From: Xestospongia bergquistia
Taxonomy: Eukaryota; Porifera; Demospongiae; Haplosclerida; Petrosiidae
Direction of reading: 5' to 3'
DNA length: 64,000 nt
NCBI GenBank assembly: GCA_963965975.1
Contig: OZ014415.1
Span: 7,445,001-7,509,000, forward strand
Position 1 is the stretch's first letter, and the number at the start of each line of letters is the position of its first letter. Under the pieces are notes generated by a model. The model was not told where the DNA came from and ran no database searches. It worked only from the letters and a program-made list of their open reading frames with translations. Below, piece after piece: positions 1-64,000 of the stretch. The position numbers and the translations under genes are program-made.

Positions 1-345
1 CATCATATAATTTGGGCATTGTGTTATATGGGGAGTTGTAGGACATCTTTCATGTATACATACATGTAGATTTACATATGATTACACAATATAATTTGGG
101 CATTGTGTTATATGGGGAGTTGTAAGAACAGTAGGACATCTGTCATGTATACATACATGTAGATTTACATATGATTGCACAATATAATTTGGGCATTGTG
201 TTATATGGAGAATGGTAAGAACAGTATAACATCCTTCATATATACACAGTGTGATGTAGATATTATTATTAGGTGATGACATTTATCGCATAGCAAGATG
301 ACTTATAGCAAGATGTATCTAGCGCCAAATGATTACACCATATAA
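1..345. repeat. Tandem repeat, about 85-93 bp unit
   Basis: A block containing 'ataatttgggcattgtg' recurs at about 5, 90 and 183, with a decayed copy near 329. Each unit also carries the same ATG/CAT-rich middle section. The open frames here are by-products of the repeat. The stretch lies upstream of, or inside an intron of, the ankyrin gene that follows. Confidence 0.8.
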
Positions 346-555
346 TTTGGTCATTGACAACTCAGTATTAAAATAGCTACTTTACATTATTGTAGTACTG
401 CTTACAATGAGTAATGTCTTTAAAGCTTAGAATACAACAACTATACCTTTAACTTTCATAAGTATACTTTATTTGGGAGAATAAAGGTTACTCCTTCAAT
501 TAATACATCTAATTTGGCTTGATTGCATTAAAGCTCAATGATCTTTTTATTCTAG

Positions 556-3500
556 GATCTCAAGTGTGTCAAAACACTTCTCTCTTCAATGCCAAGTCTG
601 ATTTCAACTAAAGACCAGTGGGGTAGAACTCCAGTTATGATAGCAGCTAGTAAAGTAAATAATGTGACATTAAAAAGAGTACATATAATTCAAATTGTTC
701 TTTTCATTGTTAATTAAGTTGGGTATTGTGCATGAATTTTAATAGAAAGGAGTATTAATAATAATAAATTATATTATATTATTTTTGTTTGAAGTTTTGC
801 TCTGTGTCTTTGTAATATAGGGTAATGTTCCTGTTATTCAATTGTTAGTAAAGAAAAGAGCTGATCTGATGGATTGTGATCATAATGGTAGAACTATCAT
901 CCATTGGGCTGTATCAGCTAAAGATGTAAGTATTATCTACAAGACTAGCTATTAGTAATTACAACTAGTATGATCAAGATATTAGTATTGATTTTTTAAT
1001 AAGTTTTAGACACTTTCAATTCAATGCTAACATTATTTGTTATTTTCTAGTTGTCTCTGCTCCATTTACTTTTAACTCGCTATCTACCTAATATTGAGTA
1101 CTGGTATAAAGTAGATAATGAAGGGGCTAGCCCATTACATTATGCTATAGTATTAGGCACTATAGAGATCGTCACATTCCTCTTATCAAAGGTACCTATG
1201 TATAATTAGTATAGTAATACAGTAATATACTATAGACTAAGTACACATGTAATATATACTTGATAGATGTACATGTATTTATATGTGTGTGCTGGGATTG
1301 TTCATTAACTTAATTCTATTTTCATCAATCTATTGTCCATTGCTTTCTAGGGGTTTGATGCAGCATTATTAACCTCACAAAATCTAGATATGTCACATGA
1401 TGCATCACATGATGATGGTTTAGCTCCTATCCATTGGTCTTGTGTACTTGGTTCACTACCACTGACTGAGTGTCTACTGGAACATAACAAGGGCTTATTA
1501 ACATTGACATCATCAAATAGAGGTTTACAACCATTACATATTGCTGCTACTGTAGGTACTGAGAACATATGTGATAAACTCATACAATTAGGAGCAGTGG
1601 TAAGTCACAAACAGTAATACAAACAATATATTATAGTTAATGACATTTACTGACTGTTCCTATTCAATATGCATGCGTAATTTATTAGTAGTACAATATA
1701 GTATAAGTTAATGATATTTAGTGACTGTTCCCATTCAATTTGTATGTGTACCGTAAATGTCAAAATTTTCGAGGTAGTTATATTTTCGCGGTTGAGTGAC
1801 ATTGCAAAAATTAGACTCGCGAATAATTAATAATCAAATTTTTGCGGTTGACACAAAATGCAAAATTATGAGTTCGGGAAAATTTTACGTGCGAAAGTTT
1901 GAGCAGCGAAAATTTTGACATTTAGGGTAGTTTATTAGTAACTATCTTAATAATATAATAACTACATCATTGTACATTAACTATCTTAATAATATAATAA
2001 CTACATCATTGCACATTAACTATCTTAATAATATAATAACTACATCATTGCACATTAACTATCTTAATAACTACATCATTGTACATTGCTACTAACATAT
2101 ATTGTTTGTTAATATTTCCTATAGGTAACTGACACTGATTCTAGTGGTCATACTCCACTTCATTTAGCAAGTAAATATGGCAACATTAACTGTGTCAAAC
2201 TATTACTAACACATAATGCTGAAATAAATGCTCAGAGTAAAGAGAAGAGGTACAGATAACATGATTTTTATTAGTTTTATGAGCTCTCTAGGACTGCATT
2301 ACATCTTGCTAGTGAAGCAGGACATGCTGAGACAGTTAATGAACTTCTACAGTGTGGTTCAGAGAGAGATAGACCTTCTGGAGACAATAATAACTGGTAT
2401 ATAATTCTAGTTGTGTCATATTTAGTTAACTTATTGATTCCTTTACATTTAGTCCAATTCATTTAGCAGCTATTCATGGCCATGTTCAAATTATTGAAAT
2501 TTTACTAAAGTGAGTATTATAAACCTCTTTTATTAATGAATTTCTATTTTATGTTACTAGTAATTTATATACCTGTTGATCTCCTGTCAAACTATTCTAC
2601 AGTATTACTTTTATCATTCATTCTATACCTTAGATATGAATGTGTAGTAGATTTAACTAGAGAAGTGGATGGACGTACTTCTCTTCATTTGGCTGCTGAG
2701 AATGGTCACACTACTTGCTGTGAATACATACTAAACCAAGGAGCTGAACTAAACAAGAAAGATACCAATATTGAAGGGTAAACAAACAAGAATAGCTAAA
2801 TAAATTAAACCCAAATTACTTCAACACTTCATTGTTGCTTATTCTCCACTCAAAACTCATTTCTATACATGTAGGTATACTTCACTTGATCTTGCTCTTC
2901 TCAACAATCATGACATCACTGCTAATTACTTAATTTCACAAGGGGCCAGAACTGGAGGAGGACAAATTCATTGTGCTGCTACTACCATACAATTAGTATG
3001 GAGATTTCATGTCCACAAAGTAAGAAATGACAGATACTTGTAATATATGTACTTATATAACTGAATGTTGTTCCATATATATTTTCTAAGAGCTCCTTTT
3101 CGTCCTATAGCGTCGTGTTGCTGTCAGTATGGACTGGGGTGCTAGAATAATTCAATACTATGCTTGTCAATGGATGGATAGGGTGCGAGCTAGGAGACTG
3201 AGGAGGATAAGAGAAAAGAGACGTCACGAGGCTGCCTGTATTATACAGAAAAATTGGTTGAATTATATCAATGAGAAGAAATGTATGGAGGAGTCATATT
3301 TTGCGCTGAAGACTAAATTAACCCAGTAAGTGTGCTTTCTGAGTAAGTATACTAGTATTTAGTGTGAAATCTATCACTAACATTGGCTTTACTTAATATT
3401 ATAGTAGAAATATAACTTGTATGAGTAGCATTGAAGTATGGGAGTCATGTAACCATTGGTAGTATAATATGATTTAATGCTCATCTTTTTGCTATAGTGA

Positions 3501-4804
3501 ATACATGGCTACTCACATGATAATGCAAGAATTAGAACAACAAGCAAGAAATATACATCTTCCATCAAATGGTCCAGCTCCCAGTACATCCACCCTCAAA
3601 ACTCTCCCCTCTTCTCTCCCTCGTACCAGTCACCTCCTACGATCTGGTATGCATCCCACTCCTCTTTTTCCCTTAGAGTCTCTGTTATTTCAACAAAGAC
3701 CCAAAAAACAACTCATAAAATCCATACCTCCACCTCGAATAAGAACAGTTCCTGAGAGACCAAATGCACATACTAATAGAGTCAGTTTTCTACATACAGC
3801 TCCTACTAGTAAATCATCCAGCCAAGTTAATACTACCTCAATAAATAGAACATTAACACAATCAATTGAGACTGTTAAAACTCCTGAGATAGCCAGTCCA
3901 ACAGATGGTAGCATTGTTGATGTTGAGGGCCTTGAGGCATCCACAGAGGTATTAAATACTACTACATCCCCTTCAAAAGAGCATCTCACTTTAACTCAAT
4001 CTCATAGCAATCAAGTTGTCTCTCTCCCTTCAATTACTTCACCAGTATCACCATTAACAAGTCCAACACATCAACATACTCTCATCTCTCCTAAAACTAC
4101 TACTAGCTTTCCTCTACCTAACACTTCAACACAACCTCTTCTCGTCTCTTCAATGACCACAAACACATTTCCCTTACCTATTATTTCAACACATGATAAC
4201 ATTAACATTAAATCCAGTTCAGTTGCTAGTACACCAGAACACACATCTCCGGATCCCAAAGCTATAGTATTTCCTCAACTACCTTCCCTACATAGTACAG
4301 CACAGCCATCATCAACTAGTGTACTTGAATCAACTTCCACTCCATCTACAGTTAAGGACTCTTCACTTCCTCTTATACCATCTTCCCCTTATATGGTCAA
4401 GGAAGATGTCCTCCTACCACAACCAGTCCAGCTCAGTAGGATGGCCACCAAAGATAACTTGGCAGCAGAACCTTCAGTAGAGAGTGCTGCTAAATCTAAA
4501 AAAGAGTCAAAACTCAAAAGAAATGAAGATAAGATGAAGAAATCCTCTCAATCTGCAGATAAGGTATTGTAAATTAATGTATTCCAGACTATATATGTAA
4601 CCAGCTTTCAGATGATTGAATGGTTCTGTCTATAGTCTAAGCCTTTCATTAATACATGTAAGTGTTATTTATATGTCTATATCCATTACAGTCTAGTCCT
4701 ACCACTGACATTCAAGATCAAGCACTGTTAGTACAACATGCTCAACGATATAATAAACTACAGGAAGTACTAGGACTATTACAACAAGCAAAAGAAGCTT
4801 ATAG
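556..4804 (+). CDS. Ankyrin-repeat / IQ-motif protein, inversin-like (5' partial)
   Basis: Twelve exons join in frame with GT-AG borders: 556-654, 821-925, 1051-1191, 1351-1599, 2125-2249, 2292-2396, 2453-2509, 2634-2777, 2875-3019, 3111-3325, 3498-4563 and 4692-4804. The N-terminal two thirds are ankyrin repeats, seen as recurring G-x-TPLHLA-like cores such as 'GHTPLHLASKYG' and 'GRTSLHLAAENGH'. Exons at 2875-3325 hold two IQ-like basic helices ('IQLVWRFHVHKRR', 'ACIIQKNW'). The large exon 3498-4563 encodes a Ser/Thr/Pro-rich, low-complexity tail ending in a Lys-rich run, followed by a coiled-coil exon. Ankyrin plus IQ is the inversin/nephrocystin-2 layout, a ciliary scaffold, and the next gene is also ciliary. 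First exons are outside the window. Orthology to INVS is a guess; the class is firm. Confidence 0.82.
1749..1930. mobile_element. MITE-like element with terminal inverted repeats
   Basis: The left end 'taccgtaaatgtcaaaattt' and the right end, read on the opposite strand ('taccctaaatgtcaaaattt'), match at all but one position over 20 bases. The interior is AT-rich with CG-containing sub-repeats and has no coding capacity. It lies in an intron of the ankyrin gene. This is the structure of a short non-autonomous DNA transposon. Confidence 0.75.
1926..2090. repeat. Tandem repeat, about 39 bp unit, about four copies
   Basis: The unit contains 'aactatcttaataatataat' followed by 'aactacatcattg'. 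It repeats three times almost perfectly and once in shortened form, directly after the MITE in the same intron. Confidence 0.85.
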
Positions 4805-4824
4805 GTTAGTCAAATTAAAGATAG

Positions 4825-5068
4825 ACCATTCACATTAACTTTGACCTTTGACCTTTGTTTTTATACTGTAATATTACTTCTTGTTCAATTTCTAAGTATA
4901 AGGTACCAAATTACTCCAATAGTCCTTCCCCTTAACGTGGTATAAGTCTGCAATCAATATGTTTTCAAAGTTATCTGTATTATCCATAAACAAAATATTG
5001 TAATAAAGGTATAATATGATGAAGCCATTAAAGTGATTTCAAAGGTCAAAGTAAATGTGTTTAATTAC
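4825..5068. mobile_element. Foldback (inverted-repeat) element, copy 1
   Basis: The left arm has 'ttcacattaactttgacct' and the right arm has its imperfect reverse complement near 5040-5065 ('caaaggtcaaagtaaatgtg'). A related element lies at 24883-25110 in the PG-repeat gene, so this is a dispersed family. It has no coding potential. The rest of 5070-6096 shows no gene. Confidence 0.6.
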
Positions 5069-6096
5069 ATGTATTAATGTTGGTGCACTATCAGAGTGAT
5101 TTCAGTAATCCTGGAACAAATGAATGAATATAGATGGCTTTTATTAAATTGAAAGTCCTTCACTTGCATACACAGAATTAAACTTAGCTTGTGTATAAAG
5201 CATATTTGGTGGTAATACTGATGATAGCCTCAAGTTCTCATATATCATAGTACACAGATGCTTTTAAGGTGTACTATAATTATCTGTCTAATTCATTCAC
5301 ACAGAGGTTACTTGTAGTTTCATATAGCAGTTAATACTTTGTTGTGTATTAATTCCCATCCCTAAACCCTAATAATTAACTAAACATGGACTTCCTGCTT
5401 CTGCTTGCCATTTCCATTCTCATTTTTCATGCTTCAAGTTGCCAATTGATTTTGAGCCAAAAAGCCAACCCAGTTTAATCTCATTCCCAGGCACATACTT
5501 AGATAATAGGATAAGGGTATTAAGGGAGGGGCATCAATAGAAGAAACTAAACCCAGTCATCCCACAAGTTAACTGAAGTGGGATGACTCAGAAGAGTTTT
5601 CTTTGTTATTAATAAGACATCCTGCTCTTTCGTGTTTATCTGAGTTTTATCAGGTAGATAGATACCTTAAGTTTCTTATTAAAGTCAAACGGAATTACTC
5701 ATTGTAATGGTACAGCTGGTATGAATGCATGGTCAGCTTATCCAACACCTGTAAAAACAGTTCTATTATTGGCTTCCTTCTAGTTCTTTTACTGTTTTAC
5801 ATGCATAATAACTACATGCAAGATTTATATTGAATGCAACACACTTTACTATTTTGCAATAAGAACACATAATTTATTAGAAATTTTGCCAGTGGATTGG
5901 TTTTGCTTATCTATTAATAGCCATTAATACTGTACATAGGAACACCCTTATGATTAATTATATTACCTCCAGGCTGGATAATTTGTTATTATTTTGTTAA
6001 TGTCAAACAATATCAAAATTTCTACAAGCATAATCAGTATACAATAATCCTAAAGTAAGTTCTATTAGTAAGTCAAAAAGTCTTGACATCATCATC

Positions 6097-7221
6097 TTAC
6101 AAGAAAATTAAGGTGGTTGCCACTGTCATACATATAAGTGACTTAACAACACCTAGGTACATAATATAACCTGCACTACTACAGTTCTGGATAAAGTTGG
6201 CAACAAGAGGTTTAGCTGTGTTATTCCAAAATGTTCCCATGTCCTCATAAAACTTATTATTGTACTTGGTTGCTGATTGGATAGCACTGTTACAGTCCGA
6301 TATTGTACAGGTACCAGCAGAAGTAGTTCCTCCAAGAGTAGTTCTGCAATAAAACTTTTGGAAAGATGAAGGATTATTCATAATGGCAATTTCAGTCATA
6401 TTAACAATAAACTGCAAGGTAGAATTATCCACAGCAGCATAGCCTTTTGTACGAAGTTTCCAAAACCGAAATAACTTATTAGGATAGTTTTCTTCACTCC
6501 AGATATTCCATTGACTCGCAGGGACTGGGATTCGAATCTTTTTGTTACACGTGTCTTGAACTCCATTGCCTGGTAAATCAATTACAACATTATTTCCATT
6601 AGGATCAAAGGCTAAGGCATTGGTAGTATATTCAAGATCATCATGTTTGCCAAAAAAGTTCTTATTCCATGGAGCACTGTCTATTTCATCAGTAGTTCCA
6701 TCATTTGCCATTTTATTGCCAATGTGCACAACTCGAGTGGAGTATTGACAGCTTCCATTGCCCCAGTTGTTTGTACAAATGTTTCGGATTTGTTCGATTG
6801 TACATGAAACATCCATATCTAAGTCATTTGGGGCTCTTTCAAGGAATTGATCTCTGACTGAACCACCAAAGGGAAAACAGAGGCAGCCTTGTTGGCGAAA
6901 TTTATCCAGGACATCTTTTATTGTTGTTCCATTGAGACCAGGTACAATGAGAGTAAACATGGTGTTCATTCCATTGGTAACGGCAGGAGATCGTACTACA
7001 GTCACTGTGGCATTTTCCCACGGTCTGGGAAGAGATTGGAATCCATTAGGAAAAGAGAGAGTAGACTTATTTACTTGTGTATAGTCAGAACAAGCTCCTG
7101 TCTGTCACTTTTGTAGATGAAAGAGTGATCCTAGAGGAAGAGTTATCTTAACTTGAGTACCAGACAGACCCAAACTAGCATAGATGACCAGCAACAATAC
7201 AACTACCAACACTCTGCTCAT
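6097..7221 (-). CDS. Predicted secreted nucleotidyltransferase-like protein (CCA/poly(A) polymerase head fold)
   Basis: Two exons, 7221-7161 and 7097-6097, are separated by a 63-nt GT-AG intron. Splicing removes the in-frame TGA that would otherwise separate the leader from the body, giving 353 aa. The first 20 residues are a strong signal peptide (M-S-R, then a Val/Leu run). The body carries the class-II nucleotidyltransferase signature 'GGSVRD' followed by 'NDLDMD' (the metal-binding D-x-D), then 'TTNALAFDP' and a 'LFRFWKLRTKGY' stretch that match later blocks of the tRNA nucleotidyltransferase/poly(A) polymerase head. Several N-glycosylation sequons, many Cys and a hydrophobic C-terminus ('VATTLIFL') suggest a secreted or GPI-anchored product. 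A tRNA or mRNA role would need a cytosolic or mitochondrial form, so its substrate is unknown. It lies within the large putative intron, antisense to the host gene. Confidence 0.72.
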
Positions 7222-7260
7222 GTTTCTTTCAACGATCAAGGCTCATGTCTTCACTATATT

Positions 7261-7307
<47 letters not shown>

Positions 7308-8644
7308 TGTATGTATGTGTGTATGTATGTGTATATGTGTATAACTGTCTACTTGGAATCTTAGGTTGGACTTGTGGTATGACTAGGCTGGGTTAATTAA
7401 ATCACTATAATAATCAATGTTATAATGAATTTAATTGTGTGGTTCAAAATTGTCTAAACAATGGGTATTGTTCCTCCTTTTGTAACTTGATCTAAAATAT
7501 GTGGTGGCCTGGTACAATCATCCTATAGTTATGTGGTGTATTGTACAACAATCGTCCTATAGCTATGTGGTCTATTGCACAACAATCGTCCTATAGCTAT
7601 GTGGTCTATTGCACAACAATCGTCCTATAGCTATGTGGTCTATTGCACAACAATCGTCCTATAGCTATGTGGTCTATTGCACAACAATCGTCCTATATGG
7701 CTGTACAAAAACAATATTATTCATTGAGCAATCATCTTTCAACAAAATGGACTTGTGATGAAGTGATCTTTAATTTTGTGATATTGGGATATTGACATAT
7801 TATTATTGCAGTCCTGCAAATGTAGCTATCATAAGTTAAACATTAGTCTGTATCAATATTCACCACACTAATGGTCACAGAACATTAGCATCTTGTTCTA
7901 GCTACAAAGTGATTAGTGGGACAATGTTTCCATAGACCACATCATTATTCAAATAGAACAGATAAGATACACGCCTTTGTTGACATCAGGACAGTATGAC
8001 AATTGCTGAATGTACAGTGATATGAAATTATTGTGGGAGGACGATTTTGCAATAGACTACAAGACAATAGGACAATTGTTCACATATAAAAGATTACATT
8101 GCCACAGTGCAATCCTCATATAGATCCAAAACACAACTGCAAAAATAACTAAGACTATTATAGTCTTTTGTACAAAAGATTATAACCCCCCGAACTACAC
8201 TGCAAAATATCAAAATATCCATGCAGTAATTGTTACGTTAATCGTCAAATTAGTAAGTTATAAAAAATTGATTAGTTGATTTAATCAATATATGGTTATA
8301 CTGGTTACATGTATCAAAATTACTTGATGCAAATATAAGTAAATAAAATACTATTTTTATTACTGCAAACATGTCTGTCATGTTTTTAAACATTGTTTGA
8401 GCTAGTGAAAGATTTGTGATCTCATTATTAATTATGAGTGGTACCGTATACATGGTCTATAGGAAGGACCACAAATGCTATATAACTGTTTTATATCAAG
8501 ATACAAGCACAACTTAACTATCACAAACAATAGTCATATTTAAAGCCTCAATTTAAAAGCAACAAAACCATCTGATATTAACTGTTCAATGATTTAATCA
8601 AAAATAAAGTAAAATACAGATGCCAAATTGCATGTATATGACCA
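7222..8644. other. Intergenic stretch, repeats only
   Basis: No gene is recognised. It contains a (TA)n/(TATG)n microsatellite at about 7261-7340 and a minisatellite at about 7520-7695. The remainder is AT-rich sequence with stop codons in all frames. Confidence 0.6.
7520..7695. repeat. 34-bp minisatellite, about five copies
   Basis: The phrase 'cctatagctatgtggtctat' followed by 'tgcacaacaatcgt' repeats head-to-tail with a 34-base period. The first and last copies are variant and the middle copies nearly identical. Confidence 0.9.
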
Positions 8645-10192
8645 TCAAAGAACAAGTTCCAGGTCATATTTCCCATTTTTTCCCCAACAATGATAACGTG
8701 GGTTACTGTGATCAGGCTTCCACTGTACGAGACAATTAAAATCTCTAATATTCTTGCATTTAATTATTGTACCAACACCAACTTCACGATCACCATAACA
8801 CCAATCAGGTCCAGGTTTCACTTGAGTACCAATTAAATTCCAAACATTCACATGATCCACACGAACAATGAATGAAACTACTGGTTTTGGAACTAGATTT
8901 GATGTCAGTTCAAAAATGTATTTCCCAGGTACTGCTGGAGTGAACTCCAATTCTAATCGATCATCACTAGCCACCTTTACAGGACAACTTGATGAGATTA
9001 TACTTTTATTACGAATATATTTGCATTCCCATTTCTCAGTCCGTGTCATTGGCTCATCTACAAGATACACAAATTTGGTTTTCTCGCTTAAGTTTGCAGT
9101 GAATTGTTGAAGACTCCCACCTTCAAGAAATACTACGTTTTCAGCTATTGAAAATGCTCCAAGACTCAATAAATGTAGCTCCGGTGATTTTTTAAATTCA
9201 ATATGAGGGGTTGTAATACTTTGTATAACAGATAAATCAACATTAGTAGAATTAAGCTCTGTCAGACGATGGAGGAGTTGATTCATAAGAGATAACATCT
9301 GCCCCTCACTACCTTGCTTTTGATAACGTTCACTAAATGCTTGACAACTCTTGAATTGACATATCATAATTTCAAAATTGTTCTTGATTGCCCATATTGT
9401 CTTACAGTCTTCAGTAAACTTGGACTCAACTTGTTTTAAAAGCTCCTCCTTCATTACTTGTATTTTTGTGATATATTCATCACATACTGCATTTATTTCA
9501 GCTTCAAGCTTATCTCGTTGATTACAAACCTGCTTCTCAAATTTCTTAACAAAAGCAAGGTCATTTTCGAATGCAATCTCTTTATCTTCAATATCATTTG
9601 TTTCTGACTTAATCCGTTCCATCAACTCATCTTGAATATTATTGAAGAAGTCATAGCTATGTTCTTTATGAGTAGACTCTAACATACACTTACAACATAC
9701 CAATGTATCACAGGTATTACAGAAGACTTCTAATTCATACTTTGGATGACAAGAGCATAGAGCAGGTTGTATGATATTGTGGCTACTTAATGAAGAGGTA
9801 TTTTCTGAACTAATTTCGTTGGTAGAAATTAACTTTATTTTCTTGTGGACAGGACCATGACAACATTCACACAAATACTCATTACAGTCTCGACAATAAA
9901 CAGCTACCTCACCAGAGGTACACAAACGACATATCTTTGTCTCTTCTTTCTTTGTTATATCGGCTTTAGCTGCCTCTAGCTCTGGTAAGATGGAGAGATC
10001 ACAGAGAAAGTTAGTCACGTCTCCTTTTGGTATCTCATGTTTAGCTCTACATTGAGGACAACTAAGGTCACTCTTCTGATCACTCACAAGACCTTGTAAA
10101 CACTTTAGACAATACGTATGAAGACAAGGAAGAATACGAGGATCACTAAAGAGTTCCAAACATATACTACACTTAAAGGCAGAGCCAGCCAT
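8645..10192 (-). CDS. TRIM-type E3 ubiquitin ligase with MIB/HERC2-like C-terminus (TRIM-1)
   Basis: A single-exon 515-aa protein. The RING finger has Cys8, Cys11, Cys23, His25, Cys28, Cys31, Cys45 and Cys48. Two B-box-like zinc modules follow (about 85-125 and 145-185), then a coiled coil (about 190-300), an Ig/filamin-like beta domain (about 345-450, 'AVPGKYIFELTSN') and a final segment with 'VKPGPDWCYGDREVGVGT' ending 'GKYDLELVL'. That last pattern is the MIB/HERC2 domain signature (GPDW...D..G.GTV...GKYDL). RING-B-box-coiled-coil defines TRIM ligases, and the MIB/HERC2 end probably binds substrate. B-box 1 lacks one residue before 'YCRDC' relative to its sisters. It is the first of five in a minus-strand array. 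Confidence 0.88.
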   Translation of the reverse strand: MAGSAFKCSICLELFSDPRILPCLHTYCLKCLQGLVSDQKSDLSCPQCRAKHEIPKGDVTNFLCDLSILPELEAAKADITKKEETKICRLCTSGEVAVYCRDCNEYLCECCHGPVHKKIKLISTNEISSENTSSLSSHNIIQPALCSCHPKYELEVFCNTCDTLVCCKCMLESTHKEHSYDFFNNIQDELMERIKSETNDIEDKEIAFENDLAFVKKFEKQVCNQRDKLEAEINAVCDEYITKIQVMKEELLKQVESKFTEDCKTIWAIKNNFEIMICQFKSCQAFSERYQKQGSEGQMLSLMNQLLHRLTELNSTNVDLSVIQSITTPHIEFKKSPELHLLSLGAFSIAENVVFLEGGSLQQFTANLSEKTKFVYLVDEPMTRTEKWECKYIRNKSIISSSCPVKVASDDRLELEFTPAVPGKYIFELTSNLVPKPVVSFIVRVDHVNVWNLIGTQVKPGPDWCYGDREVGVGTIIKCKNIRDFNCLVQWKPDHSNPRYHCWGKNGKYDLELVL

Positions 10193-10709
10193 GCTTTAAT
10201 AATTTGGATGAGGGAGTGGCTTAATGTGTGAATAAAAATAATTATTATGCAATTGGAGCAAAAATATTTAACGCTTTTATCTTCTGCGAACTGCTCATGC
10301 ATTACCTGTGCATTCACGAGGGTAAGTAAGATTAATGGAAATCCATTCCTTGTACAATTTTGAGGCATTCTTTCCTCCTGGGATAACTAATACTGAAAAC
10401 AGAGACAAGGAAGCAGCCATGTTTAAGAAGGAGTGGCTTACATTGTTTTCATTTTCTCTTCAACATGCATAGTGTAGAAGCATATGTTAAAATTACAATG
10501 TTTTTGGTTTGAGTTGACTATAAGTTTGTGAATAGTTTTGTGTTCTAAACAATTTATATACAGCAGCATAAAATAGAAGATGAAATAACAAAACTATTAT
10601 AGTATATTATTGAACTAAGAGGTAGCATTCATTAAACAAAACTAAACTACAACATGGTACATGGTAATATAAACAAAAGAAACTTTGTATCTCACTGTTA
10701 GTCACTTTA

Positions 10710-10925
10710 TTTCACATAAATTTCATAAAATCCCAGAGGAGTATCTTCATGATCCTCAGTACCGTAACTTGCACAGATCCTTAGTCCAATGTAGTCAGAA
10801 GTAGGAATTTTGAGCAGCTTATGAAACCATGGTAAACCAGGAGCTTGACAACAGACCTTCTCTATCAATCCACACTGTTTACCATCCCAGACTCACAGAA
10901 ATAGTCATTGCCAATGAAATCTGTG
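10710..10925 (-). pseudogene. 3' fragment of the fibrinogen-like gene
   Basis: This stretch is nearly identical to the 3' end of the gene at 13318-14541, but it ends after about 215 bp and lacks an internal piece of about 53 bp. The lost piece in the intact copy is flanked by the direct repeat 'ccag', one copy of which remains here. No promoter-side coding remains. It marks the edge of a duplicated TRIM plus fibrinogen-like unit of about 2.6 kb. Confidence 0.85.
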
Positions 10926-11234
10926 AATCAATGAAACTACACTGCAAAATCTTGGAAGTTTCTATGCAGTAAGTGTTACTCCTTCATGTCAAATTAGTAA
11001 CAGTTACAAAACTTTAGATTGGTTAATTTAATTAATCAATATATGGTCATAAAGGTTATGTGTACCAAAATTACTTGATGCAAATAAGTAAACAAAATAC
11101 TGTTTTTATTACTCCAAACATGTCTGTCAGGTTTTTGAGCATTAATTGTTTAAGCTAATCTCATAAAAACCATCTGATATCAACTGTTCAATGTTTAAAG
11201 TAAAAACAGATGCCAAACTGTATGTATATGACCA

Positions 11235-12809
11235 TCAAAGAACAAGTTCCAGTTCATACTTCCCATTTGTTCCCCAATAATAATAATAATATAGGGTGTC
11301 ATCATCCTTCCACAGTACGAGACAATCAAACTCTCTCTTGTCACTGCATTCAATTATTGTACCAACACTATGTTCAGGATTACGATGATGGCAATCAGGT
11401 CCAGGTTTTACTTGAGCACCAATTAAATCACAAACATTCACATGATCCACACGAACAATAAATGAAACTACTGGTTGTGGAAATAGATTTGATGTCAGCT
11501 CAAAAATGTATTTCCCAGGTACTGCTGGAATGAATTCCAATTCTAATCGATCATCACTGACCACGTTTACAGGAAAACTTGAAGAGGTTATACTTTTATT
11601 ATGACTATATTTGCATTCCCATTTCTCATTCTGTGTCATTGGCTCATCTACAAGATACACAAATTTGGTTTTCTTGCTTAATTTTGCAGTGAATTGTTGA
11701 AGACTCCCACCTTCAAGAAATGTTATATTTTCAGTTATTGGAAGTTCTCCAAGACTCAATAAATTTAACTCTGATTTTATAAATTCAATACGAGGGGTTT
11801 CAACACTTTGTATTACTGATAAATCAACATCAGTAGAATTAAGTTCAGTCAGACAATGAAGGAGTTGATTTATAAGAGATAACATCTGCCCCTCATTTCC
11901 TTGTTTTTGATAACGTTCACTAAATGCTTGACAACTCGTGAATTGACATATCATATTTTCAAGATTGTTTTTGATTGCCCATACTGTCTTGCTATCCTCG
12001 ATAAACTTGGACTCAACTTGTTTTAAAAGTTCCTCCTTCATTGCTTGTATCTTTGATATATATTCATCACAGGCTGCATTTATATCAGCTTCAAGCTTGT
12101 CTCGTTGATTACAAACCTGTTTCTCAAATTTCTCAACAAAAGCTAGACTACTTTTTAATATCATCTCTTTATTCTCAATATCATTTGTCTCTGACTTGAT
12201 CCGTTCCATCAACTCATCTTGAATATTATTGAAAAATTCATAGCTATGTTCTTCATGAGTAGATTCTAACATGCACTTACAACATACCAATGTATCACAA
12301 GTCTTACAAAAGACTTCTAACTTGTATTCAGAGTGACAAGGGCATCGTGCAGGCTGTTTGATAGCATGAGTGATGACTGGCGAGGATTCAAGTTCTTCTA
12401 TTGAAGTGATGTCATGGGTAGAAAATAATTTTATTTTCTTGTGGACAGGACCATGACAACATTCACACAAATACTCATTACAGTCTCGACAATAACCTAC
12501 AGCTACCTCACCAGAGGTACACAAACCACATATTATTGTCTCTTCTTTCTTTATGATATCGGCTTTAGCTACCTCTAGCTCTGGTAAGATAGAGAGATCA
12601 CAGAGAAAGTTAGTCACGTCTCCTTTTGGTATCTCATGTTTAGCTCTACATTGAGGACAACTAAGGTCACTCTTCTGATCACTTACAAGACCTTGTAAAC
12701 ATTTTAGACAATATGTATGAAGACAAGGAAGAATACGAGGATCACTAAAGAGTTCCAAACATATACTACACTTAAGGGAGACTGAAATAGCTGCTGTAGA
12801 GCCAGCCAT
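11235..12809 (-). CDS. TRIM-type E3 ubiquitin ligase with MIB/HERC2-like C-terminus (TRIM-2)
   Basis: An intronless 524-aa paralogue with the same order: RING ('CSICLELF ... CPQC'), two B-boxes (the first ends 'CHGPVHKKIKL'), coiled coil, Ig/filamin-like domain and MIB/HERC2-like end ('VKPGPDCHHRNPEHSVGT', 'GKYELELVL'). The usual Trp after GPD in the MIB/HERC2 motif is replaced by Cys, so this domain may be altered. Its 5' flank (about 12810-13300) resembles the 5' flank of TRIM-1 (about 10200-10700), which shows segmental duplication. Confidence 0.87.
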   Translation of the reverse strand: MAGSTAAISVSLKCSICLELFSDPRILPCLHTYCLKCLQGLVSDQKSDLSCPQCRAKHEIPKGDVTNFLCDLSILPELEVAKADIIKKEETIICGLCTSGEVAVGYCRDCNEYLCECCHGPVHKKIKLFSTHDITSIEELESSPVITHAIKQPARCPCHSEYKLEVFCKTCDTLVCCKCMLESTHEEHSYEFFNNIQDELMERIKSETNDIENKEMILKSSLAFVEKFEKQVCNQRDKLEADINAACDEYISKIQAMKEELLKQVESKFIEDSKTVWAIKNNLENMICQFTSCQAFSERYQKQGNEGQMLSLINQLLHCLTELNSTDVDLSVIQSVETPRIEFIKSELNLLSLGELPITENITFLEGGSLQQFTAKLSKKTKFVYLVDEPMTQNEKWECKYSHNKSITSSSFPVNVVSDDRLELEFIPAVPGKYIFELTSNLFPQPVVSFIVRVDHVNVCDLIGAQVKPGPDCHHRNPEHSVGTIIECSDKREFDCLVLWKDDDTLYYYYYWGTNGKYELELVL

Positions 12810-13317
12810 GCTTTAATAACTGAATGAGGGAGAGGCTTAATGTGTGAATATAGGAGGGAGTTAGGCAAAAATATTTAACCCTTTTTACATCTATGAACTA
12901 CGCATTATTACCTATGCGTTCACGTGGGTAAGTAAGAATAACTGAAATCCATTCCTTGTACAATTTTGAGGCATTCTTTCCTCCTGGGATAACTAATACG
13001 GCAAACAGAAGACAAGGAAGCAGCCATGTTTAAGAAGGAGTGGCTTACATTGTTTTCATTTTCTCTTCAACATGCATAGTGTAGAAGCATATGCTAAAAT
13101 TACAATGTTTTTGGTTTGAGTTGACTATAAATTGGTGAATAGTTTTGTGTTCTAAACAATTCATAAAGAGCAACATGAAGTAAAGGACGAAATGTCAAAA
13201 CTATTATAGTATATTATTGAACTAAGAGGTAGCATTCATTAAACTAGCAAAACTAAACTACAACATGGTACATGGTAATATAAACAAAAGAAACTTTGTA
13301 TCTCACTTTTAGTCACT

Positions 13318-14541
13318 TTATTTCACATAAATTTCATAAAATCCCAGAGGAGTATCTTCATGATCCTCAGTACCGTAACTTGCACAAATCCTTAGTTCAA
13401 TGTAGTCAGAAGTAGGGATTTTGAGCAGCTTGTGAAACCATGGTAAACCAGGAGCTTGACAACAGACCTTCTCTATCAATCCACACTGTTTACCATCCCA
13501 GAGTGGATCAGTATAAAAGACACCATATTCCCAATGACCAGGATTACCAGACTCACAGAAATAGTCATTGCCAATGAAATCTGGTACTTTGATAGGACTA
13601 TTTGGTGCACATGGACAATCAAATATACCATTTGAGAAGACAGAATTTTCTTGCAAGCCAGCCATAAATGTCCAGATGTGTTGACGTGGATTTCCATGAG
13701 TAAGGCTGACACCATCAACGTAAGCAGCGTTAATATCATTACTGCCTTTTCGTGGTACTAATGCATCAGGTGTTCCCTGATGATATCCAATAACTTGACC
13801 ACACACTTGAGAATATCTTATATTATAGGAAGGGAACTTGACTGATTGACAATAGTGTACAGAAGGTGCTATTGTCATTCCACAAGCTCTTATTCCTTTC
13901 TGGTTATGGAGCCTAAATCCAGGTGGACATTCCTCTGTGGGGTCAGACATGTTAAGGTAGGCTACCCTCATCCATCCTTCACTAGAATTGCACAATGATT
14001 CCATATGACAATAGACATGACGAGGATGTCCATTAATATCAGCTATGATGTAATAATCAGAGGGACTATCAGGCCAATTAGTCTTGATCTCTTCACAGGA
14101 TTGGAGGAGAGAAGAAGGATCATAGATGTCAGATTTATTATTAACTTTCATGAAATGATCAATTTTGTCTGTAAGGTGTTTTATCTTCATATCAAGCTGT
14201 TTGTGGCTCACCTTGTCATCTAAGCGAGATGCTATGTTATCAAGTTTGGTGAAGATTTTTTCACCTAGCTCTTTTATAATCTTGTTGTCATTACGTAAGC
14301 TACATTTTGCTGGACAGCCTTTCATATTAATATAGCCAATACTAACCAATTGCTGGATTAATGCCAGCTGAGCTATAATTATGCTGGTACTTGTAGTCTC
14401 AGTGTCAAGACTAGTCTTAGAGAGAATCTGATTGACTAAGCTAGTTAGGTTAGCAACAGACTGTTGTAGTGAGGCAGTATCTGACATACATGCATTTGTA
14501 AAGGCAATAGTAGCTAGCAAGAATGCTAACACTGGCTTCAT
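13318..14541 (-). CDS. Secreted fibrinogen-related-domain-like protein
   Basis: A 407-aa intronless reading frame. I start it at Met 14541 because a clean signal peptide follows ('MKPVLAFLLATIAFTNA'); a 24-residue longer reading from 14613 has no leader character. A short helical segment follows (about 60-140, possible oligomerisation), then a Cys-rich domain beginning 'SCEEIKTNWPDSPSDYY' with 'GWMRVAYLNM', which resembles the start of fibrinogen C-terminal domains. The second half ('QVCGQVIGY', 'YVDGVSLTHGNPRQHIWTF', 'DPLWDGKQCG', 'GFYEIYVK') matches a secreted protein family I know from sponges and cnidarians but cannot name exactly. It is likely a secreted recognition molecule. Related copies: 10710-10925 (fragment), 27233-27380 (fragment) and 31879-32832 (broken). 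Confidence 0.75.
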   Translation of the reverse strand: MKPVLAFLLATIAFTNACMSDTASLQQSVANLTSLVNQILSKTSLDTETTSTSIIIAQLALIQQLVSIGYINMKGCPAKCSLRNDNKIIKELGEKIFTKLDNIASRLDDKVSHKQLDMKIKHLTDKIDHFMKVNNKSDIYDPSSLLQSCEEIKTNWPDSPSDYYIIADINGHPRHVYCHMESLCNSSEGWMRVAYLNMSDPTEECPPGFRLHNQKGIRACGMTIAPSVHYCQSVKFPSYNIRYSQVCGQVIGYHQGTPDALVPRKGSNDINAAYVDGVSLTHGNPRQHIWTFMAGLQENSVFSNGIFDCPCAPNSPIKVPDFIGNDYFCESGNPGHWEYGVFYTDPLWDGKQCGLIEKVCCQAPGLPWFHKLLKIPTSDYIELRICASYGTEDHEDTPLGFYEIYVK

Positions 14542-16021
14542 TTTATTAATCTTTGTAAGTAGCTGTGACTTACTGTTCTTGAATACTGCAGCTGTTGAAT
14601 ATGGTTTTGACAAGTTTTTATAGACTCTATGTCAGGGTGAATCTGATTGGTCAGTTTGTTAAATAATAATGCTAGAAAAAATCACTGTAAAAAATGATTA
14701 GTTGATTTAACCAATATATGTGTTATACAGATTGTATGTATACATTTGCTACGTAGCAAATTGTTAGATGCAAAAATAAACGTATTTCTGTTTTGATAAC
14801 TAATGTACTCTAGGATTGAATGTTTATGTGTTACATTTTTAAAATTTTATAAATTATTTTTTGTAAGTGCTGATAAGTAGCTGTTTTGAGTTAAAATAAA
14901 TGCCATTTTGTGTAGTTAATGATAGCACTAATAATAATTTCTTTTTATTCTTAGACAAAATAAGATACTGGGCCAGGGCTGTTACTATGGAATCATATAT
15001 ACACTTCAATTTATATTGTAGAGGTGCAAATGATGTTCATGAATCAATTAAAATGATCTATTTATTTTAACAGAAATATAATTCCAAACTGACATTATAT
15101 TAATCTTAAATAAGGTTAAAAATTAATTTTAAGGTTGATGGCAATCTGGATTATATTACTGTTTAAAATAAATAGGTCATTTTAACTGAATCATGAACAA
15201 TATTTGTGCATCCCTACAAAATACATTGAAGGTATATAATGAAAGCCTAGGCCCAGCCAGCATCTTAGTTTGCTTAAGAATAATAATAAAACCAATATTA
15301 GTTCTAAGATTACATAAACAGTCACTCCCATAGTATATTAATAATCAAAAGAGTGTAATGTTTTCTTTCAGTTTGCATCAATAATTTGTTACATATAATC
15401 AGTACAACCATATATTGGTTAAATCAACTAGTCAGCTTTTATAACTGTTACTAATTTGATATTGAAATGTAACCTTTACTGTATGGATACCTGTAAGGTT
15501 GACAGAAAATAGTCATGGGCTATAACCATCTGTAGTAGCTACAATAACTTCTCATTTTAAACCTTCAATAAGTACAAAGTGCATGTATAGTACGGCAGTG
15601 TTAAATAAATACAGTTCAGTTGTATTGGATCCATTGGATGTTATAAGTTCACATATTGCAAGTCAACAAATTACATACACATATAATAAACACATATAAA
15701 CATTTGGTGCTATCTTCTAGCAGATTAAATGCAAACAAGTCACAGCATGTCACATTTTTTATGCATTGTTGAAGTTAGCCAAAGATTGTCAGTTCATTCT
15801 GAATGGCATTGTATACACGGTCTATTTGAGGATCATACATTTTCATTTGCTATTAAGTTTTACTGTTTTACTCATTAAGATACAAGTACCATTTATTTGT
15901 CATAGACAGCAGTAGAAATGTACAGATAGTACAATCTCATATTTAAAAGCCCATCTGATGGATATTAACTGTTCAAAAAAAAGAATTGTAGATACTATCA
16001 AAAACTGGTAGTATATGACCA
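14542..16021. other. Intergenic stretch with a foldback element
   Basis: Apart from the inverted-repeat element at 15021-15215 I see no gene. AT-rich flanks share motifs ('accaatatat', 'gttgatttaa') with the sequence downstream of TRIM-1 and TRIM-2, a footprint of unit duplication. Confidence 0.55.
15021..15215. mobile_element. Foldback MITE, about 195 bp
   Basis: The left arm ('gttcatgaatcaattaaaat', 'gatctatttattttaa') is mirrored by the right arm in reverse complement ('gttcatgattcagttaaaat', 'gacctatttattttaa'). The arms run nearly the full element, leaving a short centre. No coding capacity. Confidence 0.75.
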
Positions 16022-17599
16022 TCAAAGAACAAGTTCCAGTTCATACTTCCCATCCATTCCCCAACAATGATAATATAGGTTACAGTTATCATGCTCCCAC
16101 TTTACGAGACAATTAGACTCTTTATTTGTACTGCATTCAGTTATTGTACCAACACCATATTCACGATCACTATAACACCAATCAGGTCCAGGTTTTACTT
16201 GAGCACCAATTAAATCACAAACATTCACATGATCCACACTAACAATAAATGAAACTACTGGTTTTGGAAATAGATTTGATGTCAGTTCAAAAATGTATTT
16301 CCCAGGTACTACTGGAGTGAATTCCAGTTCTAATTGATCGTCACTAGCTACCTTTACAGGACAACTTGATGAGGTTATACTTTTATTACGACTATATTTG
16401 CATTCCCATTTTTCAGTACTAGATAATGACTTATCTAGATGATACACAAATTTGGTTTCCTCACGTAATTTTGCAGTGAATGTTTGAAGACTCCTGCCTT
16501 TAAGAAATGCTATATTCTCAGCTATTGAAAGTGTTCCAAGACTTGATAAATTTAGCTCAGATGATTTCTTAAATTCAATACGAGGGGTCGTAGTACTATA
16601 TAATACTGACAAATCAACATCAATAGAATTAAGCTCTGTCAGACGATGGAGAAGTTGATTCATAAGAGATAACATCTGTCCTTCACTACCTTGTTTTTGA
16701 TAACGTTCACTAAATGCTTGACAACTATTGACTTGGCATATCACATTTTCAAGATGGTTCTTAGTAGCCCATATTGTCTTGCTGTCTTCAGTTAACTTGG
16801 ATTCAACTTGTTTTAAAAGCTCCTCCTTCATTGCTTGTATTTTTGTCATGCACTCATCACATACTGCATTTATCTCAGCATCAAGCTTACCTTGTTGATC
16901 ACATACCTGCTTCTCAAACTTCTCAACCAAAGCTAAACCACTTTTAAATATTTTCTTTTTATTCTCAATATCATTTGTCTCTGACTTGATCCGTTCCATC
17001 AATTCATCTTGAACATTCTTCAAGAAGTCATAGCTATGTCCTTTATGAGTAGCCTCAAACATACACAATGAACACACTGCTCTATCACAGGTATTACAGA
17101 AGATTTCTAATTCATACTTTGGATGACAAGAGCATAGAGCAGGCTGTATGATACTGTGGCTATTTAATAGTGAGGCATCTACTGAGCTAATTTTATGGGT
17201 AGCAAACAATTTTACTTTCTTGTGAACAATGTCTTGACAACATTCACACAAATACTCATTACAATCTCGACAATAACCTACAGCTACCTCACCAGAGGTA
17301 CACAAACCACATATCTTTGTCTCTTCTTTCTTTCTCATATCGGCTTTAGCTGCCTCTAGCTCTGGTAAGATAGAGAGATCACAGAGAAAGTTAGCAACGT
17401 CTCTTTTTGGTATCTCATGTTTAGCTCTACATTGAGGACAACTAATATCACTCTTCTGATCACTTACAAGACCTTGTAAACACTTTAGACAATATGTATG
17501 AAGACAAGGAAGAACACGAGGATCACTAAAGAGTTCCAAACATATACTACACTTAAAGGAGACTGGAACAACTTGAGCAGAAGACAAGGAAGCAGCCAT
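16022..17599 (-). CDS. TRIM-type E3 ubiquitin ligase with MIB/HERC2-like C-terminus (TRIM-3)
   Basis: A 525-aa intronless paralogue. I use the Met at 17599 ('MAASLSSAQVV'), which aligns with the starts of its sisters; a Met nine codons upstream is in frame but has no counterpart. RING, two B-boxes (the second reads 'CDRAVCSLCMFEATHKGHSY'), coiled coil, Ig/filamin-like domain and MIB/HERC2-like end ('VKPGPDWCYSDREYGVGT', 'GKYELELVL') are all complete. The zinc ligands look intact. It is the most complete member along with TRIM-1. Confidence 0.87.
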   Translation of the reverse strand: MAASLSSAQVVPVSFKCSICLELFSDPRVLPCLHTYCLKCLQGLVSDQKSDISCPQCRAKHEIPKRDVANFLCDLSILPELEAAKADMRKKEETKICGLCTSGEVAVGYCRDCNEYLCECCQDIVHKKVKLFATHKISSVDASLLNSHSIIQPALCSCHPKYELEIFCNTCDRAVCSLCMFEATHKGHSYDFLKNVQDELMERIKSETNDIENKKKIFKSGLALVEKFEKQVCDQQGKLDAEINAVCDECMTKIQAMKEELLKQVESKLTEDSKTIWATKNHLENVICQVNSCQAFSERYQKQGSEGQMLSLMNQLLHRLTELNSIDVDLSVLYSTTTPRIEFKKSSELNLSSLGTLSIAENIAFLKGRSLQTFTAKLREETKFVYHLDKSLSSTEKWECKYSRNKSITSSSCPVKVASDDQLELEFTPVVPGKYIFELTSNLFPKPVVSFIVSVDHVNVCDLIGAQVKPGPDWCYSDREYGVGTITECSTNKESNCLVKWEHDNCNLYYHCWGMDGKYELELVL

Positions 17600-17761
17600 G
17601 TTTAAGGCGTGGTTTACTTTTTTCATTCTCTTACATGCATAGTGTATATGCTTATGTTAAAATTAAAATGTTTCTGATTTGAGTTGGTAATACCATAGAT
17701 AATATCTATGGTAAAAGATTTGTTAATAATAACTATGTTAACAGTACAGCATATAACAATA

Positions 17762-19381
17762 TCATAATTTTAGATAACTATTATAGAAAGGAACAAGTTC
17801 AAGTTCATACTTGCCATCACTTCCCCAACGATGGCAATAACTTGCATTATTATCCCAACGAACAACACAATCAAACCCAATATCTGCAGAAGATAGTAAA
17901 CTCATTGTACCTAATTTCCCATCACCACCATCATAGTCATCATAACACCAATCAGGTCCACGTTTCACTCGAGCACCAACCAAGTCACAAACATTCACAT
18001 GATCAACATTTACATTGAACTGGACAACTGATTTTGGAGACAAATTTGATGTCAGCTTAAAACTATACTTGCCTGGTACTGTTGGAGTAAATTCCACTTC
18101 TAATCGATTGTTACTGGATACCACTACAGGACGACTAGATAGAGTTAAACTATTGTTACGACTATATGTACATTCCCATTTCTCAGTCTGCATTAAGGGC
18201 TCATTTAGAAGGTACACATACTTGGTTCTCTCACGTAATTTTGCAATGAAATTTTGAACACTTGATTCCTCTAAATCTGTAAGCAATACTATATTGCCAG
18301 CTATTGAGAGTGTTCCAAGACTTGCTAACTTTCGGCGTTTTCTAATAAATTCAATACGAGGTGTAGTAGTACTTTGTATTACTGATAAATCAACAACAAT
18401 AGACTTAAGTTTAGTCAGACGATGAAGGAGTTGATTCATTAGAGATAGCATTTGTCCCTCACTGCCTTGTTTTTGATAGCGTTCACTAAATGCTTGACAA
18501 CTCTTGACTTGAGATATCACAACACCAAGATGGTTCTTAGTCGCCCATACTATCTTACTGTCCTTAGTAAAGTTGAACTCAACCTGTTTAAGAAGCTGTT
18601 GTTTGTTGGCTTGAGCTATTTTTATATATTCATCATAGGCTGTGTTTATTTCAGTTTCAATTTTGTCTCGTTGTCTACATAGCTGCTTCTCAAATTTCTC
18701 AAAAAATGCAAGACTGTTTTAAAATATCATTTCTTTATCTTCAATATCTTCTGTCATTGACTTAATTCGTTCCATCAACTCATCTTGGACATTTCTAAAG
18801 AAGTCATAGCTATGTCCTTTATGAGTGGACTCTAACATGCACATTGAACATACCACTCTATCACAGCTCTTACAGAAGATTTCTAGTTCATATTTGGGAT
18901 GACAAGGACATACAGCTGGTTGTATGGCAGTATGTGTGACTATTGGTGATGAGGTACTTTCTTCTACTGAAGTAATTTTATGGGTACCAAACAATTTTAC
19001 TTTCTTGTGAACAATATCTTGACAACATTTACACAAATATTCACCACAATCTTGACAATAACCTACAGCTACCTCACCAGAGGTACACAAACCACATATC
19101 TTTGTCTCTTCTTTCTTTCTCACATCGGCTTTAGCTGCCTCTAGCTCTGGTAAGATAGAGAGATCACAGAGAAAGTTAGCAACGTCTCCTTTTGGTATCT
19201 CATGTTTAGCTCTACATTGAGGACAATTAAGGTCACTCTTCTGATCACTTACAAGACCTTGTAAACACTTTAGACAATACGTATGAAGACAAGGAAGAAC
19301 ACGAGGATCACTAAAGAGTTCCAAACATATACTACACTTAAGAGAGATAAGATCAGTAGCAGGAGACAAGGAAGCAGCCAT
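17762..19381 (-). pseudogene. TRIM paralogue interrupted by one nonsense codon (TRIM-4)
   Basis: One continuous frame of 540 codons has family-wide similarity, but a TAA at 18719-18721 stops it after residue 220. Sisters have a Lys codon at that place ('IFKSGL', 'ILKSSL'), so a single A-to-T change explains it. Upstream of the stop: RING and both B-boxes. Downstream: coiled coil, Ig/filamin-like domain and an intact MIB/HERC2-like end ('VKRGPDWCYDDYDGGDGKLGT'). No other frame damage is visible, so inactivation is recent, or it is a truncated RING/B-box-only protein, a polymorphism or a sequencing error. Confidence 0.8.
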
Positions 19382-20116
19382 ATTTATAAGGGAGTGGACT
19401 AGAGGAGGGTCTTACTGTCTTAAGATAAAACAAGTTATCTAGTACAATTAGTTATGAATGTTAACTTATTAGGTAAATTGTTGAACTCATTCTCCTGATA
19501 GTTCAACTAAAAAAGACCAAACATTTTACAACTACTATCTTCATTATAATACAGTATATCAATTAGATCCAGGTTTTACTTGCTATGAACTCTTTAACAC
19601 TCACATTCACATAATATATTACATTACATGTTTGAAGAATACTGTTGCATGTTAACACATACTGTCTGAATAATATTTGGTTCCTTTGAGTACAAAAATA
19701 TTTACTGTGAACTCTTTGGAAAATTTGATTTTCACACTTAGTCTGTATGTGCAAAACTAAATGATAGTATCATTCAAAACATCACAATATATTAATATAA
19801 TCTGTGAGTGTATAATTTGAAACTTTATATCATAATTACTCAAGTCCACCATGCATCACACTCATTGCTACTGTACTGGCATAAATAACCTGAAACAAAG
19901 TAGTTCAATTCTATTTTCCAGCAGTTGACTGACTTAGTAATGTGTATTAAATATATACAGTTTAAAATGTAGAAACTAGATCTAATAAGTAAATCTATTA
20001 GCAAATTTTAATGTGACATTGATAAGTGTTCACATATATTTCCTTGCAGTGCACAGCACAATAAGTAACTAAAGAAAGGCTTGACAAATAAATTAAATAT
20101 TGTTATTATGTACTCA
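19382..20116. other. Intergenic stretch
   Basis: No gene is recognised between TRIM-4 and TRIM-5. The sequence is AT-rich. Part of it ('tgtttgaagaatactg', 'tactgtctgaata') recurs at about 22650-22720, upstream of TRIM-5, another sign of unit duplication. Confidence 0.5.
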
Positions 20117-22017
20117 TCAAGAAACAAGTTCCAGTTCATATTTGCCATTAGTACCCCAACGATAGAAATGACTTTTTGTGATATCCCACTTAACTGAACA
20201 ATCAAATCCAGTAGGAACATTACTGCGTGACTCTACTGTACCTAACTTCCCATCACCACCGTCATGATTACCATAACACCAATCAGGTCCACGTTTCACT
20301 CGAGCACCAATCAATTTCAAAGCATCCACGTGATTAACATTCACATGAAATTGGACTGATGGTTTTTTAGTGAGACTTGAAGTTAGCTGGAAACTATACT
20401 TTCCTGGTACTTTGTGATATCCCACTTAACTGAACAATCAAATCCAGTAGGTACATTACTGCGTGACTCTACTGTACCTAACTTCCCATCACCACCATCA
20501 TGATTACCGTAACACCAATCAGGTCCACGTTTCACTCGAGCACCAATCAATTTCAAAGCATCCACATGATTAACATTCACATGAAATTGGACTGATGGTT
20601 TTTTAGTGAGACTTGAAGTTAGCTGGAAACTATACTTTCCTGGTACTGTTGGAGTGAATTCCACTTCTAAAAGATTGTCACTGATTACTACAGCAGGATT
20701 GAATAATAACATTATAGTACTGTTACGATAACATTTACATTCCCATTTCTCAGTACTAAATAATGGCTCATTAAGAAGGCATACAAAATTGGTTTTCTTA
20801 CGTAATTCTACTGTGTATTGTTGAAGCTTTCTCTCTGTGACAAATACTATATTCTTAACTGTTAAGAGAGTTCCAACACTTGAAAAATAAAGAGGTGATT
20901 TTATAAATTTAATACGAGGGGTTGCAACACTTTGTATTACTGATAAATCAACATCAGTAAAATTAAGTTCTGTCAGACAATGAAGGAGTTGATTCATAAG
21001 AGACAACATCTGCCCCTCACTTCCTTGTTTTTGATAACGCTCGCTAAATGCCTGACAACTCTTGAATTGACATATCATAATTTCAAGATGGTTTTTGATT
21101 GCCCATATTGTCTTACAATCTTCAGTAAACTTGGACTCAACTTGTTTTAAAAGCTTCTCCTTCATTGCTTGTATTTTTGATATATATTCATCACAGGCTG
21201 CATTTATATCAGTTTCAAGCTTGTCTCGTTGATTACAAACCTGCTTCTCAAATTTCTCAACAAAAGCAAGGTCATTTTTGAATGCAATCTCTTTATCTTC
21301 AATATCACCTGTCAATGATTCAATACGTTCCATCAATTCATCTTGAACATTCTTCAAGAAGTCATAGCTATGTCCTTTATGAGTAGTCTCTAACATACAC
21401 ATTGAACATACCACTCTATCACAAGTCTTACAAAAGACTTCTAACTTGTATTCAGAGTGACAAGGACATCGTGCAGGCTGTTTGATACCATGGGTGACAA
21501 CTGGCGAGGATTCAAGTTCTTCTATTGAAGTAATTTCATGCGTAGAAAATAATTTTATTTTCTTGTGTACAGGACCATGACAACATTCACACAAATACTC
21601 ATTACAGTCTCGACAATAACCTACAGCTACCTCACCAGAGATACATAGACCACATATCTTTGTCTCTTCTTTCTTTATGATATCAGCTTTAGCTGACTCT
21701 AACTCTGGTAAGATGGAGAGATCACAGAGAAAGTTAGTTACATCTCCTTTTGGTATCTCATGTTTAGCTCTACATTGAGGACAACTAAGATCATTCTTCT
21801 GATCACTCACAAGACCTTGTAAACACTTTAGACAACATGTATGAAGACAAGGAAGAATACGAGGATCACTAAAGAGTTCCAAACATATACTACACTTAAG
21901 GGAGACGGGATCAGTATCAGTAGATAAGGAAGTATACTTAGGAAGGCAAGGAGGAACATCAAGATCACTAAAGATCTTCAAACCTTTAAGGGATGTAGAA
22001 GATGAAGAAGCAGTCAT
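20117..22017 (-). CDS. TRIM paralogue with altered C-terminus and decorated N-terminus (TRIM-5)
   Basis: The main frame, 22017-20383, encodes 544 aa with RING, two B-boxes, coiled coil, Ig/filamin-like domain and most of a MIB/HERC2-like domain ('VKRGPDWCYGNHDGGDGKLGT'), then runs into an unrelated short tail. A 236-bp tandem duplication (about 20175-20410 and 20411-20646) causes this: 236 is not a multiple of three, so the conserved last residues ('GTNGKYELELVS') are stranded in another frame ending at 20117. Near the N-terminus a decayed partial copy of the RING start ('LKIFSDLDVPPCLPKYTS') precedes the real RING. The product may still be made but lacks the final strands of the C-terminal domain. 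Confidence 0.75.
20175..20646. repeat. 236-bp tandem duplication inside TRIM-5
   Basis: Two near-identical adjacent copies of the Ig/filamin-to-MIB/HERC2 coding segment are offset by 236 bases, with both starting at 'tttgtgatatcccac' (20175 and 20411). Only a few single-base differences are visible, so the event is recent. Confidence 0.95.
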
Positions 22018-22309
22018 GTTTTATAAGGGAGTGTACTGGAGGAGGGGCTTAGTGTACATTCTTCACCATTTAACCAGCTTGCTGATTGTAGGTTCTATAA
22101 TAGTCAACAAGTAAGGTTTGTACAAAAAACTTTTTTGGTACCTCCAAAGCATAGGTAGCTATAATAAAAAAACTAGATAAGCGAAACATTTCTTCCAACA
22201 TTGATTATGTATTTCAACAATGTGGCATCATCCATAGCAGGTTACACCCTTTATTATGGAGTTAATCCAAATTTAAAAGATTTTTTTGTTATTTATATGT
22301 GTGTGGGTG

Positions 22310-22616
22310 TTAATGTAATGATGGGCTTAAGTTGATTTTGTCCACTGTAAAAAATTAATATGTCATTTTAACAATTAATTTGTACATGTAGTTTACATGG
22401 ATGGATTACTATGGAATTTAGAATTCTTGCGAATTGTTCACTATGTAATTTGTTGGTATGTTGTACTGGTACATACCAACAAATTATACAATGAATAAAT
22501 TCTACAATCCACAGTAATCCATCTAAGTAAACTACAAATTGGTTGTTAAAATGACATATTAATTTTTACAGGGTCTATATACTATAAAATCAATTTAAGC
22601 CTATCATTACATTAAA
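22310..22616. mobile_element. Long palindromic foldback element, about 307 bp
   Basis: The arms match over about 140 bp each: 'taatgtaatgatgggcttaa' near the left end answers 'ttaagcctatcattacatta' at the right end, and 'ttaatatgtcattttaacaa' answers its complement. The centre is itself palindromic ('ttgttggtatgt ... acataccaacaa'). A degraded relative of one half lies near 58070-58160. Confidence 0.85.
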
Positions 22617-22767
22617 ACATTTAATATAATCAATACTGATTATATTATATGTTTGAAGAATACTGCTGTATGTTATTATATACTGTCTGAATAACTTTGG
22701 TTCCTTTGAGGACACACATTTACTATGAAAACCAGAAAATTTGATTTTCACATTTAATTAGTTTGTA

Positions 22768-22872
22768 TACAATAATACAATAATACAATAATACAATACA
22801 ATACAATACAATGCAATGCAATACAATACAATACAATAAAATACAATAATACAATACAATACAATACAATAC
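22768..22872. repeat. Pentanucleotide microsatellite (ACAAT/ACAATA)
   Basis: An uninterrupted run of 'acaat' and 'acaata' units with a few G substitutions. Confidence 0.95.
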
Positions 22873-23153
22873 CAAAAATACAAAATATTTGTGTGTTCAC
22901 TCTTTAAGTTAACTATCATCAAAACATTATTCTTGATTAATCAAATGAGTACATTACATATAATACAAACAATAATGATTAATGATAATTACAATCTATA
23001 CTTTCAGCTATTGTCATATTATATTACACAAAACCTATAGTTTTGTTAAAAGCTAAGTTAAATGTTCAAGGATTGGATGTAAACCAATTGTTTGCAATAT
23101 ATTTTATTATACCAATGTGACTTTATAAATTAAAATTACATTTTCTTTTGTAG

Positions 23154-23286
23154 AGCTACTCATCAATTATCTGATGACCATAACAGTACTGGTTATAAAG
23201 AACTTAAAACTCAGATCCAGTCTGCATTGGAAGAGGCTATTAGATTGAGAGCTGATACTGAGTCATTGCATAACAGAATATTATAA
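23154..23286 (+). CDS. Probable last exon of the ankyrin/IQ gene, 18.3 kb downstream
   Basis: After a pyrimidine-rich acceptor ending in AG at 23152-23153, an open stretch of 133 nt runs to TAA at 23284-23286. The exon ending at 4804 leaves two bases (AG) of a codon, and this exon supplies the third (A), giving Arg and continuing a charged helix ('YKELKTQIQSALEEAIRL'). That helix matches the coiled-coil style of exon 4692-4804. There is no ATG at its front and no other upstream plus-strand partner, which supports assignment to the ankyrin gene. The alternative is that the gene ends by reading a few codons past 4804 to a stop and this exon is orphaned. Confidence 0.6.
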
Positions 23287-23432
23287 TATTACATGTGTTA
23301 ATAACTTTTAATAATTATTAAGTAATAATAATTGATTGATTGATTATTCATAGTTCACGCATAAAGTATCCATGGTAACCGATAAACTAATGATATCCCA
23401 TGGCGCTACCGGGAAACTGAGCAAGAAAGGAC

Positions 23433-26269
<2,837 letters not shown>

Positions 26270-27679
26270 TGGCTATTAATTTGACGACAATAATAATAAT
26301 AATTATATCACAATGTTTTAGTAACAAATAATGTTCTGCCTTTAATCTTATCATTTCACTTAATAAATATATGTTACTTTATTGCATAATGTCATTACTT
26401 AAAAAGGAAACAATATATTATTAAGTGGAAATATAATTATGTGGGTGTTTGTTACTATCAAAGGTACAAGGCACTCAAAAGTAACAAGAGAGAAGACATA
26501 GGACGAAGTGTGTCCCGCCCTATTAAGTATTCCATCAGAATGAGGGGCAATGCTCCAGCCAGGATTACCTCATCTGAGGGTAATCATGCATTACGTATAA
26601 CTAGTGAGTGCTGCCTAGTAGCCAGAGCGGTAGTTCACCTCTAACACAGAATCTTGGATACTGAGTACAAGTTGAGTTAGTTTATTCTGCTCAACACAAT
26701 AATGACTTTTTCTTTTTTTCTTTTAAAGACAAAACGGCAATTTTGATTTATTAAAATTTATTAAATGATTGTCAGCTACCCTTTTCTACTCCTTCTCTCT
26801 CTCATTTCTTGTCTACCATATCCTCTTCTGTTGTTCATCCCATACACCCTCACATTTCCATTGCCTTGAGGAGTTCTAAGTACAATGCATTGTATCACAC
26901 ATGTGTACTGCAATCCTCACCCACATGTTGGGTGGTGAGGGTTAATGGTTGATGGGTGTTACATATAACTGGCTTAATTCTGATGCTAATACTTTTTCTC
27001 TATAATCAATGCTATTAATTGAACAATATTAATATGTAGTTTTTCTTTAGCAAAGTTATATATGAAAGAAAAAATACAATTAAAGCATGCTTTGTGGTAT
27101 GATACTGATCATGATAGATGATTACAAACTTTAACCTTTCTATTGACAAAATGTTTTCATATTCTGTACTTTCTCATAACAGAACAATATTCTTAACATT
27201 CACCTCACTACTTATTCAAAAGCTCTTCCATAAACTTGTTGTCAAGCTCCTGGTCTACCATGGTTCCATAAGACCTTGCTTACTCCTACTACTGACTACA
27301 TAGAGTTGAGGGTTTGTGGAGATGAATCGACAACAAATGAAGATTCTCTTGTTGGGTACTATGAAATGTATGTTAAATGAAATTGGAAAAAGATAAATAT
27401 ACAATGAGATGTTATCTATAAGTTTTCTTTGCTTTTGTATTATAAATTTATAAACTACTGTTAAATGAAATTGAAAAAGGATATATAATACACACTGAAA
27501 TGTTGTTATAACTTTTATCTTCAGTGTTTTCCTTTTGGACCTTTAAATAAACTACTTATGTTAGTTGTTTGTACTACTATGAAAAAAAAAAACATAATTA
27601 TTTGAGTGGGCAGTGGCTTAAAATAAACTACACTACATCACATGCAACTTAACTGCTCAAGGTCTATTAGCTGTGTTCT
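26270..27679. other. 3' flank of the PG-repeat gene with fibrinogen-like remnant
   Basis: No intact gene. A conserved patch at about 26450-26650 is repeated at about 30950-31160 but shows no clear codon constraint. The remnant at 27233-27380 is listed separately. Confidence 0.5.
27233..27380 (+). pseudogene. 3' remnant of a fibrinogen-like gene (unit 1)
   Basis: Only the last coding stretch survives ('APGLPWFH'-type end through the terminal 'YEMYVK'). Upstream sequence jumps directly to what lies before the gene in unit 2: 'ccataaactt' is fused to 'gttgtcaagctcc'. About 0.94 kb (roughly 31748-32688 of unit 2) has been lost with at most one base of microhomology. Confidence 0.85.
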
Positions 27680-28800
27680 ATGGCTGACCCAAACTCTCAT
27701 AGGTATTATTATTGTATGCAATTCCCTTTATAATATAGTTTTATTGCTTGCTATACAGTTCAGAGTACGCTAGACTTTCTGGACGTAATGTTTTATTCGA
27801 CAAGACAAGTTACAGGAGCGAAATTTTTGTTCGGGTCTTCTGCATTGTAAGCCAGTTAATATGTATATTATATCAACTGTATATTTTGTATTTTACTGGA
27901 AGTATACATGTACATAATATCCAATCTAATTTCTTTGTGTATGATATAAATTAGTAATTATTAATCTACCAGGTGGTGGATGAGCCACTAGCTTGTTACT
28001 GTCACCTTTGAATCAATTAACTCTTGAGAGTGGACTTGTCTTTCTGATAAAACTAGGTACTAATCAATATCTTAAAGCAACAGTAGCAGGCTAAGGGAAA
28101 GTATAAGGTGTCAGGAAGACAGTAGCAAATTTGCTGAGCTATAAATTACACCCAGCTTCTAGCATTATTATATAATAATTTTATTCATAGTTAATTTACT
28201 AACAAATCTTTTCTTTCTAGTTCTCTTTAGTTGTCACTATTGGAATCTTGGCAGGAATTGTTGGTATTAACAACTCCTCAACTGCTCAACAATTACCAAC
28301 AAATCGAATTCTCAACTGTACAATTGATGCAGATAGTGATATCCAAAATACAACTGAAGTTGTCAGCTGTACAGCTGATCTCAATATGTTTGGTTTAGGT
28401 CGTAATTTCCTCCAAAGGTCTTTGAACATATTTGGAGGTATTTATTTAGGATTACTTCTACTGGGAATAATATATGAAGTGATTATCATTGCAATACGAT
28501 TGACCAAAGCTAGTTTCTCCAGTTCAAAATGGTTTTGTAATATGGTGAGTTGAAATATGTTATCAAAGTATCAACTATAGTTGTTGTACATTGAAATAAT
28601 TTATTTGTTGCTATCAATAAATTGTTAGTTTCAGTATTCTTAGAAATACTGACCACTTTGTAAATTAGACTAAAGAAAAACAGAGTAAATGAAACAGGAG
28701 TAAATGATCCAGATCACCATAAATGTGTTTAGTGATATAAATACTGTGGGTAGTTAGTGGTCTAGTTCACCATAAACTTCTAAAGCTTCAATCACACTAT

Positions 28801-28847
<47 letters not shown>

Positions 28848-29592
28848 ACTATTCGTGGTAATTATGTATACAAAACTGTTTTTGAGGTTTTAACGGTAGT
28901 TCCATTTCACAGATCATATAACAAATGTTTTGAAAAAAGTGATCACTTATCGCAAATCAGGTCACATATTATACAAAAACCATAAAGATCAAACAAACAT
29001 GCATTTGTTGATAATAATAATTTATTTATTTCTTATTATAGGACTATATTATCAGTACCTTTTTAATGAATGTTTTCGTTGGTGGTGTAGTTGGTAGTTT
29101 CCTTCTTGGTTGGTTGTGGATTATATATGGTGATGCTGTCTCTAATCAAACTGAAGGACAAACAGCAACACTTATAGCAATTATTATCACATTGCTCTTT
29201 GTAGATTTTGTAAGTATTAAAGCATATGGAATGTAGGGCATAACATAAGCTATGAACTGTCTAAGAATCCTAACAAAGTTGATTGTAACTTTGTGATATT
29301 TATTATCACCTATTAACCAATTACTCAATACCAAGTACTATATTATTAACAAATATTGTTATTACTTAATTACAATACCACATTTAATACAATTATATAT
29401 GTATATCTCTTTCATTACAACGTTTGATTGACTTTTGTATACTTCTTATAGGGATGGTTTGTTTCCACCTATATTCAATTCCATACTATATCTGCTATTA
29501 TGTTAGCTATATCTGTTAAGGAGCGTGTAACAAAACGATTATTGGAGCACCCACTAAGTGATTTTGCCAAAAATGAGAACAACTACATTTAA
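27680..29592 (+). CDS. Four-transmembrane protein, copy 1
   Basis: Five exons give 247 aa: 27680-27702, 27759-27846, 28221-28544, 29042-29209 and 29452-29592. All junctions are GT-AG and frame-compatible. A short N-terminus ('MADPNSHSSEYARLSGRN') leads to TM1 ('FSLVVTIGILAGIVGI'), then an extracellular loop with several N-glycosylation sequons and two Cys, TM2 ('IFGGIYLGLLLLGIIY'), TM3 ('FVGGVVGSFLLGWLWIIYG'), TM4 ('FHTISAIMLAISV') and a short cytoplasmic tail. The layout recalls MARVEL/synaptogyrin-type proteins, but I see no diagnostic motif and do not assign a function. Its intact duplicate is at 33066-34941. Confidence 0.78.
28804..28843. repeat. (TA)n microsatellite
   Basis: Uninterrupted TA dinucleotides in the third intron of the four-TM gene; the run is reduced or absent in the copy-2 intron. 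Confidence 0.9.
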
Positions 29593-30120
29593 TGCTATAT
29601 GATATTGAAGGATTGTATATGCCCTTTATTATGTGTGTGTTTTAGCTTTAGAAATAATTTAGTATTTTTTAGTTTTAATACTCTGTTACAAATATATATA
29701 TGTAGTTATGAAGTATTATAATATAATTAATATTTAGTTATAATAATTACAGTATTATATTGTAATGATATTTGCTTAAAACATATTCACCAACCAAGAA
29801 TGTTTTTTGAATAAACTAATTATTTTGGCAACCTGTCAGCTGTTCATAAGTGGTAATATTATGACTGAAAGTATTTCTAATGCTACTAAACTTACTGTAG
29901 TGAATGAGGTGATGATTACTAGCAGAGAGTAGTAACCAAATACTCTGAAAAATATATGTATGAGTTGAGATAGTTTTTGAATCCATCTGATATCAAGTTC
30001 TACTCTATTGTGATAATCATATCTGCTGAGACAAACAAGATGACAGAAGAACCAACCACATGTACATAACAAGGTCATTTTTTGTCAAAGATAAAATTAA
30101 GATAAAAATTTCAAAACAAA

Positions 30121-30777
30121 TAGAGTACTCTTAGTCAATGGCCTAGAAAGAAGGTATATACTACACATAGTACATATTATATCACATATTTCTTCCTCAT
30201 AGACTGATCCAGGTCCTGGATACTATGATACTGGTAAACCAAGAGTTAACTCAGTTCCAGGAAGAGTCCACTTTAACTCTGCAGCTCAACACTTCAACAA
30301 ACTCTTGAAAAAGAACATTGTGAGTACCACTTATATTATGATTTGTCTACTCCAATGCCTTTTCACTTCCCTAATTCACTTCTCTGTCACTTTATGGTAT
30401 CATCTACTTATTGAGATTCATAAATTTCTTGTCTAAAATACTCATCACATGTAGTACAACAATGTGAATAACTCTATATAATCCATCTCTGTTCATCCAT
30501 CTAATAATCCATCTATGCATTCCACTTCTCTCTCTGATTTCCTTTACTGCTAACTTTCTTTGTTAGAATCCAGTAGGTGCTGGACAATATGACATTGATC
30601 GTTGGAGTAAATACCGACATATCAATGGTAATAAGAGTGTGTTCCAATCTGGGATACCTCGTCTTCCACCTGATGTGGACTCGCCCCATGAGAGACTCTT
30701 AAGGGAGAGAATTCATCCAAAACATATTTCTGAGGGACATCGTCTATTTCTCCTCCCTGTAGAAGCTCCTTGTTAAT
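30121..30777 (+). pseudogene. Duplicated 3' exons of the PG-repeat gene
   Basis: This is a near-identical copy of 25620-26269: the end of exon 7, exon 8 ('DPGPGYYDTGKPRVNS') and exon 9 with stop. The upstream exons and promoter are missing, so it cannot make the full protein. Differences are a handful of substitutions, for example in the exon-8 residues 'SVPG' and 'QHFN'. Splice sites are retained. Confidence 0.9.
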
Positions 30778-31878
30778 GGCTATTAATTTGACGACAATAA
30801 TAATAATAATTATATCACAATGTTTTAGTAACAAATAATGTTCTGCCTTTAATTTTATCATTTCACTTAATAAATGTATGTTACTTTATTGCATAATGTC
30901 ATTACTTAAAAAAGAAACAATATATTATTTAGTGGAAATATAATTATGTGGGTGTTTGTTACTATCAAAGGTACAAGGCACTCAAAAGTAACAAGAGAGA
31001 AGACATAGGACGAAGTGTGTCCCGCCCTATTAAGTATTCCATCAGAGTGAGAGGCAATGCTCCAGCCAGGATTACCTCATCTGAGGGTAATCATGCATTA
31101 AGTATATATAACTAGTGAGTGCTGCCTAGTAGCCGGAGCAGTAGTTCATCTCTAACACAGAATCTTGGATACTGAGTACAAGTTGAGTTAGTTTATTCTA
31201 CTCAACACAACAACGACTTTTTCTTTTTTTCTTTTAAAGACAAATCTGCAAATTTGATTTATTAAAATTTACTAAATGATTGTCAGCTACCTTTTTCTAC
31301 TCCTTCTCTCTCTCATTTCTTGTCTACCATATCCTCTTCTGTTGTTCATCCCATACACCCTCACATTTCCATTGCCTGGAGGAGTTCTAAGTACAATGCA
31401 TTGTATCACACATGTGTACTGCAATCCTCACCCACATGTTGGGTGGTGAGGGTTAATGGTTGATGGGTGTTACATATAACTGGCTTAATTCTGATGCTAA
31501 TAATTTTTTCTCCATAATCAATGCTATTAATTGAACAATATTAATATGTAGTTTTTCTTTAGCAAAGTTATATATGAAAGAAAAAATACAATTAAAGCAT
31601 GCTTTGTGGTATGATACTGATCATGATAGATGATTACAAACTTTAACCTTTCTATTGACAAAATGTTTTCATATTCTGTACTTTCTCATAACAGAACAAT
31701 ATTCTTAACATTCACCTCACTACTTATTCAAAAGATCTTCCATAAACTTTCCCTGACCTTACCTGACCTTAGTCACAAACATGTTGTTAATGTCAGCTTA
31801 TAAAAGAACTCAGTATAACAAGCACTGCACTACAATTCATTGTCCTTTGATCTATCTCTGAAGAAATCACTGAGAGAA

Positions 31879-32832
31879 ATGCTATTTCTAATAGTCCTGG
31901 TTTTGGGTTATACCATAGTTCGTGTTCAGACTAACAATTGTAGTTGTAGCACAGGAAGCTGTTGGTACATATGTCTATCCGTTTCCTTTATTTACACAGG
32001 AGTGTCATGACAACAAACAAATCAAAGACAAGATGAATGAAATCACAACCAAACTCGATCAGATAATGTCACAGTTAGCAAATAATTCAAGTCCTTATCC
32101 TCCTTCTTCTCTTCTCCATACTTGTGAAGAGATCAAGACCAAATGGCCTGACAGTCCTTCAGACTATTACTTTATAGCTGATGTAAACGGCCATGTTCGT
32201 CAAGTCTTCTGTAAAATGGAGCCACTGTGTAATTCTGGTGGAGGATGGATGAGAGTAGCTTACTTGAACATGTCTGACTCCAAAGAGGAATGTCCACCTG
32301 GATTTGGACTGTATGATGAGAATGGAACAAGAGCATGTGGACGACCACCATCGTCGCCAGGTGGTTATTGTCAATCTGTCAAATTCCCATCATACAATAT
32401 TGACTACTCCCAAGTGTGTGGTCGAGTTATTGGCTATGAGTATGGAAACCCTGATGCTATTCATTCTCGTTCTGGTGCTAACTATGGCTTTAATGCAGCC
32501 TATGTGGATGGCGTTAGCATCACTCGTGGAAACCCTCGCCAACACATCTGGACATTTATGGCTTCTCTACAAGAAAATTCTTTTGATGCCAATGGAGTAA
32601 CCGAGTAACCTAATAACTTTGGGAATATAATGTTTTGTATACTGATCCACTCTGGGATGGTAAGCAGTGTGGACTGATAGAGAAGGCCTGTTGTCAAGCT
32701 CCTGGTCTACCATGGTTCCATAAGACCTTGCTTACTCCTACTACTGACTACATAGAGTTGAGGGTTTGTGGAGATGAACCGACAACAAATGAAGATTCTC
32801 CTGTTGGGTACTATGAAATCTATGTTAAATGA
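31879..32832 (+). pseudogene. Fibrinogen-like gene, broken copy (unit 2)
   Basis: A leader-like start ('MLFLIVLVLGYTIV' from 31879) is followed by the family domain from 'SCEEIK'-like 'TCEEIKTKWPDSPSDYY' to 'GNPRQHIWTF'. After 'QENS' the coding sequence hits a stop at 32606, because roughly 70 bp present in the intact gene (the 'CPCAPNSP ... CESGNPGHW' part) are replaced by unrelated sequence. The final segment ('DPLWDGKQCGLIEKACC' to 'GYYEIYVK') continues in another frame. The leader also does not join the body in frame without an unconvincing splice. A truncated secreted product remains possible. Confidence 0.72.
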
Positions 32833-33065
32833 AATTAGAAAAACATAAATATACAATGAGATGTTATCTATAAGTTTTGTTTGCTTTCGTATTATAAATA
32901 AATTACTTATGTTAGTAGTGTTGGCTATTTGTGAAAACCAAAATCTTTATTAATATAATTATTAGAGTGGGCATTGGCTTAATGTAAACTACACTACATC
33001 ACATGATTTCACACACAAGCTAAGTAACTCAACTCAACTCAAGTAAGGTCTATTAGCTGTGTTCT

Positions 33066-34941
33066 ATGGCTGACCCCAACTTCCACAGGTATTATTATTG
33101 TATGCAATTGCCTTTGTAATGTACATTTATTGCTTGCTATACAGTTCAGAGTACGCTAGTCTTTCTGGGCGTAATGTTTTATTCGACAAGACAAGTTACA
33201 GTAGGGAAATTTTTGTTCGAATCTTCTGCATTGTAAGCCAGTTAATATGTATATTATCTCAGCTGTATATTTTATATTACTTTATTGGAACTATATATGT
33301 ACACAATATCCAATCTAATTTCCTTGTGTATGATATAAATCATTAATTATTAATCTACCACCAAATTTTCAGTGGTGGATGACCACTACCTTGTTACTGT
33401 CACCTTTGAATCAATTACCTGCTGTAAGTGGCTTCTGATAAAACTAGGTACTAAGCAATATCTTAAAGCAACAGTGGCAAACTAAACAAAAGTATAAGGT
33501 GTCAGGAAGACAGTAGCAAATTTGTTGAGCTATAAATTACACCCAGCTTCTAGCATTATTATATAATAATTTTATTCATAGTTAATTTACTAACAAATCT
33601 TTTCTTTCTAGTTCTCTTTAGTTGTCACTATTGGAATCTTGGCAGGAATTGTTGGTATTAACAACTCCTCAACTGCTCAACAATTACCAACAAATCGAAT
33701 TCTCAACTGTACAATTGATGCAGATAGTGATATCCAAAATACAACTGAAGTTGTCAGCTGTACAGCTGATCTCAACACATTTAGTTTAGGTCGTAATTTC
33801 CTCCAAAGGTCTTTGAACATATTTGGAGGTATTTATTTAGGATTACTTCTACTGGGAATAATATATGAAGTGATTATCATTGTGATACGATTGACCAAAG
33901 CTAGTTTCTCCAGTTCAAAATGCTTTTGTATTATGGTGAGTTGAAATATGTTATCAAAGCATTAACTATAGTTGTTGTACATGGAAATAATGTATTGTTG
34001 CTAATAATAGATGGTTTGTATCAGCATTCTTACCTGTCTGAGTAACAAGGATTTGAGATAGAAATATTGACCATTTTGTAAATTAGACTAAAGACAAACA
34101 GAGTAAATGAGACAGGAGTAGATGAACCGGATAAAAACACCTACCTGTGCTAAATGTATAATAGCATTACTGTTTTTTTAATCATCCTTATATAGCTATA
34201 GCTAAAACAGCTGATAGTATTCTCACCATATTTGTGTTTAGTGATATAAATACTGTGGGTAGTAAGTGGTCTAGATCAGCATAAACTTCTAAAGCTTCAA
34301 TCACACTATTATAATATATATTACAAAAAAACCATAGAGATTAAACAAACATGATAATAATAATTTTATTTCTTATTATAGGACTATATTATCAGTACCT
34401 TTTTGATGAATGTTTTCGTTGGTGGTGTAGTTGGCAGTTTCCTTCTTGGTTGGTTGTGGATTATATATGGTGATGTTGTCTCTAATCAAACTGAAGGACG
34501 AACAGCAACACTGATAGGAAACATTATCACATTGCTCTTTGTAGATTTTGTAAGTATTAAAGCATATGGAAGTTGGGCATGACATAAGCTATGAATTATC
34601 TAAAAATCCTAAGAAAGTTGATTGTAACTTTGTGATATTAAATTATCACCTATTAATCAAATACTCAATACTCAATACTATAAATTACTAAATTATTAAC
34701 AAATATTGTTATTACTTTATTACAATACCACATTTCATACAATTATATATGTATACCTCCTTCATTACAACCTTGATTGACTATTGTACACATCTTATAG
34801 GGATGGTTTGTTTCCAACTATATTCAATTCCATACTATATCTGCTATTATGTTAGCTGTATCTGTTAAGGAACGTGTAACAAAACAATTATTGGAGCACC
34901 CACTAAGTGATTTTGCCAAAAATGAGAACAGCTACACTTAA
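33066..34941 (+). CDS. Four-transmembrane protein, copy 2
   Basis: Five exons, 33066-33088, 33145-33232, 33612-33935, 34382-34549 and 34801-34941, have exactly the same lengths as in copy 1 (23, 88, 324, 168, 141), so the gene is intact at 247 aa. Substitutions are few and mostly conservative, for example 'LNTFSLG' for 'LNMFGLG' and 'RTATLIGNIIT' for 'QTATLIAIIIT'. Conservation of exon lengths and frame in both copies suggests both are functional. Function unknown, as for copy 1. Confidence 0.78.
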
Positions 34942-35390
34942 TGTTATATGTCATTGGAACATTGTATATGCCCTTTATTACATGTGTTTTTTGGCTGTAG
35001 AGATGATTCAGTATTTTTTTTCTAATACTCTGTTACAAATATATGTAGTTATGAAGTGTTATATTATAATTAATATGTAGTTATAATAATTACAGTATTA
35101 TATTGTAATGACATTTGCTTATATTCGCCAACCAAGAATGTTTTTTTGAATAAACTAATTATTTTGGCAACCTGCCAGCTGCTCATAAGATTGAGATTGT
35201 TTTTGAATCCATCTGATATCAAATTCTACTCTATTGTGATAATCATATCTGCTGAGACAAACAAGATGACAGAACAACCAACCACATAACCAGGTCATTT
35301 TTTGTCAAAGATAAAATTAAGATAAAAATTTCAAAACAAATAGCTGTGTTATAAAATCCACTAGTGAAATAAATAATTATCTAAAGAATA

Positions 35391-36405
35391 TTAGCATAGG
35401 CGGTGACCATTAATATACAGAGTAGTCAATGTCTCATTGCTAGTTAGCACTTCTGAAAGTTGTTGTTCTCCGAATTCAGTAATATTGGGACAGTTCAGAC
35501 GGAGATCTTTCAGTGTTGTATTAGCAGACAACATATTACTGATATGAGCAATATCTTTGTCTTCTATGGTATCATCATCTGTCAGCCACAGTCCCTTGAG
35601 TAAAATGTTGGTACAGAGCGCATTACTCAATAATTCTATACCATTAGGACCAAGAGGAGATGAGACAAGATGCAGTTCCTCAATTGTTTCGTTACAGGAG
35701 AGCACATGAGATAATTCAGTGACACAGTCAATATCAAGAGAAGTGTTCCATATATTAAGTCGTCTCACTAGACATTCATTGAGATTGCTAAACACTACTA
35801 ATGAGCTATCAGGAGATAATGACTTTAGAGCAATCCACCAATGTATTCCTATATCTTGTCTTTTTAATTCCATCATCACTTCTTCACACTTTCCAGTAGA
35901 GGATGAACTGAGATAAACATGATCACTATACCATTCAACATTGCTAGTGTCTCCTATACATCAATATAATAATAAAATAATATGTATATATGGTTTTATT
36001 GTATATCAGAATTATGTAGCTACTTCTGGTAGACTTATATAAGTTAGCACTTCAACTTATATAAGTTGGTACATATAAGCTTCTTAAATAATAGATTTGA
36101 TGAAAACATCTATGAAAGTAAGACACTACTTTTTACTTTTCTGTGCTCTTGTTATGAATGGCTTGTTCATAAGTTACAAACAATAAATATATCCCACTTA
36201 CCAAATATAAGCATACATTGATATACATACATACATATCATGTTTGTTAGCTATTTCATCAACTGTTGTATTGTCCTTACTCCTTACTTAATTGTGTCTC
36301 TTCTTGAGTGTCGGGTGAGTTCTCTTGAGTTCTTATGGTTGTGTCTTGGTTTTGTTTATCGTTAACTATTTCATCAAGTCTTTCACTTATATCTGGATTG
36401 GCGGA
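35391..36405 (-). CDS. Leucine-rich-repeat protein, 3' part (NLR-type LRRs)
   Basis: The terminal exon 35953-35391 encodes ribonuclease-inhibitor-like leucine-rich repeats of about 28 residues ('LSCNETIEELHLVSSPLGPNGIELL', shown here as a pattern of L..L.L..N..G..GI..L), preceded by a linker. The upstream exon 36405-36288 joins it through a 334-nt GT-AG phase-1 intron and is acidic, Gln/Glu-rich and low complexity ('RTQENSPDTQEETQL'). These LRRs are the type found at the C-terminus of NLR immune receptors, but no NACHT domain is visible in the window. The 5' end is not found; further exons may lie upstream or the gene may be truncated. Confidence 0.6.
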
Positions 36406-36509
36406 CTTAAAAAACAACACAGTATACTCCAATTGAGTTTACTCAAAGGGATTATCCTACACCAACAGTTGGTCAACAGGATGTTATAGAATATGCCAGT
36501 ATTACATAA

Positions 36510-37647
36510 CATTTAACAAATTACTTCACAGGAAGCACTCATCATATCATATCAATTATTGTTATTAATTATTATTATATCTTATAACTATTTATACTAG
36601 TCATCATAAATAATTACTTCACAGGAAGCACTCATCATATCATATCAATTATTGATATTATAATTATTATTATATCTCTGTTCATTATTGTCATAATCAT
36701 TAGATATTATTATTGTTGTTGTTGTTGTTGTTTATATTACTATATCAAAACTCCTTTTACTAGTCAACATCATTTAATTGTCAGATATATGATATCACTT
36801 TGAGTGATATAAAAAGGCTTTTTTAATTCATTTTAATTATTTGTAGAAAATTTTTAGTGTATATTCTTGATATTTTGAACAATGTATTAGCTACTCAAAG
36901 TTATATAATATGAATCTTGACAGTAATTGTCTATGTTATCATTAACAAAATAAAATTGTTAGTTTTGTAGAGAGGGGGTGGCTAGACTAACAGTTAGTGC
37001 ATCAAATAATTATAACCCTCACAATAACATGATACTGTTAAGTACAATACTTTTATAACAATATTGTGATGTTAGAAAGGTTTAACTTACTTATAATATA
37101 AAATAATGTATTTGTTGTCCATTATAATTGATGTTATTTGAACTGAACTTTGGCTATCAAGTTATAGTATATGCCAAATATCAATATATATCATTAATAT
37201 ATGTATACTTGTAATTAGACATGGAGTACTAGAGAAGCCTTAAGTACATATACTCTAAATGTATCAGTGACATATTTATATTATTCAAGTGTCCAATATG
37301 TTATAAATTGTTGTTACATCTAATGAACAAAAGTTATTTAAAGTGTTTAACAATTAATGGACACCTTTTCTTAACAGTATTTCCTAGCAAGTTTACATTG
37401 TTATATCTAGCATGGATAATTTCACAGATTACAATTGAATCATAAAAACTGACACAATTCAAGGTTAATGCATATATTTAAATTAAAGTGCTTTAAAGTA
37501 TTTAAAAGTATTATTTTATATAGTGTTTATGTAAGTACTAATCCTTTGTCAATTATGCACCATTTACACATTCCTCATTTTGGTATTCAGTTGATCATCT
37601 CACTCAATGAGCAACACATTTTCAATGGTTGCTGTATAGAATTAAGA
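36510..37647. other. Intergenic stretch
   Basis: AT-rich. A direct repeat containing 'taattacttcacaggaagca' and 'ctcatcatatcatatcaatt' occurs twice at about 36522-36660, and a (TTG)n run lies at about 36713-36735. No gene is recognised. Confidence 0.55.
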
Positions 37648-38181
37648 TTGTATCAGAATATAATCACTATCCCATTGAATTTAATTGGGTAGTATTCTAT
37701 TATACAGGTCATGGTGGAAGTATAGATAAGAAAGGCTATTTCATTTTATCTGATGACAATGACAGAGATGAGAATTTTCCCATTGATTCAGAAGTCATTG
37801 ATAGATTTCAACCTATCAATCCAAATTGTCATCTTGATAATCGTAAACGTTTGTTTCTCTTTGACTGATACAACTGAAACATTACCCATATCTCCACCTT
37901 CATTGGTTGATTGTTACCTACCTTGTTACCAACCATCTAATGATTTCACTATAATTGCACATGCTACATATTACAGAAGAGTCGCTCATGGTGACTTTTC
38001 ACATGGAGGTGCATGGACAATTAAATTGTGTGACAATATAAGACAATATGCAGAAACTAAGGAAGTGACTGATATTCTTATCAAGACAAGAGATGAAGTA
38101 ATCAATGAAACAAAATTTAACGTCCAAGGTCCTTTTCATATAGTGAATTGTGAATGTGGCTATCTTGTTAAACCCAGATGA
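37648..38181 (+). pseudogene. Caspase-domain pseudogene
   Basis: This is about 95% identical by eye to the caspase exon of the gene ending at 48003. The His motif ('YYTGHGG') is intact, but a 14-bp deletion converts the Asp-Cys-Cys active-site codons into Asp-stop (TGA at 37866-37868), and the remaining small-subunit-like part continues in another frame to 38181. The N-terminal strand of the caspase fold and all receptor exons are absent upstream. It marks the first copy of the duplicated cluster unit. Confidence 0.88.
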
Positions 38182-39819
38182 GGTGTGTTATCTATTTATT
38201 TTTTTGGTAACTATAGCGATACATTATTTGTCTTAATGATAACACCAGAGAGTGAAGTCACACACACTTCAGGTTTCTTTATTATTCATTAAACATAATG
38301 TTTAAATATGTACATGTGGTTTTTTCTTCTGTATAGAGAAAAAGCTCAAAATATGCAGATGTGTTGCATGCTAAACTGTTTATTTTTCATTTTAAAATCA
38401 ATAGATAATGTTAAGTATTATGCTAAAATTACTAAATCATGCAGCTGCTTTTAACCAATCACTTTTTCAATAGTTTCTTTAATAAATATTATTAAATTTG
38501 ATGCATTATTATCCTAGAACAAACTAACAAATAATAACACATACAGCTGGTGAGAGAGGTTCTACTGAAGGCTGTCATATCCTATACTACTGCAGGTGAC
38601 AAGACTATGTAATACAGCATTACACTTCTGTAATAGTACTACATATGCATATTATGCACTGATCAACATGTGTCAATGCCTCCTTTATGTTTACAATTGG
38701 GTCTGTGTTTGTTTAGGAAATTAGAATCACCAAGTTGCTCTATTTTATATAATTAATATTTAGTTTATCTCTGTTTACAAAAGCTAAGGAAGACAACAGC
38801 TATATTATGCTTCTCTAGATTCCTTTCGATTGACCAAACTCTACATGTTCTCTTGATCTTCGTAGCTGTGCAAATATTGTCAACGTATTTATCACTAATC
38901 TAACTATCATACAATTAATAAGGGTAAGATCTGTTTAATAGAGGGGGAGAGAGAGAAAGAGAAAGGAGTGGTCACATACAGGTTGAAATTTCACATACAG
39001 TGTATGTATCGTATCTGGTAAATCTTTGGAGAACATTTGGTACATGCTTTATTGCTTATGCTGCTTGAAGCTACACTGACAAATCAATTATTGTAACTTA
39101 CCGTGTATGACAACAACATTACAAATATACATAGTTATATAATTAACTCATGATTCAAAACAATTATAGGACCACTTGGGATGCTGTGTATGCCAGGTGG
39201 AAAAAAATTGGTGTCAACTTGCAAAATGAAGTAAGAATTGCACCTGACTTAGCTCAACTTACTGCCATTGTTGTTGAATGACTTAAACTACTTTGTTAAG
39301 GAAGTTTTTGATATTTTAAATTGACTCCTTTTGTAGAATTGACAATAATAATACAATATTTGTTAGCAACAATGAACAATATGAATATACTTCTCTACAA
39401 TGAAGTTTTCTATGCAGAGAAGTAAATGGTCAACTGTTAGGCTAAACCTTGATTTGTTTATGATGTGGCCTGATGTTTATATATCAAAAGCACAATGTGC
39501 ATTATATATTTACCAATTTTTGTGTATTTACATTAATAAGTGTTATTTTGAACATAATCCTAACACTCCTATTGCTACTATTGTAAAACAGAAGAGACAT
39601 TTTCCTGATTTTACTAACTTGGAAGGATGTCCTAAAAATTTAATGAAGTTAACGTTGCTATATACTTTCTAGACTGACCATTTGTTGCCTCTTCTTTGGC
39701 TGTAAATTCATTCTTTTCACTTTTCTCTTCTTCAGACTCACATTGAGTGGGCGTCTAGGGACTAGTCTAGCTGAGCCCCACCCACCAACCAGAAAGAGTT
39801 CGACAGTGCGAAACACAAT
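38182..39819. other. Intergenic stretch of the duplicated unit
   Basis: No gene is recognised. Much of it aligns by eye with 48004-49185 (for example 'tcttctgtatagagaaaaag' against 'tttctatatagagaaaaaa', and the GA-rich run near 38945), so it belongs to the same duplicated block. Confidence 0.6.
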
Positions 39820-41205
39820 ATGGCCTCCAAGTGTATGTATTAATTTGTATTTGTATTGCAATACTATCTGTGTTTGTGTAGCCCTTATATTCAGTCGACC
39901 TACAGAAGCTGTAAAAGATCCTACTCGTATCAAAACTGATGACAGTACTAGTGATTCAGGTACAACAATTAATATAACTACCTTATTACGTTTGTACATT
40001 GTAGAAGATGAGCACACGCATTTAATAGCTAATAGCTGGCGGTCATCATCAAACCTTTTAAAGGGACTATCACCACACATAAATAATTCATCAAATGCAC
40101 GCAGAAGTGAACAGGATGATATCAACAGTAATTCCTTAACTGTTAGTGAACTTGGTAACAGACAAAAATCAAGTAAATATTTACACTACAAATGTTGTTA
40201 TTTACTTATTATTATTACATATTAATAGAGAAAAAGATTCTCTCAAAATGTGTTGTCGCATTTCTGATGATAAGTATTATTTTGATATTTGTCATTGTTG
40301 GTGGTACAATATTAATGGTAAAGTCAGTGTTAACATCACAACAGAGTAGTAATTCTATGGAGATTGGAGATGATAATTTGCCTGTTTCAGTTTTATTACC
40401 TTTGTCTCCTTATGTATATTCAGTCACAATAATGCTACTAAATCCTGGCTATGAGTCAGCTGTTCTTTATATAAGTCGAATAAAACCTTCCAAGATGACA
40501 AATTATCTATCAAAAGTTACAATACCTAAACTTTCTGGACGTTCTCGCTATAATTACAACTATTATGGTGCTGATCAGCCTATTTACTTGATTTCTAACT
40601 CAAGATTGTTATATGATCTTATCATATCAGCTGATACTGTTTCTAAATGTTATGCTAGGCTCTACCTATTCAGTGATGACACTAACTATAACAACTTCAA
40701 GAACTATCAAGTTTTTAAATCACCGAAGGCATATATTTCATCTTGTTTTCAAGTCAATAAATTAAACACTGAAACTAAGATAATGTGGGCCTTTAACATC
40801 ACTGAACCTTCTCTTTATTATGTTGGTGTAGAAATTGATGCTGGAGTCACTGTTACTAGTAACATATCAGTACTTCGTATGTCCTATAACACAACTGGGT
40901 TGTCTACCCCTAATGAGTGTAGTGAGCCTCTGTCATCAGTTAATCCATCTTGTACATTGATTTTGTGTAGTAGTAATTTCATCTGCAGCAAACTAATGTC
41001 ATGTATCTTAGTGAAACCTACTGGTATTGTTAAGATAACATATACTTCTGTAAGCGCTCATATTCATGGACAAAGTGGTGTCCTTGGATTTTCCTTTTCT
41101 CTAGTCATGTTTTTTATAGCTCTTTTAGCATTTGTAACCTTGATTTTTTTGTCTTTACATTACAGATCAGTAATAGTTTCTCATTTGTGTTTATGTAGAT
41201 ATTAA
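39820..41205 (+). CDS. Two-pass receptor-like membrane protein A
   Basis: Four exons give 406 aa: 39820-39830, 39895-39959, 40005-40172 and 40229-41205. An about 85-residue hydrophilic, Ser/Asn-rich N-terminus with a basic end ('KKKILSK') precedes TM1 ('VVAFLMISIILIFVIVGG'). The extracellular part (about 115-355) has the family core 'RSRYNYNYYGADQPIYLI', 'FNITEPSLYYVGVEIDAG', 'YNTTGL' and paired Cys ('NPSCTLILCSS'), plus several N-glycosylation sequons. TM2 ('FSFSLVMFFIALLAFVTLIFL') and a short Arg/Cys-containing tail end the protein. Basic residues before TM1 predict both termini inside. Unlike its relatives it has no visible Death or caspase domain. The near-identical copy is receptor B. 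Confidence 0.8.
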
Positions 41206-41599
41206 ACCAATTGAGAGATAATTTATACCTTATTGTTATAACTATGTCAATAATGTAGTGATATTTTTAATGATTTATTATATAATTAATTATATAAAAG
41301 AGTGAAATAGTGAGAATAATTGTGCTTGGTTGTAAATAAAATTCATAATTTACACAAGACCGCGTATCAGTATTCACAGTATTACACTAGGGTATTTTGA
41401 AATTTGCATTGTTGGATTGTTATAATAATAATATCATTATAAATACACTTTCCTATACCACTGATACTTTATGTACTGAATATGTATATGTGGCCACAAA
41501 TACACTAATAGGGTGAACTATCACAGTTTGTCAAAAAAGTGTGTATATTTAATGTAACAATGACTTCAAAGTCAAATAGCATCTTATAATTAAAGTCAC

Positions 41600-41636
<37 letters not shown>

Positions 41637-41927
41637 TGGGGAAATCTATTGTGCAATGATGAACTATCAAGTCCCTATATTCATAGCATATAGTCTATGT
41701 CACATGCAAGAACAACTATTCTCTGTCAGCTAAATCTTGAGTGCATGACTTCAGCTATACAAACAAACTCTCACTAAAATGACTATATATAGATGGTATA
41801 TGTTTATTTTATCATTGCTGATGTGAATCCATGAATTCAAATATTTGACAACATCTAGATACATATATATGCAGTTGTTCTCTTTAAAGTACATACTTAC
41901 ACAGAAAGTATATTTTTAATAAGCAAA
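41206..41927. other. Intergenic stretch between receptors A and C
   Basis: No gene. It contains a (TA)n run at about 41608-41632 and is nearly identical to 50576-51210, so it lies in the duplicated or converted block. Confidence 0.6.
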
Positions 41928-42963
41928 ATGATTTCTTATGGTACTATTCAACAAAGAGGTAAAATCGTAATAAATTGTACTATTATATCATATTATATTA
42001 TTTTTATAAACAGATGACAACAACGAAAACAATAGATTCAACTTGAGAGTCGTCATTATTATTATAGCAATTGCCATAATAATAATAGCATTCAGTGGTA
42101 CTGGCATACCACTTGTTTTTACTCATTATCATTCTAAGTCAATACAGCCAAATACAACACAACTCATTGGTGATGATTTCATTAATAGTGATGACAATGC
42201 ATTCTTTATTAGTGATGATATATCTCTTTCATCTATAGTCATATCATTACCTGATCCAGGAACTACAACAGTCAAAGTTTATAGCAGCTCTGAGAAGCCT
42301 ACTAAAAGATGTAAACAACTACCACAGATTACAATTCCTGAACTTTCTGGACCATCTCGCTACAACTACAACTATTATGGTGCTGACAGTGCTATTTTTC
42401 TATTACCTGGTTCAGTACTGGCATACAACGTTTCAGTTAGAAATGTATCCAAAATACCAAAGTGTCCAGCACGACTCTACATCTTTAACAATGTCTATAT
42501 GTATATGAAATATAAAAATCATGAATCGTATTATTCTGTTAAAATGTCTGATTGTTTTCTAACAGATGGAACAGCAATAACAACATTCTTTTTCTTTAAC
42601 ATTGTTGAACCTTCCCCATACTATGTAGCATTGGATATTGCTGCTAACGTAACTGTTCTTAGCAATGTTTCAGTGTCTCGTCAATTCTATAACACAACAG
42701 GACTGAAACTGGCAAATGAGTGTCATAACACTTTATCATCAAAAAACCCTTCATGTGAGATAACAACATGTTCTAGTTTCTTTTGCCTACAGCCACACCA
42801 ATACATCTTAGTAGTTCCTGACAATATTGTTAACATAACATATTCTTTAACTTTTGCTAAGTTCTATGGAGTTCAATTTATACCTGGTTTAGTTTTCAAT
42901 GTAATGTCATTTGTGTTCTTTCTAATTGTTTGCTTTTTGTGTTGTTGCTACAAGTGCCACTGA
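41928..42963 (+). CDS. Two-pass receptor-like membrane protein C
   Basis: Two exons, 41928-41958 and 42014-42963, join through a phase-1 intron to 326 aa. The cytoplasmic N-terminus is short ('MISYGTIQQRDDNNENN'), then TM1 ('VVIIIIAIAIIIIAF'), an ectodomain with 'PSRYNYNYYGADSAIFLL', 'FNIVEPSPYYVALDIAAN', 'YNTTGL' and 'NPSCEITTCSS', many sequons, TM2 ('VMSFVFFLIVCFLCCCY') and a three-to-four-residue tail. Lacking cytoplasmic signalling modules, it could act as a co-receptor or decoy (inference). A truncated copy lies at 51268-51590. Confidence 0.8.
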
Positions 42964-43326
42964 TGCTCATGATGATAACTAATTGCTTTCACAAATTTAT
43001 GTATGCGTCTTAGACAAAATGTATTACTTGTTTTTCAATTACAACTAATTATGTGAATATAAAGTACTACTTTTTCAAGAACAAAATTATACACCGTTAG
43101 ACCACTGCATGTTAACATTTTATTACAGCGTGTATGTATATACATTACACACATAGTATGTATAGCAGTTTGTATAATGTTCTTGATACTACATAGTCTC
43201 TGGTAGGTTCAGATATGGTGGTTTTCTTGGGACTGGAATAATTTTGGGCCTTGGTAAATCAGTACATGAAGTTGTTAAAAAGATACTATTAAAAGGATAA
43301 ACGTAAAAAAATACAAGGAAACTATC
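42964..43326. other. Short intergenic stretch
   Basis: No gene is seen between receptor C (+) and the small orphan gene J (-). The two genes converge here. Confidence 0.5.
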
Positions 43327-43934
43327 TTACCAGTGATCTTCCCATCCATTTTTATCAATAGCTTCGCAAATTGCCTCAACATCATAAATACTCGGCTTCG
43401 ATGATATTAGTCCTGTCACATCCACTTTAATAATTGGTTGTGGAGCCGGTTCTGGCGAACAAAAATCTCTATACCAGTTAGGTGTATCTTCGAGTTGTAT
43501 TTGTAGCAAAATACCATAAGCAACCTGTAAAGAAATGTCTACTTAGTATGTATGAAGTTTCATTTACTAACGTTATGTTTTGATTTTGTTTGGATTGCAT
43601 CGAGTAACGTTTCATACGTAGTATCAGCAGAAAAGTTAGCAGCAGCAGGTTTATAAGCAAGAGAAAATGTAAGTACAATCCTTAATGGATCAAGAGGACC
43701 AGGAGTGTCTCGAATGCTCCATGTATCAGGAAGATTGGCTCTTTCTTCATAAATTCGTTCAACGATAGATCGATCACCTGTTACTACGTGAAAAGAATCT
43801 CCTCTTTCAGACTGTACACTCTTAACTTGAATGCTTTCTTTTTTAACGTTTATCCTTTTTTCAATCTCTTCAGCTACGTCAGATGTACAGTCTCCGTCTA
43901 TAATAAGTTGTCGTCGATGACAACGAGCCTCCAT
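43327..43934 (-). CDS. Orphan small protein family, member J
   Basis: Two exons, 43934-43572 and 43524-43327, with a 47-nt GT-AG phase-0 intron give 186 aa. It is similar in length, intron position and sequence pattern to genes at 52491-53080 and 61876-62813: an N-terminal D-V-A/V-E/H-x-I heptad-like helix, 'R-I/M-x-V/I-x-K-E-x-I-x-V', 'D-R/Q-x-I-V/I' and a C-terminal 'P-x-P-I-I-K-V-D-V' then W-x-D-x-W at the end. There is no signal peptide, TM segment or family I recognise. It is probably cytosolic. It lies between receptors, head-on to receptor C. Confidence 0.68.
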
Positions 43935-45403
43935 TCTTCTTCTTTCTATGTCAGCTTAAGGAATTGCAAACGATGCATCATAAATCACGAGATGTAGTTA
44001 ATAACTTTATCAAATAAACTTTATGTAAACGTAGCTATATATAATATAAGCCTTAGTTAAAGTTATGTTTGTCTACCATATATGTCACGAATCGTGCAAT
44101 TTCATCAGTAATATCTATTAATTCATCTCACTTTCAATAAGATTTCATGCAATTTTAATTTATCTCACTTTCAATAAGACTTCATGCAATCTTTATAAAA
44201 AAAGTTATCTGTGTGTCTTAAGCTAGACCGAATGAAGACTCTTTATGACTTTGGTTGATTTAAAACTTCAATGTATTTCCATATATCAGTTGTAAAACAC
44301 AATATGCCAATAGAATATTTAGTATTTTATTACATAGAAAGGTCTACAGTGCATTGTAAATCCTACACTCTGAATAAAGTATGGATGTGTTTGAATTGAG
44401 TGCCAACTTATGTAATCATAATCATTTGTGATCATGCAGATTAATTACATTAAAACTTCAAATCTAATTAATATAGACTCTTCTACTATAAGTGGAGTCA
44501 CATTAAGCAGTACACTTGTCAAGTGTTTCAAAAAATATTGTAATTTTCATAGTCTTCAGTCTTAGCATTGTATATACTGGCATGATGTGTGTGTTCAATA
44601 TTATGAAATCAAAATTATTCATATACTTGACACATTATGTGCACAAATGACTTCGAAATTTAACAGACCAGCAGTGCACTTCAAAATTGCTTTTGTATAA
44701 CTATGAATAAATTTATTAACTAACATATAGGTTACCAATATTACACAAACAAGAATAACAAACTGTAAAATGATTTTAAGAATATTTTGATTGTATACTA
44801 TTGTAATCATTAATTTTTTCCTTTCATGTTTTGTATAGTCACTGTAAGTTTATTACTTAATCCAAATTTTTATCTATATCACATTACTTTATCTTATTTT
44901 GTAACTAACTTGTCACTCGTAAGCCATTGGTGGCTGGGCAGTCTTTTGTGTGTGACATAAATAATAATAATAATAATTATTATTATTATTATTATTATTT
45001 ATGTTCACCAATTGAAATGTGTATTATATAGTAATTTGTTGTGATTGGTCTTGTTTGCTTAACAACTTGAAACCTTTTCTTTACAATCACATTGTTTCCT
45101 GCTGTGATTAAGTCAAACCATATAACTGTATCACAGTCGTCAATAAAGGCCCTTCTAGATGCTCCTATAAAGTGATTGGTATCATCAATTTAATGTCTGA
45201 ATGTACATGCATGTATTTACAAACTTCTTAATTATCAATCTTTTATAAATGAATCTTTTGTTGATGTTAAAAAGTGTTTAAATTTATTTCACATGAAAAA
45301 TCTTTTTAAATTTTGCCATATATGGAAGTAGTACAGAAAATTAGTTTAGCTGACACAGATTATTATTTATTCATAATTACACATCTCTGTCACATATGAA
45401 AAG
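43935..45403. other. Intergenic stretch
   Basis: No gene is recognised. An (AAT)n/(ATT)n palindrome at about 44958-45002 could form a hairpin. The 45404 start codon follows. Confidence 0.55.
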
Positions 45404-48003
45404 ATGATGAAATCTTGCAAGAAGAGAGGTGCATGTACGTTTTTCTATGTACTGTCTGTACATTTTTACTTTTATGACTTCTTACAGATTGGCTGAGATG
45501 TGGTACTATAACAACAGCAAGTATTGCAATTGTAGCTACGTTATTTTGTGTAATTGCTCTACCGTTGCTGTTGACAAAACCTGTACACACCAGCAATCCA
45601 GCACAACAAGGCCCTGATCTCATTAAACTTGATTCATCAACTTTTTCTGTCATTATTTCACTTATAGAGCCTCAAAAAGCACAGATAAGTGCTCTTTTAA
45701 CTTTTAATAAACCAATGGAGTATAGTTATTTAATTCGTGAGAGGCCAAAGCCTTCACTCCGTGGACCATCTCGCTATATATACAATTACCATAATGCTGA
45801 TAATTCTATTTACTTGTTTGCTGGTTCAAAACTGATATATAAAATATTTGTAACAGGTACAACTACTTCGTCATGTCCAGCACAACTTTTTCTTTTCAAA
45901 AACTGGCAATTTTATGACAATTTTAAGAATGGACACTTGTTAAATTCGTTCAATAAATCTTTATGTTTGCATCCTGACCAAAGTAACCAAACCATCACTT
46001 TTGAAATTACTATATCAGCATCTTATTATGTTGGTATATACATTGCTTCCAACACCTCTGTCATTGGTTACATCTCAGTGGAACATGTATTCTACAATAC
46101 AACTGAATTCGATCCAAAAAATTATTGTAGCGAGCAACTTTCTGTTAACAATCCAAATTGCAAGTTGACAATTTGCAATGTAGCTCCTGCCTGTAGTAAC
46201 CAATATTATTTGCTAGTAAATTCCACCAGTAACATTACATACAGTATTGTGGAGGAACGTCTTTTTTCCAATAACACAGGACAAATTGCCACTTTAACTG
46301 TTCTTTTATTTTCTCTACTACCCTTAATTTCTTTGTTGTTGTTTTTTATCAGCTGTGTGATAAAGAAAAGATATTTCACATCAGGTATAATATTAATACA
46401 TATATAACTTTCATGCATAGAGACATGTTTAAAGTATATCTATAGTAATAATTATTATTGTTTCTACTCATGATGCATGGAGTCAATCAATTTACACTTG
46501 TTAAAATATAGATGGAAGAGGCAAAGTCAAACATTATTCGAAATCATCGTCTGTAACACCAGCAGCATCATTTAGTATTATTTTGCTAAAACTTAGACTA
46601 ATGTCAGTGAATCATACTATATAGAGTGATGAGTTTAGGGTCTAGGGTTTGGATGAACAGTTCTGTGCAAATAACAATTTAGGAAAATGTTAGCTGAAGT
46701 TTTCAGTTGAAACAATACTAGCCATTGCTAGCATTGTTAATGAAAGTAGTTAAATGTATTAATGGGAGCTACTTAATTTTGTTTCTCTGTTTTCAATTCT
46801 GCCATTTGTTACTATACAGGTAATTTACCCCCGGCTGATACTACTGAGATGCAATATGACAGTAAGTGTTTAGTATTGAATATGGCAATGTTTGTTCCTT
46901 TATCATCTACATAGAATTCATTTTACAGGCCACATAGTTTCTTATTTTAAAATGTATTAATTTGTCATTTTTGGTTCCTCTATACTCTGTTATACATTTG
47001 AGATGATGATATAGACTGCTTACATTCCGTCATAGGTCTCAAGCTGTTGATAATCTAAAAAACAACATGATTATTGTAAACAAATATGTAATATGTTACA
47101 GTATATGAGCATATCAGCTTCTCTTCATTCATTATCTTTGGCACTTTAAGCCAAAGTTTTTATTTAAAACCTAGGCCAATTTCTTATGTGCATGCATATG
47201 ATATTTATCTAAAATGATAAGTATTATGCCTCTTTTTTGTAGAATTATATAAAGAGTTCACTGAAGATGTGATGGCAAAAGTAAAAGAAGATAAAATTGG
47301 TCTTGCTGTCATATTTGGTGTAGTAAATAAGAAGGGACCTCAAGGAGCTGATTTAGATGTTGAAAATGTCAAAACAACTTTTTATAACATCAACTATGCT
47401 ACATGGATTATTAAAAACCCAACGTGTACAATAATGAGAAATGCAGTGAAGATTGTATCAGAATATAATCACTACCCCATTGAATTTAATTGGGTAGTAT
47501 TCTATTATACAGGTCATGGTGGAAGTATAGATAAGAAAGGCTATTTCATTTTATCTGATGACAATGACAGAAATGAGAATTTTCCCATTGATTCAGAAGT
47601 CATTGATAGATTTCAACCTATCAATCCAAATTGTCATCTTGATAATCGTAAACGTTTGTTTCTCTTTGACTGTTGTTTAAAAGAAGATACAACTGAAACA
47701 TTACCTATATCTCCACCTCCATTGGTTGATCATAACCTACCTTGTTACCAACCACCTTACGATTTCACTATAATTGCACATGCTACATATTACAGAGAAG
47801 TTGCTTCTGGTCACTTTGCGTATGGAGGTGTATGGACAAGTAAACTGTGCAACAATATAAAACAACATGCAGAAGATATGACAGTGAATGACATTCTGAT
47901 CAAGACAAGAACTGAAGTAGTTAGTGAGACAAAATTTAAAGCACAAACTCCCTTTCAAATAGTGAATTGTGCAGATGACTGCTTACTTATTCAACCCAGG
48001 TGA
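45404..48003 (+). CDS. Two-pass receptor with cytoplasmic caspase-like domain (receptor D)
   Basis: Four exons, 45404-45428, 45488-46384, 46820-46861 and 47243-48003, are all joined by phase-1 GT-AG introns and give 574 aa. A short basic N-terminus ('MMKSCKKRDWLRCG') is followed by TM1 (about 15-37), the shared ectodomain ('PSRYIYNYHNADNSIYLF', 'YYVGIYIASN', 'YNTTEF', 'NPNCKLTICN'), TM2 (about 275-299, then 'KKRYF'), a small linker and a caspase-fold domain (about 335-574). That domain starts 'IGLAVIFGVV', has His413 in 'YYTGHGG' and Cys465-Cys466 in 'LFLFDCCLKED', then a small-subunit-like part ('DFTIIAHATYY', 'GGVWTSKLC'). By alignment to caspase LFxxxxC, Cys466 is the likely nucleophile. 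Predicted: a plasma-membrane-tethered caspase. The splice joining the receptor to the caspase exon is inferred, not observed. Confidence 0.78.
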
Positions 48004-49185
48004 GGTGTTACATATATTATATATATGTGTGTGTATATAATTATATACATAAATGTGTCAATATCTATTTAACTATATAATATGACATAAAGATGTAATT
48101 ACAACAATAGTGTTTAAATAATGACACTGCATTTACAGTATAAATTAACATGCACTTCAGGCTTTTCTATTATACATGAAACATAATGTTTATGCATGTA
48201 CCTGTGGTTTTCTCTTTCTATATAGAGAAAAAATCACAGCAGAAGATGAGGGCCATCTTTGTGCAGAGGGGGGGGTGGTCAGCTGACCATAGCTGAGAAA
48301 ACAACAAGACTCTCTAGAATATTTTTTTCTATTGACCAAACTGTACATGTTCTCTTGATCTTTGTAATTGTGCAAATATTATTGCATACGTATTTATCAC
48401 CAATACTAATTATCATACAATAAAATCTGTTTAAAAGAAAGAGAGTGAAAGAGAGAGAGAGAGACAGGATAGAGAGACAGAGACAGAGAGACAAAGGAAT
48501 GGTCACATACACACTAAAACTCACATACAATATACCATATCTGGTAAATCTTTAGAGAACATTTGGTACATGTTTATTGCTTTTGTTGCTTGAGGCTACA
48601 CTGACAAATCAATTTTTGTAACTTAGCATGTATGACAACAACATACTATAAACATACAAATATACATAGTTATATAGTAAATCCATGATTCAAAACAATT
48701 GTATAATCATTTAGCATGCTGCACATGCCAGGTGGAAAAATTGTTGTCGAAATGGAGTAAGAATAGCACATGACACAGTTCATCTTATTTTCATTGTTGT
48801 TGAATGACTTAAACTACTTTGCTAAAGAAGATTTGATACTTTATATTGACTTCTTTTATAATTGACAATAACAATACAATATTTGTTAGCAACAACAAAC
48901 AATATGAATACAATTCTCTCCAGTGAAGGATTCTCTATGCAGAGCAATAAATGGCATCGGTGTAGGAACAGGGGTGAGGGGTGGGGTGGGGGCCACAAGG
49001 TGCACGTGCCCTACTAGCAAGCTAAAGTAGATCTGGTCCCACGATTTATGTCCCATATAAGGAATGTGGCGCAGGTGTTGGTATGCAATTAGAGGTAGTG
49101 TGAAATTATGAATATCATTAAGTTGAAGGTGAACATTGCAATTTAATGATAGCCGAGTCATCAAAATAAAGGAGTGCAAAACACA
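48004..49185. other. Intergenic stretch of the duplicated unit
   Basis: No gene. It has a (GA)n-rich run at about 48433-48495 and is similar to 38182-39819. The segment 48955-49160 is not shared and shows no coding character. Confidence 0.55.
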
Positions 49186-50575
49186 ATGGCCTCCAAGTGT
49201 ATGTATTAATTTGTATTTGTATTGCAATATTTTCTTTGTTTGTGTAGCCCATATATTCAGTCGATCTACAGAAGCTGTAAAAGATCCTACTCCCATTGAA
49301 ACTGATGACAGTACTAGTGATTCAGGTACAACAATTAATATAACTAGCTTATTATGTTTTATACATTTTAAAAGATGAGCATACACATTTGTTAATAGCT
49401 AGTAGCTGGCGGTCATCATTAAGCCTTTTAAAGGGACTATCACCACACATAAATAATTCATCAAATGCACGCAGAAGTGAACAGGATGATATCAACAGTA
49501 ATTCCTTAACTGTTAGTGAACTTGGTAACAGACAAAAATCAAGTAAATATTTACACTACAAATGTTGTTATTTACTTATTATTATTACATATTAATAGAG
49601 AAAAAGATTCTCTCAAAATGTGTTGTCGCATTTCTGATGATAAGTATTATTTTGATATTTGTCATTGTTGGTGGTACAATATTAATGGTAAAGTCAGTGT
49701 TAACATCACAACAGAATAGTAATTCTATGGAGATTGGAGATGATAATTTGCCTGTTTCAGTTTTATTACCTTTGTCTCCTTATGTATATTCAGTCACAAT
49801 AATGCTACTAAATCCTGGCTATGAGTCAGCTGTTCTTTATATAAGTCGAATAAAACCTTCCAAGATGACAAATTATCTATCAAAAGTTACAATACCTAAA
49901 CTTTCTGGACGTTCTCGCTATAATTACAACTATTATGGTGCTGATCAGCCTATTTACTTGATTTCTAACTCAAGATTGTTATATGATCTTATCATATCAG
50001 CTGATACTGTTTCTAAATGTTATGCTAGGCTCTACCTATTCAGTGATGACACTAACTATAACAACTTCAAGAACTATCAAGTTTTTAAATCACCGAAGGC
50101 ATATATTTCATCTTGTTTTCAAGTCAATAAATTAAACACTGAAACTAAGATAATGTGGGCCTTTAACATCACTGAACCTTCTCTTTATTATGTTGGTGTA
50201 GAAATTGATGCTGGAGTCACTGTTACTAGTAACATATCAGTACTTCGTATGTCCTATAACACAACTGGGTTGTCTACCCCTAATGAGTGTAGTGAGCCTC
50301 TGTCATCAGTTAATCCATCTTGTACATTGATTTTGTGTAGTAGTAATTTCATCTGCAGCAAACTAATGTCATGTATCTTAGTGAAACCTACTGGTATTGT
50401 TAAGATAACATATACTTCTGTAAGCGCTCATATTCATGGACAAAGTGGTGTCCTTGGATTTTCCTTTTCTCTAGTCATGTTTTTTATAGCTCTTTTAGCA
50501 TTTGTAACCTTGATTTTTTTGTCTTTACATTACAGATCAGTAATAGTTTCTCATTTGTGTTTATGTAGATATTAA
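49186..50575 (+). CDS. Two-pass receptor-like membrane protein B (near-identical to A)
   Basis: Exons 49186-49196, 49261-49325, 49399-49542 and 49599-50575 give 398 aa. The last exon differs from receptor A by one visible residue (Asn for Ser just after TM1). The acceptor used for A's third exon ('tgtag') is destroyed here ('tttaaaag'). The next in-frame AG at 49397-49398 keeps phase 1 and shortens the N-terminus by eight residues. Domain layout and topology are as in A. Identity across introns and 3' flank is also almost complete, which implies a very recent copy or gene conversion. Confidence 0.78.
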
Positions 50576-51267
50576 ACCAATTGAGAGATAATTTATACCT
50601 TATTGTTATAACTATGTCAATAATGTAGTGATATTTTTAATGATTTATTATATAATTAATTATATAAAAGAGTGAAATAGTGAGAATAATTGTGCTTGGT
50701 TGTAAATAAAATTCATAATTTACACAAGACCGCGTATCAGTATTCACAGTATTACACTAGGGTATTTTGAAATTTGCATTGTTGGATTGTTATAATAATA
50801 ATATCATTATAAATACACCTTCCTATACCACTGATACTTTATGTACTGAATATGTATATGTGGCCACAAATACACTAATAGGGTGAACGCATCACAGTTT
50901 GTCATAAAAGATGTGTATATTTAATATAACAATGACTTCAAAGTCAAATAGCATCTTATAATTAAAGTCACATGATGTATATATATATATACACACTGGG
51001 GAAATCGATTGTGCAATGATGAACTATCAAGTACCTATATTCATAGCATATAGTCTATGTCACATGCAAGAACAACTATTCTCTGTCAGCTAAATCTTGA
51101 GTGCATGACTTCAGCTATACAAACAAACTCTCACTAAAATGACTATATATAGATGGTATATGTTTATTTTATCATTGCTGATGTGAATCCATGAATTCAA
51201 ATATTTGACATTATATATGTGTTTATTGCAAGCTACATATTTTCACTGAAAAAATATTTTAATAAGC
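50576..51267. other. 3' flank of receptor B
   Basis: Nearly identical to the 3' flank of receptor A, with a shorter (TA)n run. No separate gene. Confidence 0.6.
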
Positions 51268-51590
51268 AAAACGAGTTCCTATGGTATTATTAAACAAAGA
51301 GGTAAAATCAAGATAAACTGTACTATTGTGTCATATTATATTCTTTATAAACAGATGGCAAGAATATAAGCAATGTCATAATTACGTTAATAGTAATATC
51401 CAGGAGCTGTATTGGCATACCACTTGTTTTTACTCATTATCATTCTAAGTCAATACAGCCAAATACAACACAACTCATTGGTGATGATTTCATTAATAGT
51501 GATGACAATGCATTCTTTATTAGTGATGATATATCTCTTTCATCTATAGTCATATCATTACCTGATCCACGAACTGCAAATGTTTCCTTA
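51268..51590 (+). pseudogene. Truncated copy of receptor C
   Basis: The first-exon equivalent has ACG in place of the ATG start. The second exon begins differently, with a stop within its first codons, then matches receptor C from 'GIPLVFTHYH' to 'ISLPDP' and ends. The rest of the ectodomain and TM2 are missing. Confidence 0.85.
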
Positions 51591-52490
51591 TTATGTGATA
51601 TTAATTATTGATAAAGATTATTATCAAGATTAAACTTGGAAATTTAGCAAAACAGCAGTGCTTTTTTAAATTGCTTTGTGTATGACTATGAATTTGATAA
51701 TATTGCATGATGTAATGTTTTGGCATGATCATTAATAACTACATACATTCTTGTTTAGAGTGACATGTTATCTTGTGTCTTGGATAAATTTATGATTAAA
51801 ATTGATTTACATATATGACTTTAGAGTGCAAGATCATTTGCAAGATTATTTGCAGGTTTGCTGGTTGTATCTATGTATATGTATTCTAGAATCTCGATTT
51901 AATACATATAGTGGTCGCCTACTTTTCATACTTTAACAAAATGTCAGTGACTATACCAACTGCAAATTAATCACATCATTAAAGTATGGGGAGACTATAC
52001 TAATTATTATATAACTCTACATTGTGTGCTCAAGCATTTGAGGTTCCTAGAACAGTTTATATCAATTAAGTTCTTACAAAAATATGCTCATTTTGAAATT
52101 TTGACAAAGTAGTAGGTATATACGCAATCCACAATATAATAATACTATCAGGTTATTGTTAAACAGCAATGAGGATGCCAAGGAAAAGAATGTTATGAAA
52201 TGTATTATTCTTATATGAATATTATTATAATATGAACATTAATTCTATAATATCTTAAAATTAAGATCGGTCCGTAATCTGTTGATGCGCGATCGGTGTT
52301 TTATACATACCAGCACAAGTGGTGAGTATATTGTATGTAAGCTCGATTTCTGTATTAACTGATACGATTCCCAAAGCCGTAAACTCTAAAGCATTTGAGC
52401 AAGCTGTAGATTCGTAGTTTATCAAGGTCCGTCCAATATTGTCCAGCCCAAGCAGTTAATCTAATTAGAAGCTTCCCCGCTTGACCTCCC
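51591..52490. other. Intergenic stretch
   Basis: No gene is recognised; AT-rich with scattered stops. Confidence 0.5.
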
Positions 52491-53080
52491 ATGGACCAAA
52501 TTGTTATACATGGAACGACAAAAGAAACAAGTGAAACAGATGTCGCTCATGAGATCTCTGATAGGATGAAAATCTCTAAAGAACAAATAAAAGTCGAGAG
52601 AGTTGAACTGACATGTGGGTGTTGGTTTCACAAAATAACAGCTGATCGTGATATTGTTCAAACAATCTATGAAAGGAAAGATCGCCTTCCAAGAAGATGG
52701 CACCCTCGTTATTGTACCAGTTATAACAAGAAGGATGCTAAATTAGTGATATCACTTGCATATGCAAAAAGTTCAGAAAATAATGCTCTCAGCAACTTTC
52801 TAACTACAATTACTCAAGTTGGTAACCAGTACAAGGTAGAAAATTCTGATTCTACTAACAAAAATCAAAAAGTATTTTTCTATTAAAGGTCAATTATGAT
52901 GTTCAAGTAATAGTTGATAAAGAAGCAGACTGCAACTATTATGTCTCATCTGATAAAGAGCCGAAACCAATCATTAAAGTTGATATCAGAGGAAACCATG
53001 ATGACCTAGTTTACCCAAATCCTGATACAGTTGGAAAAATATGTGATGCAGTGAATACATATTGGAGAGACTACTGGTAA
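52491..53080 (+). CDS. Orphan small protein family, member H
   Basis: Exons 52491-52835 and 52889-53080 with a 53-nt phase-0 intron give 178 aa. It shares with its relatives the N-terminal pattern ('VIHGTTKETSETDVAHEI', 'KISKEQIKVERVE', 'ITADRDIVQTIYERKDRLP') and the C-terminal exon ('EPKPIIKVDIRG', ending W-R-D-Y-W). The fold is unknown; no signal peptide or TM. The conserved intron position in three copies supports a real gene family. The neighbours on both sides are receptor-family loci. Confidence 0.72.
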
Positions 53081-54592
53081 GATATTATCACTCATACAAT
53101 TAACTTCACTTTTTGTAGCATATACTTGACAACAAGCTGTGAAACTATTACTGGAATTAACATTTATCCACCTGGTCCAAAAAGGCTACCACCCTCATAT
53201 TTTCAAAATTTGTTCACTAGTAACAAATAAATCATATATAATTATACATGCTGCTGTGTGCTATCCTTTATATCTTATGCATATAACTAAAGAGTTTTTA
53301 TTATTTTTTTTTATTTTAGTACTAAGAACAAATGAAACTCAATGTTTGTCTCCTTAAGCAATTTTTTATAAAGATTAATTTTAATGCTATTTCCATGTAT
53401 GCCATTAAAATTTCTAATGATATTCCTAACTATGAAATTTTATGCTGTGGAAAAATGACTGAACAATACCAGATTTATTTAAATCTGATTGACTTGAAAT
53501 GACACCTTTCTGTATCGTAAAGTTAATGATATTTATTTACATTTCTGTTCTTGGTATGTTTTCTTATAACTATTTAATGATGCTATTTTAAAGCATCCAG
53601 ATACTATATAGACTTTAGTTATGTTGATTCATATAAATTAACTAGTTATAGATTAATATTGATTAATATTATTAATGTTCCAGGATTCAGAAAGACAGAG
53701 TGGTTTATCAATATGACCTTACAGGTGGAATGTACAGTTTTTATGACAAGTCCCTTTCTGCAGACAACCCATCTTGCCAAGCAACAGGTTTTATTATAAA
53801 ATTAAGACAGAATACATTGGTGATTTGATGGGTAAGACTGATGTATCTTCTTCCTTTTTAAGAGCAAGGAACGATGACATGATTTGTAATTAGTCATGTT
53901 TTATTTGTTATGAGGATTATAGCTCTAATCATTATAAATAAACACAAACTGGAAGAAAATCTTGAATAATTGCAAAATGTCATAGTACTAGTAGAACATA
54001 AATAACCAAGAACCTAACTTCACAGAAATTATGTCATCATATTAGATATTTTGTCAAACTAAAGTATTCATAACAGTAAAAACACAATCACATAATAAAA
54101 ATGAAGAGTTAACAAATGCACATAATCAATATTGATATAATACAATAAATAGCAGAAAAAGTGCATAATAGCAGATAAAGTGCATCACTGGACTGATAAA
54201 AATCCCAATAATCATGAATATATTATTATGAATAAATAATATTTACTACTACTTACTTATTATATGCAAACTAAATAACTATAGATTTGTTAAATCATAT
54301 ATAATATGTATGATTAAATTAGCCAATCAATTTTTAATGATGAAAATGTACATTTGTCAAGAAAACAAACATGCATTTAAAAAATCCATGATTATGAAGT
54401 TCCCTCTAAAACTAAATGTAACAGTAACTTCAAATTAAATGACATCTGTATTATCTAAGATATAACTACCTATATTCATTCTTTCTATAAATAGATACAT
54501 AAAATTTCAAAGTCTATACGTAATGTCATAATAATTGCATATTCATCTCAACGTCAGCAAGGATAGTGGAACACGGACTATAATATCTAGTT
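53081..54592. other. Intergenic stretch with a receptor relic
   Basis: At about 53690-53800 a short frame contains 'YDLTGG' and 'LSADNPSC', resembling the YNTTGL ... LSxxNPSC block of the receptors, so a decayed receptor is likely. Nothing else is recognised. Confidence 0.35.
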
Positions 54593-56460
54593 ATGGCTGG
54601 TGAAAAACACGAAGAGTCGGGTACGTTTCGCCTTTTAACATTAATAGAGTATTAATAGAGTATGAAGAGGGTCCTATGATTCATTATTCCTGTGTATATC
54701 CTTAAAAAAGTAGATTAAACTAATAGAATTAAATCATAGTGTATTAGATGTATATATTCTGTATTAAATTTGTGATTGACTCGTTTATGTGATTAATTTC
54801 TTCGTAGACTTAACAGAGCTCATTCAAAAGAAACCACATATTAAAGAGCAATGGTCAAGGGAATGCGATGATGAACTGTTTCTAGAACTAAGTAAGCAGA
54901 TACCAAACTCTGGTTTAACACTTGCACTTAGTCTTGGATTAACAAATGCTGATGCAGAACAAATCAAACGAGACAAACATGATGAAAAAGATAGGATAAT
55001 TGCAACTTTAATAAAATGGAGAGAAAAAAATGGCAGTGATGCTACCTACCAGGTATTGATAGAAATCTTCAGTACACATGAAAATCGTAAATTGGCTGAG
55101 TTTGTAATAAATTATCTTGATGAAAATGTACCAAGAAAGCAAACATCAGGTAGATACAATAAGTACATTATTAAAAGCTAATGAGGTACTACAACAATAT
55201 TGTCCATGGTATAGCCTGTGTACTATAATTTTCTTCTAGTTTAGAGCATACTTATAGTTTTTGCTTTGTCATTGTTTATACTATCATATATTTCCTTATA
55301 TGGTATTAATTTATGTTTTGATATTGCATCATCTTGCTTAGCTTGCTTTTTTGCTACTATATAAGTAGTTGGTTCTGCTGTTGCTTTTCAGTGTATTGGC
55401 TTTTAACTAATGAAGTCTTTGTAATAAATAACAAATATGTCTACAAACAGCACAATTATCATATCTTTCTCTCAATATAGGGACCATCAAACCATTAGTG
55501 TTCACAATTTTCGGCCTAGTTATTGCAATAATCCTTATAACCAGTGGATGTGTGGCTTTGGGATTAGCAGTGTCACCAACAAACACAACTAAACATGATC
55601 ATATTGGGCAAGATCCTTTTAACAGTCCTTCATTAATAAAACTCAACTCGTCTATTTCTTTTCTCACTATACATCTAATTGAACCAACTTCTCATATCAG
55701 AGCAATGGTTTACATTGATTCCACAACACCCAGTATGAATAGTGTTTATCTACAGTCATCACCATCGCCTACTCTAACTTGTTCAGGATCTCAACTTGCT
55801 CAACCATCTCGTTGCAACTACAACTACAACGGTGCTGACATTCCCATCTATCTACTTGCTGACTTTAAGTTGATATACAAGTTGTCCATCAGAAATAATA
55901 ATATGAACATAAACACAACTCCTACAAAACTTCTTCTTTTTAATAATTGGTCACAGTACCGCAATTACTTTGCATATAAATCTTATAATCCGTGTAACAC
56001 ATCAAAACCCCTTCAAGTTGGCAATGGAACAGCAATAAATTCAACATGGACATTCAATATTACTGAGCCATCTTTCTATTATGTTGCTTTAGAAGTAGCA
56101 TATAATGTCACAGTAACAAGTTATAATGTATCAGTTGCTGGTCAGTTGTACAACATATCAGGATTAGAAAGCCCTTGCAGCAAGCCACTGTCTGAAGAAA
56201 ATCCACATTGTGAAGTTTTTTTATGCAATAAATTTTATTGTAATCAACATGATATGTACTTGCTGATTGACTCTAATAGTAATGTTAGTGTGACATATCA
56301 CTTTATTAGTAGTAAAATTGATGGTAAGGCAGATTTACTTTGTTTTATTTTTGGTTTATTGCTACTGCTGACATTTGTATATTGTTTATGCTGGCCTTTT
56401 GTTTATTGCCTCTGGTGGCCTTTTGTTTCTGCTGCTTTCTGTTGCAAAGGACAGTTATGA
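54593..56460 (+). CDS. Two-pass receptor with N-terminal cytoplasmic Death domain (receptor E)
   Basis: Three exons, 54593-54620, 54808-55149 and 55481-56460, with phase-1 introns give 449 aa. Exon 2 is a self-contained Death domain (about 10-120): 'LALSLGLTNADAEQIKRD', then 'ATLIKWREKNG', 'ATYQVLIEIF' and 'LAEFVINYL', the LG-L / W-x-x-x-x-G / AT-x-x-L pattern of the family. Exon 3 encodes TM1 ('FTIFGLVIAIILITSG'), the shared ectodomain ('PSRCNYNYNGADIPIYLL', 'FNITEPSFYYVALEVAYN', 'YNISGL', 'NPHCEVFLCN') and TM2 ('LLCFIFGLLLLLTFVYCLCW') with a short Cys/Trp-rich tail. Basic/N-in topology puts the Death domain in the cytosol, where it could recruit other Death-fold proteins. Exon 2 is a symmetrical 1-1 exon (342 nt). 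Confidence 0.82.
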
Positions 56461-56718
56461 TATATAATGTTATGCTTGCATTGCATGAATAAGAATTAAT
56501 ATCAAAATTTATTTATCATGCTGTTTTATTATATAAGTTGGTGTATTTTGTAATCTATCTGCTATATATATAATACCTTGTATTATTGCATAAATTCTTA
56601 CATAATATATAATGATATTCCATAAATAAAAAAGTTTGGGTTCTGGAACCTGATTTCTTGTAGACATATAAAATTAGTAATGCCTGTCTTGAATGGACAT
56701 GAATACATAATATAGTAT

Positions 56719-57259
56719 ATGATTTACGAGCTATTTATTTTTGCTTATATTCCATCCAATTGTCCTGTCCACCTCTTCCTCTTTAGTAATGAAACAAATT
56801 ATATGAATTTCAAGAACTATGAACCTTATAAAGCAACATACACATCTTGTTCACCAGTACACTTAACAAACACAACATTTAGTACAACATTTACACTAAA
56901 TGTGAGTGAGCCTTCCCTTTACTATGTTGGTATTGAGATAGTGATGGTGTAGTGTGATCAGTAATGTGTCTGTAATCAGTATACAATATAACACAACAGG
57001 ATTGGCGAGTCCAAGTGAGTGCAGTCAGCCTTACATCTTTATCAACATAACTGGTAGTGTCAAGATAACATATACTACTTCAAATGCTAATATTCATGGA
57101 AAAGATAATATTATCAGCTTTGCCTTCTCTTTATTTTTATTTATAATTTCTCTAATAACATTAGGATCATTTTTTTTATTTCTCATTTACTATCGAGTAT
57201 TAATCATAAAATACATGGAGCATTGTCCTTCAGCTAGATTAGAAATTAATTCTGAATAA
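56719..57259 (+). pseudogene. Receptor-family pseudogene F
   Basis: This is the C-terminal half of a receptor ('FTLNVSEPSLYYVGIEI', 'YNTTGLASPSECSQP') with TM2 and a tail. A frameshift/stop at about 56950 separates the two halves, the Cys-rich 'NPSC' block is deleted, and the N-terminal exon, TM1 and first half of the ectodomain are absent. Confidence 0.82.
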
Positions 57260-58240
57260 AATCAATACTAACATCATTCATAATTTTATTTGGTTTATAT
57301 CTTATGTTTGTTTTTGTCTTTACTACTTAGTCTAATATCTATTTAATTTATATTTTGTTTTGATTTTAATCTGATAATTATTTTAATTATTTTTATATGA
57401 TTTTGTCTATGGAAACTCCCTCTTACTAATTTTACATGATATATGGTATTATCAAATCAATAGGTCATAAAATGACATCAGGCTCTAGTTTACACAGTCA
57501 TTTAAACATATCCTGTTGACCTCTGAGAAAGAAAAGTGCAAACTAATTTTGACAAGTCTCCTTAAGTACATGTAAATATTGTTATCAAAAAACTTGGAAG
57601 ACTAAGAATGAGTCTACTTATACAATATATAACTATCACTATACTGATGTATTCAAATAAGAAACTTCAATGAGAGTGTTTATTCACCTTTATTATGTAC
57701 TTCAGTTTCTACAAACAATCCGAACACACTATACTCTTATACATGAAGTAAAACAAACTACTATTGAAGCCTACACAAAGAATTGACTGCAAGAGTAGCA
57801 TATGTCAGATAACTGACTATAAGTTGATAAGCCAATGCATAACACTATACAATTAATTGTAGAGTTACAGCATATTTGATCTAATTGCTATAATATCTTC
57901 TACACATATGCTGAATACACAAAATTCATGAGATAATACTCGATATTAGATATTTATCAACAACTATATACTATTTTTTTCCGTTTACTTGGAGATTACA
58001 AGGCATGCACATCAGTTGCCATTAGCATTGACACAAAAAAGTTATTTTAACAACAATATTTAGCTCACATCAGTGGATTACAATAAAATTAAGAATTCTT
58101 ATGAATACTAACAATACAATTTCTTGGTATGTTGTACTTTAAATTACAAAGCAACAAATACAGCAAGTAACTCATAAATTTTTGATTCCATTATAGTATG
58201 TTAGTATGAATGTATACTGTCAATAAATGCATTATTACTT
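57260..58240. other. Intergenic stretch
   Basis: No gene. The segment at about 58070-58160 is a degraded relative of half of the palindromic element at 22310-22616 (shared 'attcttatgaat' and 'ttggtatgttgtact' motifs). Confidence 0.5.
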
Positions 58241-58262
58241 ATGGAACCAAAAGAAGAAACAG
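58241..58262 (+). pseudogene. Possible orphan first exon of a receptor-family gene
   Basis: ATG followed by six charged codons ('MEPKEET') and a phase-1 GTAATG donor, the same format as first exons of receptors D and E. No matching second exon is seen before the next start exon at 59041, so it is probably a leftover. It is short, so confidence is low. Confidence 0.25.
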
Positions 58263-59040
58263 GTAATGCACCTCTTGTAGCTAAAGCATACTTACAATGT
58301 GCATGTGACAAACAATCACATTATAATATATACTGATGAGTACCCAATATACATACTCTCTAGTTCAAAACTAGTTTGTTTCCTATGTCACTGTCTAATT
58401 AATCATTTATTACTTTTCATTTGCTATTGTTTTTACCAATTCTAACTAAATAAAAGGGGAGTGGCACTAGTTAAATAAACCTTAAATTAATGAGCTGGCA
58501 AGATTTATTATTTTACTAATAGCTTTATTATTTATCATTGCCTGCTACATATATAATTTTTAAACATAGAAACTAAGAGTCTTTTTCAACTAAGTATTAA
58601 AATATAAAAATAATATATTGATTAACAATAAAGTTCATACATCATCAATGAAAGCTGCTTATTTTATTAATAAAAGTGGTTACAATTTTCAATAGTTTTG
58701 TATTGATAAAGATTGTAGGCTCAAATGAGGCATGAAATAGGCATACTAAGCCAGCCTGATGACAGAACAATAGAGTTATTTTAAATGATAGTAACAAAAT
58801 GTGTCAGCAGTGACATTATCTATAGCAAAATTTACATAAATAATATATATATACTTTATTTATATCAAAGTTTATATAAATGATATATATATATATATGC
58901 AGAATATAGGAATTGTAAATGTTATTCATGTCCTCATGTGATCAGCAGATGCTGAGCAGTACTGATAATGCAATGTCATGATATATATATGTAAATAAAA
59001 AAAATAGAAGAAAATTGCTTATTAATAAAACAGTCTCGTC

Positions 59041-59120
59041 ATGGCTTCATCTGAAGAAAATGAGCTGGATTATCCATTTCCAGTACAGGCTAGAAAATCT
59101 TCCTCCCCAGTCTGCAAACA
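59041..59120 (+). pseudogene. First exon of receptor G, cut off by a retroelement
   Basis: ATG opens 'MASSEENELDYPFPVQARKS' and ends at a GTATGT donor in phase 2. Receptors A, B and K also begin 'MAS(N)'. Downstream, instead of TM1 and ectodomain exons, lies a reverse-transcriptase element; receptor sequence resumes only at 61171. Confidence 0.5.
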
Positions 59121-59164
59121 GTATGTTGAAGTAAATAAATAAATGCAATCAATCTTAAGTTGTT

Positions 59165-61170
59165 GCTATTATTATTATTATTATTATTATTATTATGTTA
59201 GCTAATATGTAAAGGTTATATTATTATTATTATAGTCCATTATTATTGTTATCATAAAGTAATATTATTGTTTTTATAAGTTCATTGGTTCTCATATGAT
59301 ACCATCCTCCGATGGTAACTGAATGGGTACTCTTGAGGCCCACATACCGGCATTGCCTCGCCATAAAGTGATGGACAGCCGTTGGAACAAATGGGAGATG
59401 GAGTGAGAGGGGGGCAAACCGAGACGATCGGCTTGAAGCTTTCCAACTTCTTTAATTACATTAGCAGCTTCCCTGCTCCAGCCCCCAAATGACTCAACCA
59501 CCAATGGGATGAAGGAGATTCCAGCTTGATGGCAATCGTTATCATGCAAGCGACGTTTACACTCCTCTGCCACAGAAATAGCATAACCTTGAGCGACAGC
59601 AGCATTATTGATGGTAAGTTGCTGGACAGGCGAGACTACAGTAACATCAAGAGCAGCAGAACGACCACGTTTCCAACAATGGAGAAAAACATCAGCAGGG
59701 CGACTACTGGAACATGGAACAAGGGAGGGGACTTCTTTCTTAGGGGCCAAGGCAGCAGACTGTGCAGCAGAAAAAATGACATCACGCAGGCTATCATGCC
59801 GACGAATCATGTCCCCATTACCTTTACAGGTAACAAGGTGATCACCCATACTGTCAGCCTCTGTGTCACAAACTAGACAAGAGGAACCTTCCTTGACCAT
59901 CTGCAAGCCAAGCCAATACCTTAGGCAGGAACGAAACTCCCAATCTACCAGGTGTAGGCCAAGAGCAGAACAAGGTACAACATTCAACCAGTCACCTACA
60001 TGGCAGATAGAGGAAGACAAAGCAAGAGCCCTGGAGCGAATATCTGGGGCCTCCTGAAGGAAAGATTCAAATCTGGCTTGGTCAATTATTCTACTGAGAT
60101 GGCGCTGACGAACTGGAACATCTATATCCTCAATGGAAGACCAATCGGAATGATCTACAGCTGATGTCAGAAGGAGCAGTGCATCATTGGTATGAGGAGG
60201 AGGGGGTGGACTTCGATCCAAGATCTCAGCAACAAGATGGGCAGATTTCGATACAGAACTGATGAATGCAGCTGAGGCATGAGAGGTTGCCAAACGAAAA
60301 CCCAGTCTGCCAAATGAGACTGGAAGAGTTGCTTTTTTCCAAGCCCAATCTGGCAGTGGAGCACCAACAATCTCAGAGACAGAATCATGCAAAGCTCTGT
60401 CAAGATTCTGAATAGCATCCTCAATGAAGGAGGGGGGACATGTGCGCAAGATAAAAACAAACTTGGGGAGAGACAAACAAGAGCGTAACAAGACATATTC
60501 CATCTGTGAATCATCCAACTCAGGCAGTAGGTCTAGTGCACTTTGAATCTTTTCTACTCTCTTGCAGGCCTGTGAGGAACAGAATGTAGTTGAACCAACT
60601 GGGGCACCCAAAAGCACAAAACCATCTCAAGCAATTGGAATATCAGAGAGGAGAAGGTTCTCAGACAAATCAGCATCTGCAGGAAAAAAAAAACAAAGAT
60701 TTAACTCGGTTGAGTTGGAGACCTCTCGCAGGACCATCTTCTTCAATGATGCGTAAGGCCTTTAACAGATCCTCACTAGAGCCACAAAGAGTTCCATCAT
60801 CTAGATACCAGGCATTCATCTGTAGGCCAGGCACCTCCTCTGCTATTCTCTCAACAATGGGGTGAAGGGCCAGAGCAAAGCAGAAGGGACCCAAAGGGTC
60901 ACCTTGCTTTACACCACAACAACTCTTTACGGTACGCTTACCAAGGTGAAGAATGGGCTGAGAGCCATAACAGCACTCTGTCCATGCAGCCATAGAAGGA
61001 ATACGAGCTCGTACTTCTTCAAACATACAATGACGATCAATTGAATTGAAGGTATTACAAAAATCAATTTGCAAGACCCTTTTACGCCTTAAAGGAATGG
61101 TATCATCACCTAAAATAGTGTTAACCAAATGAACAATAGCTTCACAACCAACTGGAACTCCAACACCAAC
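59165..61170 (-). mobile_element. 5'-truncated non-LTR retrotransposon with RLE-type endonuclease
   Basis: Read on the minus strand, 61170-60670 encodes the middle of a reverse transcriptase ('GVGVPVGCEAIVHLVNTIL', 'GVKQGDPLGPFCFALAL', and the active-site 'YLDDG'). The frame shifts at an A/T homopolymer (60687-60696), then meets a TGA, then continues from 60617 to 59292 with the thumb region, a CCHC-like knuckle ('CLVCDTEADSMGDHLVTC') and a restriction-like endonuclease pattern ('RPADVFLHCW ... ALDVTVVSP'). RT followed by CCHC and an RLE is typical of the R2/NeSL/Dong group. A (TTA)n tract at 59165-59240 forms the 3' tail. The 5' part of RT is missing. The element is dead and lies inside receptor G. 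Its GC content is higher than its surroundings. Confidence 0.82.
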
Positions 61171-61580
61171 TTGCAAATTTATACTATGTTGCCATTGAGA
61201 TAGACACTGGAACAAATGTAACTAGTTATGTGTCAGTAATTCGTGTGTACTACAACATTACAGGACTTAAAGAGACCCAGTGAATGTCCTGAGTACCTGT
61301 CCGCTGATCATCCATCCTGCCTAATCACATTGTGTAGCTTCTTTTGTTATAGAGGTGACAAATATTTGTTAGTTAATTCTTACGGCAGTGTTGAAGTGTT
61401 CTATTCTTTCTCTACTCCTAAAATATATGGGTCGGCAAAGATGGCTGGCTTTTCATTGGTTTACTGTTCGTTGTTGCTGCCATTATTATTGTAATGACTC
61501 TGTCTATACTTGCTTACAAAAATAAAAGATTAATACGATGTTGTAAGCACATTTTTAACTGTCAATCAAGAACAGATTAA
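61171..61580 (+). pseudogene. 3' part of receptor G
   Basis: Starts abruptly at the retroelement edge with the ectodomain block 'LYYVAIEIDTGTNVTSYVSV' and 'YNITGL', shifts frame at about 61270 (stop in the first frame), continues 'DHPSCLITLCSFFC', then the second TM, again frame-disrupted at about 61480, and a basic tail. Not translatable as a receptor. Confidence 0.85.
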
Positions 61581-61875
61581 TTTTAATATTTGTTTGCTCA
61601 TTTTGTGAAAAATATTATACGTTCATGTATAAGTAATTTTGGATAAAAATTAAATTTAATCCTTTGCTGCTCAAACTTATGTGACATTTCTAACTGCATA
61701 TAGTTCTATAAAATTTTAAAACAAAACAAAGACTTAACAAGTGCGGTATCTTTAATATTGTGGTCATTAAAATGGCATAATTTTAGACTTGATTATATCA
61801 TATAAAACCCAGATGTATCAGTCTCAATACTAAAGAAAATATATTAATCAGTAATATATCAACATATCTATAAAC

Positions 61876-62813
61876 TTACTGATACTTGCTGAAAGATGAC
61901 TTAACCACAGCAGATATTTTTTCCAAATCTTGTTGACTTGGACAGACATCAGGATGTTTTTGTATACTCATTTCCATGAGTGGTTTGAAAACTTTATTTG
62001 TACGATCATAATAGGTACGAAGACCATCCCCCACATTAACAGACAATAAAATGTCATAGTTAAAATTGACCTGAATACAATTATAAAGTATATATTTTAC
62101 AATTCCATTATAAATAGTATTATTGTAACATGACCTTTTGTACAAACTTGTTTTTACATATACTATAATTGTATTCATTAACTTAATAATTCAAAAATAT
62201 GATCATAAGTGACTGCTGTTCATATTCCAAATAAGGATATTGTTCCTCGATGCTGAAGTTAGTAAATTGTACTTATTAAATACATTTTCCATTTAGATTT
62301 CAAATATAGCTAGTCTTGTAGCTAATTTATTAATAGTGATTTTATTTAAAACCAGTGACATATATAATCTAGAGCAAAGCAAGACTTCTTGTTACATCTT
62401 TCTATATAAAAGATACACTATTGCCTTACAGGTTCTTGAGTATTTGTTAGAGATGCGAAGAATTTTTTCAATCCATCCTCATCAATTGGTGATGGTGGGG
62501 CTGGAGATACTGAGACATCCGGCCAGAAGGTCAATGTTAATGATAGGGCATTTGTCTCTTGATCTTGTAGGCTTATTACTGGATGTAAAGTCCAATGACG
62601 AGGTAGAGAATGCTTTCTTTCATGAAGCTGATGAATAATATCTTGGTCAGCAATTATTTCATGAAACCATTCTTTGCCACGAATTATCTTTCTAACTTGA
62701 ATGTTTTCTTTTTTTATCCTAAGCCTACTTGTAATTGCATGCTCCACATCTAAGTCACTTGCCCCTCTTTTAGTTCCAGAGATATAAATTTTTCCTGACT
62801 CACTAACAGCCAT
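61876..62813 (-). CDS. Orphan small protein family, member I
   Basis: Exons 62813-62430 and 62070-61876 with a phase-0 intron of 359 nt give 192 aa. The N-terminal exon matches its relatives ('ISGTKRGASDLDVEHAI', 'RIKKENIQVRKI', 'IIADQDIIHQLHERKHSLP'). The second exon starts 'VNFNYDILLSVNV', matching 'VNYDVQVIV' of member H, but ends in a different C-terminus ('DLEKISAVVKSSFSKYQ'). No signal peptide, TM or known fold. Probably cytosolic. Confidence 0.7.
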
Positions 62814-63462
62814 TATATTGTTTTGTCAAGGAAGTCTAAAAAACAATCGGTCATATGATCTAATTAGATATTCATTACACACTATGAATCCTTGTACTAT
62901 CAAGAAAGTATAGCTACCATGTCGATAATTACTGTCAGGCTTATCATCAATAAAATATAATTCATTATTATCAACACTTGATATTCTTGAGTAGACCCTA
63001 GCATTATTATTATATATTGTGAGTAAAACAAAATATCAGGGGATCTAATAATGAAAACCCACTATTACTCCTGTAAACATAATAACAGCAGATTATTCCA
63101 ATTATTATGATATTTTAACTTAATATTGTTAAACTAACTATTATAATTATTATTATAAGCATTGTTTTATAACAATATAAATTGATCAGGCTCATCCAAC
63201 CAATTGGTTTACAATTTACAAGTCTATAAAATGTTTTTTGTTTATATAATGATGATGTGTCCTACTGTCTAGAAATCTAACAGTTATTTGAGTACACAAT
63301 ATAACAAAATGAAGCAGTAGTGATACAGCGAATATTGTACATATCTGTACATATACTTCAAAAGTCAAATATTATTCATACTCCTCATGTGATTGTGTCA
63401 TGAATTCTCGTTAATGTGCACTGTCATGTCAAATTAGCAACTTTAGTAACTTCAAATACATT
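62814..63462. other. Intergenic stretch between divergent genes I and K
   Basis: No coding sequence. This about 650-bp region separates divergently transcribed genes and may hold both promoters, but I see no clear TATA box that could be assigned. Confidence 0.4.
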
Positions 63463-64000
63463 ATGGCTTCAAACAATTCAGAAGAAATAGGACAGCAATA
63501 TGTGCATCCTGAACCAGCTCAGAGTGACAGCTATAATCATTCCCGAACTGCTGATATATCTGAATCAGGTTATTTCTTAAAATTGACATGTGGTATTATT
63601 TTGTAAGTCTCTCAATTGAATGTAATATTTAAATCCTACAGAACAATACTTAACAAATCCTCATCAAAATCAAGATTTGGGTCTTAGGATTCCACCACTA
63701 GTAAATGAAAGAGTAACTGGTCTCTCTAAAAGTCGTTCACATGTGACTCCCACAATTCAAGAAGAAAGACTGTTGACACTTAGCACTAACTCTGATGGTT
63801 CCAATTATGATGCCATACCTATTCCACCAACTAATATTAATAAAAAAAGAAGTAAGTTAGTAATAACTACTCACCATTTGTTCATAGCAGCTTATCTTAA
63901 AATGTTTTCAATAGAAAGAATCATCATCATAAGTATAATAACACTTTGTGTGTTTGGACTTGTAGTTGGTATTGCAATCCTTTTGTCATCAATTCTATCA
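63463..64000 (+). CDS. Two-pass receptor-like membrane protein K (3' partial, window edge)
   Basis: Three exons are visible: 63463-63568, 63642-63851 and 63915 to the edge, joined by phase-1 GT-AG introns. The about 105-residue N-terminus starts 'MASNNSEEIGQQY', like receptors A and B, is Ser/Pro/Asn-rich with several Tyr, and ends in a basic run ('INKKRK'). TM1 follows ('IIIISIITLCVFGLVVGIAIL'), and the window ends there. The format and start match the receptor family; the ectodomain is off the window. Confidence 0.65.

Follow-up and report, generated by a model that had tools for sequence, protein, structure and literature searches.

Organization of the Locus

We analyzed a window of 64,000 nucleotides (C5:7445001-7509000) from a genome of 146 Mb in 21 contigs; the window sequence contains 0 N. 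Four exons on its forward strand, when joined in frame, encode a predicted protein of 574 amino acids in which a first transmembrane segment (TM1), an ectodomain, a second transmembrane segment (TM2), and a caspase-like domain follow one another (Table 1). The three introns all lie in phase 1, and GT/AG is intact at the splice sites. The four-exon join, residue numbers, and coordinates given in a first-pass annotation of this DNA are reproduced, as are the two motifs to which it drew attention, with His413 lying in YYTGHGG (from residue 409) and Cys465-Cys466 in LFLFDCC (from residue 460).

Inclusion of the candidate juxtamembrane exon would give a product of 595 amino acids, and its position, judged by eye, is approximately that of a linker exon in L010, the nearest paralog of the receptor half. 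L010 likewise appears, on visual inspection, to possess a short first exon followed by a short intron. At the 3' end, exon 4 may be spliced at 47999 (CAG/GTGAGG) to 48226, and an AATAAA is located 3' of the fusion gene at 48419. The junction region of the fusion gene is unique in the genome.

Table 1. Positions in the window of the fusion-gene exons, candidate exons, and associated features
Feature	Position	Strand	Basis or remark
Exon 1: start codon and short basic N-terminus, predicted to be cytoplasmic	45404..45428	+	frame matches exon 2
Exon 2: TM1, beta-rich ectodomain with 7 sequons, TM2	45488..46384	+	hydropathy, sequons, genome matches, structure model
Candidate extra juxtamembrane exon, 63 nt	46512..46574	+	in frame; frame stays open if added
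Exon 3: linker, 14 codons	46820..46861	+	likeness to L030 linker exon
Exon 4: caspase-like (Peptidase_C14) domain, stop TGA	47243..48003	+	PF00656; C4 copies L030 and L031 69% and 67% identical
Candidate alternative last exon, +19 residues	48226..48285	+	donor at 48000, acceptor before 48226; open translation, then TGA
Divergent neighbor gene, head to head with receptor gene	43563..43955	-	52% identical stretch likewise head to head with L010
Broken 3' caspase fragment	37644..38186	+	87% identical to 47449-48008; stop at active-site Cys region

Several other features are present in the window. A small protein family is represented at 43563-43955 (-), 52494-52883 (+), and 62421-62825 (-), and has no Pfam match at E 1. 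A death-domain exon (54780-55178; PF00531, E 2.1e-9) is found just upstream of a receptor ORF (55432-56460), and reverse-transcriptase-like open frames at 59292-61221 (-), recognized by eye, are probably a retrotransposon remnant. In addition, 37644-41999 and 47449-51342 form a segmental duplicate that takes in the broken caspase fragment, flanking sequence, and a near-identical receptor ORF, its main blocks being 87%, 78%, and 96% identical.

The Receptor Half

Hydropathy places TM1 at residues ~13-42 and TM2 at residues ~272-303 with the seven sequons in between, and a structure model of the receptor exon (mean pLDDT 78.3, pTM 0.63; 12 sequences) shows a beta-rich central part with helices at either end. 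These features bear out the order of TM1, glycosylated ectodomain, and TM2 that had been proposed for this protein, both termini of which should be cytoplasmic with the ectodomain outside. Structural comparison reveals a jelly-roll-like core with generic jelly-roll matches, and did not find a specific family for the ectodomain. A Pfam search with the receptor exon at E 1 returns no family, nor do the other sequence libraries used provide a name. Searches with 12 receptor family members give weak matches alone (best 0.012), with TNFR among none of them.

A genome search with the receptor exon finds 21 matches, the exon itself among them, and all 21 are on C5. As part of the overall explanation that we prefer, it is reasonably likely that the receptor half belongs to a locally expanded family of two-pass receptors. 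The nearest match, L010, is also on C5 and is 64% identical over TM1, ectodomain, and TM2. L010 resembles the fusion gene in having these three elements in one exon, a similar first exon, and the same kind of head-to-head neighbor. It differs in its tail, which is composed of linker exons and a borderline death-domain match without a caspase. Specifically, L010 DNA continues past TM2 through apparent linker exons, identified by eye, to a death-domain match (PF00531, E 1.4e-4) for which the score of 22.4 bits is just below the curated cut-off of 22.6.

The Protease Half and Its Death-Domain Relatives

The first-pass annotation had assigned a caspase fold to exon 4 and suggested a profile search; in a Pfam search, exon 4 matches PF00656 (Peptidase_C14) at E 1.3e-20 and 74.6 bits (cut-off 21.4), which is beyond chance and upholds the assignment. 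At E 0.001, exon 4 has 42 sequence matches in the PDB, all of which are caspase-3 entries (Caspase-3, Procaspase-3, Apopain), and the best 60 of 150 rows in a family-profile search of the PDB are caspase-3 and caspase-7. Genome-wide, PF00656 is matched by 99 of 103 candidates, one of the 99 being on C5, and there are at least 150 Death matches (150 of 983 candidates were scored and all 150 match). By these contents the genome is that of an animal, probably a sponge.

The caspase exon has 25 genome matches, including itself, and the best of these are the C4 copies L030 and L031. Besides a similar protease domain, L030 shares a linker exon and intron phase with the fusion gene, from which it differs in having an N-terminal death domain and no recognized receptor exon. 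Upstream of the L030 caspase, with limits set by eye, are a death-domain exon (PF00531, 5.7e-7) and then two linker exons, and a hydrophobic open stretch before the second of these was taken as intron. No receptor exon was recognized in the 3.5 kb upstream of L030. Elsewhere among these relatives, L032, L035, L036, and L037 have a similar extra open frame downstream of the caspase (136, 134, 75, and 126 amino acids, respectively) with a motif of the type IMDARPDK or IMSAIPDK; it may be a C-terminal exon of these C4 caspases.

Active Site and Predicted Specificity

We aligned 18 rows of this subfamily with eight classical caspases of this genome. The caspase-3 dyad corresponds to His413 and Cys466, and the catalytic Cys and His are present in 17/18 and 16/18 subfamily rows, respectively. 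The active site in the window reads FDCCL in place of QACxG, and the column occupied by Gln in all eight classical caspases is Asp in all 18 subfamily rows. Moreover, Arg is present in either column of the S1 arginines in 0/18 subfamily rows compared to 8/8 classical rows; these columns were set by the alignment and the second is less sure, a one-column shift placing Arg at the second site in five rows (L030, P0003, P0004, P0009, and P0011), the window copy not being one of them. On this alignment, the Arg/Gln/Arg S1 set is absent from the 18 subfamily rows. In a tree of 25 rows, the subfamily stands apart from the classical caspases with support of 100 on a long branch, a situation about which the program warns. 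The missing QACxG motif and S1 set speak against a canonical Asp-specific caspase, and the FDCC active site and non-conserved S1 residues leave the strict, Asp-specific meaning of "caspase" unsupported.

The residues that bind Asp in caspase-7 are Arg87, Gln184, and Arg233, their counterparts in MALT1 are Asp365, Asp462, and Glu500, and C14B enzymes are described as cleaving after Arg or Lys (PMC4357240). Asp464, two residues before Cys466, would match a C14B trait, namely an S1-pocket acidic residue placed shortly ahead of the catalytic Cys, as is Asp462 in MALT1. Judged from the S1 residues against the residue sets reported for caspase-7 and MALT1, Asp is unlikely at P1, and Arg or Lys is possible. 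Separately, L041 (C11) and L042 (C12), each the one sampled member of a large caspase cluster, have lost the catalytic residues (by eye) and so look like pseudo-proteases.

Two Sources for a Predicted Fusion Gene

BLASTN splits the fusion gene in two, with 45502-46513 matching the receptor paralog L010 and 46945-48018 matching the C4 caspase L030; it gives no match for 46514-46944, which includes exon 3. In an ungapped comparison, exon 3 and the second linker exon of L030 are identical at 26 of 42 bases and equal in length and phase. This is the best ungapped offset tried in that region of L030 (the next best gives 22) and is reached in 0/100,000 shuffles. Given this likeness, the linker and protease exons probably traveled together as one unit. 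When the death domains of L010 and L030 were used as tblastn queries, no death domain was found at the fusion gene. With its halves drawn from separate sources, the gene looks as if exon shuffling had fused a death receptor to a death-domain caspase, with the death domains of both missing.

A second fused gene was not found in this genome, where C5 carries every ectodomain match and one of the 99 PF00656 matches. In the other assemblies, no ectodomain match is on a contig equal in length to one with a caspase match, the contig of the window itself excepted, and no fused ortholog was seen. A search with the full-length protein, in which 8000 candidates were scored, gave one match, to the receptor part alone.

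One Gene or Two

That receptor and caspase are on a single transcript is predicted from the exons, and their phases, the linker exon, the close spacing, and the conserved frame favor one protein. On these grounds a tethered, caspase-like enzyme is the best reading, and this part of the earlier proposal of a membrane-tethered caspase stands; canonical Asp specificity, with QACxG and the S1 set absent, is not supported. The most serious alternative, which we nevertheless consider unlikely, is that two genes lie side by side, a receptor gene ending after TM2 and a truncated caspase gene driven by a promoter of its own, which are joined in the prediction alone. Read-through of the exon 2 donor would indeed give a short tail (GIILIHI) and then a stop, the window has four further receptor ORFs of full length (40177, 42010, 49547, and 55432) that stop soon after TM2, although they may splice too, and an internal Met in the caspase exon would yield a protein of 243 amino acids (P0002). 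Against two genes, a phase-1 linker exon similar to the one in the C4 gene lies in the interval, L010 seems (by eye) to splice onward past TM2, and neither AATAAA nor ATTAAA occurs between 46385 and 47243.

Evolutionary Constraint

For the caspase exon, dN/dS is 0.41 relative to L030 and 0.46 relative to L031, compared to 0.40 between L030 and L031, and the value for the receptor exon relative to L010 is 0.57. The dS values are close for both halves (0.44 for the caspase exon relative to L030 and 0.42 for the receptor exon). The three caspase pairs yield a dS of ~0.23 for the window branch. Neutral simulation at this dS predicts 7.6 stops where none is seen, and the frame stays open in 1/4000 runs; the branch to which dN/dS and the simulation refer takes in time before the fusion. 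The caspase frame looks to be under constraint, and the fusion gene is probably functional.

A protease domain that is fused but catalytically dead, giving a decoy receptor in which this domain serves as a scaffold or competitor, is distinctly improbable. Pseudo-enzymes do occur among the relatives, P0010 lacking the Cys and both P0007 and P0010 lacking the His, and L041 and L042 seem by eye to be equally depleted. The window copy, however, retains His413 and Cys466 and appears constrained. What lost constraint looks like here is exemplified by the broken caspase copy 10 kb upstream of the intact one; the genome match list has no receptor match just upstream of this broken copy. Its presence nearby and the lack of a fused ortholog among the assemblies searched might suggest a decaying or very recent fusion that has no function, but this is highly improbable given a frame that is open at a dS of ~0.44 from L030 despite the stops expected on the window branch, and intact GT/AG.

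Proposed Origin and Mechanism

Directly visible in the DNA are the order of the domains, an origin from two sources, introns of matching phase, a conserved frame, and the catalytic His and Cys. We favor, with some confidence, the explanation that this is a host gene assembled by exon shuffling, in which a two-pass receptor is joined to linker and protease exons derived from a death-domain caspase and the protease is tied to TM2. The first-pass annotation had suggested activation by receptor clustering. The relatives of both halves point to the fusion of a death-domain receptor with a death-domain caspase, which is a sharper reading than clustering alone.

Since death domains are found on the protease relative and, seemingly, on the nearest unfused receptor, it is natural to suppose that receptors of this type use death-domain pairing to recruit proteases of this type. 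In the ancestral step, the death domain of the receptor would have paired with that of the protease. After fusion, the protease would sit straight on the second membrane helix with no death domain between. In the simplest model, contact through the ectodomain would then cluster the membrane-bound proteases and activate them by proximity, and they could cleave substrates located close to the membrane. The residue at P1 would be one other than Asp, perhaps Arg or Lys, with cell death or immune signaling as the putative outcome. As a more speculative extension, about which we are doubtful, a sponge-grade animal may possess an adaptor-free extrinsic pathway, in which D-C-C proteases that have death domains and cut after basic residues are the direct partners of two-pass death receptors; the gene described here would hard-wire both, so that ectodomain clustering alone would fire it.

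Fused genes often show which separate proteins cooperate. As both halves have a nearest unfused relative that apparently carries a death domain, the fusion points to a candidate receptor-protease pair in an early-branching animal, which bears on the origin of extrinsic death or immune signaling.

Comparison with Known Systems

Among the papers listed in a literature search, no title or opening of an abstract names a two-pass receptor-caspase or a sponge receptor-caspase. Work on the sponge Amphimedon describes proteins that combine death-fold and TRADD-N domains with variable C-terminal domains, including caspase, amid heavy shuffling of death-fold modules (PMC8195603). The present gene likewise probably comes from a sponge, and in both cases death-fold and caspase modules have been mixed in a lineage-specific way, although a transmembrane ectodomain-caspase is not among the proteins named there. 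Bacterial EACC2-caspase proteins with CHASE2 and transmembrane helices (PMC8195603), together with prokaryotic orthocaspases and type-I metacaspases that have transmembrane domains (PMC10896300), resemble the fusion gene in joining a sensor or transmembrane region to a caspase-fold protease; they differ, as described in these papers, in their prokaryotic origin and other sensor domains.

The closest precedent, the TNFR-caspase of amphioxus, is predicted to be a transmembrane protein, has a TNFR ectodomain and an intracellular caspase, and is supported by cDNA (Zhang et al. 2008, PMC2575513). The first-pass annotation knew of no animal caspase with an ectodomain and two transmembrane segments; this protein shows that receptor-caspase fusions as such are on record in animals. 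It has been interpreted as the result of domain shuffling that lets inflammatory-type signals lead to cell death by a shortcut, and QACXG is reported to be kept in amphioxus caspases (PMC2575513). As in amphioxus, ectodomain, transmembrane segment, and intracellular caspase are combined here in one protein, predicted in our case from exons alone. Unlike the amphioxus protein as reported, the one encoded here, known from DNA alone, is two-pass, has no recognized ectodomain family, and has FDCC at its active site. If this is one gene, it would represent a receptor-caspase fusion independent of that in amphioxus, with another receptor and another active site. On the published account of amphioxus, the fusion of receptor and caspase as such is already known in animals, and the combination of a two-pass receptor with an FDCC protease is the new variation.
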